From: Acidihalobacter ferrooxydans
Lineage (GTDB): Bacteria; Pseudomonadota; Gammaproteobacteria; DSM-5130; Acidihalobacteraceae
Direction: 5' to 3'
NCBI RefSeq assembly: GCF_001975725.1
Contig: NZ_CP019434.1
Location: 2,005,486-2,069,485 of the forward strand
Length of the DNA stretch: 64,000 nucleotides
Both the position numbers and the translations under genes were made by a program. The notes under the pieces are model-generated. The model had not been told where the DNA came from, searched no databases, and saw nothing but the letters and a program-made list of their open reading frames with translations. How positions within the stretch are numbered: the stretch's first letter is position 1; each line of letters opens with the position of its first letter. Shown here one piece after another: positions 1 to 64,000 of this stretch.

Positions 1-977
1 TCGGCGAACACATCGGCACCGGCGTCCAGAGCGATGTTGAGCCGCGTGGTGCCGCCCAGGAATACGCGCTCGCGCACCGTGCCGGGCAGCGTGTCCGGCG
101 GGATGCCAGCGCCGTTGAGGGCACTCACGCGCACATGTTCTGGACGCAGATACAGGCTGACCGGGATATTGCGCGCCAGCCCGCGCGCCTGCACGGTCGG
201 CAGACGCAGATCCTTGACCCTGACCACGCCGCCTTCACTGTCGGCCACCTGCCCGCTCAGCACGCTGGCGATGCCGATGAACCGGGCGACGAAACGATGC
301 GTGGGTGCCTGGTAGATTTCGAGGGGTGTCCCAACCTGCACCAGATTGCCTTCGTACATGACTGCCACGCGGTCGGAAATGGACAGCGCTTCTTCCTGAT
401 CGTGCGTGACGAACACGGTGGTAATGCCGGTTTCGCGCTGGATGCGGCGAATTTCCTCGCGCAGTTGCACCCGCACCTTGGCGTCGAGCGCCGAGAGCGG
501 TTCGTCGAGCAGCAACAGGGTCGGCTGGATCGCCAGTGCGCGCGCCAAGGCGACACGCTGCTGCTGGCCTCCGGATAACTGATGCGGATACTTGTCGGCG
601 TGGTCGGCCAGACCGACGAGATCGAGCATCTCGGCGACCCGCCGACGCTGCTCGGCGGCGGCGAGCTTGCGCACGCGCAGCCCGAAACGCACGTTGTCGG
701 CGGCGCTCATGTTGGGAAACAGGCTGTAGGCCTGGAACACCATGCCCATGTTGCGTCGGCTGGCCGGCACGCCGGTAATGTCCGTATCGCCCAGCAGCAC
801 GCGTCCGCCGTCGGCACGCTCGAAGCCAGCGAGAATGCGCAGCAGCGTCGTCTTGCCGCAACCGGAAGGGCCAAGCAGTGACAGGAATTCGCCGGGCGGC
901 AACTCCAGCGAAATATCGTGCAGCACGGTGCGCTCGCCGTAGCGCTTGGCGACACGTTCGATCGAGAGATACGACAT
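1..977 (-). CDS. ABC transporter ATP-binding protein (PotA/FbpC-like), C-terminus cut by window edge
   Basis: Cytoplasmic ATPase that would power the importer encoded by the three genes upstream. About 325 residues are visible. The Walker A motif GPSGCGKT lies near residues 36-43, the Q-loop glutamine near 82, the signature LSGGQ near 134-138, Walker B LLLLDEP near 154-160 and the switch histidine near 192. The part after about residue 240 resembles the TOBE-type regulatory domain of polyamine/iron/phosphonate importers. The ATG shares one base with the stop of the upstream permease (TGATG), so the two are translationally coupled. The substrate cannot be read from the ATPase. Spermidine, Fe(III) and 2-aminoethylphosphonate importers all have this organisation. 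Confidence 0.9.
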   Translation of the reverse strand, partial: MSYLSIERVAKRYGERTVLHDISLELPPGEFLSLLGPSGCGKTTLLRILAGFERADGGRVLLGDTDITGVPASRRNMGMVFQAYSLFPNMSAADNVRFGLRVRKLAAAEQRRRVAEMLDLVGLADHADKYPHQLSGGQQQRVALARALAIQPTLLLLDEPLSALDAKVRVQLREEIRRIQRETGITTVFVTHDQEEALSISDRVAVMYEGNLVQVGTPLEIYQAPTHRFVARFIGIASVLSGQVADSEGGVVRVKDLRLPTVQARGLARNIPVSLYLRPEHVRVSALNGAGIPPDTLPGTVRERVFLGGTTRLNIALDAGADVFA

Positions 978-1756
978 CAGCGGGCTCCCCCAAGTTGCGC
1001 CTGCCCGCGTCCGGTCAGCAGGACACCGAGCATGGCCAGCCAGGTGATGACAAAACTGAGCAGCGTCAGCGCGGCGGCCTCGGTCGCGGAAGTCTGGCCG
1101 ATGTAATTGATGTACACCGCGAAGGTGTTGAACAGCAGCACGTTGGCAAAGGTGAACTCGCCCATCACAATGGCGATGGTGAGCAACGCGGCGCCGGCCA
1201 GCGCGCTGGTCAGATTGGGCACCAGTACGCGCAGAATCAGCGTCCCCCAACCCGCGCCGAGACTTTGCGAGGCTTCCGTCAGCGTTTTCAGGTCCAGCGA
1301 CCGCATGCCGACGTCCAGCGCACGGTAGGTATAGGGCAATGCGAGTATCACATAGGGCACGACCAGAAAGTTGGCGGTGCCGACGAACCATGAAGGCCCC
1401 GTGTATAGCGCGGTCAAGCCGGCCACCAGAGCAATTGGCGGCACCACGAACGGTAGTACCGACAGCACATCGAACAGCGGTTTGAAGGCTTTTGCTTTCA
1501 AATGCATCCAGAACACGGCCGGGATGAGAAACACCAGAGTGACCGCGATGGTTTCCAGCGCAAGGTGGAGAGAGGTCCAGAGGCTCTCCCACAGCTCGCG
1601 CTGGTGGATCAGATTGATGTAGGCGCTCAGTCCGTAATGATCGCCGCCTTCCCAGAAACTGAAAATACCGGTGGCAATCAACGGCACCACGAAATACACG
1701 CCAGCCAGCAGCAGCATCGCCGCGCCACTCCAGGACATACGCAAGGCGCCGTTCAT
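977..1756 (-). CDS. ABC transporter permease, second subunit
   Basis: Inner-membrane permease of 259 residues with about six hydrophobic segments. It carries an EAA-type loop (EASQSLGAGWG) that would dock onto the ATPase. The ATG at 1756 overlaps the stop of the upstream permease by four bases (ATGA). Longer open frame upstream of this start has no membrane character and lies inside the neighbouring gene. Family: PotC/PhnV/FbpB-like binding-protein-dependent permeases. It should form a heterodimeric channel with the product of the preceding gene. Confidence 0.88.
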   Translation of the reverse strand: MNGALRMSWSGAAMLLLAGVYFVVPLIATGIFSFWEGGDHYGLSAYINLIHQRELWESLWTSLHLALETIAVTLVFLIPAVFWMHLKAKAFKPLFDVLSVLPFVVPPIALVAGLTALYTGPSWFVGTANFLVVPYVILALPYTYRALDVGMRSLDLKTLTEASQSLGAGWGTLILRVLVPNLTSALAGAALLTIAIVMGEFTFANVLLFNTFAVYINYIGQTSATEAAALTLLSFVITWLAMLGVLLTGRGQAQLGGAR

Positions 1757-2643
1757 CGCCGCATCCAGCGGCCGGCGCGGCGCGCGGCGATGGCATAGAA
1801 CAGCATGATGACGACCATCACTGCGATCATCCCGAGCGCCAGTGCGGCACCGGTCTGCGGTGACAACATGACATTTCCGGAAAGCACGTTGCTGATTTCC
1901 ACCGGGACAAGGGCGAGGCTGCCAGAGGTCAATGCATAAGGTGTCGCATAAGCGGAAAACGCGTTGCCGAACAACAGGATGTAAGCCGACATCAGGGAAG
2001 GGAGCAGGATCGGCAGGCCGACGTGACGCCAGTAGACCCATTGGTTTGCGCCGAGATTTTCCGCCGCCTCGCGCCATTCCCCGCGCAAACCCTCGATGGC
2101 TGGCGTAATCACGATGATCATCAGTGGGATCTGGAAATACGCGTAGACGACGATCAGGCCGGTGACCGAATACAGGCTGAAACCCTGCGCATACAGATTG
2201 ATCCCCAATCCCTTCAGCCAGAGGGTCACGAGACCGAGGCTGCCGAGGGTGGAGATGAAGGCAAACGCCAGCGGTACGCCAGCGAAATTGGCGGCCACGG
2301 CGCTGAACGATGTCACCATTGAGCGCAGTCCGCGCGGTGCGCCGGGCCGAAGGATGAGATAGGCGAGTACGCCGCCGATCAGCAGCCCGACCAGCGCTGA
2401 CACGGAGGACAGAATGATGGAGTTCACAAAGGCCGTAACGGTCTGCGCCTGACCGAGTTGCGCGATGTATTTGAACGTGAAGCCATGCTCACCACTGAAC
2501 GCCTGCTGGAGCAGACGCAGCGACGGCAGCACCAGGAAAGCGAATACGTAGAACAGGAAAGGGCCGATGAACAGCACGGTCAGCCAGTTGACCGGCCGGA
2601 GGCGAACCCCGGCCGGCGTTTTACCTGCAACAGTCTCCTGCAT
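1753..2643 (-). CDS. ABC transporter permease, first subunit
   Basis: Inner-membrane permease of 296 residues. It has a hydrophobic first segment after a basic N-terminus and about six membrane spans in all. The EAA loop (EAAENLGANQWVYW) is clear. I chose the ATG at 2643 because it overlaps the stop of the binding-protein gene as TGATG. A start 24 bases further upstream is possible but would overlap that gene more deeply. It pairs with the second permease in a PotB/PotC-like arrangement. Confidence 0.88.
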   Translation of the reverse strand: MQETVAGKTPAGVRLRPVNWLTVLFIGPFLFYVFAFLVLPSLRLLQQAFSGEHGFTFKYIAQLGQAQTVTAFVNSIILSSVSALVGLLIGGVLAYLILRPGAPRGLRSMVTSFSAVAANFAGVPLAFAFISTLGSLGLVTLWLKGLGINLYAQGFSLYSVTGLIVVYAYFQIPLMIIVITPAIEGLRGEWREAAENLGANQWVYWRHVGLPILLPSLMSAYILLFGNAFSAYATPYALTSGSLALVPVEISNVLSGNVMLSPQTGAALALGMIAVMVVIMLFYAIAARRAGRWMRR

Positions 2644-3779
2644 CAGACGCTGACCGCCTTGGTCCACTCAGCCTGCAGCATTTTCTGCGCTTTTTCGGAC
2701 TGCGCCTGAGTGGGGAACTGCACTTCCTTGTAGGGCTTGGCCGGCGGCAGTTCCTTGAGCAGTTTCTCGGGCACCACGCCGCGGCTGACCATGTCGGAAA
2801 AACGCGCCGGATGCGCGTAGCCTTCGAGGTAAATCAGCTGCCCGGCATCGGAATACAGGAACTCTTCCCACAACTGCGCGGCCTTCAGGTTCGGCGCGTA
2901 CTGGCTGATCGCCTGACAGTAGTAGCTCCCATAGGGCGGCGCCCCTTCCGGCAGGATCGTGTCGATCTGCACCAGATGTTTGTTCTTCACCGTCAGCGCC
3001 AGATTCAGATAATCCCAGTTCACCACGATTGGCGTCTGACCGGAGACCAGGCTGGCGGATTTCGCGCTGGAAGGATTGAAATTTCCGGCTTTTGCCAGCT
3101 TGGCAAAGAACTCGATACCCGGCCCGATATCATCCAGCGAGCCGCCATTGGCCAATGCGGCGGCATAGACTGCGCCGAATGCGGCGCCAGCACCCAGCGG
3201 GCTGCCGTTGAGCGCGACCATGCCCTTGTATTCAGGCTTGAGCAGATCGGCCCAGGTTTTGGGTGCATTCTTGACCACCGAGCGGTTGACGCCGAAGGAT
3301 TCGACTCCGTAATAATCGCCATACCACAATCCGCCGGGATCTTTCATGCCGCTCGGAATACTATCCCAGGTGCTGACCTTATAAGGCTGAAACAAACCTT
3401 CCTTGGCGCCGATCAGCGCAAACGACGGACCGACATCGACGGCGTCAGGGGCACGGCCCTGGCCCTTGAGCGAACGAATCGCTTGCAGCTCCTGCGCGGA
3501 GCTGGCGTCCGGCGACGCGCTGTGCACACGAATACCATAGAGCTGCTCGAACGTTTTGATCATCTTGCCGTAATTTGCCCAGTCCGGCGGTAGTGCGATC
3601 ACGTTGAGCCGGCCTTCCTGCTTGGCCGCGGCGATCAGCATCTTGTCCATCGGATGTGTGGCGGCGGCAGCTGTGCCCGCCAGACCCGGCAAGAACACCG
3701 ACGCGACACCGGCACCCACGGCCCCTGCACTCAATTTAAGGAACTGGCGGCGGCTCGCCTTGTTGTTACGATCATCCAT
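2643..3779 (-). CDS. Tat-exported extracellular solute-binding protein
   Basis: Periplasmic receptor of 378 residues that would deliver substrate to the downstream permeases. The N-terminus carries a twin-arginine signal (SRRQFLKLSAG) followed by a hydrophobic stretch and an Ala-rich cleavage region near residue 40, so export is probably folded and through Tat. The rest resembles PotD/FutA/AEP-type binding proteins. The ATG at 3779 is preceded by a good Shine-Dalgarno (AAGGGG). It is the first gene of the leftward operon binding protein, permease, permease, ATPase. Tat export is compatible with a cofactor-bound or metal-bound ligand, but the ligand is not identifiable by eye. Confidence 0.87.
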   Translation of the reverse strand: MDDRNNKASRRQFLKLSAGAVGAGVASVFLPGLAGTAAAATHPMDKMLIAAAKQEGRLNVIALPPDWANYGKMIKTFEQLYGIRVHSASPDASSAQELQAIRSLKGQGRAPDAVDVGPSFALIGAKEGLFQPYKVSTWDSIPSGMKDPGGLWYGDYYGVESFGVNRSVVKNAPKTWADLLKPEYKGMVALNGSPLGAGAAFGAVYAAALANGGSLDDIGPGIEFFAKLAKAGNFNPSSAKSASLVSGQTPIVVNWDYLNLALTVKNKHLVQIDTILPEGAPPYGSYYCQAISQYAPNLKAAQLWEEFLYSDAGQLIYLEGYAHPARFSDMVSRGVVPEKLLKELPPAKPYKEVQFPTQAQSEKAQKMLQAEWTKAVSV

Positions 3780-4034
3780 CTTGATTCCCCTTCTGTGATT
3801 GACTGGCAAACATCGCATAATGGTAAAACGGTAATGGTAAACCCGCGAAATGACACACACATGACGACGTTGCTGAGCGTGAGTGTAGACCCTGGCTCGC
3901 AAAGGTGCGCGCCACACTGCGGTGTGGCCTGACGTCGCGGCTCACAGACTGCCGTGTCGCCAGGAATTTCGGGTTGATGCGGTCTTGGGAACGCACCTGA
4001 ACAAGGCACGATGCGCACATCTATCTGCGCACCA
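3780..4034. other. Intergenic region upstream of the binding-protein operon
   Basis: This stretch should hold the promoter of the leftward importer operon. It contains a perfect 7-bp dyad, GCCACAC/GTGTGGC, at 3911-3928 with no T-run, so it is more like an operator than a terminator. I see no gene in it. Confidence 0.4.
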
Positions 4035-4068
4035 TAAAAAAACGCCTCCGGGTTTCCACGGAGGCGTT
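4035..4068 (-). terminator. Rho-independent terminator of the liv operon
   Basis: A perfect 10-bp stem, AACGCCTCCG/CGGAGGCGTT (4041-4050 and 4059-4068), with an 8-base loop. Read leftward, the stem is followed by a run of seven T. It lies 25 bases beyond the stop of the second LivK-type gene, so it ends the liv transcript. Confidence 0.93.
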
Positions 4069-4092
4069 CGGATCACACCGGGCCAATACCGC

Positions 4093-5364
4093 TTACTTCA
4101 GGCCGAGCTTCTTGGTGATGGCGGAAATCTGCTGGGGAGACATGGTCTCGATATCGACAATCTTGCCGTTCTTGACCTGCCACACCACTTCCGGGCCGGA
4201 CACATCGCCTTCGGCATTGAACTGCAAGGTTCCCGAGGAACCGATATAACGGATCGGCTTGCCTTCGGCCAGCAGCTTCTTCGCTTCCTTGAAGCCCTTG
4301 ATACTGGCTTTGATCGGCGTACCCTTCGGGTTCTCGGTAATGCCGCGAATATGGTCCTTGATGCAAGTGCCTGTATCGCACTTGCCGGCTTCCATGGCCA
4401 GCGCAATGACGGCTACGGCGTCGTACGTGTTGGTGTCGTAGGGCTGGGTGAACCCGTGCCCGTACATGCGCTTGAATGCCGACTTGACCAGCGGCAGACT
4501 CTTGGTCGTCGTGCTGCCTGGCACGGTGCCCCAGACATGGCCGTTTAGGTACTTGCCACCGACATCACTGATGAACTGCGGCGAATTCAGCGCATCGGGG
4601 AACATGTAGGTATTCGCGCCGCCATTGCTGATCCACTCACGCATGATGGTCGCGCTTTCGGTCGGGTAGCCGACCAGGAACAGACCCTGCGGATTGCCCT
4701 GCAATGCTTGCGTGACCTCGGAGCGGTAGGACGGCTGTTTCGGATTGTAGGGCACCATGGCCGTCACGGTATCGCCGTAGGCGGTGAACGCCTCCTTGAA
4801 ACGATTCGCCAGACCGATACCGTACGGGTTGTTGAGGTAGATGACCGCAACGCGCTTGAGTTTGGCCTTGTTGTGCACCACGTCGGCCATGGCCACGCCC
4901 TGCAACGCATCGGACGGCGGCGTGCGGAACCAATAGCCATGCAATTTGCCTTCCTTGGCCAGTGCGGTGAACGCGGGCGAGGTCGATCCGGGCGAAATCT
5001 GCACGACTTTGCTCGGCACGTTGACGGAAGTCAGCATCGCCATGGACACGCCGCTGGACAATGCGCCGACGATGGCAGGAACGCCGCTGATGTCGACCAG
5101 TTTCTTATCCGCGTCGACCGCGATCGCCGGTTGGGTCCGGGAGTCGGCCACCTTGAGATCCAGTCGGCAACCGTTGATGCCGCCGGCCTTATTGAATTGC
5201 GCAGCCGCCAACTGCCCTGCCTTGACGTTCTCCTGCCCCATCGCACCGAGCGAGCCGGTCAATGGCAGAACCATGCCGATTGATGTCGTGCACGCGGCAT
5301 GCCCTGTCAAAGGCAAGGCGCCGAGCGCCAGAGTGACGGCCAAACTAAGATAACGTTTACGCAT
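4093..5364 (-). CDS. LivK-type branched-chain amino acid/amide ABC binding protein (second copy)
   Basis: Periplasmic binding protein of 423 residues, type I fold (Peripla_BP_6 class). A Sec signal peptide ends near residue 23 (GHA before ACTTSIG). The mature part begins with the usual IGMVLPLTGSLGAMGQ region and shares many blocks with the gene just upstream, for example VPAIVGALSSGVSMA and SYRSEV. It is a tandem paralogue and the last gene of the operon, followed directly by a strong terminator. Two receptors for one permease usually widen substrate range. The ligand (branched-chain amino acid, amide or urea-like) cannot be fixed from sequence. Confidence 0.88.
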   Translation of the reverse strand: MRKRYLSLAVTLALGALPLTGHAACTTSIGMVLPLTGSLGAMGQENVKAGQLAAAQFNKAGGINGCRLDLKVADSRTQPAIAVDADKKLVDISGVPAIVGALSSGVSMAMLTSVNVPSKVVQISPGSTSPAFTALAKEGKLHGYWFRTPPSDALQGVAMADVVHNKAKLKRVAVIYLNNPYGIGLANRFKEAFTAYGDTVTAMVPYNPKQPSYRSEVTQALQGNPQGLFLVGYPTESATIMREWISNGGANTYMFPDALNSPQFISDVGGKYLNGHVWGTVPGSTTTKSLPLVKSAFKRMYGHGFTQPYDTNTYDAVAVIALAMEAGKCDTGTCIKDHIRGITENPKGTPIKASIKGFKEAKKLLAEGKPIRYIGSSGTLQFNAEGDVSGPEVVWQVKNGKIVDIETMSPQQISAITKKLGLK

Positions 5365-5521
5365 AAGTTGTTCCCTCCACGGAAACTATTGGATTAGCCC
5401 TGCTAACTTGAAAGTCCAGCGACTGCGCTGCTGGTCAAAACAGTTCGCCATACGGCGTTTAACTGCCCCTACACGAACCATGAAACGCTGTTGTAGCGCT
5501 CGGGCCCGCCTTCCTGCACGG

Positions 5522-5552
5522 TTCGGTGGAACGCGAGGCGCGTCCCACCGAA
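5522..5552 (-). promoter_or_regulatory. Intercistronic hairpin between the two livK-type genes
   Basis: Long stem TTCGGTGG/CCACCGAA continued by ACGCG/CGCGT across one mismatch, with a three-base loop. There is no T-run on either side, so it is not a normal terminator. It sits 36 bases after the first binding-protein stop, in a 220-base gap. A 3'-end stabiliser that raises the amount of the upstream receptor relative to the permeases is the likely role, as known in other periplasmic-binding-protein operons. That role is inference. Confidence 0.6.
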
Positions 5553-5587
5553 GACGACGCCACAGGAGCGCCGTCGATTACCGTTGA

Positions 5588-6853
5588 TCAATACTTCTTG
5601 ATAATTGCGTCGATGGTCTTGACGCTCATCATGCCGGTCTGCTCGACCTTGCCGCCCTTGACGGTCCAGATGGCCATCGGGCCGGACACATCGCCATACT
5701 TATCGAAAGTCAGTTCGCCGACAGCGCCGACATAATGGAAAGGCTTGCCTTCCTTCATCAGCATCTTGGCCTTCTCGAAGCCCTTGGCACCGGCGTAAAC
5801 CGGCACGCCCGCCGTGCCAGTGACGGCACGGATATTGTCCTTGATGGCAGTGGCATCAGCGCTCTTGGCCTTTTCCATCGCCAGCGCAATCACCATTACC
5901 GCATCATAGGCGTTGGTCATGTAGGCCTGAGTCGGGAAGTTGCCGTACTTCGCCTTGAAATCGTTTTTGAAAGTGGTCAACGAAGGCGTGGCGACGGAAC
6001 CACCGGCCGTGCCGATGACTTTTTTCATGTATTTGGCGCCGACATCGTCCACGAACTTCTGCGACTCCAACCCATCGGGGAGCAAAAAGACCTGCGGGCC
6101 GCCGGACGAAATCCACTCACGCGCGACCGTTGTGCCATCTCCCGGATAACCGATCAGGAATACGGCCTGCGGATGCCCCTGCAAGGCGCTATTGACCTCG
6201 GAACGGTATGAAGGCTGATTGGGGTTGTAGGGCACTGACGCCGTAATATCGCCGCCCATTTTTTTGAAGTAGGTGCTGAACTCTCCGGCCAGACCTTCGC
6301 CATAGGGGTTCTTGATATAGATCACCGCAACGCGCTTGAGTCCGTTGTCATGCGCCTCTTTCGCCATGGCAACGCTCTGCAGAGCGTCTGACGGCGCGGT
6401 ACGGAACCAGTACCCTTTGGTCGTACCCTGCTTGGCCAGCTCAGTGAAGCTTGGCGAGGTCGAGGCCGGTGAAATCTGTACCACATGGGAAGGCGCGGTC
6501 ACCGAGGTCAGGATCGCCATGGACACGCCGCTGGACAGCGCGCCGACAATGGCCGGCACATGATTGATATCGACCAATTGCTTGGCGGCGGTAACGCCGA
6601 CGGCCGGATTGGTCTGATCATCGAGCAAGGCGAGTTTGAGCGTACAGCCGTTGACGCCGCCAGCCTTGTTGACGGTGTCAACCGCCAAATCGGCACCCTT
6701 GGCAATCGACTGCCCCAGCGCGCCCAGGGAACCGGTCAGCGCCATGACGCTGCCGATCGTCGTCGTGCACGCGGCCTGTGCCGCGACCGGCGCGACGGCA
6801 AATACGCCAATGACCGCCGAAGCAATCAGGGTTTTCTTTAAAGATTTTTTCAT
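5588..6853 (-). CDS. LivK-type branched-chain amino acid/amide ABC binding protein (first copy)
   Basis: Periplasmic receptor of 421 residues. A lysine-rich Sec signal peptide (MKKSLKKTLIASAV) is followed by a cleavage site near residue 27 (AQA before ACTTTIG). The ATG at 6853 has a good Shine-Dalgarno (AGAGG), and the open frame upstream of it has no signal character. It follows livM by 79 bases and is closely related to the next gene downstream. It should feed LivHMGF. Confidence 0.88.
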   Translation of the reverse strand: MKKSLKKTLIASAVIGVFAVAPVAAQAACTTTIGSVMALTGSLGALGQSIAKGADLAVDTVNKAGGVNGCTLKLALLDDQTNPAVGVTAAKQLVDINHVPAIVGALSSGVSMAILTSVTAPSHVVQISPASTSPSFTELAKQGTTKGYWFRTAPSDALQSVAMAKEAHDNGLKRVAVIYIKNPYGEGLAGEFSTYFKKMGGDITASVPYNPNQPSYRSEVNSALQGHPQAVFLIGYPGDGTTVAREWISSGGPQVFLLPDGLESQKFVDDVGAKYMKKVIGTAGGSVATPSLTTFKNDFKAKYGNFPTQAYMTNAYDAVMVIALAMEKAKSADATAIKDNIRAVTGTAGVPVYAGAKGFEKAKMLMKEGKPFHYVGAVGELTFDKYGDVSGPMAIWTVKGGKVEQTGMMSVKTIDAIIKKY

Positions 6854-6932
6854 GTTCGAGCTACCTCTGAGATCAGTGAAATTACAGCCAGATGCGTGGC
6901 GTCGGTCACAAACGCCCTTCACAGGTCTGGCA

Positions 6933-7898
6933 TCACCCTTGTGAAATTTTGCTTCGTGCGCGTTCGGCAGCGATTGCCTTACGCTCACCCATGATGCCGC
7001 GCGGACGGAACAGCAGCGCCAACATCAATACGAGGCCGATCAAAACGATCTGTATCGCGCCGCCCTTGACCTGCAAGCCCGCAGGCAGAATGCTCATGAC
7101 CACGGTGCCGCTCCCCGTCCACAAACCCCACACGAGTACCGCGCCGACAATCGCGCCAAGATTGCTGCCGCTGCCACCGACAATGAGCATCGCCCAGACC
7201 TGGAAGGTCAGGATCGGCAGAAACAGCGTGGGACTGATGTACTTGATGAAGCAGGCATACATCGCACCCGACAGGCCCATGAGTATGGCGCCTATGACAA
7301 AGGACTGCAGGCGGTAACTGAAAGCATTCTTGCCCACCGAACCGGCAGCCGTTTCATCCTCTCGAATTGCCATCAGCACCCGTCCCCAGGGCGCGTTGAC
7401 CATACGTTGCAGGCCGAGATACACCAACCCCACGATGACGAGCATCATGATCAGAAAAAAGACGTTGTAACTCAGGTTGCTCTGAAAATAGCCAGCCAAC
7501 GGCTGCGGGATGTTGTAAATCCCCTGCGAGCCACCGGTCAGCCAGCTCATATTGTTGGCAACGAGCTGAATGCTGGCAGCCGTGCCGATTGTCGCAATGG
7601 CCAGGTAATCGTCGCGCAGGCGGAGCGTTGGAAATCCAATAATCAGCGCGATGACACCCGTGATCACCATGGCGCCCAGCACCGCCGGTATGAATGGCCA
7701 GTTGAAGCCCCCGAGGTGCCCCCCCTGAGCCGGCGTGGCAAGAATCGAGAACGTGTAGGCACCCACGGCGAAAAAACCCACGACACCGATGTTGAACAGC
7801 CCGGTATAACCCCATTGAAGATTCAGACCGAGCGCCATGATGGCGTAGATCGATGCCAGGATGAGAAAGAAAACGAAGTAGGAAAACAGACCGGTCAT
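6933..7898 (-). CDS. livM: Branched-chain amino acid ABC permease LivM-type
   Basis: Inner-membrane permease of 321 residues with about eight to ten hydrophobic spans. It has the family blocks NLQWGYTGLFNIGVVGFFAVG and, near the C-terminus, GGSGSNLGAIVGA and LLFRPRGI. The ATG at 7898 overlaps the livH stop by four bases (ATGA). It forms the transmembrane pore with LivH. The name follows family and position; the substrate may not be a branched-chain amino acid. Confidence 0.9.
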   Translation of the reverse strand: MTGLFSYFVFFLILASIYAIMALGLNLQWGYTGLFNIGVVGFFAVGAYTFSILATPAQGGHLGGFNWPFIPAVLGAMVITGVIALIIGFPTLRLRDDYLAIATIGTAASIQLVANNMSWLTGGSQGIYNIPQPLAGYFQSNLSYNVFFLIMMLVIVGLVYLGLQRMVNAPWGRVLMAIREDETAAGSVGKNAFSYRLQSFVIGAILMGLSGAMYACFIKYISPTLFLPILTFQVWAMLIVGGSGSNLGAIVGAVLVWGLWTGSGTVVMSILPAGLQVKGGAIQIVLIGLVLMLALLFRPRGIMGERKAIAAERARSKISQG

Positions 7899-8794
7899 CG
7901 GGTTTTCTCCCCAAGGATGCCGCTGGGCCGTACCAGCAGCACCAGAATCATGATGATGAAAGCGACCGCTGGCTTGTATGCCGGCGATATGAACAGTACG
8001 GACAGATCGGCGGCAATGCCAATGACCATCCCGCCGAGAATTGCGCCATAGATACTGCCCACGCCCCCGAGAATTGCCGCAGCGAACAGGAACAGCAGCA
8101 GATTGAAGCCCATGTCCGGCAAAATCTGCACGGTCAGACCGAAAAACACGCCCGCCACTGCCGCCAGCGAGGCGCCGACGATCCAGGTCCAACGCACGAT
8201 GCCTTGGATATTGATGCCCGTGACCTGTGCCAGTGCAGTATTGTCGGCCGTGGCGCGCATCGCTTTGCCCAACTTCGTGCGCGTCATAAACAAATGCAGC
8301 ACGATGACCAGCACGATGCTGAGACCCACCACGAAGAGCTGGTCCGGCGTCACCCGTACGCCAGGCAGTATTTCCTTTGCGATCTGGATGTTATCCGAGT
8401 AATACTCGGGCTCCGGGCCGAATATCACCACGATCAGGTTGCGCAGCAACAGCGAAGCGCCAAACGAGGCGATCACCAGCGCGACCTGGATGTTGCTCTT
8501 GCGCAGGATGCGAAACACCAGCCAGTCGACGACGAGCGCGAGTACCGACGTCATCACGGCAGCGAAAATCAGCGCCAGAATGAAGGGCCAGCCGAACGAA
8601 AGAGAACCGAACGTACCCTGCACGCCGCTGAAGGCAGCGATCACAATCCAGGCAAAATAAGCACCCCAGGTCAGCAACGAACCGTGCGCAAAGTTGGCGA
8701 AATTGAGAATATTGTAGGTCAGTGTCAGACCCACCGCGCCAAGCGCGAGTGTCGAGCCGAGAACGATCCCATCGGCCAGATATTGGGCGATCAT
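7895..8794 (-). CDS. livH: Branched-chain amino acid ABC permease LivH-type
   Basis: Inner-membrane permease of 299 residues, the usual LivH length. It has the typical N-terminal block GIVLGSTLALGAVGLTLTY followed by NFANFAHG, and ends with LLVRPSGILGEKTR. It overlaps livF upstream and livM downstream by ATGA, so the four transporter-core genes are tightly coupled. Confidence 0.92.
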   Translation of the reverse strand: MIAQYLADGIVLGSTLALGAVGLTLTYNILNFANFAHGSLLTWGAYFAWIVIAAFSGVQGTFGSLSFGWPFILALIFAAVMTSVLALVVDWLVFRILRKSNIQVALVIASFGASLLLRNLIVVIFGPEPEYYSDNIQIAKEILPGVRVTPDQLFVVGLSIVLVIVLHLFMTRTKLGKAMRATADNTALAQVTGINIQGIVRWTWIVGASLAAVAGVFFGLTVQILPDMGFNLLLFLFAAAILGGVGSIYGAILGGMVIGIAADLSVLFISPAYKPAVAFIIMILVLLVRPSGILGEKTR

Positions 8795-9528
8795 AGCAAG
8801 CCTCCCCTGGAGCCGAGGTAGAGTTCACCGACCTCGGGATTTTTCAGTAATGCGTCCGCGCGGTCTTCGATCTGCTCCTTGCCTTCCGCAAGTACGTAGC
8901 CACGGTCGGAAATCATCAGACCCGCCTTGGCGTTCTGTTCAACCATCAGGATCGTGACGCCCGAATCGCGTACCTGCTGCACGTTCTCGAATACCATGCC
9001 GACCAGCTTGGGTGACAGGCCGGCAGACGGCTCGTCGAGCATCAGCAGTTTCGGCTCGACCATCAGCGCGCGCCCAAAAGCCACCATTTGACGTTGTCCG
9101 CCGGAGAGCTTGCCGGCTGGCAGATGACGCAGGCGTGCCAGATCGGGAAACAGTTCATAGGTCGCCTCCATGCGTTCGGCGATGCCGGTCTTGCGCGTGT
9201 AGGCACCCATTTCGAGATTTTCTTCAACGGTCAGCTTGGCGAACACGTTATTGACCTGCGGCACATAGCCGATGCCTTCGGCAACCATCCGGTGCGAGGC
9301 AATCCCGGTAATATCCTTGCCCAGCAAGGTGACCTTGCCGCTGAACACCGTCAACATGCCCGCAATGGTCTTGATCAGCGTGGACTTCCCGGCACCGTTC
9401 GGACCAAGCACCGTGACGATCTCGCCCGCATGCACCACAACGTTGGCGCCGCGCAAAATCGGCACGCCCGGCGTATAGCCGGCTTCCAGATCGGATGCCT
9501 GGAGCACCACTTCGCGTTGCGCGCTCAT
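8791..9528 (-). CDS. livF: Branched-chain amino acid ABC ATPase LivF-type
   Basis: Cytoplasmic ATPase of 245 residues. Walker A GPNGAGKS is near residues 42-49, the signature is LSGGQRQMV, and Walker B is KLLMLDEPSAGLSP, the LivF form. It starts inside the stop of livG (ATGA at 9525-9528) and ends overlapping livH. It partners LivG on the LivHM pore. Confidence 0.93.
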   Translation of the reverse strand: MSAQREVVLQASDLEAGYTPGVPILRGANVVVHAGEIVTVLGPNGAGKSTLIKTIAGMLTVFSGKVTLLGKDITGIASHRMVAEGIGYVPQVNNVFAKLTVEENLEMGAYTRKTGIAERMEATYELFPDLARLRHLPAGKLSGGQRQMVAFGRALMVEPKLLMLDEPSAGLSPKLVGMVFENVQQVRDSGVTILMVEQNAKAGLMISDRGYVLAEGKEQIEDRADALLKNPEVGELYLGSRGGLL

Positions 9529-10298
9529 GAGGCCTCCGAAACTTCAGGTTCGCCACCCAGGTAGGCATCGAGCACACGCGAATCGGTGCGCACCTCTGCG
9601 GCGCTGCCTTCCATAAGTAATCGGCCGTTGGCCATAACCAGAATCGGGTCGCACAAATTCATCACCATGTCCATGTTGTGCTCAATCAGCAAAAAGGTGA
9701 TGCCGCGGGCATGCAGCTCGCGAATGCGATCGATAATTTCGGCCAGCAGGCTGGGATTGACGCCGGCACCGGGTTCGTCGAGCAAAATAAGTTCCGGGTC
9801 CGCCATCAGCGCGCGGCCGATTTCAACCAGTTTTTGCTGCCCGCCCGAAAGGTTTTTCGCCTGCAGATTCAGCACGCGGGTCAGATTGAGAAACTCGGCG
9901 ACTTCGCAGGCCTTGTCATGCAGTGCGCGCTCTTCTTCATTCACTTTGCCGGGCCGGAACCAATTGTTCCAGAACCGCTCGCCGGTCTGCCCTGCCGGCA
10001 CGACCATAAGATTCTCAAGCACGGTCATGTCCGGGAACGGGCGTGGAATCTGAAAAGTCCGCACCAGCCCCTTATGGAATATCCGGTGTGGCTGCAACCC
10101 TTCGATGTGTTCGCCCTTGAAGAGAATTTCACCTCGCGTCGGCGCATAGACCCCCGCGATGGTGTTGAACAGGGTGGTTTTGCCCGCCCCGTTAGGTCCG
10201 ATCAAGCCCGTGATGGTGTTTTTTCGCATCTCGAAAGAAACACCGTCGATCGCTTTGAGCCCACCGAACTCTTTACCGAGTCCTTTTACTTCGAGCAT
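9525..10298 (-). CDS. livG: Branched-chain amino acid ABC ATPase LivG-type
   Basis: Cytoplasmic ATPase of 257 residues and the first gene of the liv operon. Walker A GPNGAGKT is near residues 34-41, the signature is LSGGQQKLVEIGRAL, and Walker B is LILLDEPGAGVNP. I chose the ATG at 10298 (MLEVKGLGKEFGGL), which begins directly at the conserved ABC fold. In-frame codons upstream encode nothing family-like. Upstream is a 1-kb region with a likely nitrogen-controlled promoter. Confidence 0.93.
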   Translation of the reverse strand: MLEVKGLGKEFGGLKAIDGVSFEMRKNTITGLIGPNGAGKTTLFNTIAGVYAPTRGEILFKGEHIEGLQPHRIFHKGLVRTFQIPRPFPDMTVLENLMVVPAGQTGERFWNNWFRPGKVNEEERALHDKACEVAEFLNLTRVLNLQAKNLSGGQQKLVEIGRALMADPELILLDEPGAGVNPSLLAEIIDRIRELHARGITFLLIEHNMDMVMNLCDPILVMANGRLLMEGSAAEVRTDSRVLDAYLGGEPEVSEAS

Positions 10299-10970
10299 AT
10301 GGGTTAGTCGTCTATAGCTTATGTGGCTCTGAAAGCCGTTGTTGTCGTCGCGTGGCGCACTCGGCGCCACCCCGCCCTCGCTCTGCCCGCGCTATGTGCC
10401 GGACAGATCGATTCTAGTCGTTAAATTCACACATGGATCACAATGGCGCCCAATTTTAGATGCACCTCACCGCTGGCAACCAGACTGCAACGGCTAATCG
10501 GTGCTTGAAAGAGAGTCGTGCGGAACCGAGCCACAACGCGTTCGCAAGTATGAACCCGCCCCCGCCCACACGCTCGGGCAAGGCCATGCGTACCGAACAC
10601 TGGATAACGGAAGCGGGCAGTATCGCGGTCATTAGTATTGATGCGATCAGATGTCTGTGGGCTTATTTGATGTCATCGATGCAGGACAAAAACACAGCAC
10701 CCGCCTCTATGAAGCAAACGATAGATTTCGGGTGAGACTCTTCAGCCATACTGCAACGTACGCTTACCATTTCGGTGATCCTTGTACTGCGTTACTGCGG
10801 GAGCCGGTCACAAACCGGCAACAGGCACGCACCTTGAAGCCGAGATCTCTACACACGAACCGGAGGGATACTAAACAGCCCCATCATGGACTGTCAACGC
10901 AATGAAACCTCGGCATAAAATGCGTGCTATCGGCATCCATCCCTGTCCATGATGACGGCCTGTTGATTCG
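10299..10970. other. Long untranslated region between livG and its putative sigma-54 promoter
   Basis: No convincing gene on either strand. Frames here are short, without domains or Shine-Dalgarno. A perfect 6-bp dyad GCCGGT/ACCGGC sits at 10803-10819. If the promoter at 10982-10997 serves livG, this is a leader of roughly 670 nt. A small RNA or an internal sigma-70 promoter is equally possible. Confidence 0.45.
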
Positions 10971-10981
10971 CGATACCAACA

Positions 10982-10997
10982 AGCAATACTCGCGCCA
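10982..10997 (-). promoter_or_regulatory. Putative sigma-54 (-24/-12) promoter reading toward livG
   Basis: Read leftward the sequence is TGGCGCGAGTATTGCT. This matches the sigma-54 consensus TGGCACG-N4-TTGCW at every fixed position except one (A to G). The invariant GG and GC have the required spacing. Predicted transcription start is near 10971. Two NtrC-like sites lie just upstream. No experiment supports it. Confidence 0.55.
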
Positions 10998-11050
10998 CAT
11001 GAAAAAACCCGGTGGATCAAGGCCAAAGTAATTATTGCAGTCAGGCAATT

Positions 11051-11067
11051 TGCACCAAAAAGGTGCC
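11051..11067. promoter_or_regulatory. Putative NtrC binding site (proximal)
   Basis: The 17-bp dyad TGCACCAAAAAGGTGCC has the NtrC layout TGCACC-N5-GGTGCA with only the last base off. It is centred about 87 bases upstream of the predicted sigma-54 start. NtrC enhancers at glnA-type promoters lie at comparable distances. Confidence 0.5.
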
Positions 11068-11081
11068 GCATTATACATCAC

Positions 11082-11095
11082 GCACAAATTAATGC
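11082..11095. promoter_or_regulatory. Possible second, weaker NtrC site
   Basis: GCACAAATTAATGC is an imperfect match to GCAC-N6/7-GTGC. Its centre is about 30 bp from the stronger site, close to three helical turns, which is the usual spacing for cooperative NtrC dimers. The match alone is weak. Confidence 0.3.
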
Positions 11096-11115
11096 AGTAA
11101 CCGCAAAACCATGAA

Positions 11116-11271
11116 AATCAATCGGACTTGGAGGGGCGTCGCGAGGCGAGAGGGACATGCAGATCAGTTTCCTGCTCTTTTGAGGACAATCATGGTTCTA
11201 TTCGACGAAAAAACGGAGCAGTGGGTTCAGATCCCATCGCCACAGTCAATTCTTTCCGAGTCCGACAGGCT
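11116..11271 (+). repeat. Family A inverted-repeat element, copy A1
   Basis: A 156-bp sequence that is about 80% identical by eye to the reverse complement of 13887-14045. Its ends are inverted repeats (ATCGGACTTGGAG at the left, CCGAGTCCGACAGGCT at the right). It contains no meaningful ORF. Its right end is only three bases from the start codon of the broken acetyltransferase. It looks like a short non-autonomous transposable element (MITE-like). Confidence 0.7.
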
Positions 11272-11274
11272 TCT

Positions 11275-11736
11275 ATGCAGCGCACGCATATCCGCCAAGC
11301 CATATTGAGCGACGCTGAGGCGCTGGCGGCGCTGTCATCCCAACTCGGCTATGCCTGCACTGCGGATGACATGAAGGCGCGTCTATCCGCAGTTTCCCCC
11401 TCTGCCGATCACGTAATATATGTTTATTGCGACGACAGGACTGCGCCATCGGCGTGGCTTCATGTCATGCGTACCTTCCACCTGGAAAGCGGCTTTGCCG
11501 CAGAGATCGCCGGGCTGGTTGTCAACGAATCCCAACGCGGACGCGGGATCGGCGCGGCCCTGGTCGCCGAAGCCATCGGTTGAGCACGTGCCGAGGGTTT
11601 AACGTCATTGAAAGTTCGCAGCCGGACCGAGCGCCCTGGCGCCCACCGTTTTTATCGGCGACTGGGATTTGCACCGAGCAAACTACAGCAGGTCTTTGAA
11701 CTGCCATTATCTCAGATACCCCATTACACGAAGTGA
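11275..11736 (+). pseudogene. GNAT-family N-acetyltransferase interrupted by an in-frame TGA
   Basis: The frame from 11275 encodes a typical GNAT protein of about 153 residues. It starts MQRTHIRQAILSDAEALAAL, and the acetyl-CoA-binding loop QRGRGIG is near residue 90. At 11581-11583 a TGA follows EAIG. The same frame then continues ARAEGLTSLKV and ERPGAHRFYRRLGF, the conserved GNAT C-terminus, and ends at 11734-11736. The family usually has a hydrophobic or aromatic residue at the TGA, so a TGG-to-TGA change is likely. The repeat A1 abuts the start codon, leaving no room for a Shine-Dalgarno outside the element. A sequencing error cannot be excluded. Confidence 0.8.
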
Positions 11737-11854
11737 TGATTGCACACAGATGTGGATTCACAGGGAATATTCTTCAGCATGCGGCATTGTTGCGCCATGC
11801 CCGGTAGCCACAAAAATCAAACAAGGGCATTCTTCTAATGGATTATCTGAAATT

Positions 11855-12643
11855 ATGAATCACGTTCTTCCTCACGCCTCATCCGCGAGCGATTCCCCGT
11901 CAAAAATCGCTGTGATTACAGGGGGCAGCCGTGGCATTGGCGCGGCCACCGCAAAGCTCGCAGCCGCGCAAGGCTATGCTGTGTGTATTTCGTATCGTCG
12001 GCATGATGCGGCAGCAGAACAGGTTTGCCAAACCATTCGTGCCGCGGGTGGCGTCTGCCTGGCCGTCCGTGCCGATGTCAGTTCCGAAGCAGACGTCATC
12101 GACCTGTTCGACCGGTGTACCGAAGCATTCGGAACGCCGACGGCGCTGGTCAACAATGCCGGAATTCTGGAAACACAGATGCCTCTGGCGCAAATGAGTG
12201 TCGAACGGTTGCAGCGCATATTGGCCGTCAACGTCATCGGGGCCTTCCTTTGTGCACGAGAGGCGGTACGCCGCATGCCGCTGTCAGTCGGTGGGAAAGG
12301 AGGTGCGATCGTCAATGTTTCATCCAGGGCATCCTGCCTGGGTTCGCCCGGTGAGTACGTAGACTATGCGGCGAGCAAAGGCGCTATCGATACCTTGACG
12401 ATTGGACTGTCCAGGGAGGTCGCCGCCGATGGAGTTCGCGTCAACGCGGTCCGCCCTGGCGTGATTCATACCGATATCCACGCCGCTGGCGGTGAGCCGG
12501 ATCGCGTGGAGCGGGTGAAAACAGGCATTCCGATGCAACGCGGCGGCGCGGCCGAAGAAGTAGCGCAGGCGATTCTCTGGCTGCTATCGGATGCGGCGTC
12601 CTATACGACCGGCAGTTTCATCGACGTTGCGGGCGGTCGTTGA
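11855..12643 (+). CDS. Short-chain dehydrogenase/reductase
   Basis: NAD(P)-dependent oxidoreductase of 262 residues, classical SDR fold. The cofactor loop ITGGSRGIGA is near residues 21-30, NNAG near 100-103, serines of the VNVSS strand near 156-157, and YAASK with catalytic Tyr171 and Lys175. The arginine pair after beta-2 (SYRRHD) suggests NADPH. The C-terminus (TGSFIDVAGGR) is complete. I chose the ATG at 11855. It stands alone between the GNAT pseudogene and the convergent ispD, so the substrate is unknown. It resembles the YgfF/glucose-1-dehydrogenase-like group. Confidence 0.88.
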   Translation: MNHVLPHASSASDSPSKIAVITGGSRGIGAATAKLAAAQGYAVCISYRRHDAAAEQVCQTIRAAGGVCLAVRADVSSEADVIDLFDRCTEAFGTPTALVNNAGILETQMPLAQMSVERLQRILAVNVIGAFLCAREAVRRMPLSVGGKGGAIVNVSSRASCLGSPGEYVDYAASKGAIDTLTIGLSREVAADGVRVNAVRPGVIHTDIHAAGGEPDRVERVKTGIPMQRGGAAEEVAQAILWLLSDAASYTTGSFIDVAGGR

Positions 12644-12751
12644 CCATTGAATGAGTCAATGAAGTGACTGCGGTTGCTGCTCCACACGCGTGAACGCACG
12701 AATGTGTAGCGAGACTCCATGCGGTTCCATCGCCTTGCGGATGCGGGCGGG

Positions 12752-13450
12752 TCAGGTACGCTGACTCAGCAACCACTGCGCATAGAGCATGTCTTCCGGA
12801 CGCGTAATCTTGAGGTTGTCCGCGCGCCCTTCGACCACGCGGGGATGCATGCCCGCAGCTTCGATGGCTGAGGCTTCATCGGTCAGCGTCCACCCGGCCT
12901 CGGCGGCGCGCGCCAGGCACTCGCGCAGCAAGCCGAACCGAAACATCTGCGGTGTCAGCGCATGCCACAGCGTCGAGCGGTCGACCGTGCAGTCGATGGC
13001 GCCGCTGCCATCGACCCGCTTCATGGTGTCTCGTGCCGGCGTCGCCAGTATGCCGCCGACCGGATCATCTTGCAGTGCGTCGATCAGCCGCTGCAAATCG
13101 TCCCCGGCGAGCAGCGGCCGCGCGGCATCGTGCACCAGTACCCAATCCGCCGGCGCTGCACTCGGAAGGAGCAAATCCAGCGCACTGCGCACCGAATCGA
13201 CGCGTTCGCGCCCGCCCGGCGCGCGCACAATCCGTGGATCGGCCGCGCACTCGAGCACTGGCCAAAAAGGATCATCCGCACTGATCGCGACGACGATCCC
13301 AGCGATTCGCGGATGCCCGAGAAAACAGTCGAGCGTGCGCTCGATAACCGTCCGCCCGGCCAACTCCAGATATTGCTTCGGCTTGTCCGCCCCCATCCGA
13401 CTGCCGACCCCGGCGGCGGGTATGACGATCCAGAAAACGGGAGTACTCAT
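12752..13450 (-). CDS. ispD: 2-C-methyl-D-erythritol 4-phosphate cytidylyltransferase
   Basis: Third step of the MEP isoprenoid pathway: CTP plus MEP gives CDP-ME. The 232-residue protein has the nucleotide loop PAAGVGSRMGADKPKQYL at its start, VHDAARPL in the middle and DEASAIEAAG near residue 190, all diagnostic. It overlaps ftsB by ATGA, the standard ftsB-ispD coupling. The usual next gene, ispF, is absent, because the convergent SDR gene follows after about 110 bases. Confidence 0.96.
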   Translation of the reverse strand: MSTPVFWIVIPAAGVGSRMGADKPKQYLELAGRTVIERTLDCFLGHPRIAGIVVAISADDPFWPVLECAADPRIVRAPGGRERVDSVRSALDLLLPSAAPADWVLVHDAARPLLAGDDLQRLIDALQDDPVGGILATPARDTMKRVDGSGAIDCTVDRSTLWHALTPQMFRFGLLRECLARAAEAGWTLTDEASAIEAAGMHPRVVEGRADNLKITRPEDMLYAQWLLSQRT

Positions 13451-13773
13451 GGCGTCGTGTTATTTGCTGCGGGCGGTGGCGGTTGAGTCTTACCGGTTGT
13501 GGGCGGCGAGACGTACTGATAGAACGTGTCGCCGCGACCGATCATTCCGAGTTGGCTGCGCGCGAGTTCGTCGATCGCCGCCGTACCACGCTTCAGATCT
13601 TCGACCTGCGCGGCGAGCGCGGCATTACGATCCTTCAGGCGGGCGTCCTCCAGACGCTGCGCGGCGATTTCCTGACGCAGGCGATAGGCATCGCCGACGT
13701 TACCCTCACCGAACCACAGCTTGTATTGAAGCAGCACAAGCAACACGACCAGAAGTGTGACAAGCCACCTCAT
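13447..13773 (-). CDS. ftsB: Cell division protein FtsB
   Basis: Bitopic inner-membrane divisome protein of 108 residues that pairs with FtsL and FtsQ. One hydrophobic segment (residues about 3-17, LVTLLVVLLVLLQYKLWF) follows a very short cytoplasmic tail. Then come a charged coiled-coil stretch (RLRQEIAAQRLEDARLKDR) and the conserved DELARSQLGMI block. The Pro-rich tail is unremarkable. The ATG at 13773 gives the canonical N-terminus. It is separated from eno by nearly 490 bases that contain element A2, so it may have its own promoter. Confidence 0.93.
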   Translation of the reverse strand: MRWLVTLLVVLLVLLQYKLWFGEGNVGDAYRLRQEIAAQRLEDARLKDRNAALAAQVEDLKRGTAAIDELARSQLGMIGRGDTFYQYVSPPTTGKTQPPPPAANNTTP

Positions 13774-13886
13774 CGCTCGCGCACTGCTCCACACGCAGCA
13801 GCCTGCCAGGTTTGGGAGATCGAGGCGCGGCGAGCGCGCACTGGCGGCCAGTTGCCCGGTCCGTTGAGAACAGCCGTGATGCCAAG
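13774..13886. other. ftsB upstream region
   Basis: Short leader between repeat A2 and ftsB. It should hold the ftsB start signals. I see no gene and no strong promoter match. Confidence 0.3.
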
Positions 13887-14045
13887 AGCCTGTCGGACTT
13901 GGAAAGAATCGACTGCGGCGATGGGATAATAGGGCCATTCTCCTGCTTTTTTTCGTCGATTAGAGCCACTATTGTCCTCAAAAGAGCGGGAAACCGGCCT
14001 CCATTCCCCACTCGCCTCGCGACGATCCTCCAAGTCCGACAGACT
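13887..14045 (-). repeat. Family A inverted-repeat element, copy A2
   Basis: A 159-bp element with 17-bp near-perfect terminal inverted repeats: AGCCTGTCGGACTTGGA at the left end and the complement of AGTCTGTCGGACTTGGA at the right. It is the best preserved copy. It matches A1 in opposite orientation along its full length, and A3 with an internal deletion. No ORF of note. It lies between eno and ftsB inside a normally continuous gene cluster. Confidence 0.75.
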
Positions 14046-14260
14046 CCTGGACGATGGAAAAGACCGTGAAGGTCGGCCCGTTGTCCCATTGCCCCAGCCG
14101 ATCCCGGCCAGGCCCGACAGGTTCCCGAAGGAGCTTTTATCAGCTCCCCCGGAATGCGTCGGGAGGGCATAGCGCACCCTGCAGAAGCCCCGAAAACGGC
14201 CGCGAGCAATCGGGCTGCGGACTGCTCGCCGCCCTGAAACGCCCCCCGCCGCGCAGACGG
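14046..14260. other. eno downstream region
   Basis: No gene seen. A small hairpin GGAGCT/AGCTCC lies at 14130-14147 without a T-run, so it is not a convincing terminator. Confidence 0.3.
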
Positions 14261-18946
<4,686 letters not shown>

Positions 18947-18950
<4 letters not shown>

Positions 18951-20272
18951 GTATCAATATCCTCGGACGGATTGGAAAATTCATCGGCAGGGGCCGCGCA
19001 CACCCAGTAACCGATCACCTCGCGCAGATGATCGCCGACATAGAGTAGCGGGATGCGGTCCCTGACCCAAGGTGGCACACCGGCATTCTGCAGCAGCGTC
19101 TTGAGTGCTCGCGTATGCGGTTCGCCCTGAATGCGGCAGCGCTCGCCGCCGCGCCGGAAACGAATCGTCACCGGCGCACGCACTCGCCTCAGATCGGTAC
19201 GCAAATCAGCCGTGCTCAGGCCACGCTCGCTGCCAGGCAAAGCAAGCGTCATGCGGCCCGCAGGCCAGACGTAAACCTGGGTCGGATCGTGTGGCGGCAG
19301 CGGCGCCATCGCATACAGCGCATCGCGATAGCGACGCAGTTCGGCGCCGGACCAGCACAGCCGTGGCTGAGCATCGGTGGATGCCTCCAGCACGTCGGTG
19401 CGCACCTGTTCGAGCCGGTTCGCGGGTGGCAGCGGCAGGCCTTTGTCCGCGATCCAGACGCGCAGCACGTTATGCAGCCGACTGCGTTTCAATCGACGCA
19501 AAGCGCCCACGCTAAGCGTACCCGGTTCATCGCCCGCCGCCACATGCGCATCCTGGCGACCGAGCGCCACGGTCAACTCCAGGGCATCGGCCTGTAAACG
19601 AGCGGCGTTTGCGAGGCTGCGCTCGACTGCTGGCCAGCGCGCTTGCAGCGCCGGCAGAATGCGATGACGCAGATAATTGCGATCAGCCTCCAGCGCCTGA
19701 TTGGACGGATCTTCCAGCCAACTCACGCCATGCTCGACGAGATAGGACAGCAACGCATCTTTCGGTTGGTTCAGCAAAGGCCTGGCATGCCAGCCTCGCG
19801 CGAACGGCGCCCACTGCGGCATGCCGGCCAGACCGGCCGGACCCGCGCTACGCAGCAGTTGCAGAAGCAGGGTCTCCGCCTGATCCCCGCGATGATGCGC
19901 GGTTAGCAACACATCGCCCGGCGCCATGCAAGCGGCCAGCGCGGCATAACGCATCTCGCGAGCCGCCGCTTCCGGCCCCTGCCCTTGCGCTGCCACGGCA
20001 ACCCGCTCCAGGCGAAACGGCACGCCGTGACGCGCAGCAACCGCCGCACAGATATCCGCCCACGCATCGGCCTGGGGCTGCAGGCCATGATGTACATGCA
20101 CGGCGAGCAGTTCTCGGCCCAAGCCATCGAGTTGCACCAGAGCGTGCAACAATGCGGTCGAATCGGCGCCGCCGCTGAACCCGACAAGCCAGCGTCCGAT
20201 GCCGGGTGCGCCGCGCAATTGCCGGGCTAACACTGCCGGTGAGAAGGATGCAGGCGTCTGCCGTCGACCCAT
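18947..20272 (-). CDS. tilS: tRNA(Ile)-lysidine synthetase
   Basis: Modifies C34 of tRNA-Ile(CAU) to lysidine so that it reads AUA. The 441-residue protein has the PP-loop motif SGGADST near residues 33-39, then VHHGLQPQADAW, TAHHRGDQAETLLLQLLRS and the C-terminal TilS substrate-binding domains. I chose the ATG at 20272, which shares a base with the preceding GGDEF stop (TGATG). A start 12 bases further up is possible. The C-terminal region ends complete at 18947. Confidence 0.94.
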
Positions 20273-21528
20273 CAGGATGACCAATGCACCCGGTTGCGTC
20301 CTGCTTGTTTGGCCACGTAGAGCGCGCGGTCAGCCGTTTCGAGCAATTCCGAAACCCCGCATTCCACGGCCTTGGTGCAATACGCGGCGCCAATGCTGAC
20401 CGTAACGACCAGCGTGCCGAATTCCTCATCGCGCATGGGTGCTTCATGCACCGCACGGCGAATACGTTCAGCGACTTCCTCCGCCTCTTCGAGACCGGCC
20501 TGTTCGAGCAACACGCAGAATTCTTCGCCACCGAGCCTGCCGAAACGGTCGCTGCTGCGCAACTGCCCACTCACCGTCGCCGCAAAGTATTGCAGCACGC
20601 GATCCCCGGCCAGATGCCCCAGCTTGTCGTTCACTGCCTTGAAGTGGTCGAGATCGAGCATCAGTAATGCATAGGGATGCCGGTAACGCCGGCAACGTTC
20701 AATCGCATCCTTGATCTGTTCGAGGATGGTGCGACGATTGCTGATGCCCGTTAGCTCATCCGTGGTCGCATGTCGTTCGAGCTCGCGCTCAAGATTCCGG
20801 CGCTCGGTGATGTCGCGCCAGATTCCCTCGACACCGGCGAAATTGCCCTCCTCATCGTACAAGGCGCGGGTATTGATCGAGATGTCGATGATACGACCAT
20901 CCTTGCACACCATCTGACCGGGATAATCGCGCACCGCGCCATCGCGCAGCACGGCTTGACTCAAACCATAGCGATCATCAGGATTCGGGTAAAAGTCGGC
21001 CGCGGGCCGTCCGATGATTTCTTCCGCTTCGTAACCGAGGATGTTGCGCACCGCGGGGCAGACCAGCCGCGTGATGCCTTGCGCATCGGTCCGATAGAAT
21101 ACGTCCTGCATGTTTTCCAGCATGCTGCGGAAATTTTCGTCGCTCTCACGTAGACGCTGCTCCATCTCGGAGCGTGCCGTCATATCGATGAACGTGGTCA
21201 GCAAACCGTTCTCGCCGTCGACGGCGTAAGTGGCGCTGGTCAGCGCGATCACGCGCAGACCTCCGGTACAGGTGTGAATACGAATTTCGGTTGGCAAATT
21301 CTGTTGCGGCAGCGCTTCGGCGCTTCTGATGCGCGCGGTCACGCGCGCCTGATCAAGCGGGTGGATGAACTCCATCACCGAACGACCGAGCACCTGCGCC
21401 GGGGCGGCAGCCTCGAAAAACCGCATCGCCGCCGGATTGGCATACCGAATCACGTCGCCGACGAACAAGACGACGCCCGCCGACAACTGGTCCAGCATCA
21501 CAAATGCAGAATCACGGGTACTCTGCAT
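20272..21528 (-). CDS. Diguanylate cyclase with two PAS domains
   Basis: Predicted to make cyclic-di-GMP from two GTP. The 418-residue protein has no clear membrane segment. It is built of a PAS domain (about residues 10-125), a second PAS domain with PAC motif (about 130-245, ending GIWRDITERR) and a GGDEF domain (about 252-415). The active-site loop is GGEEF at 333-337. An allosteric RxxD site (RSSD, 324-327) stands five residues before it, so the enzyme looks catalytically intact and product-inhibited. It sits 15 bases after accA and overlaps tilS, an unusual position in this conserved cluster. The sensed signal is unknown. Confidence 0.92.
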   Translation of the reverse strand: MQSTRDSAFVMLDQLSAGVVLFVGDVIRYANPAAMRFFEAAAPAQVLGRSVMEFIHPLDQARVTARIRSAEALPQQNLPTEIRIHTCTGGLRVIALTSATYAVDGENGLLTTFIDMTARSEMEQRLRESDENFRSMLENMQDVFYRTDAQGITRLVCPAVRNILGYEAEEIIGRPAADFYPNPDDRYGLSQAVLRDGAVRDYPGQMVCKDGRIIDISINTRALYDEEGNFAGVEGIWRDITERRNLERELERHATTDELTGISNRRTILEQIKDAIERCRRYRHPYALLMLDLDHFKAVNDKLGHLAGDRVLQYFAATVSGQLRSSDRFGRLGGEEFCVLLEQAGLEEAEEVAERIRRAVHEAPMRDEEFGTLVVTVSIGAAYCTKAVECGVSELLETADRALYVAKQAGRNRVHWSS

Positions 21529-21542
21529 CGGTGATGATCCTG

Positions 21543-22496
21543 TCAGGCGAGCGCGCTGTAACGCATCAAGCGTTCGTAACGACGTTCGAGCAATGTATCC
21601 ACAGGTTGCGCGCACAGCATATCCAGCGCGCGCCCAAGCGCTTCGCCAAGCGTTTGCGCCATCGTGGCGGCATCTCGATGGGCCCCGCCAGGCGGCTCGG
21701 CGAGAACCTCGTCGATCAGACCCAGGGAATGCAGGCGCCCGGAAGTCACGCCCAGCGCTTCGGCCGCCTCGGGCGCCTTTTCAGCGCTCTTCCACAGGAT
21801 CGACGCACAGCCTTCCGGCGAAATCACGGAATAGGTGCTGTACTCCAACATCATCACGTGGTCGCCGACGCCGATGGCCAGCGCGCCGCCTGAACCGCCC
21901 TCGCCGATCACCGTGCAGATGACCGGGGTGCGCAATTTCGACATTTCGAACAGATTGCGCGCGATGGCCTCGCTCTGCCCTCTTTCCTCCGCGCCGACGC
22001 CGGGATAGGCCCCGGGCGTATCGATGAAGGTCAGAATCGGCAGACAGAACCGCTCGGCCAGCTTCATCAGGCGCAGCGCCTTGCGATAACCTTCCGGACG
22101 GGGCATACCGAAGTTGCGGCGTACTTTTTCCCGGGTATCGCGCCCCTTCTGGTGCCCGATGACAACGACCGGTTGCGCGCGAAAGCGGGCTACGCCACCG
22201 ACAATCGCCGGATCATCGGCGTACGCACGATCACCGGCCAGCTCCTCGAAGTCGGTACACAACTGCTTGACGTAATCCAGCGTGTAAGGTCGCCGGGGAT
22301 GCCGGGCAACCTGGGCAATCTGCCAGGGCGTGAGGTTGGTGAAAATCGATTGCGTCAGCCCCTGGGCCTTTTTCTCCAGCTTGGCTATTTCTTCGCCGAG
22401 GTTGACCTCACGATCGTTACCGACGAATCGCAGTTCCTCGATCTTGGCCTCAAGTTCGGCAATCGGTTGTTCGAAGTCTAGAAAATCAGGATTCAT
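21543..22496 (-). CDS. accA: Acetyl-CoA carboxylase carboxyltransferase subunit alpha
   Basis: With AccD it transfers the carboxyl group from biotin to acetyl-CoA, the first step of fatty-acid synthesis. The 317-residue protein has the helical N-terminus ([17 protein letters not shown]), the [15 protein letters not shown] block, the oxyanion region [18 protein letters not shown] and [13 protein letters not shown] chose the ATG at 22496. It follows dnaE by about 250 bases, in the conserved dnaE-accA order. Confidence 0.97.
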
Positions 22497-22747
22497 GCGC
22501 GTGCAAAGCCCGGTAAACACGACTGAACCTGCATTGTACGCACCCGCCCCGTCCTTGTCAGGACTGTTCGGCCAGACTGCTCAGCCAAGCCGCCTGCTCG
22601 GTATCATCAATTCGAAGAGTTCGCCTGATCGCTGCGGGGCGCCACGGAATGTCGCCGAACCTGCGCCGGACGCGCACCCGCCGCGATCCGGCCGCCCGCA
22701 AGCGGTATAGTCTCCCCCATCGACAGGCGGGATCACCGCGCTCCGGC
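22497..22747. other. dnaE-accA intergenic region
   Basis: A 250-base gap without a recognisable gene, terminator or repeat. It probably contains the accA promoter. Confidence 0.3.
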
Positions 22748-25700
22748 TCAACTATCCGGCTGACCGTTGCCGTTCGTCGCGTAGCGCAGGTGCACATTCT
22801 GTTCACCTGCGAGCTGACGCAGGCGATGCAGCAATTCGTCGCTGGGACGCACTTGCCAGGCGTCGCCGAATTTCAGCCGTGCGGATGCACTGCGGCCGCG
22901 ATACTGCACGAACACCGGGCACCCCCCCTGGCGAAACGGCTTGAGGGTGTGCTCCAACTCGCCGATAAACCCGTTCAGACTTCCTTCGTTGCTGACGGTC
23001 AGTTCGAGATTCTGCGCGAAACGGGCGCGCGCCTGTTCGATGCTGTAGACGCGCCTGGCGCGCACGCGTTGGCGTCCACTGAAATTATCGACGCCGATGC
23101 CCGCCTCGATGACGACCAGCGCATCCTTGACCAGCAGATCGGCATACGTTTCGTATTCCTCGCCGAACACGCCGACTTCGAGGCGCCCAGTGCGATCATC
23201 CAGCGTGACGAACGCGAACCGACCGGACGGCCCGTTGCGGGTGTTCAATCCGACCACCAGTCCAGCGACAACCACGGTGCGCTCCTTGCGCTCGCCACGC
23301 CCGCGGCTGCCGTCGCTCGGCTCGTCCTGCAGCCAGGCCTCGATCGGAGCGGTCACCATATGCGCAAGTTCGGACTGGTAGCGTTCGATGGGATGCCCGG
23401 TCAGATACAGCCCCAGGGTTTCCTTTTCAGCGGCCAGACGTTCGTCCTCGGGCCATTCCGGCAACGGCGCGGGCGCAAGGCCCAGTTCAAGTTCCGGGGC
23501 GTTGCCGAACAGATCGACCTGCCCCAGATCGGCATCCCGGCGGTACTGCTCGGCCGCCCGCACCGCTTCCGGCAGACTGGCCATGAGCGTGGCGCGGTTA
23601 TGGCCGATAAGGTCCAGCGCGCCGCCGCGAATCAGCGCTTCAAGGGCGCGGCGGTTGACCTTTTGTCCGATCAGCCGCTTGCACAGATCGTTCAGATCCG
23701 CGAATGTGCCGCCGGCGGTGCGCTCTTCGAGCATGCTGCCGATGGCCGACTCGCCGACGCCCTTGATCGCGCCCAGACCGTAAAGAATGGTGTGTTCGTC
23801 GAGCACGGTGAAACGGTGCGCGGAACGGTTGATGTCAGGCGGCATCACCTTCAGATCGAGACGCCGGCATTCCTCGATCAGATTGACCACCTTGTCGGTG
23901 TTGTCCATGTCCGCCGAGAGCACGGCCGCCATGAATGCGGCGCGATGGTGTGTTTTGAGCCAGGCCGTCTGGTAGGACAGCAAGGCATAGGCCGCCGAAT
24001 GTGATTTGTTGAAACCGTAGCCGGCGAATTTCTCCATCAGATCGAAGATATAGGTCGCGACACCTTCATCAACGCCCTGTCCGACCGCGCCCTCGGTGAA
24101 AATCGCGCGCTGCTTGGCCATTTCCTCGGGCTTCTTCTTGCCCATCGCGCGGCGGAGCATGTCCGCGCCGCCCAGTGTGTAGCCAGCCAGCACCTGCGCG
24201 ATCTGCATGACTTGTTCCTGATACAGAATCACGCCGTAGGTCGGCTTGAGGATCGGCTCCAGCGCCGGATGCGGATACTCGACCCTGGCTCGCCCGTGCT
24301 TGCGGTTGATGAAATCGTCGACCATGCCCGACTGCAGCGGCCCCGGACGGTAGAGCGCGACCAGCGCGATAATGTCCTCGAAGTTATCGGGCTGCAGACG
24401 CTTGATCAGTTCCTGCATGCCCGTGGATTCGAGCTGGAACACGGCAGTGGTCTGATGCCGCTTGAGCAACTCGTAGGTCGCCTTGTCGTCCAGCGGTAGC
24501 TGATTGATATCCACTGGCGGCTCGTCGGCGGCGCGGCCACGGTCGATGTTCTGCACCGCCCAGTCGATGATGGTGAGCGTGCGCAGGCCGAGAAAATCGA
24601 ACTTGACCAGACCAATCGCCTCGACGTCGTCTTTATCGAACTGCGTGACCAGGCTGCCGCCGCCCTCTTCACAGTACAGCGGCGTGAAATCCGTCAAATC
24701 GCTCGGCGCGATCACCACGCCGCCGGCGTGTTTGCCGGCGTTGCGCGCGAGCCCTTCAAGACTGCGCGCAAGATCGATCAGCGCGGTGACTTCCTCCTCG
24801 TCCGTGTAGGCACGCTTGAGCTCCTCCTCCTGCGCCAGCGCCTTGTCGAGTGTGATGCCGAGCTCGAACGGGATCAGCTTGGCGATACGGTCGACGAAAC
24901 CGTACGGATGGCCCAGTACGCGACCCACGTCGCGCACTACTGCCTTGGCTGCCATGCTGCCGTAAGTGATGATCTGCGAAACCTGATTGCGACCGTAGCG
25001 TTCGGCCACGTAATCGATGACGCGGTCGCGCCCTTCCATGCAGAAGTCGACGTCGAAGTCCGGCATGGAGACACGTTCCGGGTTGAGAAATCGCTCGAAA
25101 AGAAGGTCGTAACGGATTGGATCCAGGTCAGTTATTTTCAGGGAATACGCGACCAGCGACCCGGCGCCTGAGCCACGCCCCGGCCCGACCGGCACGCCGT
25201 TTTGCTTCGCCCACTGGATAAAGTCGGCCACAATCAGGAAGTAACCGGGGAACCCCATTTCAATGATGACATCGAGTTCGCGTTGCAGGCGAGCGTAATA
25301 CGGTTGTGCCTGCTCGGCGAAATTCTCTGCGCTGCGGTCGAACAGTCCATCGAGTCGGGCTTCCAGACCCTGCTCGGCTGCGCGGCGCAGATACGCCTGC
25401 GTACTCATGCCCTCCGGTACCGGAAATTGCGGCAATACCGTATTGCCGAGCGTCAGTTTGACGTTGCAGCGCTTGGCGATTTCCACGCTGTTCTCCAGCG
25501 CCTCCGGCAAGTCCGCAAATAAGGCCGTCATTTCCTGAGCGGAACGCAGATACTGTTGTTCGCTGTAGCGCCTGATGCGGCGCGGATCGGCGAGCATGTC
25601 GCCATCGCGGATGCACACGCGTGCCTCGTGGGCCGCGAAATCCTCGGGCTGCAAAAACCGCACGTCATTGGTCGCCACCACCGGGGTATCGGTCGCTGCC

Positions 25701-26278
25701 GCAAGCCCGACTGCGGCGTGCAGGTAAGCCTCGTCACCTTCGCGGCCGGTGCGCTGCACCTCAAGGTAAAAACGATCCGGAAACAGTGCGTGCCATTGCT
25801 CAAGCAGGGCCGCCGCATTGTCCGCGTTGCCGGCCAGCAGCGCGCGGCCAATCTCTCCGGTTCGCCCTCCCGACAACGCGATCAGGCCATCGCTTGCACC
25901 ATCGAGCCAATCGAAATCGAGCATCGGCGTACCGCTATACTGTCCATGCTGATAACCGCGGGAAATCAGGCGGGTCAGATTACGATAGCCAATGTCGTTC
26001 TGGCACAGCAGTAACACACGGGCGGGCGCGCCATCGTCAGCCGCTCCCGGCCGCCCGGGGCGACGCACCCAGGTATCCACACCGATAATCGGTTTGATGC
26101 CATGGCGCTGAGCGGCGCGGTAGAACTTGACCATGGCGAACAGATTGCTCTGATCGGTCAGCGCCACCGCTGGCATCTCAAGTTCCGCCAAGCGTTTCAT
26201 TAATGGCGAAATGCGCAGTACGCTGTCAACCAGCGAATACTCGGTGTGGAGCGAAAGATGGACGAACGAAGGTTGCAT
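22748..26278 (-). CDS. dnaE: DNA polymerase III subunit alpha
   Basis: Replicative polymerase of 1176 residues, close to the usual 1160. The PHP domain starts FVHLSLHTEYSLVDS. The palm carries PDFDVDFCMEGRDRVIDY and other DnaE1 motifs such as GPGRGSGAGSLVAY. The HhH, beta-binding and OB-fold regions follow, with the C-terminus ending in an OB/tau-binding area. The ATG at 26278 gives the family-typical start. The upstream frame runs through repeat A3 and is not coding. The first gene of the leftward housekeeping cluster; its promoter must lie near or within A3. Confidence 0.98.
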   Translation of the reverse strand: MQPSFVHLSLHTEYSLVDSVLRISPLMKRLAELEMPAVALTDQSNLFAMVKFYRAAQRHGIKPIIGVDTWVRRPGRPGAADDGAPARVLLLCQNDIGYRNLTRLISRGYQHGQYSGTPMLDFDWLDGASDGLIALSGGRTGEIGRALLAGNADNAAALLEQWHALFPDRFYLEVQRTGREGDEAYLHAAVGLAAATDTPVVATNDVRFLQPEDFAAHEARVCIRDGDMLADPRRIRRYSEQQYLRSAQEMTALFADLPEALENSVEIAKRCNVKLTLGNTVLPQFPVPEGMSTQAYLRRAAEQGLEARLDGLFDRSAENFAEQAQPYYARLQRELDVIIEMGFPGYFLIVADFIQWAKQNGVPVGPGRGSGAGSLVAYSLKITDLDPIRYDLLFERFLNPERVSMPDFDVDFCMEGRDRVIDYVAERYGRNQVSQIITYGSMAAKAVVRDVGRVLGHPYGFVDRIAKLIPFELGITLDKALAQEEELKRAYTDEEEVTALIDLARSLEGLARNAGKHAGGVVIAPSDLTDFTPLYCEEGGGSLVTQFDKDDVEAIGLVKFDFLGLRTLTIIDWAVQNIDRGRAADEPPVDINQLPLDDKATYELLKRHQTTAVFQLESTGMQELIKRLQPDNFEDIIALVALYRPGPLQSGMVDDFINRKHGRARVEYPHPALEPILKPTYGVILYQEQVMQIAQVLAGYTLGGADMLRRAMGKKKPEEMAKQRAIFTEGAVGQGVDEGVATYIFDLMEKFAGYGFNKSHSAAYALLSYQTAWLKTHHRAAFMAAVLSADMDNTDKVVNLIEECRRLDLKVMPPDINRSAHRFTVLDEHTILYGLGAIKGVGESAIGSMLEERTAGGTFADLNDLCKRLIGQKVNRRALEALIRGGALDLIGHNRATLMASLPEAVRAAEQYRRDADLGQVDLFGNAPELELGLAPAPLPEWPEDERLAAEKETLGLYLTGHPIERYQSELAHMVTAPIEAWLQDEPSDGSRGRGERKERTVVVAGLVVGLNTRNGPSGRFAFVTLDDRTGRLEVGVFGEEYETYADLLVKDALVVIEAGIGVDNFSGRQRVRARRVYSIEQARARFAQNLELTVSNEGSLNGFIGELEHTLKPFRQGGCPVFVQYRGRSASARLKFGDAWQVRPSDELLHRLRQLAGEQNVHLRYATNGNGQPDS

Positions 26279-26318
26279 GAGGAAACCGGATGCTTGCGTG
26301 AAATCGAACTGTGTCGGG

Positions 26319-26410
26319 AGCCTGTCAGGCCTGAAAAAAATCGGCAGCGGGCCGGGACAATGGGCCCATTTCCCGCGCGCCTCGCTACGATCCTTCAAGT
26401 CCAACAGGCT
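26319..26410 (-). repeat. Family A inverted-repeat element, degenerate copy A3
   Basis: A 92-bp relic. Both ends match A2 (AGCCTGTC... and ...TCAAGTCCAACAGGCT), as do inner pieces near each end (AATCGGC, CGCGCCTCGCTACGATCC), but the middle about 65 bp is missing. It lies in the divergent dnaE/cysZ promoter region, 41 bases from the dnaE start. Confidence 0.6.
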
Positions 26411-26501
26411 TGTAGCTTACTGCAAAACCGGGTGCAATGACCGGCCAGGGTCGGTTCGCTACGGTGGCATTGACACGCCGCCCGCAGGCACAATAGACCC
26501 T

Positions 26502-27284
26502 ATGCTCAGCGACTTTTTAATCGGTTTCGCCTACATCTTTCGCGGCCTCAAGCTGATCGGCCAACCCGATTTGCGACGCTATGTCGTGCTGCCGCTGCTG
26601 ATCAACACCGTGCTGTTCGCGGTTGCTCTCTTCGGGCTGGCAGCGTTTCTCGACAGCCTGATGCAGCGCTACATACCGCACTGGCTGAGCTGGCTCGAAT
26701 GGCTGCTCTGGCCGCTGCTCGCGATCGGTTTCGGGGTGATCGTCTTCTATACCTTCACGCTGGTCGCCAATCTCATCGCCGCTTCGTTTACCGGGCTTCT
26801 GGCGGAGCGTATCGAACAGCGCCTCGGCGGTCGACCGCCCAGTGCCGATGCCAGTTTGTGGGGTAATGTGCACGCTGGACTGATCGCGATGCGCACGCAA
26901 CTTTCCGCACTGATCTATATGCTGCTGTGGGCCATACCGCTTCTGCTGCTGAGCCTGATTCCCTGGCTCGCGTTTCTGCTGACGCCACTGTGGTTGATTT
27001 TCTCGTCCTGGATGCTGGCGCTCGGCTATCTGGCGATCCCGACGGGTAACCATAGCTTTGATTTTCGCCGCGACCGGGCGATCGCCACCGAACACCGTGC
27101 ACTCATGCTTGGACTTGGCGCCGGCATCACGCTGCTGACGGTGATCCCGATCCTGAACTTCCTCGTGCTCGCCGCAGGCACCGCGGCGGCAACCGCCCTG
27201 TGGACCGAACGCCTCGCACCCTCACTGCCCTTCGGCCGCGAGTCTCGCAACGTCAGCCTGGACGTGGATAACGGCCTGCGCTGA
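26502..27284 (+). CDS. cysZ: CysZ/EI24-family membrane protein, probable sulfate permease
   Basis: Inner-membrane protein of 260 residues with four or more long hydrophobic segments. It has the family start DFLIGFAYIFRGLKLIGQPDLRRYV and internal blocks FTLVANLIAASFTGLLAE and FDFRRDRA. CysZ mediates sulfate uptake for cysteine synthesis in E. coli. The convergent neighbour is cysM, which supports a sulfur-assimilation role. The ATG at 26502 is the only start that fits the family N-terminus. Confidence 0.88.
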   Translation: MLSDFLIGFAYIFRGLKLIGQPDLRRYVVLPLLINTVLFAVALFGLAAFLDSLMQRYIPHWLSWLEWLLWPLLAIGFGVIVFYTFTLVANLIAASFTGLLAERIEQRLGGRPPSADASLWGNVHAGLIAMRTQLSALIYMLLWAIPLLLLSLIPWLAFLLTPLWLIFSSWMLALGYLAIPTGNHSFDFRRDRAIATEHRALMLGLGAGITLLTVIPILNFLVLAAGTAAATALWTERLAPSLPFGRESRNVSLDVDNGLR

Positions 27285-27447
27285 GAAACCATTCTGCAAG
27301 CCCCGGCTCCTCATCGACTCAGACTCCATCGACTGAAACTTCATCGACTCAGACTCCATCAACCGGGTCCATTGAGTCCGGCTCCGAATGACGAATCCGG
27401 ATTCGCTGTATTCGGCCTTGAAACAGACGCCGGAAACCAGCCCCATC
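27285..27447. other. cysZ downstream region
   Basis: No gene seen. It contains the 15-bp tandem array at 27315-27374 and borders element B1. Confidence 0.4.
27315..27374. repeat. 15-bp tandem repeat, about four units
   Basis: Units CGACTCAGACTCCAT, CGACTGAAACTTCAT and CGACTCAGACTCCAT follow head to tail, then a decayed fourth unit at 27360-27374. Part of the unit, CGACTCAGACTC, appears again at 27604-27615, just beyond element B1. The element may therefore have landed in or near the array. Confidence 0.65.
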
Positions 27448-27601
27448 CCGAATGTTTCATAACTAGTGCCGGTATCGCGCGGGATAGGAATGAACAAGGG
27501 ACCACAGCAGGAGCGACGTGTCGGCGAGTACGGTCGACTGGAGCGATACTCCTCATGGAATCAAAAACCCGCGAACCCGGTAGTCGTTGTGAAATATCCG
27601 G
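27448..27601 (+). repeat. Family B inverted-repeat element, copy B1
   Basis: A 154-bp element with 16-bp terminal inverted repeats, CCGAATGTTTCATAAC and the complement of CCGGATATTTCACAAC (13 of 16 match). It aligns end to end with 47306-47458. No coding capacity. It sits between the convergent cysZ and cysM stops, ending 12 bases before cysM. Confidence 0.72.
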
Positions 27602-27613
27602 ACCGACTCAGAC

Positions 27614-28495
27614 TCAAGCCGGAAACACGCCGGTAGAAATATATCGATCTCCCCGGTCACAGATGATCGACACGATCGTCGCATGCTCCACTTCAGCAGA
27701 CAGCTGCAGCGCAGCGGCTACTGCCCCACCCGACGACACACCGCAAAAAATACCCTCTTCCGCCGCCAGTCGCCGCATGGTCTGCTCGGCCTCGACCTGG
27801 GAAATGTCGATGATGCGATCCACTCTGGCCGGGTCGAATATCTTCGGCAAATAGGCCTCCGGCCAACGGCGTATGCCAGGGATGGTCGTGCCCTCCTGCG
27901 GTTGTACGCCGACGATCTGCACTGCGTCATTGCGTGTTTTGAGATAGGCCGATGTACCCATGATGGTGCCGGTCGTGCCCATCGAGCTGACGAAATGCGT
28001 GATTTCACCAGCGGTGTCGCGCCAGATCTCCGGGCCGGTGCTCTCGTAGTGTGCCAACGGGTTGTCCGGATTGGAGAACTGATCGAGCACACGGCCCTTG
28101 CCTTCGGCCTGCATTTGCAGCGCGAGGTCACGCGCCACCTCCATGTCTTCAACCAGTATCAGTTCGGCGCCGTAGGCCTTCATGCCGGCGCGCCGCTCGG
28201 CGCTCATGTTCGAGGGCATGATCAAAATCATGCGATAGCCGCGAATCGCCGCCACCATGGCCAGCGCGATGCCGGTGTTGCCGCTGGTGGCCTCGATCAG
28301 CGTGTCGCCGGGGCGAATGTCGCCGCGTTCCTCGGCGTGCAGGATCATGCTCAGCGCCGGGCGGTCTTTGACCGAGCCGGCCGGGTTGTTGCCTTCGAGC
28401 TTGACCAGCACGGTGTTGGAGGTGTCTCCCGGCATGCGTTGCAGACGCACCAGCGGCGTGTTGCCGATGAATTTCTCGATGGTGGGGTATTCCAT
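27614..28495 (-). CDS. cysM: Cysteine synthase B (O-acetylserine sulfhydrylase B)
   Basis: PLP enzyme that makes cysteine from O-acetylserine and sulfide, or S-sulfocysteine from thiosulfate. The 293-residue protein has the PLP lysine at residue 43 in NNPAGSVKDRPA, the substrate loop EATSGNTGIALA, and the pyridoxal-phosphate glycine loop SSMGTTGTIMG. The CysM-type context (EGNNPAGS rather than EPxNPxxS) supports the B isozyme. The stop codon falls in repeat-derived sequence next to element B1. Confidence 0.94.
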   Translation of the reverse strand: MEYPTIEKFIGNTPLVRLQRMPGDTSNTVLVKLEGNNPAGSVKDRPALSMILHAEERGDIRPGDTLIEATSGNTGIALAMVAAIRGYRMILIMPSNMSAERRAGMKAYGAELILVEDMEVARDLALQMQAEGKGRVLDQFSNPDNPLAHYESTGPEIWRDTAGEITHFVSSMGTTGTIMGTSAYLKTRNDAVQIVGVQPQEGTTIPGIRRWPEAYLPKIFDPARVDRIIDISQVEAEQTMRRLAAEEGIFCGVSSGGAVAAALQLSAEVEHATIVSIICDRGDRYISTGVFPA

Positions 28496-28595
28496 ACGCG
28501 GCTCCTTGGCCGGGTGACAGCTAGCGTCTGTGTTATCGGTGAACGTCAGCGCGCCCGCTTGTACGAATTGCTAGACAATTACTGCATGAGAAAAA

Positions 28596-28961
28596 TCACG
28601 GACAGGTTTCTCGCAGATTCGCCAGAGGAACCCACCCTGATTCCGAACTATCTGGATTGCTGCACCAGCACCACCCATTCAGAATTTTCAGACCAAGAAG
28701 TGCATCGCCCTCTCGAACATTCAATTCTTTCGCCGTGTAGTCATCACGGGCACGGGCGTTAGTACCATTGATGACCTCAATCAGCTGTGCCGGAACCCAT
28801 CCACCTCTCTGTCCTGGTGTGTCACAGAAAAACCAGTCGTCCCAATCCTCCGGACCTTCATACTTTTCACCTATGACAAGCGGAGCACCTTTTTCAAAGG
28901 TAATCGGTTCAGGGTATGCACTCGTGTGGGCTTGAACAACCAGGTATGACTTTGTTTCCAT
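28596..28961 (-). CDS. Small protein with two SH3-like domains
   Basis: A 121-residue soluble protein without signal peptide or membrane segment. It is two SH3-type barrels in tandem. Repeat 1, about residues 5-60, has TSAYPEPITFEKGAPLVI and ends GGWVPAQLIEV. Repeat 2, about 68-118, has DDYTAKELNVREGDALLGL, the tryptophan-rich NGWCWC and SGWVPLANL. These match the ALYDY, Trp and VP landmarks of eukaryote-like variant SH3 domains found sporadically in bacteria. The local DNA is more AT-rich than the flanking cysM and acpS. Binding partners unknown. Confidence 0.75.
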   Translation of the reverse strand: METKSYLVVQAHTSAYPEPITFEKGAPLVIGEKYEGPEDWDDWFFCDTPGQRGGWVPAQLIEVINGTNARARDDYTAKELNVREGDALLGLKILNGWCWCSNPDSSESGWVPLANLRETCP

Positions 28962-28985
28962 ATCTGAATCCTGTGCACTGAACGC

Positions 28986-29369
28986 TTAATCTCCGTCCAG
29001 CACGACGAAGGCGATCACGTGTTCGCGCTCGTCGCTCAGCGACAGATGCCATTGCGTGGCGCCCAAAGCATAGGCCCTGCGCAGCGCGCCGCCGGCGAGG
29101 ATCAGCTCCGGACGCCCCAAGGCGTCGTGGCCGACGCGTAAATCGTGCAGATACACACCGTGAGCGATGCCGGTCCCCAGCGCCTTGGCTCCGGCCTCCT
29201 TGGCGGCGAAACGCTTGGCCAGATAACGCGCCGGCTCGCGCTGGCTTTCCAGCCCGGTGCGTTCGTCCGGGTGCAGGATGCGTTCCACGGCGCGCCGGCC
29301 GTGGCGTTCGTACAAGCGCTCGACGCGCGCAACCGCCACGAGGTCGACGCCGATGCCGCGAACGCTCAC
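28986..29369 (-). CDS. acpS: Holo-[acyl-carrier-protein] synthase
   Basis: Transfers 4'-phosphopantetheine from CoA to ACP. The 127-residue protein has the Mg-binding start [12 protein letters not shown] and the catalytic [17 protein letters not shown]. It overlaps pdxJ by ATGA at 29366-29369, which is the standard pdxJ-acpS arrangement, and closes the long rpoE-to-acpS cluster. Confidence 0.95.
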
Positions 29370-30091
29370 GAGGCCCTTGCGGCAAGTATCAGCGCTTTCA
29401 TTTCGCGCGTGGCCTGCTCCAAGCCGACGAACAGCGCACGGGCGACGATGGAATGGCCGATGTTCAGCTCGACCAGCTCCGGAATCGCCGCGACGGTGGT
29501 AACGTTCTCGTAGTCCAGCCCGTGGCCGGCGTTGACCTGGATGCCGGCGGCGTGCGCGGCGGCGGTCATGGCGCGGATGCGTTCCAGTTCCGCCGCACGC
29601 GCGGCTGCGCCGGCGGCACTGGCGTAGGTGCCGGTGTGCAGCTCGATGACCGGTGCGCCGGTGGCCAGGATCGCATCGAGCAGCGCCACGTCGGGTTCGA
29701 CGAACAGCGACACGCGCACGCCGCCCTCGCGCAAGCGGGCGCAGGCGTTGATCAGGCGCTGGCCCATGCCGCTCACGTCCAGTCCGCCCTCGGTGGTCAG
29801 TTCCTCGCGCTTTTCGGGGACGATGCAGCAGTCGCTGGGTTGCACCTTCAGGGCGATGCCGACCATCTCGTCGGTAGCCGCCATCTCCATGTTGAGGTGC
29901 GTCGTGAGGTGATCGTGCGCGGTCAGGATATCGGCATCCTGAATGTGGCGTCGGTCCTCGCGCAAATGCATGGTGATGGCATCCGCGCCGCCGCGCTCGA
30001 CGGTGCGGATCGCGTCCGGAATGCTGGGATACGGAGTGTGCCGAGCCTGCCGCAGGGTGGCAACGTGATCGATATTGACGCCGAGTTTCAT
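29366..30091 (-). CDS. pdxJ: Pyridoxine 5'-phosphate synthase
   Basis: Last step of deoxyxylulose-dependent vitamin B6 synthesis. The 241-residue TIM barrel starts [17 protein letters not shown] and carries HLREDRRHI, the phosphate-binding SLFVEPD and [13 protein letters not shown] chose the ATG at 30091. The longer open frame lies antisense-like within recO and has no PdxJ similarity. It follows recO by 10 bases. Confidence 0.97.
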
Positions 30092-30101
30092 GAATAAATC
30101 T

Positions 30102-30833
30102 TCAAAGGTCGGGAGCGTTATTGTCGGCCATTCGCCGCAGGCGTGCCAGCCCACCGAGCAGTTCGCGAGTGCGCAGAGCGCGCCGGCCGAGACGGGCTTC
30201 AAGCGCACCGCGCAGGAGTTGCTTGGCGACGCGCCGGGTTTGAGCCTCGCGCCAGTCGCGCGCGGCCATGGCGAGCAGCGCGCTGCCGGGGAATGTGTCC
30301 GCGCCCTGCCCGGCCGTGCGCACCGCGCCATGCTGCTCGACGTAGCGGTAGCGCGCCTGCGGATCAAGCGCTTCGCCGTCGGCCGCGTAGGCCAGGGTGA
30401 GGCCGTAGCCGAGGGCGTCGAGCAGGTCGAGTTCGAAGTCGCGCAAAACCGGTTCCAGCGCCTCGCCGGCCGCCATCTGCATCAGCGCGCGCGCGTAGGC
30501 CTGGAAAATCTCGTCACAGGCATCGTGGCGCGTCAGCAGGCGCATGAGCAGTTCGTTGAGATACAGCGCGGCCGGCAGACCGGCGGGCGGCAGACGATGG
30601 CGGTCGAGCTCTTCCGCGCCGGTCAGAGTATGCAGCTCACCGCGCGGACTCCAGCGCAGTTGGAGACGGTGAAACGGTTGCAAGGCGCCGGCCTGCCCGC
30701 CACGCCCGCGTCGCGCACCGCGGGCGATCAGGCCGAGCCGACCATGATCGGCAGTGAGCACTTCGAGCAGCAGGCTGGTCTCGCGGTACGCACGCGCGTG
30801 CAACACGTAGCCTTCGTCCTGCAGTTCGCTCAC
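30102..30833 (-). CDS. recO: DNA repair protein RecO
   Basis: RecFOR-pathway mediator of 243 residues. It has the N-terminal OB fold ([21 protein letters not shown]), the GARRGRG linker and the helical domain ([12 protein letters not shown]). It lacks the zinc-finger cysteines, as many proteobacterial RecO do. It overlaps era by four bases (30830-30833), the usual coupling. Confidence 0.93.
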
Positions 30834-31735
30834 TTCAGATCGTCCAGCTCCAGGCTGTGCAGAAACCGCGGGTCGTCCTGCCAGCCGGCGCGCACCTTCA
30901 CCCAGAGTTGCAGGAACACCTTGCGCTCGACCAGCGCTTCCAGCGACTGCCGCGCAGCGCTGCCGATGGTTTTGAGGCGCGTACCGCCTTTGCCGATCAG
31001 GATCGCCTTCTGGCCGTCGCGCTCGACCCAGACGGTGGCGATGATACGGACCAGCGTCGGCGATTCCTCGAATTGCTCGATGGTCACCGCCGCTGCGTAG
31101 GGCACTTCCTCGCCCAGGCTGCGCATGATCTGCTCACGGATAAACTCCGCGCTGATGAAGCGCAGGCTGCGGTCGGTGAGCTGGTCTTGCGGATAGCGTG
31201 CGCCCCCTTCAGGCAAATGCGCGAGGGTGTGTTCGACGAGACGCTGCGCGTTGTCTCCCTTGAGGGCGGAAATTGGAAAAATCTCGACAAATTCGTATTT
31301 GACGGCGATTGATTGCAGAAACGGCAGCAGATCCTCGCGCCGCTTCAGGCGGTCGATCTTGTTGACCAGCAGCATAACCGGGCGGGCTTCGCGCACCAGC
31401 GAGGCAAGAATGCGATCTTCGGCTTCGTCCCATTGACCGGCGGCGATCATGAACCAGACCACATCGGCCTCGATCACCGCTCCGAGCGCCGCGCGGTTGA
31501 GTGCATGATTGAGCGCGCGGGCGCCGCGCATGCGGTGAATGCCGGGCGTATCGAGTAGCGCCAGTTGCCCGCCGGGTTGCTCGACCACCCCGAGGATACG
31601 GTGGCGCGTGGTCTGCGGCTTGTCGGCAGTGATCGACAGCTTCTGCCCCAGCAATCGGTTGAGTAATGTCGATTTGCCGACGTTCGGTCTGCCCACGATG
31701 GCGACGCTGCCGCCGCGGCGTGCCATGTCAGTCAT
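30830..31735 (-). CDS. era: GTPase Era
   Basis: Essential GTPase for 16S rRNA maturation and 30S assembly. The 301-residue protein has G1 GRPNVGKS (15-22), G3 DTPG, G4 NKID and a C-terminal KH domain ending AILIGKGGTRLKTIG. I chose the ATG at 31735 because its first four bases are the overlapping end (ATGA) of a tiny repeat-encoded frame that begins in the rnc stop. An in-frame ATG nine bases later is an alternative. No ordinary Shine-Dalgarno is visible, so translation probably depends on coupling. Confidence 0.95.
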   Translation of the reverse strand: MTDMARRGGSVAIVGRPNVGKSTLLNRLLGQKLSITADKPQTTRHRILGVVEQPGGQLALLDTPGIHRMRGARALNHALNRAALGAVIEADVVWFMIAAGQWDEAEDRILASLVREARPVMLLVNKIDRLKRREDLLPFLQSIAVKYEFVEIFPISALKGDNAQRLVEHTLAHLPEGGARYPQDQLTDRSLRFISAEFIREQIMRSLGEEVPYAAAVTIEQFEESPTLVRIIATVWVERDGQKAILIGKGGTRLKTIGSAARQSLEALVERKVFLQLWVKVRAGWQDDPRFLHSLELDDLK

Positions 31736-31782
31736 GTGATATCTGTCGTCATGTAATCGGTTGTCATGAAATCTGTCATCAT
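31732..31782 (-). CDS. 16-codon mini-ORF of 15-bp repeats bridging rnc and era
   Basis: The rnc-era gap is filled by a tandem repeat of 15 bp (consensus ATGACRACMGATTWC). Read in one frame it encodes MMTDFMTTDYMTTDIT. The first ATG overlaps the rnc stop as ATGA (31782-31779). The final TGA overlaps the era start as ATGA (31735-31732). A ribosome finishing rnc could thus restart, cross the array and restart at era. The peptide is unlikely to have a function of its own. Whether the frame is translated is inference. Confidence 0.4.
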   Translation of the reverse strand: MMTDFMTTDYMTTDIT

Positions 31783-32459
31783 GAAATCGCGCCCATTGCC
31801 TGGAGTTGCGCAAGCGCAGACTCTGCCGTGGCCTGCTCAGCCTTGCGCCGGCTGGTGCCGATGGCTTCGACATCCAGATCGTAAGCCTTGAGGCGGCAGG
31901 CAATACGGAAAGTCTGTCGATGATCTTCACCCCGGGTTTCAAGCAATGTGTATTCGGGCAGAGGCAGCCCGCGACTCTGCAGAAATTCCTGTAGCCTCGT
32001 CTTGGGGTCTTTAAGGCTCTCGGCGCTGGGCAGCTCGCGCAGACGATTGCCATAGAGTGTCAACACGAAATCGCGCGTGGCGTCGTCGCCAAGCACCAGA
32101 TAATGCGCGCCGATCAGCGCTTCGACCGTATCGGCAAGAATCGAATCGCGCCGATAGCCGCCGCTCTTGAGTTCACCCGTACCCAGACGCAAGTGATCGC
32201 CAAGGCGATGTTCGCGGGCAATCGAGGCCAGGGTTTCGCGCTTGACCAAGGCCGCGCGCAGCCGGCTCAGATCGCCCTCGCTGGCTTTTGGAAATTGGCG
32301 ATACAACCATTCACCAATGACAAATCCCAATAGCGCATCGCCCAGAAATTCGAGGCGTTCGTAATTCGTCCCGGATGCGCTGCGATGCGTCAACGCCTGT
32401 TCGCACAGCGGCGAAGCATGCAACTGCGCGGGCAACCAGTCCTGCAGCTTGGCGCTCAC
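31779..32459 (-). CDS. rnc: Ribonuclease III
   Basis: Double-strand-specific endoribonuclease that processes rRNA and mRNA. The 226-residue protein has the catalytic signature ERLEFLGDALL (34-44), the second acidic cluster DTVEALIGA and a C-terminal double-stranded RNA-binding domain (RLQEFLQSRGLPLPEYTL ... RRKAEQATAESAL). It overlaps the DUF4845 gene by ATGA. Confidence 0.97.
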   Translation of the reverse strand: MSAKLQDWLPAQLHASPLCEQALTHRSASGTNYERLEFLGDALLGFVIGEWLYRQFPKASEGDLSRLRAALVKRETLASIAREHRLGDHLRLGTGELKSGGYRRDSILADTVEALIGAHYLVLGDDATRDFVLTLYGNRLRELPSAESLKDPKTRLQEFLQSRGLPLPEYTLLETRGEDHRQTFRIACRLKAYDLDVEAIGTSRRKAEQATAESALAQLQAMGAIS

Positions 32460-32839
32460 TGGTTGCGCGTATTCTTGTAGTGCACGGAATAATCGAAATG
32501 AACCAGGGCATCGACATTACCCAGCAAAGGGGTTTCGACCGTGTACTTGACCGCCAGCGTGGTCTGGTTACCCACGGTTTTCATGCTGATGTCCTTTTCC
32601 GTGACAGAATTGATGTTGTTGATCGTCAGTCGTGTCTGGATGGCGTAAAAAACCTGGGAAAAGTTTTTATTGCCGATGCCGGGTGATTTTGCCACCTCCT
32701 GCATGATGGAGCGGACGTTGTAGTAATTGATGTACACCGGTATCAATCTGGCACCGATGGTGGCCAAAACACCGATTACGCCCAGCAACAAAATGATGGA
32801 AATGAGCGACATTCCCCGTTGAGACCTGAGCTTACGCAT
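32456..32839 (-). CDS. DUF4845 membrane protein
   Basis: A 127-residue protein with a basic N-terminus, one hydrophobic segment (LISIILLLGVIGVLATIG, about residues 11-30) and a periplasmic domain. The N-terminal GMSLIS resembles a type IV pilin-like start but lacks the usual glutamate at +5. The gene is a regular resident between lepB and rnc in gammaproteobacteria. Its function is unknown. It overlaps rnc by four bases. Confidence 0.85.
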   Translation of the reverse strand: MRKLRSQRGMSLISIILLLGVIGVLATIGARLIPVYINYYNVRSIMQEVAKSPGIGNKNFSQVFYAIQTRLTINNINSVTEKDISMKTVGNQTTLAVKYTVETPLLGNVDALVHFDYSVHYKNTRNQ

Positions 32840-32865
32840 GGTTGTCTGCCTCGTATATGCTGTTC

Positions 32866-33762
32866 TTATTGCGGGATTATCTTACCAATTCGGTGAAAAT
32901 TCATCTGCCCATCGCCCCAGTTCATCCAGATGATGAACGCTTTGCCAACCAGATCGCGCGCGGGCACGAAGCCCCAGAAGCGACTGTCGAAACTGTCGTC
33001 GCGATTATCGCCCATCATGAAATAATGTTTCGCGGGTACGGTCACGCAACCCGACGGAACCGGAACACCGGGCATAATAAGAATTTTGTGCTTGAATACC
33101 GAGCCGTCGCGCCGGGGCAGATCCTCAGTCCAGATCTGGGCGCCCTGCATGAGATGGTTCGGCCCTTCGCCCTTATAGATGCCATCGTACGTTTTCTTGA
33201 CCGGCTTGCCATTGATGATCAGGTCGTTGCCCTTGAAGCAAATATGGTCGCCGGGCAGGCCGATCAGGCGTTTGATGTAATCCTCACCGGCAGAATGCAC
33301 GACCTGTTGCTGACCACCGGCGAGGATGCAGGCCGGATTTTTGCTGCAATACTTCAGGGCTTCCTTTTCGGGGTAATGAAACACCACCACGTCGCCTCGA
33401 TGCGGCTCCCCGATCGGCACGATCTTCGTGCGCAGCAACGGCAGGCGCAGACCGTAATCGAATTTGTTGACCAGTATGAAATCACCGACCAGCAAGGTCG
33501 GCATCATTGAACCGGACGGGATGCGAAACGGCTCCGCCACGAAAGAGCGCAGGATGAGCACGGCCAGCAGCACGGGGAAAAACGAGCGCGAATAGTCGAC
33601 GAACCAGGGTTCGCGGTATGCGTTCTCCTGGGTCTCGCCGAGCTGCTGCGCCTCGGCTGCACGCCTGCGCCGCTGCGGCCTGGCCCATAATGCGTCGGCC
33701 AACCAGATCAGCCCGGTGACGAACACGGCGATAATCAGCGCCAATTCCAGATCGAAACTCAT
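32866..33762 (-). CDS. lepB: Signal peptidase I
   Basis: Inner-membrane serine protease that removes Sec and Tat signal peptides. The 298-residue protein has an N-terminal membrane segment, a cytoplasmic basic loop and a second segment leading to the catalytic Ser85 in [10 protein letters not shown]. The general-base Lys164 is in [11 protein letters not shown], and [15 protein letters not shown] follows. It lies between lepA and DUF4845 as expected. Confidence 0.97.
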
Positions 33763-33797
33763 CCGTTCAAATTCCCTTATGTTTATTGGCCTTTCGA

Positions 33798-35600
33798 CTA
33801 ACTATCCACACGCAGCACGGCCAGAAAGGCCTCCTGCGGAATTTCCACCTTGCCGACCTGCTTCATGCGTTTCTTCCCGGCCTTTTGTTTTTCCAGCAAC
33901 TTGCGCTTGCGCGATACGTCGCCACCATAGCACTTTGCGAGCACATTCTTGCGCAATGCCTTGACCGTGGAGCGGGCGATGATATGTGAACCGATCGCCG
34001 CCTGGATGGCTACTTCGAACATCTGCCGGGGAATCAGTTCCCGCATGTGCTCGGTCAGTTCGCGGCCGCGATGCTGCGCCGCATCCCGGTGCAGAATCAG
34101 CGCCAGCGCATCGACGCGCTCGCCGTTGATCAGCACATCCACCCGCACCAGCGGCGCGGCCTGAAAGCGTTCCAGCTGGTAATCGAACGACGCATAGCCC
34201 CGACTGACCGACTTCAGGCGGTCGAAAAAATCAAGCACGACCTCGTTCATCGGCATCTCGTAGGCCAGCGAGACCTGCTTGCCGAGATAGAGCATTTTGG
34301 TCTGCACGCCGCGCTTTTCCACGCACAGCGTAATGACCGGCCCGACATATTCCTGCGGCACAAGGATATTCGCAGTGATGATCGGCTCGCGAATTTCGGC
34401 GATCTCGTTCACCGGCGGCAGATCGCTCGGATTATGGATCTGCCTGAGTTCGCCAGTGGTCGTCTCAACCTCGTAAATGACGGTTGGCGCGGTAGTGATA
34501 AGATCGAGGTCGTATTCGCGTTCCAGCCGCTCCTGCACGATCTCCATGTGCAGCATGCCGAGAAAGCCGCAGCGGAAGCCGAAGCCAAGCGCCTGGGATG
34601 TTTCCGGCTCGTAGGCCAGCGCCGCGTCGTTGAGCCTGAGTTTGTCCAGCGCTTCGCGCAGGTTTTCATAGTCGTCCGACGCGACCGGGAAAATGCCGGC
34701 GAACACGCGCGGCTGGACCTCCTTGAAACCGGGCAGCGGCTGGCTGGCCGGGTGATCGGCGCCGGTCATGGTATCGCCCACGCGCGCACCGTCAATTTCC
34801 TTGATGCCCGCAATGACATAACCGACCTCGCCGGCCTCCAGGCTCTCGGTGACCAGGGGTTTGGGCGTGAACACGCCGACCTTGTCCACCTGCTGGGTGC
34901 GGCCGCTCGACATCATCCTGATTTTCTGACGCGGCAGTATGCGACCCGACACGACCCGCACCAGTGCCACCACGCCGACGTAGTTATCGAACCAGGAATC
35001 GATGATGAGCGCCTGCAACGGCGCCTCGCGATCACCTTTCGGCGCGGGGATGCGCGCTACCAGCGTTTCGAGCAGATCGGGTACGCCCGCACCCGTTTTG
35101 GCACTGATGCGGAGCGCATCCCTGGCCTCGATGCCGATAATTTCCTCAATTTCGTCGATCACCCGATCGGGTTCGGCCGCCGGCAGATCGATTTTGTTGA
35201 GCACCGGCACGACATCCAGCCCCTGATCGATCGCGGTATAGCAGTTCGCCACGCTCTGCGCCTCGACACCCTGCGAGGCATCGACGACCAGCAGGGCGCC
35301 TTCGCAGGCGGCGAGCGAACGGGAAACCTCGTAGGAAAAATCGACGTGGCCGGGCGTATCGATAATGTTCAGCTGATAGGTCTCGCCGTCGGCAGCCTGG
35401 TACGCCAGGGATACGCTTTGCGCCTTGATGGTGATACCGCGTTCGCGCTCGATGTCCATCGAATCGAGCACCTGCGCGGACATTTCGCGCTCGCTCAAGC
35501 CACCGCAGAGCTGAATCAGCCGGTCGGCCAGCGTGGACTTGCCATGATCGATATGCGCAATGATCGAGAAATTACGAATATTCTTGAGCGGTTTAGCCAT
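33798..35600 (-). CDS. lepA: Elongation factor 4
   Basis: Ribosome-associated GTPase of 600 residues, the standard length. It has G1 AHIDHGKS, the switch region [25 protein letters not shown], and the LepA-specific C-terminal domain ([20 protein letters not shown]). The ATG at 35600 lies inside the 3' end of the glutaredoxin gene, an 8-base overlap. The canonical start [16 protein letters not shown] supports it. Confidence 0.98.
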
Positions 35601-35832
35601 CCGATAACGCCTGTCGCAGTGCCCGCTCGTCGAGGCGATGACAGCAGATAATGTCCTCCCCAATGGCCAGCACCGGTATTTTTTCATTGAACCGCCGCTT
35701 GAGCGACGGGTCCGATTCGATGTCGATGCAGGTCAACGTGAAATCAAGCGATACTCCCAACTGGACAAGCCGCGCGTGCATGGCTTCGCACAGATGACAG
35801 CCAGTACGCTGATATAAAGTGAGCCGCGTCAT
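35593..35832 (-). CDS. Glutaredoxin-like thiol protein
   Basis: A 79-residue thioredoxin-fold protein with a redox-type motif C12-H-L-C15 and the cis-proline region KIPVLAIG (DUF836/glutaredoxin-like family). Members commonly sit between rseB/mucD and lepA in gammaproteobacteria. The partner is unknown. It overlaps lepA by eight bases. Confidence 0.85.
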
Positions 35833-36010
35833 CGGCCCACTTCCCGTAGGCGCGCTTCTCGATCAAGCCCTTGCCGCAGACCGGATTCGCAGACGATGCC
35901 GTTCATGGCGCGTGTCCTGCTCGCGAAAATCGAGGGCGGATTATGACGAGGGGCAGGCAAAAAGGCCATCCCGGGAGCCCACCGTCACACGCCAGTGGCG
36001 CGACGCGCCG

Positions 36011-37009
36011 TCAGCGGGTATGGCTCTGATCACTGAGACCGTTGACAATATCGCGAATGGTCTGCCTGGGCACCTCGCCAATCACGGTAACCTCATGGTT
36101 GGCCAGGGTTGTCGAGTAAACATTGAGCGCGCCGTTGCGCATAAAGTATCCATGCGCAGCGTTAGCCAGCGCCGGGCGGTGCGGGGCCATCAGCGGCGCA
36201 ATGAATACGGACACCGTGGACACCCCGTCCGACACCAGCATTTGCTCCACTTGCTGGCCGTTCACCCCCAGGCCCCGATTGCGCACCTTGAGTAACTTAA
36301 AGCCTTCAGGCAGGGCGGAAAAGTGCCACCCGGAGGCGGTCGCCGGGTGGATATCCTGCAACCGCTTGATCGTATAACCAGCCGTCAGCACAGGCGGGGC
36401 GAAGGTCGCTGCCGGCACGGATTGCAGCGTTTGCAGCGAAGTGAACAACATGCGTTCGAGCACCTCGCCCCGCGCGTTGAGCACTTCGGTTTCAAGCGGC
36501 AGGTCGTGCGCCGTATCGATACAGATGCGCCGTGCATAACGCAGGGTATCCCTGGGCTGCAAGACGATCGTGCGACAGGACATCCCGGCGACACGCCGCA
36601 CGGCGCCCCAGCGGAGGCGATAATAGGGGGACTTCCAGACATCCTCGCTCATCGTCACCGGCAAGGCCGGATGCTTGCTGCGCCGCATGATGACAACGGA
36701 CTTCTCGCCGGGACGCACATAAGTGACCGTATTCCCGTCGATCAACACTTCACGGCGGGGCCCGTCCTGCGAGACCAGGCGCTCATGCGCCTGTCCACCA
36801 TACCACGCGTGGATCACCCGCAGTGTACTCAGGTGCGCGTCGTTCTGGTAAACGAATACGCCCTTGTAATCGAGACGCTGAATGGCCTGCATCATGCGCT
36901 GCAAAGCAACTGCAGGCGTTTGTTCTGACGCCGGAGGCGCCGATGCGGCAGCGGCGTTAAACACCGCCAGACACACTAAGCCGGCTGTGGCGAGAGCGGC
37001 GCGGAACAT
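36011..37009 (-). CDS. rseB: Sigma-E regulatory protein RseB/MucB
   Basis: Periplasmic protein of 332 residues that binds the anti-sigma factor RseA and shields it from proteolysis until lipid or lipopolysaccharide signals displace it. A Sec signal peptide ends near residue 22. The LolA-like N-terminal domain (LDYKGVFVYQND, THAW-type HAWYGG) and the C-terminal domain (LPEGFKLL ... VSVFIAP) are clear. It lies nine bases after rseA. RseC and MucD genes do not follow; a glutaredoxin and lepA do. Confidence 0.93.
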   Translation of the reverse strand: MFRAALATAGLVCLAVFNAAAASAPPASEQTPAVALQRMMQAIQRLDYKGVFVYQNDAHLSTLRVIHAWYGGQAHERLVSQDGPRREVLIDGNTVTYVRPGEKSVVIMRRSKHPALPVTMSEDVWKSPYYRLRWGAVRRVAGMSCRTIVLQPRDTLRYARRICIDTAHDLPLETEVLNARGEVLERMLFTSLQTLQSVPAATFAPPVLTAGYTIKRLQDIHPATASGWHFSALPEGFKLLKVRNRGLGVNGQQVEQMLVSDGVSTVSVFIAPLMAPHRPALANAAHGYFMRNGALNVYSTTLANHEVTVIGEVPRQTIRDIVNGLSDQSHTR

Positions 37010-37018
37010 GCCCGGGGG

Positions 37019-37558
37019 CTACTTGCCCGGCGTATCACTGACCAGGCGTGCGTACGGCATGACCGCACCGGCCCCGCTCTGCTCCACATGGCTCAGCAAA
37101 TAGCCGTTCATGCGCATGTAGCTCTCAAGCTGCGTCGGCACATGATGGCCCGGATCGACACCCGCCTGCGGCACGACCATCGCCGTCGGCTGCGATGCCG
37201 GCTGCAAACCGGAGCCAACGGGCACCGTCACCGACTGCAAACCAAGCACCATGGCGCCAGCAACCGATGCGGTCAGGGCAAAGCCGGCCAGCGGCTTGGC
37301 CCAGCGGGGTAGCGCAGCAGGCTTCTGGGCAGCTTCGGCCTCAACACGCGCCATGACGCCCGCGGCGAAGCCGGCGTCCGCAAACAACGGACGCTCCTGA
37401 CGCAGGGCATCACCGATCAGATGATAGCGTGCCCAGCGCTCGCGCAATTGTGCGTCGCTCAATAATTCATCCATCATGCGGCGCGCCTCGAATCGCCCGG
37501 CTTCACCATCAACCAGGGCGGAAAGGTGCTCGTCTTGGCGGTTCATCGTCGTCGTCAT
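37019..37558 (-). CDS. rseA: Anti-sigma-E factor RseA/MucA
   Basis: Single-span inner-membrane protein of about 179 residues that sequesters RpoE. The cytoplasmic N-terminal domain (NRQDEHLSALVDGEAGRFEARRMMDELL ... RWARYHLIGDALRQE in part) matches the RseA fold. One hydrophobic segment (GFALTASVAGAMVLGLQSV in part) precedes a periplasmic tail. The start is uncertain. The ATG at 37558 gives MTTTMNRQ; 37546 and 37579 are alternatives, and the nearest GAGG suits none of them perfectly. It is cotranscribed with rpoE, 54 bases upstream. Confidence 0.9.
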   Translation of the reverse strand: MTTTMNRQDEHLSALVDGEAGRFEARRMMDELLSDAQLRERWARYHLIGDALRQERPLFADAGFAAGVMARVEAEAAQKPAALPRWAKPLAGFALTASVAGAMVLGLQSVTVPVGSGLQPASQPTAMVVPQAGVDPGHHVPTQLESYMRMNGYLLSHVEQSGAGAVMPYARLVSDTPGK

Positions 37559-37612
37559 GGCCTCGCATCCCGCCGGCATATGCCGGACTCACTGTTGAAA
37601 TTATCCCGCCAG

Positions 37613-38188
37613 TCAGCCCAGCAAAGGGCGCAACTGCCGGTCGATTGCTTCGCGCGCGCGAAAAATCCGCGAACGCACTGTGCCAATCGGGCACTCCATC
37701 ACCTGAGCGATTTCGTCATAGCTCATACCCTCAAGCTCGCGCAACACGATCGCGCTCCTGAGATCCTCGGGCAAATCCTCCATTGCCTTGAAGATTTGCT
37801 TCCGTATTTCCTCTGACAACAGTTCACGTTCGGGAGTTCCATATTCTTTCAATCCCGATTCGCCGTTCAGATATTCGGCATCCTCGGCATTGACCTCGTA
37901 ATCCGGCGTACGCCGGGATTCCATGACCAGATAGTTCTTCGCCGTATTGATCGCGATCCTGTACAACCATGTATAGAACGCGCTATCACCACGAAAGTTC
38001 CGCAGCCCGCGATAGGCTTTGATAAATGCTTCCTGCGCCACATCCTGCGCAGACGAAGGATCGTGTACATAACGTGCGATGAGGTGCAGGATCTTGTGCT
38101 GATACTTGAGCACCAGCAGATCAAACGCACGGGTATCGCCGGCCTGTACCCGGCGCACCAATTCCGCGTCCGTCATTTCCCGCCCCAT
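37613..38188 (-). CDS. rpoE: RNA polymerase sigma factor RpoE/AlgU
   Basis: Extracytoplasmic-function sigma factor of 191 residues directing the envelope-stress regulon. Region 2 (YVHDPSSAQDVAQEAFIKAYRGL in part, GDSAFYTWLYRIAINTAKNYL in part) and region 4 (LPEDLRSAIVLRELEGMSY, IGTVRSRIFRARE) are canonical. The ATG at 38188 has a strong Shine-Dalgarno (GGGGAGAG). First gene of the long leftward cluster, divergent from nadB as in E. coli. A sigma-E-type promoter is found upstream of htrA at 42.7 kb. Confidence 0.97.
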   Translation of the reverse strand: MGREMTDAELVRRVQAGDTRAFDLLVLKYQHKILHLIARYVHDPSSAQDVAQEAFIKAYRGLRNFRGDSAFYTWLYRIAINTAKNYLVMESRRTPDYEVNAEDAEYLNGESGLKEYGTPERELLSEEIRKQIFKAMEDLPEDLRSAIVLRELEGMSYDEIAQVMECPIGTVRSRIFRAREAIDRQLRPLLG

Positions 38189-38412
38189 TGTCGACTCTCC
38201 CCTGCCCAAGACCCGGGTTTGCCAATCCGCCGTGGACACAAGCGCTCAACGCCGAGCATAGTGGCCCTGGTTCCGACGCCCTACCGTACCGCATCTAAGA
38301 AAGTTCAACCGCTTATCGATCCTATGCAAGAGCCCAAAGACATTCCGTACAGCTTAACATTTGCTGACAGACCAAATGGTCTGACTGCAAATGTGACAAA
38401 ATAGCCGAACCC
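38189..38412. promoter_or_regulatory. Divergent rpoE-nadB promoter region
   Basis: A 224-base region that must hold both promoters. Reading leftward, TGAACTTT near 38300 resembles a sigma-E -35 box, but no good -10 follows at the right distance. A large palindrome lies at 38357-38394. Confidence 0.5.
38357..38394. promoter_or_regulatory. 38-bp palindrome in front of nadB
   Basis: Arms ACATTTGC (38357-38364) and GCAAATGT (38387-38394) enclose CAGACCA-AA-TGGTCTG (38368-38383). The only break is a 3-base mismatch between the two arm blocks. It ends 18 bases before the nadB ATG, so it could be an operator or a hairpin near the nadB ribosome site. It does not resemble the NadR or NrtR consensus boxes as I know them. 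Confidence 0.6.
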
Positions 38413-40098
38413 ATGACGAACTCACAAGCCCAGCAACAACACGCTTTCGACGCGATGATACTCGGCAGCGGCGCGGCCGGTCTCGGACTGGCCCTGCGCC
38501 TGGCCGACCACGCACAGGTCGCCGTGCTCAGCAAGGGCCCGCTCGCCGACGGCAGCACCTTCTGGGCCCAGGGCGGCATTGCCGCCGTCATCGGCCCCGG
38601 CGACGCGCTCGAAGCGCATATCAACGACACTTTCGATGCCGGCGCCGGACTTAACCGGCCCGAAGCCGTACGCCTCGTGGTCGAACAAGCCCCGGCGTGC
38701 ATCGACTGGCTGGTCGAGCTGGGCGTGCCGTTCAGCCGCACGCAGGACGACTCCGCGCTGCACCTGACCCGCGAAGGCGGTCATAGCCACCGCCGGATCG
38801 CCCACGCCGACGACGCCACCGGCCGCGCCATCGAGGAGACGCTGCTGCGCCATGCGCGCGCCCATCCGAACATTCACCTGTTTGACCATCGCATCGCCAT
38901 CGATCTGATCACCGCCCGCAAGCTCGGCCAGGCGTCCGACCGGGCACTCGGCGCATACGTACTCGACAGCCGCAGCGGACGCGTCGAAATATTCCATGCG
39001 CCCGTCGTCGCGCTGGCCACCGGCGGCGCCGGCAAAGCCTACCTCTACACCTCAAACCCGGATACCGCCTCAGGCGACGGCATCGCCATGGCCTGGCGCG
39101 CCGGCTGCCGGGTCGCCGATATGGAATTCATGCAATTCCACCCGACCTGCCTCTACGACCCGCGCGCCAAGTCCTTCCTTATCAGCGAAGCCGTACGCGG
39201 CGAAGGCGGCCATCTGCTGCTCCCGGACGGCACGCGCTTCATGCACGACTTCGACCCGCGCGGCGAACTCGCGCCGCGCGACATCGTCGCCCGCGCCATC
39301 GACCACGAAATGAAGCGTCTGGGCCTCGACTGCGTCTATCTCGACATCAGTCATCGCCCGGCCGAATTCATCAACGAACACTTCCCCAACATCCAGCGCC
39401 GCTGCCTCGAATTCGGCTACGACATGACACGCGAACCGCTACCCGTCGTCCCCGCCGCGCACTACACCTGCGGCGGCGTGCTCACCGACCTGGCAGGCCG
39501 CACCGATATCGAAGGCCTCTACGCCATCGGCGAAGTCGCCAGCACCGGGCTGCACGGCGCCAACCGCCTGGCCAGCAACTCGCTCCTGGAATGTCTGGTA
39601 TTCGCCCAATCGGCCGCGACGGATATTCTGACGCGCCGGCCACAGGCCGCTGCTGCAACGGCTCCCACAATACCGCCCTGGGACGACAGCCGTGTGACCG
39701 ATTCGGACGAAGAAGTCATCGTCAGCCACAACTGGGACGAACTGCGCCGTTTCATGTGGGACTACGTAGGCATCGTACGCACCAACAAGCGCCTGCAGCG
39801 CGCTCTACATCGCGCAGACCTGCTGCTCGGCGAAATCGACGAGTACTACAGCAATTTCCGCGTCACGCCCCACCTCATCGAACTACGCAATCTCGCCGTC
39901 GTGGCCAAACTCATTATCGTCTCCGCCCAGGCCCGGCACGAAAGCCGCGGCCTGCACTACAACCAGGATTACCCCACGGCCGACCCCGCGCTCGCGCAGG
40001 TTGACACCGTGCTTGCACCGCAGCCCGGACGCCACGGCCCCGAACCACGGATCTGTTCCCCCATCGCCAGTTCCGCAGGAGATTTGCCCCATGCATAA
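38413..40098 (+). CDS. nadB: L-aspartate oxidase
   Basis: FAD enzyme that oxidises aspartate to iminoaspartate, the first step of de novo NAD synthesis. The 561-residue protein has the FAD loop [28 protein letters not shown], the active-site regions THEGGHS-type ([10 protein letters not shown]) and FHPTCLY, and ends with the C-terminal helical domain. Divergent from rpoE, as in E. coli. Its last eight bases overlap the downstream sulfurtransferase gene. NadA is not nearby. Confidence 0.96.
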
Positions 40099-40903
40099 AC
40101 TGCCGCTGATCGTCGAACCGGATGCCCTCCAAGAACTGCTCGGAGATCCCGAACTCATCATCGTCGACCTGTGCAAACAGGAACTTTACGCCCAGATGCA
40201 CATTCCGGGCGCCGTGCATGTCGACTACGCCGACATCATTGCCAGCCGCGGCCCGATCTCCGGCCTGCTGCCCGACGAAGACCGCTTCAGCCAGGTGCTG
40301 TCGTCCATCGGCTTTACCGGCGACCAGCACCTCGTCGTCTATGACGACGAAGGCGGCGGCAAAGCAGCCCGCATGCTATGGACACTCGCCGCCTTCGGAC
40401 TTGAAGGCCATAGTCTGCTCAACGGCGGCCTGCATGCCTGGGCCAACGAGGGCCACCCGCTGGAACAGACGCCGGTCAGCGTCGCCCCCAGCGATTATCA
40501 GGCACATTACGATGGCTCTGTCGTCGCTGACCGCGACTACATCGTCGCCCGGCTGCACGATGACAGCGTCCTGCTGCTCGACGCGCGCACCCACGGCGAG
40601 TACCACGGCCACGACGTGCGCGCCGCGCGCGGCGGCCGCATTCCCGGTGCCAAACATTACGAATGGACCCGCGCCATGGATCAGGGGCGCAACCTGCGCC
40701 TGCGCGAAGAACAGGAACTGCTCAGCGAACTCGAAGCGCTCGGCGCCACACCGGACAAAGAAATTATCTGCTACTGCCAGACGCATCATCGTTCGGCCCA
40801 CACCTGGGCCATGCTGCGCCATCTGGGATTCACCAACGTCAAGGGCTACGAAGGCGCCTGGTCGGACTGGGGCAACGCGCCGGACGTGCCCGTCGAGCGC
40901 TGA
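40091..40903 (+). CDS. Two-domain rhodanese sulfurtransferase
   Basis: A 270-residue cytoplasmic protein of two rhodanese domains. The first (about 5-125) is structural and lacks a catalytic cysteine. The second (about 150-265) has Cys229 in the loop CQTHHRS, the CX4R form typical of thiosulfate sulfurtransferases, and ends [10 protein letters not shown]. It would move sulfane sulfur to cyanide or a protein thiol. The ATG lies within the nadB 3' end, so it is translated from the same message. NadB-linked rhodaneses could serve Fe-S assembly for NadA, but that is speculation. Confidence 0.9.
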
Positions 40904-40963
40904 ATCCGCAAACCCGGTGCGGCAACGTGACAAATGCGCAGAGCATCGAGGCCGGGTATTGCA

Positions 40964-41205
40964 TTAGGTGAGGCATTCTTGCTTGATATTTGAACCCACA
41001 AAAATTCTTCACTCGGGCATCGCACAACCATGCTGAGCACTGAAAAAATCGCTTGTGAATCCAAATCTCTGCACACTTATCACCTCGCCTGATGGATTAT
41101 CCGGGCTAAGTTCACACGAGAGATCTGCGCGAAGGCATGGCGGCGCCCTGTCCAGGCGAGCAAATCCCTCTGAATTCAAGGATCAAGAAAGGATGCCTCG
41201 CCTAA
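40964..41205. repeat. Element C: 242-bp block with 31-bp inverted ends
   Basis: The first 31 bases (40964-40994) and the last 31 (41175-41205) are inverted repeats matching at 26 positions; the core is TTAGG-GAGGCAT. The right arm continues into a second dyad, GCCTAA-CGGA-TTAGGC, at 41200-41215. There is no ORF inside. It contains the left copy of a 52-bp direct repeat. It resembles a non-autonomous transposable element. Confidence 0.6.
41054..41105 (+). repeat. 52-bp direct repeat, left copy
   Basis: Matches 42524-42575 at 46 of 52 positions in the same orientation. It begins TGTGAATCCAAATCTCTGC and ends GATGGATTATCCGGG. The two copies bracket the nickel/cobalt permease gene at about 1.5 kb spacing. 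Confidence 0.75.
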
Positions 41206-41261
41206 CGGATTAGGCGGGCTCAGAGCACGGCGCAGCAAGCGGGGCGTACGGCCTGTTTTTA

Positions 41262-41275
41262 CAAATCCTGATTTG
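41262..41275. promoter_or_regulatory. Perfect palindrome before the nickel/cobalt permease
   Basis: CAAATC-CT-GATTTG, a perfect 6-2-6 dyad ending 20 bases before the ATG. The position suits an operator for a metal-responsive repressor. The motif is not one I can assign to NikR, RcnR or NmtR. Confidence 0.35.
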
Positions 41276-41295
41276 AGTATGCGAAGGAATCCGCC

Positions 41296-42336
41296 ATGAC
41301 CTACCTCGACCACGCGCTTCGAGGCATCCCGCAGCGGCCGCTGACCGTGCTGTTGCTCACCCTGCTGGCCCTCAACGCGTTGTCCTGGGCCGCAGCCCTC
41401 GGCCTTGCGGCCATACAACCGGGCATCATCGCCCTCGCTGGTCTGGCCTGGGTCTTCGGCGCCCGCCATGCCTTCGATGTCGATCACATCGCCGCAATCG
41501 ACAATGTCACCCGGAAATTGCGCCAGGAGGGCAAGCGCCCCGTGGCGGTCGGTTTCTTCTTCGCGCTGGGCCACTCAAGCATCGTGATCGCGCTCTCAGC
41601 AGTGGTGGCCCTGGTCGGCCGCAACCTGAAAACGCAGTTCGGGTCGCTGGCAGAATTCGGTGGATTCTTCGGCACCGGTGTGTCGGCGGCATTCCTCACA
41701 TTCATGGGGCTGGTCAACCTGTTCGTTCTCTGGCAACTGATCAAAACCTGGCGCGCACATCGCCGCGGTCACGATACCCGGGCGCTGCAGGAAGCACACC
41801 TCAGCGCCTTGCTCGATCAGCGCGGCTACTTTGCCAGACTCTTCCGTTTCCTCTTGCGTCGTGTGAGTCAGAGCTGGCATATGTACCCCATCGGGGTCTT
41901 GTTCGGCCTGGGCTTCGATACGGCCACGGAAATTGCCATTCTGGGTATTTCGGGAACGCTGGCAACCCATGCGGGCTTCCCGTTCTGGGGCATCATGATC
42001 TTCCCGTTCCTGTTCACTGCAGGGATGACGCTGATGGATTCACTGGACGGACTGGTGATGCTGCGGGTCTATCATTGGGCGATGTCGGACGTCTTGCGCC
42101 GACTGTATTTCAACCTGATCATCACCGCGATGGCAGTCAGCCTGGCGCTCGTGATCGGCACGCTGGAGTGGCTGCAGCTGCTCGGCTCGCGCCTGGGGGA
42201 CGACAGCCCCTTCTGGACCTGGCTGGAGACACTGAATTTCAGCGTCATCGGCTTTGCGATGGTCGCAGCCATGCTGGCTGCCTGGATCATCGCGATCGCC
42301 TACTATCGGCTACTATCGGCTGCGGATCGCGTCTAA
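41296..42336 (+). CDS. NiCoT-family nickel/cobalt permease
   Basis: Inner-membrane high-affinity Ni2+/Co2+ importer of 346 residues with about eight hydrophobic spans. The family signature HX4DH is present as H58-AFDV-D63-H64 in RHAFDVDHIAAIDNVTR. The later LGFDTATEIAIL block, also diagnostic, is intact. A Shine-Dalgarno (AAGGAA) precedes the ATG. There is no hydrogenase, urease or cobalamin gene in the window. The gene is bracketed by repeats, suggesting it was acquired or moved as a unit. Confidence 0.93.
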   Translation: MTYLDHALRGIPQRPLTVLLLTLLALNALSWAAALGLAAIQPGIIALAGLAWVFGARHAFDVDHIAAIDNVTRKLRQEGKRPVAVGFFFALGHSSIVIALSAVVALVGRNLKTQFGSLAEFGGFFGTGVSAAFLTFMGLVNLFVLWQLIKTWRAHRRGHDTRALQEAHLSALLDQRGYFARLFRFLLRRVSQSWHMYPIGVLFGLGFDTATEIAILGISGTLATHAGFPFWGIMIFPFLFTAGMTLMDSLDGLVMLRVYHWAMSDVLRRLYFNLIITAMAVSLALVIGTLEWLQLLGSRLGDDSPFWTWLETLNFSVIGFAMVAAMLAAWIIAIAYYRLLSAADRV

Positions 42337-42423
42337 ACCTTGCTGTCGAGTCACGGCGATTGATCTTAAGGTAGCGATTGAACGCTGCGCCGCCCCAATC
42401 CTGCTGCTTACACGGCTTATGAA
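42337..42423. other. Region after the nickel/cobalt permease
   Basis: No gene and no clear terminator between the permease stop and repeat block D. Confidence 0.3.
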
Positions 42424-42575
42424 CCCGGATAATCCATTATATGAGAAACCCTTGATTATTCTTTGAATTCAGTGGTTTTCTAACCGGGTGTAACGCGACT
42501 ATGCCGCTCGTTCAGAATGTCCCTGTGAATCCAAATCTCTGCCCAATCATCACCTCGCCCAATGGACTATCCGGG
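42424..42575. repeat. Element D: repeat block with inverted ends CCCGGATARTCCATT
   Basis: Starts CCCGGATAATCCATT (42424-42438) and ends with its near-perfect inverse AATGGACTATCCGGG (42561-42575), one mismatch in 15. Its last 52 bases are the right copy of the direct repeat at 41054. No coding sequence. Confidence 0.6.
42524..42575 (+). repeat. 52-bp direct repeat, right copy
   Basis: Partner of 41054-41105, 46 of 52 positions identical, same orientation. Together they flank one gene, the nickel/cobalt permease. Confidence 0.75.
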
Positions 42576-42697
42576 ATAAAAAAACCGCCGCGGCAACGCG
42601 AAACGCCTGAATCGTAAATCAAGGTAAAGTCATGTAGCGACCGTAACTTAATGCGCCGAAGCGGTATGCGGTATGCTGTAATCGACCAATCGACGCA

Positions 42698-42726
42698 GGA
42701 ACTTGCGCTGAAGCATCGAGGTCATA
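42698..42726 (+). promoter_or_regulatory. Sigma-E-type promoter of htrA
   Basis: A -35 box GGAACTT (42698-42704), a 16-base spacer and a -10 box GTCATA (42721-42726) match the sigma-E/AlgU consensus GGAACTT-N16-GTCTAA well. The start codon of the HtrA gene lies about 75 bases downstream. DegP/MucD genes are classic members of this regulon, and rpoE is 4.5 kb away. Confidence 0.7.
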
Positions 42727-42803
42727 CTGAGTATGACCCCGGTTTCCTCACGTTCCGCGTCGCAGGGCTACAAATTATCCCCATACCGATACGGAATCGT
42801 TCA

Positions 42804-44276
42804 ATGACGCATGCAATTTCCCGACTGGGCCGCACCTGGGCCTCGCTGAGTCTCCTCACCCTGCTCGCTCTCACCACCCAGGCCTGTGCGCAGAATGGCG
42901 TCGCGGTCAACCCACGATTCGAGCGCCTGCCGAACTTCAGTCAGCTGATCGAACACTCGGCTCCTGCCGTCGTCAGCATCACCGGCGTGCGTACCGTCAG
43001 CAACGCCAGCGCCGCGCAGAATGCACTCCCCAATCTCCCGCCCAACAGTCCATTCGGGCAGTTTTTCAAGCACTTCTTCGATCAGCAGAACCCACAAAGC
43101 CAACCGCAGCAGAGTAAGGAACGCATTCTCGGCTCCGGTTTCATCATCTCGCCCAACGGTTACATCGTCACCAACCGCCACGTTGTGGTCGGGGATGCCC
43201 AGATCAAGGTGCGCCTGCTCGACCGGCATGAATATCCGGCCAAGGTTATCGGCATGGACAAACGCACTGACCTGGCGTTGCTCAAGATCGATGCCAAAAA
43301 CCTGCCCACGCTGCCGCTCGGCAACTCATCCCACCTCAAGGTCGGTCAGTGGGTGCTCGCCATCGGCAACCCCTTCGGCTTCGACTACAGCGCCACGCAG
43401 GGCATCATCAGCGCTCTGTCGCGTAACCTGCCGAACGAGAACTACGTGCCCTTTATCCAGACCGACGCCGCCGTCAACCCCGGCAACTCAGGTGGCCCGC
43501 TGCTCAACCTGCAAGGTCAGGTGATCGGCGTCAACTCGCAGATCTACACCAGTTCCGGCGGCTTCATGGGCCTGTCCTTTGCGATTCCGATCAATATCGT
43601 CAAGGACGTCATCAATCAGCTCAGGGCACATGGCAAAGTCAGCTATGGCTGGCTCGGCGTGATGGTGCAGGACATGGACCAGAATCTTGCCCAGTCCTTC
43701 GGGCTCAGCCAGCCGGAAGGTGCGCTGGTCGCCCAGGTCGAGCCGCACAGTCCGGCTGCCAAGGCCGGCCTCAAGGCCGGAGACATCATCCTTGAGTTCA
43801 ACGGCAGCAAGATCAACCGTTCGGCCGATCTGCCGCCGCTGGTCGGTGCCACCCCTGTCGGCAGCAGCGTACCCGTAGTCATCCTGCGAGACGGCAAGCG
43901 CATGACCGTCGAGGTGACCATTGCCGCCCTGACACAGCCCAAGTCCAAGTCGAGCAATCAGCCGAGCACACAGCAGGCCGACCAGGGCGGGCGTCTGGGC
44001 ATGATCGTGGAGAACCTCACGGCCGCGCAGCGTCAGCAACTTGGCATCGGTAACCGCGGCGTGCTCATCAGCGGTCTCGATCCGAACGGCGTTGCGGCGC
44101 AAAACGGCCTCGCACCGGGAGATGTGATTCTCAAATTCGGCCACCACGTGATCGACAACACAACGCAGTTGGCCGAGGCCATCAAGCAAGCCCCGACCGG
44201 ACAACCCATTCCCGTGCTGATCATGCGTCAGCAGACTCCCCTCTACACCACCGTCACCATACCCAAAGGTCACTGA
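42804..44276 (+). CDS. DegP/HtrA-family periplasmic serine endoprotease
   Basis: Protease-chaperone of 490 residues for misfolded envelope proteins. An N-terminal signal sequence (about residues 10-30, SLLTLLALTTQACAQ) is followed by a trypsin-like domain with His126 (TNRHVV), Asp156 (KRTDLALLKI) and Ser229 (NPGNSGGPLL). Two PDZ domains follow, at about 275-365 and 390-485. The cysteine in the signal is not in a good lipobox, so a soluble periplasmic protein is more likely than a lipoprotein. The ATG at 42804 gives the signal peptide; upstream open frame covers the promoter. Transcribed from a sigma-E-type promoter. Confidence 0.94.
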   Translation: MTHAISRLGRTWASLSLLTLLALTTQACAQNGVAVNPRFERLPNFSQLIEHSAPAVVSITGVRTVSNASAAQNALPNLPPNSPFGQFFKHFFDQQNPQSQPQQSKERILGSGFIISPNGYIVTNRHVVVGDAQIKVRLLDRHEYPAKVIGMDKRTDLALLKIDAKNLPTLPLGNSSHLKVGQWVLAIGNPFGFDYSATQGIISALSRNLPNENYVPFIQTDAAVNPGNSGGPLLNLQGQVIGVNSQIYTSSGGFMGLSFAIPINIVKDVINQLRAHGKVSYGWLGVMVQDMDQNLAQSFGLSQPEGALVAQVEPHSPAAKAGLKAGDIILEFNGSKINRSADLPPLVGATPVGSSVPVVILRDGKRMTVEVTIAALTQPKSKSSNQPSTQQADQGGRLGMIVENLTAAQRQQLGIGNRGVLISGLDPNGVAAQNGLAPGDVILKFGHHVIDNTTQLAEAIKQAPTGQPIPVLIMRQQTPLYTTVTIPKGH

Positions 44277-44285
44277 ACCGCACCC

Positions 44286-44314
44286 GCCGGAGCCTGTGGG
44301 GATCAGGCTCCGGC
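44286..44314. terminator. Strong hairpin between htrA and gnd
   Basis: A perfect 11-bp stem GCCGGAGCCTG/CAGGCTCCGGC with a 7-base loop, starting nine bases after the htrA stop. No T-run follows, so it may be a stabiliser or a weak or factor-assisted terminator. Confidence 0.5.
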
Positions 44315-44359
44315 AACCGGATCGAGGTGCGCGCAGTGAATTCCACGCAAGGAGGTCAC

Positions 44360-45811
44360 ATGCAAAGCAAACACTTCGACATGGGCATCGTAGGCCTGGG
44401 CGTCATGGGCGCCAATCTTGGCCTCAACATCGCCAGCCGCGGTCGCCGCGTCGCCGGCTATGACCCGGACAGCGCCAAAGCACACACTTTCGGCGAACGG
44501 GGTGCCGCCGAGCTTGACGCCGCCAGCGGCGCACAAACCGCAGGTAGCGCCCGTCTGGAAGACTTCGTCAACGCACTCAAGACGCCCCGCGTTCTCGTCC
44601 TGCTGGTGCCGGCCAACATCGTCGACAGCGCCATCGACAGCCTCGTGCCGCATCTCGCGGCTGGCGACATCCTCATCGACGGCGGCAATTCGCACTTCCC
44701 CGACACCGAACGGCGCCTCGCCAAGCTCGCCGCTGCCAGCATCCACTTCATCGGCATGGGCGTATCCGGCGGCGAAGAAGGCGCGCGCCACGGCCCCAGC
44801 ATGATGCCCGGCGGCGAAGCCGCTGCCTGGGAGCGCGTCAGACCCCTGCTCGAACCCGCCGCCGCCAAGGCCGCCGATGGCGCACCTTGCATCGCCTGGA
44901 TCGGCAACAGCGGCTCCGGGCATTTCGTCAAAATGGTGCATAACGGCATCGAATACGGCCTGATGCAGCTCATCGCCGAAACCTACGACCTGATGTACCG
45001 CGGCCTGGGACTGCCTGCCGCGACCATCCGCGAGCATTTCACCACCTGGAGCCAGCATCAGCTCGCCGGCTACCTGATCGAAATCACCGCCGACATTCTC
45101 GCCCAACAGGACGCCGACGGCAGCCTGCTGCTTGAACACATCCGCGACGCCGCACGCCAGAAAGGCACCGGTCGCTGGACCACCGAAGCCGCGCTCGCGC
45201 TTGGCATCCCGACACCGACCATCGACGCGGCCGTGACCGCGCGCGGCCTGTCGGACTTCCATGCCTTGCGCCAGGACGGCGCCAAACGCTTCGCCGGCCC
45301 TCTGCCGGCCACGCAACAGGCCCTGCTCGCCGATGCCGGCCTGCCTGCGGCACTGGAAGGCGCGCTGCAAGCCGCCATGCTTCTCACCTATGCCCAGGGC
45401 ATGCACCTCATCGCAACGGCCAATGCCGAGTATGACTACGGTTTGGACAGTGGCGTCGTGGCGCGTATCTGGCGCGGTGGCTGCATCATCCGCGCGGCGC
45501 TGCTCGAAGACCTCAGCGCCGCCTATGCGCGTGACCCCGAACTCGGCAATCCCGCCTTTGACGACGCGCTGTCCGCCCGCCTGGGCCAGTTGCAAAGCGA
45601 ACTGCGCCGGGTCGTGGCAGCCGCCGCCACCGCCGGCATCCCGGTGCCCGCACTGGGCAGCGCGCTGGCCTATTACGATGCGTTGCGCAGTCCGCGATTG
45701 CCTGCCAACCTCATCCAGGCGCAGCGCGACTACTTCGGCGCCCACACCTACGAGAGACTGGACCGGGAGGGCACGTTTCACACGCAGTGGACACACGGGA
45801 GCGGCGCATGA
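44360..45811 (+). CDS. gnd: 6-phosphogluconate dehydrogenase
   Basis: Oxidative decarboxylation of 6-phosphogluconate to ribulose-5-phosphate. The 483-residue protein has the Rossmann loop GIVGLGVMGANLGLNIA, and the catalytic HFVKMVHNGIEYG block in the middle. It retains the long all-helical C-terminal domain, unlike the short NAD-dependent form. After beta-2 it reads GYDPDSAK (Asp35-Pro-Asp37), where E. coli Gnd has NRS for the NADP 2'-phosphate. The acidic residue suggests NAD+ preference. The ATG at 44360 has a strong GGAGG. Overlaps zwf by ATGA. Confidence 0.94.
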   Translation: MQSKHFDMGIVGLGVMGANLGLNIASRGRRVAGYDPDSAKAHTFGERGAAELDAASGAQTAGSARLEDFVNALKTPRVLVLLVPANIVDSAIDSLVPHLAAGDILIDGGNSHFPDTERRLAKLAAASIHFIGMGVSGGEEGARHGPSMMPGGEAAAWERVRPLLEPAAAKAADGAPCIAWIGNSGSGHFVKMVHNGIEYGLMQLIAETYDLMYRGLGLPAATIREHFTTWSQHQLAGYLIEITADILAQQDADGSLLLEHIRDAARQKGTGRWTTEAALALGIPTPTIDAAVTARGLSDFHALRQDGAKRFAGPLPATQQALLADAGLPAALEGALQAAMLLTYAQGMHLIATANAEYDYGLDSGVVARIWRGGCIIRAALLEDLSAAYARDPELGNPAFDDALSARLGQLQSELRRVVAAAATAGIPVPALGSALAYYDALRSPRLPANLIQAQRDYFGAHTYERLDREGTFHTQWTHGSGA

Positions 45812-47304
45812 AAACGCAGCCTGTACGCAACCCGTTCAGCTTCGTGCTGTTCGGGGCCGGTGGCGATCTCGCCTGGCGTCTGGTCGTGCCGGCGCTGTTC
45901 GCCCTGTTTCGCAAGGGCCACCTGCCCGAACGCTTCCAACTGCTCGGCGTCGACCGTGTCGACTACGACCGTGCGTCCTTCGGCAATCACCTGGCTCAAT
46001 CCTTCGGCGACCAGACCCCCGAAGCATGGTCGGCATTCTGCGAACACGTCGACTACGTGAACGCCGACTTTCTCGACCACGCCGCGTACGGCAGGCTCGA
46101 CGACCGGCTCAAAACCGGCGAAAGCGAATTCGGCGACCAGACCGAGCGCGTGTTCTACCTCGCCACCCCACCCACCCTCTTCGCCCCCATCGCCGAGCGT
46201 CTGGGGCAGGCCGGACTGGCCGAACCGCGCGAACGCACCCGTCTGGTGGTCGAAAAACCGCTCGGGCGCGACCTCGCCTCCTTCCGCACCATCAATGCCA
46301 GCCTGACCCAGAGTTTCACCGAAGAACAGGTCTACCGAATCGATCATTTTCTCGGCAAGGAAACGGTTCAGAACATCCTCGCCCTGCGTTTCGCCAACCC
46401 GCTGTTCGAGCCGGTCTGGAACCGCAACTACATCGATCACGTCGCCATCACCGTGGCCGAATCGCTGGGCGTCGAGAACCGCGCCGGATACTACGAACAT
46501 GCCGGCGCACTGCGCGACATGGTACAGAACCATCTGATGCAACTGCTCTGTCTGGTCGCCATGGAACCCCCCGTGGCCTACGACGCCAACGACATTCGCA
46601 ATCGCAAAATGGACGTCATGCACGCGCTGCGGCCCATCGTTCCCGAGCACGTCCAGGAGCTATCCGCGCGAGGCCAATATGGCGCTGGCTGGATCGCCGG
46701 CGACAAGGTGCCGGGTTATCGCCAGGAACCGAACGTCGACCCCGATTCGGAAACCGAAACCTACGCCGCCCTCAAGCTGCACATCGACAACTGGCGCTGG
46801 CAGGACGTGCCCTTCTACCTGCGCACCGGCAAACGCATGCCCGCCAAGATTTCGGAAATTTCCATTCGTTTCAAACCGGTCCCGCACCATGCCTTTCCCG
46901 CCTGGGCCGATCACGAGAACCAGCCCGTGCGCCTGACCCTGCAAATTCAGCCGGACGAAGCGATCCGCTTGCGCTTCATGGTCAAGGAACCCGGCATGCA
47001 GTTGCGCCTGCGCCCTGCCGACCTCGTGTTCAACTATGCCGACGACTTCCGCGGCGAAAGCCCGAGCGCCTACGAAACGCTGCTCTACGAGGTACTGGTC
47101 GGCGATGCCAGCCTGTTCATGCGCGCCGATCAGGTGGAAGCCGCCTGGAAACTCGTCCAGCCGGTACTCGATGTCTGGGCCGCCAGTCCCGCCAGCGACT
47201 TCCCGAACTATGCCGCCGGCAGTTGGGGTCCGGAAACGGCCGAAATGCTTACCGCCCGCGACAGTCGCAGCTGGTTGACACCGGCTGCCGCGCGGGATAG
47301 TTAG
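45808..47304 (+). CDS. zwf: Glucose-6-phosphate 1-dehydrogenase
   Basis: First step of the oxidative pentose phosphate pathway. The 498-residue protein has the nucleotide loop FGAGGDLAWRL, EKPLGRD, the substrate-binding RIDHFLGKE, and the catalytic QNHLMQLL. The conserved Lys of the usual GDLAxRKLxP motif is Leu here (GDLAWRLVVP), a departure I believe is shared by a divergent subgroup. The ATG at 45808 overlaps the gnd stop and has GGGAG upstream. gnd-zwf therefore form a two-gene operon. Element B2 begins two bases after the stop. Confidence 0.94.
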   Translation: MKTQPVRNPFSFVLFGAGGDLAWRLVVPALFALFRKGHLPERFQLLGVDRVDYDRASFGNHLAQSFGDQTPEAWSAFCEHVDYVNADFLDHAAYGRLDDRLKTGESEFGDQTERVFYLATPPTLFAPIAERLGQAGLAEPRERTRLVVEKPLGRDLASFRTINASLTQSFTEEQVYRIDHFLGKETVQNILALRFANPLFEPVWNRNYIDHVAITVAESLGVENRAGYYEHAGALRDMVQNHLMQLLCLVAMEPPVAYDANDIRNRKMDVMHALRPIVPEHVQELSARGQYGAGWIAGDKVPGYRQEPNVDPDSETETYAALKLHIDNWRWQDVPFYLRTGKRMPAKISEISIRFKPVPHHAFPAWADHENQPVRLTLQIQPDEAIRLRFMVKEPGMQLRLRPADLVFNYADDFRGESPSAYETLLYEVLVGDASLFMRADQVEAAWKLVQPVLDVWAASPASDFPNYAAGSWGPETAEMLTARDSRSWLTPAAARDS

Positions 47305-47305
47305 C

Positions 47306-47458
47306 CCGGATGTTTCATAACCAGTGCCGGTATAGCGCCGGATATGGGGTTCGCAGGGGACACCGAAGGAGCGGCGTATCGGTGATGACGGCCGACTGAG
47401 GAAAGACCCTCGTGGAATCAGTGACCCGCGAGACCAGTGGTCGTTATCACACATCCGG
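47306..47458 (+). repeat. Family B inverted-repeat element, copy B2
   Basis: A 153-bp element with 16-bp terminal inverted repeats, CCGGATGTTTCATAAC and the complement of CCGGATGTGTGATAAC (14 of 16 match). It aligns throughout with B1 at 27448-27601 in the same orientation and at nearly the same length. No ORF. It starts two bases after the zwf stop. Confidence 0.75.
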
Positions 47459-47558
47459 CTCAGGACAGCAGCCTGCCGCTGCGACGTGTGATCGAGTGGG
47501 ATGAGCCATACGGCGGACCGGTCAACGTTCCATCTGGCACTGTTACAATCGCCGCACC

Positions 47559-48170
47559 ATGGAATTTCTGAATCACGCCTTGATGGTGGCCGGTCCCTAT
47601 CTGCAGCGCTACGGCTATGCCGCTGTGGTGTTCGGCCTGTTCATCGAAGGCATCGGCATTCCCTTCCCTGGCCTGACCATTCTGATTGCCGCCGCCCTGC
47701 TCGCCGGACGCGGCGAAATGTCTCTGCCGCTGGTCTTCGTCAGCGCCATCGGCGGCGCTTTGGCAGGCTACAACCTCGGTTACAGGATCGGAAATTTCGG
47801 CGGTCACCGGTTACTGCTGCGCACCCGTCTGGTCAACCGCCATCACCTGCGCAAACTGCGCCGGCTGTACCGTCGCTGGGGCATGCCGATTGTCATCATC
47901 GCGCCGTTCTTCGATGGTCTGCGTCAACTCAACGGCCCGGTCGCCGGCATCATCGACATGCCCTGGTTGCGCTTCGCGCTCGCCAATGCCATCGGCTGCA
48001 TCGTGTGGATCGGATTCTGGAGCATCGCCGCCTATACACTGAGCGAGCACAGCATGCAGGCGCTCGCCCTGGCTGACCGGTTCAGGCCATGGCTCATCGC
48101 CACGGCCATCGCCCTGTTCATCGCCCTGATCCTGTACCTGGTCACACGCGACCGCACAAAGCGTCCATGA
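47559..48170 (+). CDS. DedA-family inner-membrane protein
   Basis: A 203-residue protein with about five hydrophobic segments. It carries the family landmarks: an early acidic EGIGIPFPGLTILIAAA, the GYNLGYRIGNFGG block, and RRWGMPIVIIAPFFDGLRQL with the re-entrant-loop arginine and glycine residues. DedA proteins act as phospholipid or undecaprenyl-phosphate translocases in several bacteria and affect proton-motive force and drug resistance. The exact substrate here is not deducible. Followed after 29 bases by a periplasmic protein gene. Confidence 0.88.
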   Translation: MEFLNHALMVAGPYLQRYGYAAVVFGLFIEGIGIPFPGLTILIAAALLAGRGEMSLPLVFVSAIGGALAGYNLGYRIGNFGGHRLLLRTRLVNRHHLRKLRRLYRRWGMPIVIIAPFFDGLRQLNGPVAGIIDMPWLRFALANAIGCIVWIGFWSIAAYTLSEHSMQALALADRFRPWLIATAIALFIALILYLVTRDRTKRP

Positions 48171-48199
48171 CCCCAACTTGTCACAACGGAGACTTACGC

Positions 48200-48883
48200 A
48201 TGCGCCTCAGAACCGCTCTGATCGCCACAATCGCCGCCGCCGCGTTCAGCCTCGGCATACAAGCTCAGGCAGCCACTGGTCTGCGGCCCGATATCCGCTC
48301 GCTCAACCGCATGCAGGTCTACGCTGCGCAGGCGCTGGCAGACAGCGAAGAAGCCCGCGCCGCCTTGCACGACGGCGCGCCGGGCACTGCGGCCAACGCC
48401 CTGAGCAAAACCCGTACGCTGCTCGAACTGATTCACTCGCGCCTGCCCGCGGCAGAGTTCCAGGCCATGTTGCGCGCCATGGGGGCACTGATGAGTTTCG
48501 AAGACAACAAACAGGTGCTGCCGATGTTTCAGCGTCTGTTCTTCGCCCTCGACGATCTCCCGCATGACGCAGCGCGCGAGCAGGCGCGCAAAGCGCTCAA
48601 ACGCGCACAGGCCGACTTGCAAAAAACCGACCGCGCCGGCGCCATCTCCGCACTCACCCAGGCCGGCGCTCCCTATGCCGACCCCGTGCTGACACCACCT
48701 CTGAAAGCCGCCGGACAAGCGCTCACCGCGGCCAACGCAGCGTTGGTCCACGGCAATGGCTCGCAGGCCGAAACCAATCTGGTCAAACTTGCGACCGATC
48801 TGCTCAAGCTACACAAAGCCCTCGCCACTTATCCGCTGACGATGACCCAGAACGCCCCGCCGCATGGAACCCGGAACCCATAG
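48200..48883 (+). CDS. Periplasmic helical protein, probable YfdX family
   Basis: A 227-residue protein with a Sec signal peptide (LIATIAAAAFSLGIQAQA, cleavage near residue 24). The rest is predicted almost all helical and Ala-rich. The pattern DRAGAISALTQAGAPYADPVL then PPLKAAGQALTAANAAL resembles the YfdX-family core, whose members are acid- or stress-induced periplasmic proteins. The assignment rests on pattern only. The ATG at 48200 gives the signal peptide. Probably cotranscribed with the DedA gene. Confidence 0.6.
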   Translation: MRLRTALIATIAAAAFSLGIQAQAATGLRPDIRSLNRMQVYAAQALADSEEARAALHDGAPGTAANALSKTRTLLELIHSRLPAAEFQAMLRAMGALMSFEDNKQVLPMFQRLFFALDDLPHDAAREQARKALKRAQADLQKTDRAGAISALTQAGAPYADPVLTPPLKAAGQALTAANAALVHGNGSQAETNLVKLATDLLKLHKALATYPLTMTQNAPPHGTRNP

Positions 48884-49083
48884 CCGGTACTCGCACTGCC
48901 CGCCGAACACTGAACCTGGCGGACACTGTCCGGCTGGCGCGCGAGGCGGCCCAGGCACCTGTCGCCCTCGTAGTGATTGGCGTCTGCACGCGGTTCGCCA
49001 CCATACGGCGACAGGCTGGACACCGTGCCCTGATCATCCAGGCGGGGTGAGTCCACTGCTTGGCCAGAGCGATCGTCTGTGGC

Positions 49084-52000
49084 TCAGTCGGAATTGTGCG
49101 GCGTGGACTCGGATGCACGCCGATCGCCGAACCAGCGCTCGGCGCTGACATAAAACGCCGGCGTCACATACAGCGTCAGCAATTGCGAGAACACCAGGCC
49201 GCCGACCACCGCCACGCCCAGCGGCACGCGCGAACTCGCATCGGCGCCGATACCGAGCGCAATCGGCAAGGTGCCGAGAATGGCCGCCGCCGTCGTCATC
49301 ATGATCGGGCGGAAACGCACCTGACAGGCCTCGGTGATGGCTTGCTCGGCGCTCAGGCCCGCACGCCGCCGCCCGATGGCGAAATCGATCATGATGATGC
49401 CGTTTTTCTTCACCAGACCGACCAGCATGATGATGCCGACGAAGCTGAACACATCCAGCGGCTGATGCAGCACGTACAGCGACAGCAGCGCGCCGAAGCC
49501 AGCCAGCGGCAAGGCAGTGAGAATGGTCAGCGGATGCACGAAATGCTCGTACAGGATCGCCAGAATCACATAGATCACCAGAATCGTCGCCAGCAGCATC
49601 AGCGGCAGCGTCACCAGCGATTGCTGAAACGTCTGCGCCGTGCCGGCGAACTGCCCGCTCACGCCGCCAGGCAAAGTCTGCGCCGCCAGCGTCTGCACGG
49701 CGTGCGTGACGTTTTCCAGCGAGCGTGAACCGTCCAGATTGAACGACACGGTCACCGACGGAAGCTGCCCGTAATGCTCGATGCTCAGCGGGCCGACGCC
49801 ATAGCTCATGCGCGTGATCGCGCCCAAAGGAACTTGCTTACCCTGACTGCTGGACACGGACAGCGCTTGCAGGGCCGACATGTCGGTCTGGAAGCGTGTG
49901 TCGAGTTCTGCGATGACCTCATATTGGTCGCTGGCGCCGTAGATCGTGCCGATATCGGTGCCGCCATAGGCGAGATTCAGTGTTTTTTCAATATTTTGCG
50001 GCGTCACGCCCAACGCTGCGGCACGCTCGCGCAAGATGTGTACGCGAATTTCAGGGTTGCTCAGTTGCAGACTGGAACTCACCCCGACCACGCCGGGGAT
50101 CTGGCGCAACCTGGGCAGAAAAGCCTCCACCGCACGCTCGAGCGTCGCCTCGTCAGTCCCCTGAATCACGAACTGATAATTGGCGTTGCTGCGCAGAGCG
50201 CCGATCTGGATCGCCGGCGGCTGCATGAAAAATGCCTGCACGGTCGGAAAGGCCTGCATCTGCCGGCGCAAGCGCGGGATGAGCGCGTCGGCATTTGCAC
50301 CCGCTTTCAAACCGATCATGATGCGTCCGATGTTGCTGCCGCCGAAACCGCCGCCCCCCTGCCCCGCGTTCGACATGACGTTGTCCACGCCGGGATCGCG
50401 CATCACCACATCGGCGATCTTTTGTTGCTGGGCCTTGAGCTGATCGAACGTGATGCCTTCGGGGTATTGCAGGTTGGCGATCACCATGCCGGAGTTTCCG
50501 TTCGGGATGAACGCCTTCTGCACCACGGTGAACAGACCGTACGCGGCCACCAGAGTGAACGCGGCGCCGAGCAGGATCCAGCCGCGATGGCGCAAGGACC
50601 AGCGCAGGCTGCGCACGTAACCGCGCGTCAGCGCCTCGAATCCGCGCTGGAACCACGACCCGCGCGACTTCACCGTGGCGCGCGCGCCGCTACGCTCGCG
50701 CATCCGCGACAGCAGCATCGGCGTCAGCGTCAGCGACACCGCGCCGGAACACAGGATAACCACCGCAATGGTGACGCCGAATTCCCTGAACAAACGCCCG
50801 ATGATGCCGCCCATGAATATCAGCGGCAGGAAGACCGCCGCCAGCGACAGCGTCATCGACAAAATGGTAAAGCCGATTTCGCGGCTGCCCTCCAGCGCCG
50901 CCTGCACGACCGGCACGCCCTGCTCGCGATGACGCGCGATGTTCTCCAGCATGACCACCGCATCGTCCACCACGAAGCCGACCGCGAGCGTCAGCGCCAG
51001 CAGGGTGAGGATATTGAGGCTGTAGCCAAGCACATGCATCACCGCGAAGGTGCCGAGCAGCGACACTGGAATCGCCAGCACCGCGACCAGCGTTTGCCGC
51101 CACTGCCCGAGAAACAGCCAGATCACGCCGGCCACCAGCAAGCTGGCGAGCACCAGCGTCATCGCGACCTCTTCGACCGAGGCGCGCACATAGCCGGACT
51201 TGTCGTACAGAATGTGCATCTGCGCGCCGCCGGGCAAGGCCTGCTCCAGCGAGGGCAACAGAGTGCGGATGGCATCGGAGACCTGCACCGTGTTGCTGCT
51301 CGGATCGCGCACCACGGCCAGGATGATGCCGCGCTCATGATTGATCCAGGTCGCGCGCGTATTCTGCTGGACCCCGTTCACCGCATGGCCCACCTGATCG
51401 AGCGTGACCGGCGCGCCATTGCTGAAGGCGAGCACCATCTTGTTGAACTGCGCGGCGTCCGTAAGCTGGCCGTTCACCTTCAGGCTGTAGTTGCGCACCG
51501 CACCCTGCAAAGTGCCCTGCGGCAGATTGACATTGCGGTCAGTCACGGCAGTTTGCACATCGGTCAACGACAGACCCCGCGCCTGCAGCTTGTAGGGATT
51601 CAAATACAGGCGCACCGCGTAAGTCTGCCCGCCGAACACCAGGACGTTGGACACCCCCGGCACGCCCGAGAGTGTCGTGGCCAAGCGGTTCTCGGCGTAA
51701 GCGTCGAGCTTGTAGAGCGGCATGTTCGGGGCCGACAGACCGATGAACATGATCGGACTGGCGGAGGGGTTCATCTGCCGCACAGACGGCTGCGAGGTCA
51801 TCGTCGAGGGCAGAAAATGCGTGGCCTGATTAACCGCGGACTGGACTTCCTCGGTCGCCGTGTTGATGTTCTGGCTCAGATCGAACTGCAGGATGATCCG
51901 CGTACTGCCGGTCTGGCTGGTCGAACTCATCGACAACAGCCCGGAAATACTGGAAAACTGTTTTTCCAAAGGCGAGGCGACTGCCGACGCCATGGTCTGC

Positions 52001-52167
52001 GCACTGGCACCTGACAATGACGCCGACACCATCACCGTCGGGTACGACACGGAAGGCAGCAGTGCCACCGGCAGCCCGCGTACCGCGAACAGGCCGAACA
52101 GCACCAGAGCCAGGGTCAGGACGGTGGTAGCGACCGGCCGGCGAATAAACGGTTCGGCCAGATTCAT
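49084..52167 (-). CDS. RND-family efflux transporter permease (HAE-1, MdtB/C-like)
   Basis: Inner-membrane proton-driven pump of 1027 residues with the twelve-span, two-fold repeated RND plan. The N-terminus MNLAEPFIRRPVATTVLTL is typical. The TM4 proton-relay pair is in VGFVVDDAVVMLENI. Large periplasmic loops follow TM1 and TM7. It starts within the stop of the adaptor gene (ATGA, 52164-52167) and works with the adaptor and TolC-like protein encoded upstream. A complete three-part exporter; the substrate range is unknown. MdtB/MdtC-type similarity is strongest by eye. Confidence 0.94.
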   Translation of the reverse strand: MNLAEPFIRRPVATTVLTLALVLFGLFAVRGLPVALLPSVSYPTVMVSASLSGASAQTMASAVASPLEKQFSSISGLLSMSSTSQTGSTRIILQFDLSQNINTATEEVQSAVNQATHFLPSTMTSQPSVRQMNPSASPIMFIGLSAPNMPLYKLDAYAENRLATTLSGVPGVSNVLVFGGQTYAVRLYLNPYKLQARGLSLTDVQTAVTDRNVNLPQGTLQGAVRNYSLKVNGQLTDAAQFNKMVLAFSNGAPVTLDQVGHAVNGVQQNTRATWINHERGIILAVVRDPSSNTVQVSDAIRTLLPSLEQALPGGAQMHILYDKSGYVRASVEEVAMTLVLASLLVAGVIWLFLGQWRQTLVAVLAIPVSLLGTFAVMHVLGYSLNILTLLALTLAVGFVVDDAVVMLENIARHREQGVPVVQAALEGSREIGFTILSMTLSLAAVFLPLIFMGGIIGRLFREFGVTIAVVILCSGAVSLTLTPMLLSRMRERSGARATVKSRGSWFQRGFEALTRGYVRSLRWSLRHRGWILLGAAFTLVAAYGLFTVVQKAFIPNGNSGMVIANLQYPEGITFDQLKAQQQKIADVVMRDPGVDNVMSNAGQGGGGFGGSNIGRIMIGLKAGANADALIPRLRRQMQAFPTVQAFFMQPPAIQIGALRSNANYQFVIQGTDEATLERAVEAFLPRLRQIPGVVGVSSSLQLSNPEIRVHILRERAAALGVTPQNIEKTLNLAYGGTDIGTIYGASDQYEVIAELDTRFQTDMSALQALSVSSSQGKQVPLGAITRMSYGVGPLSIEHYGQLPSVTVSFNLDGSRSLENVTHAVQTLAAQTLPGGVSGQFAGTAQTFQQSLVTLPLMLLATILVIYVILAILYEHFVHPLTILTALPLAGFGALLSLYVLHQPLDVFSFVGIIMLVGLVKKNGIIMIDFAIGRRRAGLSAEQAITEACQVRFRPIMMTTAAAILGTLPIALGIGADASSRVPLGVAVVGGLVFSQLLTLYVTPAFYVSAERWFGDRRASESTPHNSD

Positions 52168-53372
52168 GAGTGTGCTGCGCCGGCAGGCTGAGCGCGTTCA
52201 CTTGTGTGCGACGAACGCTGGGTATCCGGCTTGGCAACGGCCGATTTCGCGCCCGGTGTGAGCACTTTCACTGTGGCGTTCGGACGAATCCGCGCCGGCA
52301 AGGGATAGATGACCGAGTCGCTTGCGCTCAGACCCTTTGCAATCACCGCCTTGTCCGTCGTCGTCAGGCTCACCGTGACAGGCTGCACCACCGCCTTGCC
52401 GGCCTTGACCATGTAGACGAAGTTGCCGTTCTGGCCGGGCTGCACCGCGCCGGCAGGCACCACGAGCGCATGGTCGATCGCGCCAAAGCGCAGGCGCACA
52501 GTCACGAACTGGCCCGGCCACAGTTTTCCATCCGCATTGCCGACCGTGCCCTGCAAGGTCACCGTGCCGTTACCGGAATCGACCCCGTTATCGACCACCT
52601 CGAGATGCCCATGCCCCAACACCTGCGTTGCATTTTCGCGCAACACTGCCAGCGAACCGTCAACCCCGCTTTTGGGCAACGCCAACACCTTGCTCAACAT
52701 CGACTGCGGCAGCGTGAAATTCACCTGCAATGGATTCATCTGGCGCAGCGTGACCAGCGCCGTCGTGTTCGCCTGCACGGCGTTTCCGGCTTGCAGGTCG
52801 ATCACTCCCAGACGCCCGGCAATAGGCGCCCGCAATGTGGTGTAACCCAGATTCAATCGAGCCGTTGTCAGCGCGGCGCGATCCTGCGCCACCTGTGCCC
52901 GGTCAGCCTGCGCGGTGGCGACGGCCTGATCGAACGTTTGGCGGGTCACATACAGCTTCGCGACCAGCGGTTTCATCGCCGCAACCTGTCCCTCGGCATA
53001 CCGCGCCTGCGCCTCATCGCCCTTGAGCTTGGCCCTGGCCTGAGCCAGCGCGGCGCGGTCCGGCGCCGCCTCCAGCGAAAACAGCCGTTGCCCGGCCGCG
53101 ACGGTCTGCCCGGCCTGCACCCAGACCTTGCTCAACTGACCGGTAATCTGCGCCGTGACCGTGACGCTGTGCGGACTGCTCAAGGTGCCTGAGGCCGATA
53201 CGGTCAGCGGTACCGTCTCGATCTTCGGTTGCACCACTTCCACGGTCAACGCGCCGCCGAAACCGTGCCGCCGACCCGTCTGCTCGCTGCTTTTGCTGCA
53301 AGCGCCAAGCAGCAACACCGCGCATACGGCGGTTGCCACCCGGAGCGTCCAGCGGCCTGTATCACCGTCCAT
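52164..53372 (-). CDS. RND efflux periplasmic adaptor (membrane fusion lipoprotein)
   Basis: A 402-residue adaptor bridging pump and outer-membrane channel. The N-terminus is a lipoprotein signal with lipobox LLGAC, Cys25 being the acylation site. It then shows a barrel-sandwich half (VTVTAQITGQLSKVWVQAG in part), a long helical hairpin (about 95-165), the second half APIAGRLGVIDLQAGN, and beta-barrel and membrane-proximal domains. The ATG at 53372 overlaps the TolC-like gene by 11 bases; a TTG one codon upstream is less likely. Confidence 0.92.
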   Translation of the reverse strand: MDGDTGRWTLRVATAVCAVLLLGACSKSSEQTGRRHGFGGALTVEVVQPKIETVPLTVSASGTLSSPHSVTVTAQITGQLSKVWVQAGQTVAAGQRLFSLEAAPDRAALAQARAKLKGDEAQARYAEGQVAAMKPLVAKLYVTRQTFDQAVATAQADRAQVAQDRAALTTARLNLGYTTLRAPIAGRLGVIDLQAGNAVQANTTALVTLRQMNPLQVNFTLPQSMLSKVLALPKSGVDGSLAVLRENATQVLGHGHLEVVDNGVDSGNGTVTLQGTVGNADGKLWPGQFVTVRLRFGAIDHALVVPAGAVQPGQNGNFVYMVKAGKAVVQPVTVSLTTTDKAVIAKGLSASDSVIYPLPARIRPNATVKVLTPGAKSAVAKPDTQRSSHTSERAQPAGAAHS

Positions 53373-54822
53373 CAAGGCCTCCCTGCGGCGGCGTCAGCGT
53401 ACCGATCGCGGCACTCAAATTGGATAAACTCTGGTAACTGTTGATCGCGTCGCGCGTGACCGCCACGCGGGCGCTGGTCAGCGCCGCCTGCGCGGCGAGC
53501 AGATTCTGCATCGTCGCCAACCCGACACGGTACTGCGCCTGTACCGCCGCCAACGCCTGCTTCGCGTTGTCGAGCTGCGCCCGTGCGCTCGGCAACGCGG
53601 CGCTGGCGCTGCGGAAGGCGTAATAGTCCTGCCACACGGCAAGCCGGGTCGACTGCGCATCGGTGGCAAGATTGGCCTGCGCCTCGGCCAGCGCGCTGCG
53701 CGCCTGAGCAGTCTGATAATGCCGCTTGAATCCGCTGAACAGAGGTACCGACACGGTCAGGCCGATACTGTACTGCCGCGTCGGCGCCCAGTGTTGACGC
53801 AGCGTCCAGCTCTGCGTCGCGCCCAGCGTGAGCGTCGGCAGGCCGCTGCGCTGCGCCGCGCGCAACTCGGCCCGCGCTGCTGTCACATCCGCCCGCGTAC
53901 TCTGCAGGCCCGGATTGACATCCAGCGCCTGCTGCATGAGTTGCTGCACCGAATCGCGCAGCTTCGGCGATACCTTGAGGTCGAGTGGCGCAAGTTTCAG
54001 CGAAGTCCCCAACGGCAGACCGACTGCGTTGGCCAGAGCGCCCTCATCGCTCGCCACCGTTTGCTGCGCGGCCAGCAGCGTAGCGCGAGCCGCGGCGACC
54101 GACGCCTTGGCCTGGTACACATCCGCGATCGTTGCCTGACCGGCGCGCAGACGCGCCTGCGCCGCGTCCAGCGCCGCTTGCGCGCTGTGCAGGGCCTGCC
54201 CGTAGGATTCGATCAGCGCACGGTCGCCCAGCAACTGGTAATACGCCTGCCGCACATCGGCGAGAATCGACTGCACCGTGGCATTTTGAGTGAATCGGGC
54301 CGCATTCAGCTGCGCCTGAGCCGCGTTCACTGCCGCCTGCGACTGACCGAAATCCCACAACAGCCAGGACAGACTCAGGTTCGGTTGCAGCGTGTTTTCC
54401 GCAGGCTGCGCTGTGCCGGCCGAATTGACCGAGCGCACGCGTGTCAGCGGCACGTTCAGATTCAGGGTCGGCCAGGCAGCACTTTCAGCGACGCCCAATG
54501 CCGCCGCCTGACCGCGCAGCGTCTCCCACGCCACCCGCGTACGCGGATTGTCGTGCAGCGCGAGCGCGCTCAATTGCATCAAGCTCAGCGGCTCGTCCTT
54601 CCAGGCCGTCGGCAACGCGGTCGCCAGCGGCGACACGTCCTTTTGCGGCGCCGCGAGCAGTTGGCCAGGCGCCGTCCCCACGTTGGCGTACACGCCGAAG
54701 GGATCACCACCCGCCTGCGCAACCTGCGGCAGCGCCAGCACTGCGCTGACCGCCAGTACGCCCGCGAAGAGCCGCCAGGCACGCAGTATAGGTGTGTCGT
54801 GATGAACCGTTTGCATGCGCAT
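53362..54822 (-). CDS. TolC-like outer-membrane efflux protein
   Basis: Outer-membrane channel of 486 residues. The signal peptide (LFAGVLAVSAVLALPQVAQA, ending near residue 37) is preceded by a longish basic N-terminus; the ATG at 54816 would shorten it by two residues. The body is two repeats of the OEP fold: long Ala/Gln-rich helices (NAAQAQLNAARFTQNATVQ in part) and strands such as SLSWLLWDFGQS and IGLTVSVPLFSGF. First gene of the efflux operon, divergent from a two-component pair. Confidence 0.92.
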   Translation of the reverse strand: MRMQTVHHDTPILRAWRLFAGVLAVSAVLALPQVAQAGGDPFGVYANVGTAPGQLLAAPQKDVSPLATALPTAWKDEPLSLMQLSALALHDNPRTRVAWETLRGQAAALGVAESAAWPTLNLNVPLTRVRSVNSAGTAQPAENTLQPNLSLSWLLWDFGQSQAAVNAAQAQLNAARFTQNATVQSILADVRQAYYQLLGDRALIESYGQALHSAQAALDAAQARLRAGQATIADVYQAKASVAAARATLLAAQQTVASDEGALANAVGLPLGTSLKLAPLDLKVSPKLRDSVQQLMQQALDVNPGLQSTRADVTAARAELRAAQRSGLPTLTLGATQSWTLRQHWAPTRQYSIGLTVSVPLFSGFKRHYQTAQARSALAEAQANLATDAQSTRLAVWQDYYAFRSASAALPSARAQLDNAKQALAAVQAQYRVGLATMQNLLAAQAALTSARVAVTRDAINSYQSLSNLSAAIGTLTPPQGGLDGR

Positions 54823-54968
54823 ACTCTAACGTCATGCGTATGACTTGCCACGGGAAAATTGTTGCAAGGTGTTAACAGGGCCGCGCGTCGTCGCACATAC
54901 TCACACACTGTGCTTACACGCACCGTGATCGCCACCCGTCATGAAACCCACCGCAGCGCCAGACACAC
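54823..54968. promoter_or_regulatory. Divergent promoter region, efflux operon and two-component genes
   Basis: A 146-base region holding both promoters. I see no clear direct-repeat OmpR-type boxes. The sequence around TTGCAAGGTGTTAACA is the most AT-rich part. Confidence 0.35.
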
Positions 54969-55690
54969 ATGCGAACCGTACCGCCAAAACTGCTCATCGT
55001 CGATGACGACCCGCGCCTGCGGGCCATGCTCAAGCGGTATCTGGACAGCCAGGGCTTCGAAGCGCACACCGCCGACGATACCGCGCATATGGACCGCCTG
55101 CTGCAACGCGAGCACGTCGATCTGCTGCTGCTCGACGTGCTGATGCCCGACGAGGACGGTTTCAGCGCATGCCGCCGATCATCATGCTCACCGCGCGCGG
55201 CGAGCTGCCCGACAAGATCATAGGCCTGGAATACGGCGCCGACGACTACCTCGCCAAACCCTTCGAGCCACGCGAACTCGTCGCGCGCATCCGCGCCGTG
55301 CTCAGGCGCAGCGGCGAGCATACGCCCGCCGCCACGCCAGCCCCCGGCGATTTCCAGTTCGGCCCCTTCCGCCTCGCCCTGTACGAACGCCGCCTGTACC
55401 GTTCAGGGCAAGACCACGACGCACAGCCTATTGATCTTACGAGCGGCGAATTCGCCGTGCTGCATGCGCTCGTCAGCCACCCCTTCGAGGCGCTGTCGCG
55501 CGAACAATTGCACTTTCAGATCCACGGCAGCGACCGCCAGCCCGGTGAACGCGGCATCGACGTACTCATCTCGCAACTGCGGCGTATCGTCGAAGACGAT
55601 CCCCGCCATCCTCGCTATCTGCAAACCGTGTGGGGCCTCGGCTATGCCTTCGCGCCCGACGGCCAACTGCATGCGGGCACCCGTCGATGA
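54969..55690 (+). pseudogene. OmpR-family response regulator, frameshifted by an internal deletion
   Basis: The first frame (54969-55223) encodes the receiver start KLLIVDDDPRLRAMLKRYLD, phospho-acceptor Asp in LLLDVLMPDEDG, then GFSACRR, and then runs out of family similarity. From 55169 a different frame resumes with MPPIIMLTARGE, the receiver Thr and Lys (LAKPFEP), and a complete winged-helix DNA-binding domain ending GLGYAF. About nine or ten residues expected between CRR and PIIM are missing. The junction reads ATGCCGCC and is used in both frames, as expected for a deletion between short direct repeats. The two parts cannot be read as one protein. The downstream kinase overlaps it by ATGA. 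Confidence 0.85.
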
Positions 55691-56982
55691 ACCTCATCCC
55701 GCGCCTTCGACGCCTCTGGCCGGACACCTTGTTTGCCCGCATGGCGCTGCTCATCGCCGTACTGTTCCTGCTCGGCCAACTGGCGATCTACGCGTTTTTG
55801 CGCATCTATGAATTTCAGCCGCACACGCAGCGGCTTGCCCATCAATGGTCGCAACTGCTCACCCTCGCCGCGGCGCAGCCAACAGCTGACAACCCGGCCT
55901 TGCGCCGCAACCTCGCCAGGCTCGGCCTGCAACTGTCCACCGACGCCGGCGCACCGCTGGCGGGTCCCGCCCCGCACAGCGGCCCCCTGCCTCATGTGCT
56001 CCGGGCGATGCGCACATTACTCGGACCCTCGGTACAGATGACCGTGGATCCCGCGCACCATCTGCTCTGGCTGCGCTGGACTGGAGCCCATACCGTCACG
56101 CTGGCCTTGCCCGCCAAACAGGGCACGCCGATCCCCGTACCCTATGTGCAACTGATCGCGCTGATTGCCGTCGCCCTGCTCGGTGGCCTGCTCGTCGTTC
56201 GCCAGGTCAACCGCCCGCTGAAAAGCCTCGTCGATGCAGTCAGCGGCTTCGGCGACAACCACCAGACACGCCCCTTGCGCATCCAGGGACCACGCGACAT
56301 CCGCGAACTGGCCGCGCGATTCAATCACCTGCTCGACGACCTGGAAGAACTGCTCCGCGAGCGCGAACTCGTGCTGATCGGCGTCTCGCACGACCTGCGC
56401 ACCCCCTTGACCCGCACCCGTCTTGCCGTCGAATTTCTGCCCGCCGCAGCGGTCGACAGCCGTGCCGAGATCATCGCCAAAATTCAGGAAATGGACGCGA
56501 TCATCGAACAATTCCTGAACTACGCACGCGAAGGCCAGGAAGAACCGACTGTGCTCACCGACCTCACCGCCCTCGTTCACACCACCGTCGAACACTTCCG
56601 CGAAGGCCCTGCCGGCTTGCCGGTCACGCTCGATGTGCCGCATACACTCTCTGCACCCGTCCAGCCGCTGGCCCTGTCACGCGCGCTGCGCAACCTGCTG
56701 GAAAACGCCGCCAGGCACGGCGCTGCGCCCATCGAAGTCCGCCTGCACAGCACGAATGACCACATCGCACTCAGCGTACGCGACCACGGCAACGGTATAC
56801 CGCCGCAGCGCCTCCGAGACCTGCCCAAACCCTTCGCGCAAAGCACCTCCGGCGGCGCCGGGCTCGGGCTGGCCATCGTCGAACGCATAGCCCGCCGGCT
56901 ACACGGGCGACTGACGCTCGCAAACGCCGCAGATGGCGGCCTGCAGGCAACCCTTGAACTGCCAATCAAGAAAGACCGCTGA
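55687..56982 (+). CDS. EnvZ-like sensor histidine kinase
   Basis: Inner-membrane kinase of 431 residues. TM1 is at about 17-37 and TM2 at about 152-172, enclosing a periplasmic sensor of roughly 115 residues. HAMP follows (NRPLKSLVDAV ... ELAARFNHLLDDL). The H-box IGVSHDLRTPLTRTRLA carries His235, the N-box is LRNLLENAARHG, and the G-boxes are DHGNGIPP and GGAGLGLAIV. It appears intact although its partner regulator gene is broken. The start overlaps the regulator stop by ATGA. Divergence from the efflux operon suggests it once controlled it. Confidence 0.92.
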   Translation: MNLIPRLRRLWPDTLFARMALLIAVLFLLGQLAIYAFLRIYEFQPHTQRLAHQWSQLLTLAAAQPTADNPALRRNLARLGLQLSTDAGAPLAGPAPHSGPLPHVLRAMRTLLGPSVQMTVDPAHHLLWLRWTGAHTVTLALPAKQGTPIPVPYVQLIALIAVALLGGLLVVRQVNRPLKSLVDAVSGFGDNHQTRPLRIQGPRDIRELAARFNHLLDDLEELLRERELVLIGVSHDLRTPLTRTRLAVEFLPAAAVDSRAEIIAKIQEMDAIIEQFLNYAREGQEEPTVLTDLTALVHTTVEHFREGPAGLPVTLDVPHTLSAPVQPLALSRALRNLLENAARHGAAPIEVRLHSTNDHIALSVRDHGNGIPPQRLRDLPKPFAQSTSGGAGLGLAIVERIARRLHGRLTLANAADGGLQATLELPIKKDR

Positions 56983-57097
56983 ACAACACTCCCCGACGCA
57001 GCCGTGGATGCTCCGTACGCTTTGCACAGCACCGCCACCTCCCCCTTTCGATCGATTGACGCTTCGCGGACATCAGGCTAATATGCGCGGCCTATCT

Positions 57098-57172
57098 GGG
57101 CGGTTAGCTCAGCGGTAGAGCACTGCCTTCACACGGCAGGGGTCAGTGGTTCGATCCCACTACCGCCCACCA
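57098..57172 (+). tRNA. tRNA-Val(CAC)
   Basis: Seventy-five bases including an encoded CCA. The acceptor stem pairs GGGCGGT with ACCGCCC, discriminator A. D-arm TAGCTCAGCGGTAGAGC, anticodon stem CTGCC/GGCAG with loop TTCACAC (anticodon CAC, codon GUG), and T-arm CAGTGGTTCGATCCCACTA are all regular. A strong terminator follows 25 bases later. Confidence 0.97.
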
Positions 57173-57196
57173 AATTATTTCTCAAATGCCAACAGA

Positions 57197-57238
57197 GCAC
57201 AAAAAAGACCAGCCCGTAAAAGCCGGTCTTTTTTGTGC
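57197..57238 (+). terminator. Terminator after tRNA-Val
   Basis: A perfect 14-bp stem, GCACAAAAAAGACC (57197-57210) with GGTCTTTTTTGTGC (57225-57238), around a 14-base loop. The T-run lies within the stem's right arm. The matching A-run on the left makes it able to act in both directions. Confidence 0.9.
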
Positions 57239-57417
57239 AAAACACCCTCGTGGACAATTCACTGTCCACACGTGACTTATCATTACCCGCGTCCGTATAC
57301 CCAACCGATCAAGCGCACCGAACGATCAAGTATTGTCCAATCTCCGGAGTCCATTGCTCATCTCTACGGATCATCGGGTAGTATCTCCCTTTCCGCACAG
57401 ACACGATGAGGCTCAGC

Positions 57418-58380
57418 ATGCATAGCAATGAAGGCATATTCTTAGTGATTGGCGGAGCTGGGTTCATTGGCTCCAATACAGTGGATTTGCTCTTGGAAGA
57501 AGGCTATCGGGTTCGAGTCATCGACGATTTCTCGACAGGGCGCATGGAAAATCTACCTGTAACCCATCCGCAGCTGGAGATAATCACCGGAAGTCTCGAA
57601 GATCCGACGATATTGCATTCAGCCTTTTCTGGTGTTGCTGGGGTCTTGCACCTGGCGGCGCAGATTTCTGTTCAACGCAGCATGGAGGAGCCCGTTCGCT
57701 CCTGCGAGCGGAATATCGTTGGATTTTTACGGGTATTGGAGGAGGCGCGCCAGCATTCGATACGGGTGGTGTACGCCTCTTCGGCAGCAGTCTATGGTGA
57801 TCCGGAGGTTCTGCCGTTACGTGAGGACAGTCCGATTCAACCTATCTCACCATACGGCCTGGAAAAATACAGCAATGAACTCTACGCCCAACTTTATGGA
57901 AAAATGCATGGTCTTTCGCAAATGGGGCTGCGTTACTTTAACGTGTATGGCCCGCGCCAGGATCCCAAATCGCAATATAGCGGCGTGATATCGCGATTCA
58001 TCGAGCAATTGAGTCAAGACCAGCCACTGACAGTGCGGGGCGACGGTCTACAGGAACGGGATTTCATTCATGTATCCGACGTGGCTCGGGCGAATATGAC
58101 CGCCCTGATCAAGCCTGTCGACGGTGTCGTAAACGTCGCTAGCGGCCAGGTCATCACCATTCGAGATCTGGCTGAACTGCTCATTCAGTTAAATGACGAA
58201 AAAGGCAAAATTCAGTGGGTTCCGAGTTTACCCGGAGATATTAGCCGCTCGCGTGCAGATGTCAGACGCATGGAGAACGAGCTTGTTCGCCCCATCACTC
58301 AGCTGAACACAGGATTGCAATCCTTGTTGCTGGAGTCTCTTGCTGCGAATCAGAACCCTACGCGACAAACGGGAGCATGA
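57418..58380 (+). CDS. NAD-dependent epimerase/dehydratase (UDP-sugar 4-epimerase-like)
   Basis: Extended SDR of 320 residues. The NAD loop IGGAGFIGS is at about 11-19, the acidic DD after beta-2 (VIDDFSTG) indicates NAD, the active-site Ser is in YASSAAVYG, and Tyr146-xxx-Lys150 is in SPYGLEKY. The RYFNVYGPRQDP block points to UDP-glucose/UDP-GlcNAc 4-epimerases of surface polysaccharide synthesis. I chose the ATG at 57418 because GAGG lies seven bases before it; the ATG at 57406 has no such site. The DNA is clearly less GC-rich than most of the window, which suggests transfer. Confidence 0.87.
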   Translation: MHSNEGIFLVIGGAGFIGSNTVDLLLEEGYRVRVIDDFSTGRMENLPVTHPQLEIITGSLEDPTILHSAFSGVAGVLHLAAQISVQRSMEEPVRSCERNIVGFLRVLEEARQHSIRVVYASSAAVYGDPEVLPLREDSPIQPISPYGLEKYSNELYAQLYGKMHGLSQMGLRYFNVYGPRQDPKSQYSGVISRFIEQLSQDQPLTVRGDGLQERDFIHVSDVARANMTALIKPVDGVVNVASGQVITIRDLAELLIQLNDEKGKIQWVPSLPGDISRSRADVRRMENELVRPITQLNTGLQSLLLESLAANQNPTRQTGA

Positions 58381-58438
58381 AACAGGCGCACCTCTGGGAT
58401 TGCGAGGGGGAAAAGTGTACATACCAATGGGCATGCCT

Positions 58439-59923
58439 TCATTGTTCTTTCGCCACCTCGGCAGTCGCATGTTCGGAAGCGATGGCTGTCGCAACATCAC
58501 GCGGATATGAAAGTCCGGCGAAAAACATCATCACCCCTGCAACCAGCAGCAGGATTAGCAGAAACTCAAATGTCAGGCCAAGTCCGATGCCTTGCCTCTG
58601 AACGCGGGAACCGGTATCGACGAGATCGGATATCAGGCCGACGATGTAAGGTGCAAAGGCCACCGGGATGTAACGCAGTGCGTTGCGTAAGCCCTCGGCG
58701 CGACCCCATAGACGCGAATGCATGATATCCAGGCGAGCGGCATTGAGCGGTGCGTTGGTAGCCCCCAGGCCCAACGCGGCAAAGAAAAACAGAGCCGCCG
58801 CAACAGGCAGTTCAGGCAGTAGGAACGCCGGTAAAAACGCGACGACGGCCAGGAAAAACGCGCCTGCACTGGTCCATACTCGAGCTGCGATGACGTCGCG
58901 GCGGAGCAACCAATCAGCCAGCCACCCACTCATCAGCACGCCGATGATGCCACCGCTGCCAGTGGCGAGAAAGATCATGCTGGCCGCGTCGGTATTGAGT
59001 TCGAAGCGTTCCATGAGGTACAGCACAGCAAAAGTCAGCAGGCCGGCAAAATAAAAGTAGCTGGCAACCGAGCCGGCCAGCAGGATCACGTTGGTACGGA
59101 TCGAAAGTATGTAGCGGGCGGTCTGAATCCATGACCAATTAGTCGGGTCAGCACCAATAATACGATGCATGTGCGGCTCGATGTTGCCATGCTCGATCAG
59201 CGCATAAATACGGCGGCCCTTATTCCCCTGCTGGCCTTCCGGACAGATACTGTCTTTGGCAATAGCGCCCATTCCGCCTCGGGTCGGCTCCCGCAGATAC
59301 CTCCAGATGACCCAGGCGAACACGAACCCCGTGACCGCCAGCAACCAGAAGGCAACACGCCAGGAAAAAAAATCCATCGTCACACTCGTCAGGACCATAC
59401 CCAAACCCGCGCCAAACATTTCACCGCTGACAATCAGGCCAAAAATGCGTCCACGCTGGGAAGGCGGAAAATAGTCTCCAGTGAGCGAGGCAATCACCGC
59501 CCCCAGAGAAATCCCGCTGATCCCCGTCACAACTTGCGCCAGAACCAGCCCTTGATAGGTATGAATGAGGCCGCTCCAGGCCATGCCTACGGACCAGATC
59601 AGCGTCAATAAAATCATCAACGGCACGCGTTTCCAGCGGTCGACCAGGATGCTGATTGGCAAGGTGGCCAATGCTCCGGCGAGCGTGGCAATCGTAGTGA
59701 TGAAACCAAAGGCCGCGTTGTTCATGTGCAAGGCGTCTTCTAACGCCTGTGCCATGACACCCAGAGCAGCCATGTCGGCGGCAGTGAGCCCAAGCACCAG
59801 TGCCATCAGCGCGATAATGAGCGTACGCCGGCCAAGCATGGCCTGCATCCGATATTCGATGCGCTCGTATTCGGAGGAGAGCCAGCTTTCCAGGTTGATG
59901 CGCAGTTTTTTGTTCGTTTTCAT
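58439..59923 (-). CDS. MFS transporter, Spinster-like
   Basis: Inner-membrane carrier of 494 residues with about twelve hydrophobic spans. It has the family loop motif DRWKRVPLMI after TM2 and the DYFPPSQRGRIFGL block between TM4 and TM5. A hydrophilic central loop of about 60 residues separates the halves. It fits the Spinster/Spns branch of organic-anion and lipid carriers; the substrate is unknown. The ATG at 59923 lacks a strong Shine-Dalgarno. A GTG at 59953 would add ten residues; a TTGATATCAA palindrome lies between the two. Confidence 0.85.
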   Translation of the reverse strand: MKTNKKLRINLESWLSSEYERIEYRMQAMLGRRTLIIALMALVLGLTAADMAALGVMAQALEDALHMNNAAFGFITTIATLAGALATLPISILVDRWKRVPLMILLTLIWSVGMAWSGLIHTYQGLVLAQVVTGISGISLGAVIASLTGDYFPPSQRGRIFGLIVSGEMFGAGLGMVLTSVTMDFFSWRVAFWLLAVTGFVFAWVIWRYLREPTRGGMGAIAKDSICPEGQQGNKGRRIYALIEHGNIEPHMHRIIGADPTNWSWIQTARYILSIRTNVILLAGSVASYFYFAGLLTFAVLYLMERFELNTDAASMIFLATGSGGIIGVLMSGWLADWLLRRDVIAARVWTSAGAFFLAVVAFLPAFLLPELPVAAALFFFAALGLGATNAPLNAARLDIMHSRLWGRAEGLRNALRYIPVAFAPYIVGLISDLVDTGSRVQRQGIGLGLTFEFLLILLLVAGVMMFFAGLSYPRDVATAIASEHATAEVAKEQ

Positions 59924-60638
59924 GGCGGGCTTGATATCAAAGAAATCAAGCACATGCTAACAGAAAATTGAACCATCATGACCTAATGAGACTATCGCTC
60001 ATAAAGGATCGTAGCGTGGTGGTGAACGCAGGCCAACGCCCGGTATGCTTGCGCACAACAGTGGTTCTACTTGCTACTTTCCGAACACGTGCGGGAACGT
60101 TGACACGCCACCTCTACACCAATGCCGATGTCTCAAACCCCTGCTCTCGCCTGGCCCGGATAGTTCAAGCGTTGTCTTTATTCAGGGACACTGGCAACGG
60201 ACAAACTCCATTGAATTATAAAATTATAATATTGTTTGTTATTTTAAATATTTTTACTCATAACAGCCGATAATAAATTTTTATTGTTAATTTCGGTAAA
60301 TCACAGGCATTAATCATGTAAGATCGGGTCAAAATACAATTATCCTCGCATTCCTCCCTGCACAATGGAGCACGCGCGGACACAACAATTACATGGCATC
60401 GCATTGGGGGTATTGAAAGCATGCTATTTCCACGCGGAACTTCCAGACTCAAACGCCTGGTGCATCAGGCCTTCCAGGGCAAATATAATCCATCAGTATT
60501 TCAGTATTCACAGAAAAACGAATACACAACGCACATATTTTTTGATGTGTGCGCGTCAGACTCACTGCTCGCACACAACCTTTATTGAAGTGCACAACAA
60601 AACCATGCAACTAGCCAGCCACATGGGGGGGGTGTTCT
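59924..60638. other. AT-rich intergenic region upstream of the cyo operon
   Basis: About 700 bases without a convincing gene. The stretch 60200-60340 is much richer in A and T than the rest of the window and probably carries the cyoABC promoter and regulator sites. I cannot assign a specific -35/-10 pair. Confidence 0.45.
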
Positions 60639-61559
60639 GTGGTAACCGATAACATCATCAAATACGTCCGGCGACTGACGCCACTCACGCTCGTCTTCCT
60701 GCTGGGCGGATGCAGTTTGGCCAACTATCCATTGCTCGACTCAGCCGGGGCGATCGGACAACACGAAACTCGGCTCATCATCATTGCTTTTCTGTTAATG
60801 CTGATTCCGGTCGTCCCGGTCATCGTAATGACCTTCTGGTTCGCCTACCGCTATCGCGCCACCAATAAAAAATCCACTTACGCGCCGAAATGGGCGCACT
60901 CGAACAAGATCGAAGCCGTCGTATGGACGGTCCCTGCCCTAATTGTGCTGGGGCTCGCCGTCCTGACCTGGACCACTACCCATCAACTCGACCCGTACAA
61001 ACCGATACCGTCAACCACCAAAGCCGTGCGGATCGACGCCATCGCACTGGATTGGAAATGGCTCTTCATCTACCCGGACGAACACATCGCGACGATCAAT
61101 AAGTTGGTCATACCCACCAACGTGCCGGTCAGCTTCCAACTCACTTCCAATACAGTTATGACCTCGTTCTTTATCCCCAGACTCGGCTCGCAGATCTACG
61201 CGATGGCCGGAATGCGCAGTCGCCTGCACCTGATGGCTAAAAAACCCGGCCGGTTCCTCGGCTGGAATTCCCAGCTGAGCGGCGAAGGGTTCTCTGGGAT
61301 GCACTTCGAAACCGTGGCGACCAGCACGCAGAAGTACAGGGCGTGGGTCGACAAGGTACGCCAATCACCGCACAAATTAGACATGACGACGTTCAAAGAA
61401 CTGGAAAAACCCAGTTCGCACGTGCCCGTGACTTATTACGCGGACGTGGCGCCCGTCGATTTGTATGCATACGTCATCAAAAAATACATGCATGGCAATA
61501 CGCACAATGCTGACGGCAGCGCGATGACTGCAAGCATGCGCGTGGCGCCCAATCCGTAG
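60639..61559 (+). CDS. cyoA: Cytochrome bo3 ubiquinol oxidase subunit II
   Basis: Lipoprotein subunit of 306 residues. The signal ends in the lipobox LLGGCS, followed by two transmembrane helices (about 45-70 and 90-110) and a periplasmic cupredoxin domain. The CuA ligands of cytochrome c oxidases are absent: the region reads NSQLSGEGFSGMHF without the cysteine pair. This marks a quinol oxidase. The start is GTG at 60639 with a run of G (60625-60632) as Shine-Dalgarno. It leads cyoABC. Confidence 0.93.
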   Translation: MVTDNIIKYVRRLTPLTLVFLLGGCSLANYPLLDSAGAIGQHETRLIIIAFLLMLIPVVPVIVMTFWFAYRYRATNKKSTYAPKWAHSNKIEAVVWTVPALIVLGLAVLTWTTTHQLDPYKPIPSTTKAVRIDAIALDWKWLFIYPDEHIATINKLVIPTNVPVSFQLTSNTVMTSFFIPRLGSQIYAMAGMRSRLHLMAKKPGRFLGWNSQLSGEGFSGMHFETVATSTQKYRAWVDKVRQSPHKLDMTTFKELEKPSSHVPVTYYADVAPVDLYAYVIKKYMHGNTHNADGSAMTASMRVAPNP

Positions 61560-61574
61560 GGGAGGAAACACACG

Positions 61575-63623
61575 ATGTTCGGAAAACTGACCTGGTCGGC
61601 CATCCCATTCGATGTGCCGATTGTCATGGGGGCTGTCGGTTTCAGCCTCCTGGGTGCATTGATCGTTCTGAGCTTAATCACCTACTACGGCAAGTGGGGC
61701 TACCTGTGGAAGGAGTGGATCACCTCAGTCGATCACAAGAAAATCGGCGTCATGTATGTGATTCTGGCCTTGATCATGCTCCTGCGCGGCTTTGCCGATG
61801 CAATCATGATGCGCACCCAGCAGGCAGTGGCCTTTGGCCCCAATCACGGCTATCTGCCGCCAGAACATTACCAGCAGATATTCAGCGCCCACGGCACGAT
61901 CATGATTCTGTTCATGGCCATGCCGTTCATCGTAGGCCTGATGAACATCGTAGTGCCCCTGCAGATCGGCGCACGCGATGTTGCCTTTCCATTCATGAAC
62001 TCGGTCAGCCTGTGGCTTACGGTAATCAGCGCCGGGTTGATCATGGTTTCCCTCGGCATCGGTGATTTTTCAAAGGCTGGCTGGACCGGCTACCCGCCGC
62101 TCAGTGGCCTCAACTTCAGCCCTGATTCAGGTGTCGATTACTGGATCTGGGCAATTCAGTTGAGCGGTCTGGGCACCCTGCTAACAGGTATCAATTTCAC
62201 CACCACGATTCTGCGCATGCGTGCGCCCGGCATGAAACTGATGCGCATGCCGGTATTCACCTGGGCAATTTTGTGCACCAGCATTCTGATCATCCTCGCC
62301 TTCCCGGTGTTGACCGTAACCCTGGCGCTGCTGTCGCTCGACCGTTACGCCGGCATGCACTTCTTCACCAGCGCCATGGGCGGCAACATGATGCTCTATG
62401 CCAATCTGTTCTGGGTTTGGGGTCACCCCGAGGTGTACATCATCATACTTCCCGCCTTCGGCGTGTTCTCCGAAGTCGTCGCAACGATGTGCGGCAAACG
62501 CCTGTTCGGCTACACCACAATGGTCTATGCGACCGCCGCGATCACTGTGCTCTCGTTCACTGTGTGGTTACATCACTTCTTCACCATGGGTTCGACCGCG
62601 AGTGTGAACGCCGTATTCGGCATCGCGACCATGCTGATCGCTATTCCCACCGGCGTGAAGATATTCAACTGGCTGTTCACCATGTATCGCGGTCGTGTAC
62701 GTTTCGAGACACCGATGCTGTGGACAATGTCATTCCTGACCACGTTTACCATCGGTGGCATGACCGGCGTCATGCTCGCCATTCCTGGTGCCGACTATGT
62801 GCTGCACAACAGCGAATTCCTGGTTGCACATTTTCACAACGTGCTCATCCCCGGAACCCTGTTCGGTATGTTTGCCGGTTACTCCTACTGGTTCCCCAAG
62901 GCTTTCGGTTTCGCGCTGAACGAAAAATGGGGCAAGCGCGCATTCTGGGCCTGGACGGTCGGATTCTACGTCGCCTTTATGCCGCTCTACGTACTGGGCT
63001 TTCTGGGCATGCCGCGTCGCCTTGATCATTACACCAACCCGGCGTGGCACCCCTGGCTGGTGATCGCCGGAATCGGCGCGGTACTGATCCTGTTCGGCAT
63101 TATTTTTCAGGCAATCCAACTCTTCGTCAGCATCCGCGAGCGCGACAAGACCCGCGATCTGACCGGAGACTACTGGCAGAACGGTCGCACGTTGGAATGG
63201 GCCACAGCCTCACCGGCGCCTTTCTACAACTTCGCCCATACCCCCGTCGTGCATGATTTAGACGCGTTCATGGCGATGAAGGAGAAAGGCACAGCCTATG
63301 AGCGTCCGACCGAGTACGAGGACATCCATATGCCCAGGAACACGGCAGCCGGCTTCATCATTGGCGTGTTCGCCTTCACGCTGGGCTTCGGATTCATCTG
63401 GTACATCTGGTGGCTTGTCATTGCCAGTGCGCTAGGCATCCTCGGCACGCTCATCGCCCGCGCCATGAACGACGATGTTGACTACTACGTGCCCGCAGCA
63501 GAAGTGCGCAGCATCGAGGAAGCGCGTGCGCAACAACTCGCTGAAGCGCAGCGCCGTCAAAGCGGCAGCAGCGGCGACGACCGCCACTCTCCCATCATTC
63601 TCGTGCATCAGGTGCAATCATGA
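61575..63623 (+). CDS. cyoB: Cytochrome bo3 ubiquinol oxidase subunit I
   Basis: Catalytic subunit of 682 residues that reduces oxygen to water and pumps protons. Haem and CuB ligands are visible: FSAHGTIMI, the cross-linked His-Tyr in [19 protein letters not shown] and HFHNVLIPG. The quinone-site residues of E. coli CyoB (Arg and Asp in RGFAD, His and Gln in EHYQQ) are conserved, so ubiquinol is the donor. It lies 15 bases after cyoA with GGGGAGGAAA as ribosome site, and overlaps cyoC by ATGA. Confidence 0.97.
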
Positions 63624-64000
63624 CGACTGACGCAATGACCTACGAGGACGGCCAGACCCAGGCGCAGGGGCATGGCGAAGCCGTATCAACCACGATTTAC
63701 GGCTTCTGGCTGTACATCATGAGCGACTGCATCCTGTTCGGTGCAATCTTCGCCACCTTCGGCGTACTGAGCCACAGCTACGCCGGAGGCCCGACGGGCA
63801 AGGAACTGTTCGACCTGCCCTACGTGTTCGGCGAAACAATGTTTCTGCTGTTCAGCAGCGTGACCTACGGCTTTGCAGTGCTCGCCTTGAACCGAAAAAA
63901 CAGACCTCAGATTCTGGGCTGGCTTTTCGTGACCTTTCTGCTAGGGCTCGGCTTTATCAGCATGGAAATCAACGAATTCCATCACCTGATTCTCGAAGGC
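63620..64000 (+). CDS. cyoC: Cytochrome bo3 ubiquinol oxidase subunit III, cut by window edge
   Basis: The first 127 residues are visible. They start [16 protein letters not shown], then show [19 protein letters not shown] and [17 protein letters not shown], which are typical of CyoC. The ATG overlaps the cyoB stop by four bases. The C-terminal third and the rest of the operon (cyoD, perhaps cyoE) lie outside the window. Confidence 0.95.

Follow-up and report, generated by a model that had tools for sequence, protein, structure and literature searches.

The window analysed here, a 64-kb stretch (G000:C1:2005486-2069485) of a one-contig genome of 3,448,835 bases, carries on its minus strand a transporter operon of the liv type. 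This operon contains genes for a livG-type (9525..10298) and a livF-type (8791..9528) ATP-binding protein, a livH-type permease (7895..8794) and a livM-type permease (6933..8192 for the open frame as listed, the real start lying probably further in). Genes for two substrate-binding proteins (5588..6988 and 4093..5364) come after the permease genes, so the two receptors named in the original prediction are indeed there; both are Peripla_BP_6 proteins, whose nearest solved relatives are Leu/Ile/Val-binding proteins for the first and proteins of Leu/Ile/Val type for the second. With two ATPases, two BPD_transp_2 permeases and Peripla_BP_6 binding proteins, the cluster is a HAAT-type (liv) operon. 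As the NCBIfam Liv and Urt models match the transporter proteins of the window below their curated cut-offs, "liv" denotes here the transporter class (HAAT) and not a proven substrate. The ATG of livG (10298) has no recognisable Shine-Dalgarno sequence in front of it, unlike livG of the relatives, which has GAGGA or AGGA. An in-frame GTG at 10370 follows GAGGG and, given that the ATG lacks a clear ribosome site, translation of livG may begin there instead.

Far upstream of livG lie the two parts of a predicted NtrC-activated sigma-54 promoter, likewise on the minus strand. Its -24/-12 element, TGGCGCGAGTATTGCT (10982..10997), contains the GG-N10-GC core and is the only site in the 64-kb window with at most one mismatch to the sigma-54 consensus TGGCACGNNNNTTGCW; its matrix score, 16.7 of a maximum of 20.8, is the best sigma-54 score of the window. 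The NtrC dyad GGCACCTTTTTGGTGCA (11051..11067), with its centre at about -87, is the only site of the window with at most one mismatch to the NtrC consensus TGCACCNNNNTGGTGCA and scores 19.6 of a maximum of 23.5 (both matrices were set from consensus sequences and are untrained). Dyad and element are 53 bp apart, in the correct order and orientation. At NtrC-dependent sigma-54 promoters, the transcript begins about 12 nt downstream of the element and requires phosphorylated NtrC. Judging from the position of the element, the start should be at about 10971-10972, approximately 670 nt before the livG start. The layout had been read by eye from the raw sequence, as a leftward sigma-54 consensus match with a near-perfect NtrC dyad about 87 bp upstream and livG about 670 bases downstream, and all three of these elements were borne out; the scan with NtrC and RpoN weight matrices proposed along with them returned both sites as a pair. 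The same is not true of a weaker second NtrC site claimed further upstream. The corresponding sequence, TGCATTAATTTGTGCGT (~11080..11096, minus strand), has one good half-site (GTGC at 11082-11085) with wrong half-site spacing, and its matrix score of -1.4 is within noise. Many, but not all, NtrC-dependent promoters have another NtrC site some three turns upstream of the first. Since a lone GTGC about 20 bp upstream of the dyad is also found in three modules of a sister genus (see below), the half-site may be relevant, although it does not stand as a demonstrable NtrC site.

Sigma-54 sites of this score are common (~12 per genome in a simulation of 600 Mb by an order-3 Markov model with the composition of the window itself), and their number alone is unremarkable; it thus had to be considered that the two sequences, one sigma-54-like and one NtrC-like, lie together by chance. 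In the same simulation, however, a pair as good as that of the window did not occur once, i.e., fewer than ~0.035 are expected per genome. The window contains 23 sites that score 9.5 or more for sigma-54, 12 of them on the minus and 11 on the plus strand; only the one at 10982-10997 has an upstream NtrC site scoring at least 8. The window was further compared with four family relatives (G001-G004, one genome per species), of which G002-G004 represent the sister genus; the closest named relative, an Acidihalobacter MAG (88% in the livG comparison), is the source of the G001 contig. A strict composite pattern of both sites gave 3, 0, 2, 0 and 0 matches in the whole genomes G000-G004, and its reversed control gave none in the five genomes. 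The three matches in G000 are the window site, a nitrate-transporter promoter behind a gene for an ANTAR-type regulator, and the gap between ftsZ and lpxC. This last match (G000:C1:590916-591016; sigma-54 score 18.8, NtrC dyad 14.2) speaks somewhat for chance, as nitrogen-controlled lipid A synthesis would be unexpected. For the window, orientation, spacing and intergenic position all fit a promoter, and we regard a coincidence as highly improbable. A loose composite pattern (13 matches in G000 versus 4 in the reversed control) was too noisy to define a regulon and was excluded from the counts; the loose dyad pattern alone, with ~2,000 matches, was uninformative.

The regulators and the promoter design are common to the family. 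All five family genomes (G000-G004) encode NtrC above the TIGR01818 cut-off and RpoN above the TIGR02395 cut-off. Scanning of 38 chosen loci with both matrices, a biased sample as many of these loci were fetched for ntrC, rpoN or P-II genes, revealed pairs before glnK-amtB, ntrBC, genes for a nitrate transporter, a nitrate-binding protein, an AapJ-like binding protein and a porin, and lpxC (genes downstream of the modules were named from their translations, and Pfam assigned the porin and one family of binding proteins). With 19.6, the window dyad scores about as high as the one at glnK in G000 (20.0). Furthermore, the offsets of the dyads from the -24 element are often about one helical turn apart: -68/-69 for ntrBC of G004 and G002 and -70 for the window, -80/-81 for the porin, and -90 to -92 for glnK and nasA, a group that reaches -93 in all. 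The ntrBC genes of G000 (-56) and G001 (-101), lpxC (-87), one nitrate gene (-112) and the AapJ-like genes (-120 and -125) are outside this series. In this way, the genome's own nitrogen promoters can serve as a test of a layout read by eye. Two other sites deserve mention. The nitrate-transporter promoter (G000:C1:1491181-1491285) is followed by a leader with a hairpin and a T run and looks like a NasT-type antitermination leader, and a composite NtrC/sigma-54 match is present in G002 (G002:C6:136985-137085) immediately upstream of a gene whose translation resembles a chemotaxis receptor. The pair is thus far above chance, ntrC and rpoN are present and the design is shared by the nitrogen genes of the family; an NtrC-activated sigma-54 promoter at this place is therefore well supported, while liv as its target is less certain.

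The region between the predicted start and livG (10299..10971, minus strand) is a leader of ~670 nt that occurs once in the genome. Its minus strand showed no strong intrinsic terminator; the only candidate is a hairpin at 10720-10698 (-6.0 kcal/mol, 4 G-C among 10 pairs), and read-through into livG is for this reason the simplest outcome. The leader also contains a sigma-70-like promoter sequence (TTGACA-18-TAGTAT, 10868..10897, minus strand) that matches the consensus in 10 of 12 positions and could, as a second promoter, supply basal liv expression; one such site was found versus 0.6 expected in shuffled sequences. The original prediction had offered as an alternative that the promoter makes a nitrogen-responsive small RNA. 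NrsZ of Pseudomonas aeruginosa is an NtrC/sigma-54-dependent small RNA, and a product functionally like it, or a small protein encoded at 10663-10770, would be in line with ~670 non-coding nucleotides behind the promoter, with folding that is stable in places (z from +1.2 to -2.8, i.e., unremarkable to moderately stable), with the terminator-like hairpin and with the 35-codon open frame at 10663..10770 (minus strand), which has AAGGA ~8 nt before its ATG. The hairpin is weak, however, and this frame, which has no family match, may be nothing: none of the seven leader frames has a Pfam match up to E = 1. At the gathering threshold, Rfam recognised in the window only a tRNA at 57098 and nothing in the leader, and of the 37 genomes, the 36 others contain no DNA matching the leader, nor does the plasmid collection. 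The similarity to NrsZ is limited to a sigma-54 promoter before non-coding sequence, whereas neither a separate terminator nor a conserved RNA was found in the leader. The alternative gained no support from these searches, and we consider it quite unlikely. An eighth frame, situated in a dispersed repeat upstream of the promoter, has two Pfam matches below their cut-offs, and a permissive Rfam search gave a single sub-threshold, chance-level match, in the dispersed repeat and not in the leader. A mobile element carrying the leader was rejected, as there is no plasmid match and only a single genomic copy.

Direct conservation of the sites in relatives, proposed with the original prediction as a check, fails: all four family relatives (G001-G004) keep the operon, and the module is absent within 1 kb of livG in all four. 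In G001, the closest relative, the best scores upstream of livG are 8.3 (sigma-54) and 6.3 (NtrC). We then compared up to 1 kb upstream of liv at 31 loci (28 out of 61 obtained in a livG search, including the G001 contig, plus G002, G003 and G004) and found the paired module at none of them, the best single scores being 15.4 for sigma-54 and 10.7 for NtrC. The upstream neighbours of liv differ as well: they are GNAT, SDR and ispD genes in G000, a methyltransferase-like frame in G001, and porin and MarC genes in G002-G004. Five loci, mostly of Comamonadaceae (L019, L021, L022, L023 and L028), have, 100-141 bp before livG, a sigma-54-like site (score 10.5-15.4) that lacks an NtrC dyad. A conserved GGTATAAAA-ATAC-GAATT element comes next, possibly a sign that this related operon is controlled independently by sigma-54 or by a repressor.

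In three of the four relatives (G002-G004), a module of NtrC dyad and sigma-54 element is nevertheless present one gene further up, before the porin gene that heads the liv cluster. The porin belongs to Porin_4 (Pfam; G002 and G003), and that of G004 is 90% identical to its G002 counterpart. The sigma-54 element in these genomes is TGGCACGAGTTGTGCT or TGGCACAAATTGTGCT, with the dyad 80-81 bp upstream. The porin gene is followed by a hairpin and a T-run (-21 to -25 kcal/mol), and in G002 by ~310 nt more before livG begins. Because this is a strong terminator, liv in the sister genus would depend on read-through or on a promoter of its own. In the liv clusters of G002 and G004, an AapJ-like gene also has an NtrC/sigma-54 site in front of it. 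Besides this, a second porin paralogue is located beside glnK (G002:C3:314339-316278, G003:C1:330162-332081, G004:C1:3247725-3249484), and the loose pattern gave sigma-54-type matches before this second porin in G002 and G003 and before glnK in G002-G004. The sites at the porin, at the AapJ-like gene and on the glnK side thus place the liv cluster of the sister genus in nitrogen-regulon territory.

This arrangement raises the question of how the window promoter came to lie beside livG: an old porin promoter may have been exposed by loss of the porin, or the promoter may have been acquired independently. Under the first scheme, the ancestral promoter stood before the porin, the porin and its terminator were lost, and the promoter now reads into liv; porin loss would then have brought a previously poorly coupled transporter fully into the nitrogen regulon. 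We put this forward tentatively, as a possibility rather than an expectation. Outside the motifs, the window promoter resembles the porin promoters no better than shuffled sequence does (160, 60 and 149 of 300 shuffles reached the score for G002, G003 and G004), whereas those of the three sister-genus genomes are clearly homologous to each other (0 of 300 shuffles each). Searches of the leader for a porin remnant (tblastn and blastn with the porin and the porin-liv region) gave nothing above chance, and a porin homologue is limited to a 28% match elsewhere in G000 (E 8e-5), with none in G001. Comparison of the leader with the 1.6 kb upstream of livG was similar to shuffled sequence for G002, G003 and G004 (21, 163 and 68 of 200 shuffles reached the score). 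For the last 300 nt before livG, no shuffle of 300 reached the score of the alignment with G004, which is heavily gapped; for G002, G003 and G001 the counts were 39, 218 and 277 of 300, so that this is at most a hint of similarity to one porin-liv gap. On the far side of the promoter the neighbours are different too, with MarC in the sister genus and a dispersed repeat, a broken acetyltransferase and an SDR in the window. Assignment of the promoter to an ispD-linked gene was rejected, as the ispD neighbourhoods of G001-G004 (L182-L185, 48 kb) are devoid of a sigma-54/NtrC pair at the thresholds used for the 38 loci.

The region upstream of the promoter contains a 155-bp dispersed repeat (11122-11275, with another copy at 13882-14050), of which 41 matches with 78-100% identity exist in G000. 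Its inverted ends, 91% identical over 22 nt in the second copy, make it look like a miniature transposable element; the nearer copy begins 26 bp beyond the claimed second NtrC site. It is followed by an acetyltransferase (GNAT) frame on the plus strand (11276-11735), which meets a stop at 11581 and apparently goes on in a different frame; the gene is probably broken. Because the surroundings look disturbed in this way (repeat insertion, broken acetyltransferase), the promoter could be a stranded relic, real by descent, whose own gene was deleted in the rearrangement that brought liv to this place, with liv transcribed mainly from a sigma-70 promoter like that at 10897-10868. The sigma-70-like site within the leader and the group-by-group change of the liv upstream neighbour are in agreement with such a history. 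Nevertheless, neither motif has decayed and each scores high, as would not be expected after long neglect, and with no strong terminator before livG even a relic would feed liv. We consider the relic unlikely.

The reading that we favour, and hold to be probable, is a functional NtrC-activated sigma-54 promoter that reads through the ~670-nt leader into liv. Under nitrogen limitation, phosphorylated NtrC would bind the dyad at 11051-11067, loop to the sigma-54 RNA polymerase at 10982-10997 and open the polymerase complex. Transcription would start near 10971, run leftward through the leader and continue into livG-livF-livH-livM and the two binding-protein genes, and an uptake system presumably of the amino-acid/amide type would thereby join the nitrogen regulon. 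Of the proposed nitrogen-controlled transporter, the promoter part stands (pair above chance, ntrC and rpoN present) and the conservation part does not (module within 1 kb of livG in none of the four relatives). Several observations speak against this reading: none of the 31 liv upstream regions has the module, the 670-nt leader is long and has a sigma-70-like promoter inside, the livG ATG lacks the Shine-Dalgarno sequence seen in relatives, and the disturbed surroundings would suit a relic. A switch of this kind is also present in the sister species, one gene further upstream; the nitrogen switch of the window is therefore very probably real, though ordinary in kind. If the reading is right, amino-acid-type uptake is part of the nitrogen response of an acidophile that oxidises iron and sulfur, and its family provides a small comparative case of a transporter entering or leaving a regulon through a reshuffled neighbour gene.

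The enteric-type NtrC/sigma-54 promoters include glnAp2, glnK and nac. The window promoter resembles these in its GG-N10-GC core and in a palindromic NtrC site ~80-110 bp upstream on a favourable helical face, and differs in having one clear dyad instead of two and a leader of ~670 nt before the first gene. With the porin module of the sister genus (G002-G004) it shares the order of half-site, dyad and sigma-54 element and the liv cluster downstream; its dyad is one helical turn nearer, the porin and the porin terminator are absent, and no similarity extends beyond the motifs. Comparable gene sets are under nitrogen control in other bacteria. In Sinorhizobium meliloti, livKFGMH is controlled by the GlnD/GlnBK nitrogen cascade, according to the accessible part of that report (PMC3596328); the accessible part of PMC5748707 adds nothing on liv. 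The NtrC regulon of Burkholderia cenocepacia H111, as given in the corresponding part of PMC5491218, includes porins, a Leu/Ile/Val-binding protein and a branched-chain amino-acid transport ATPase, and thus likewise combines amino-acid ABC transport genes with porins; that regulon was measured by transcriptomics, whereas the window is known from motifs alone. Nitrogen control of such transporters and porins is therefore already known, and the window appears as a new instance of it, recognised from its sequence.
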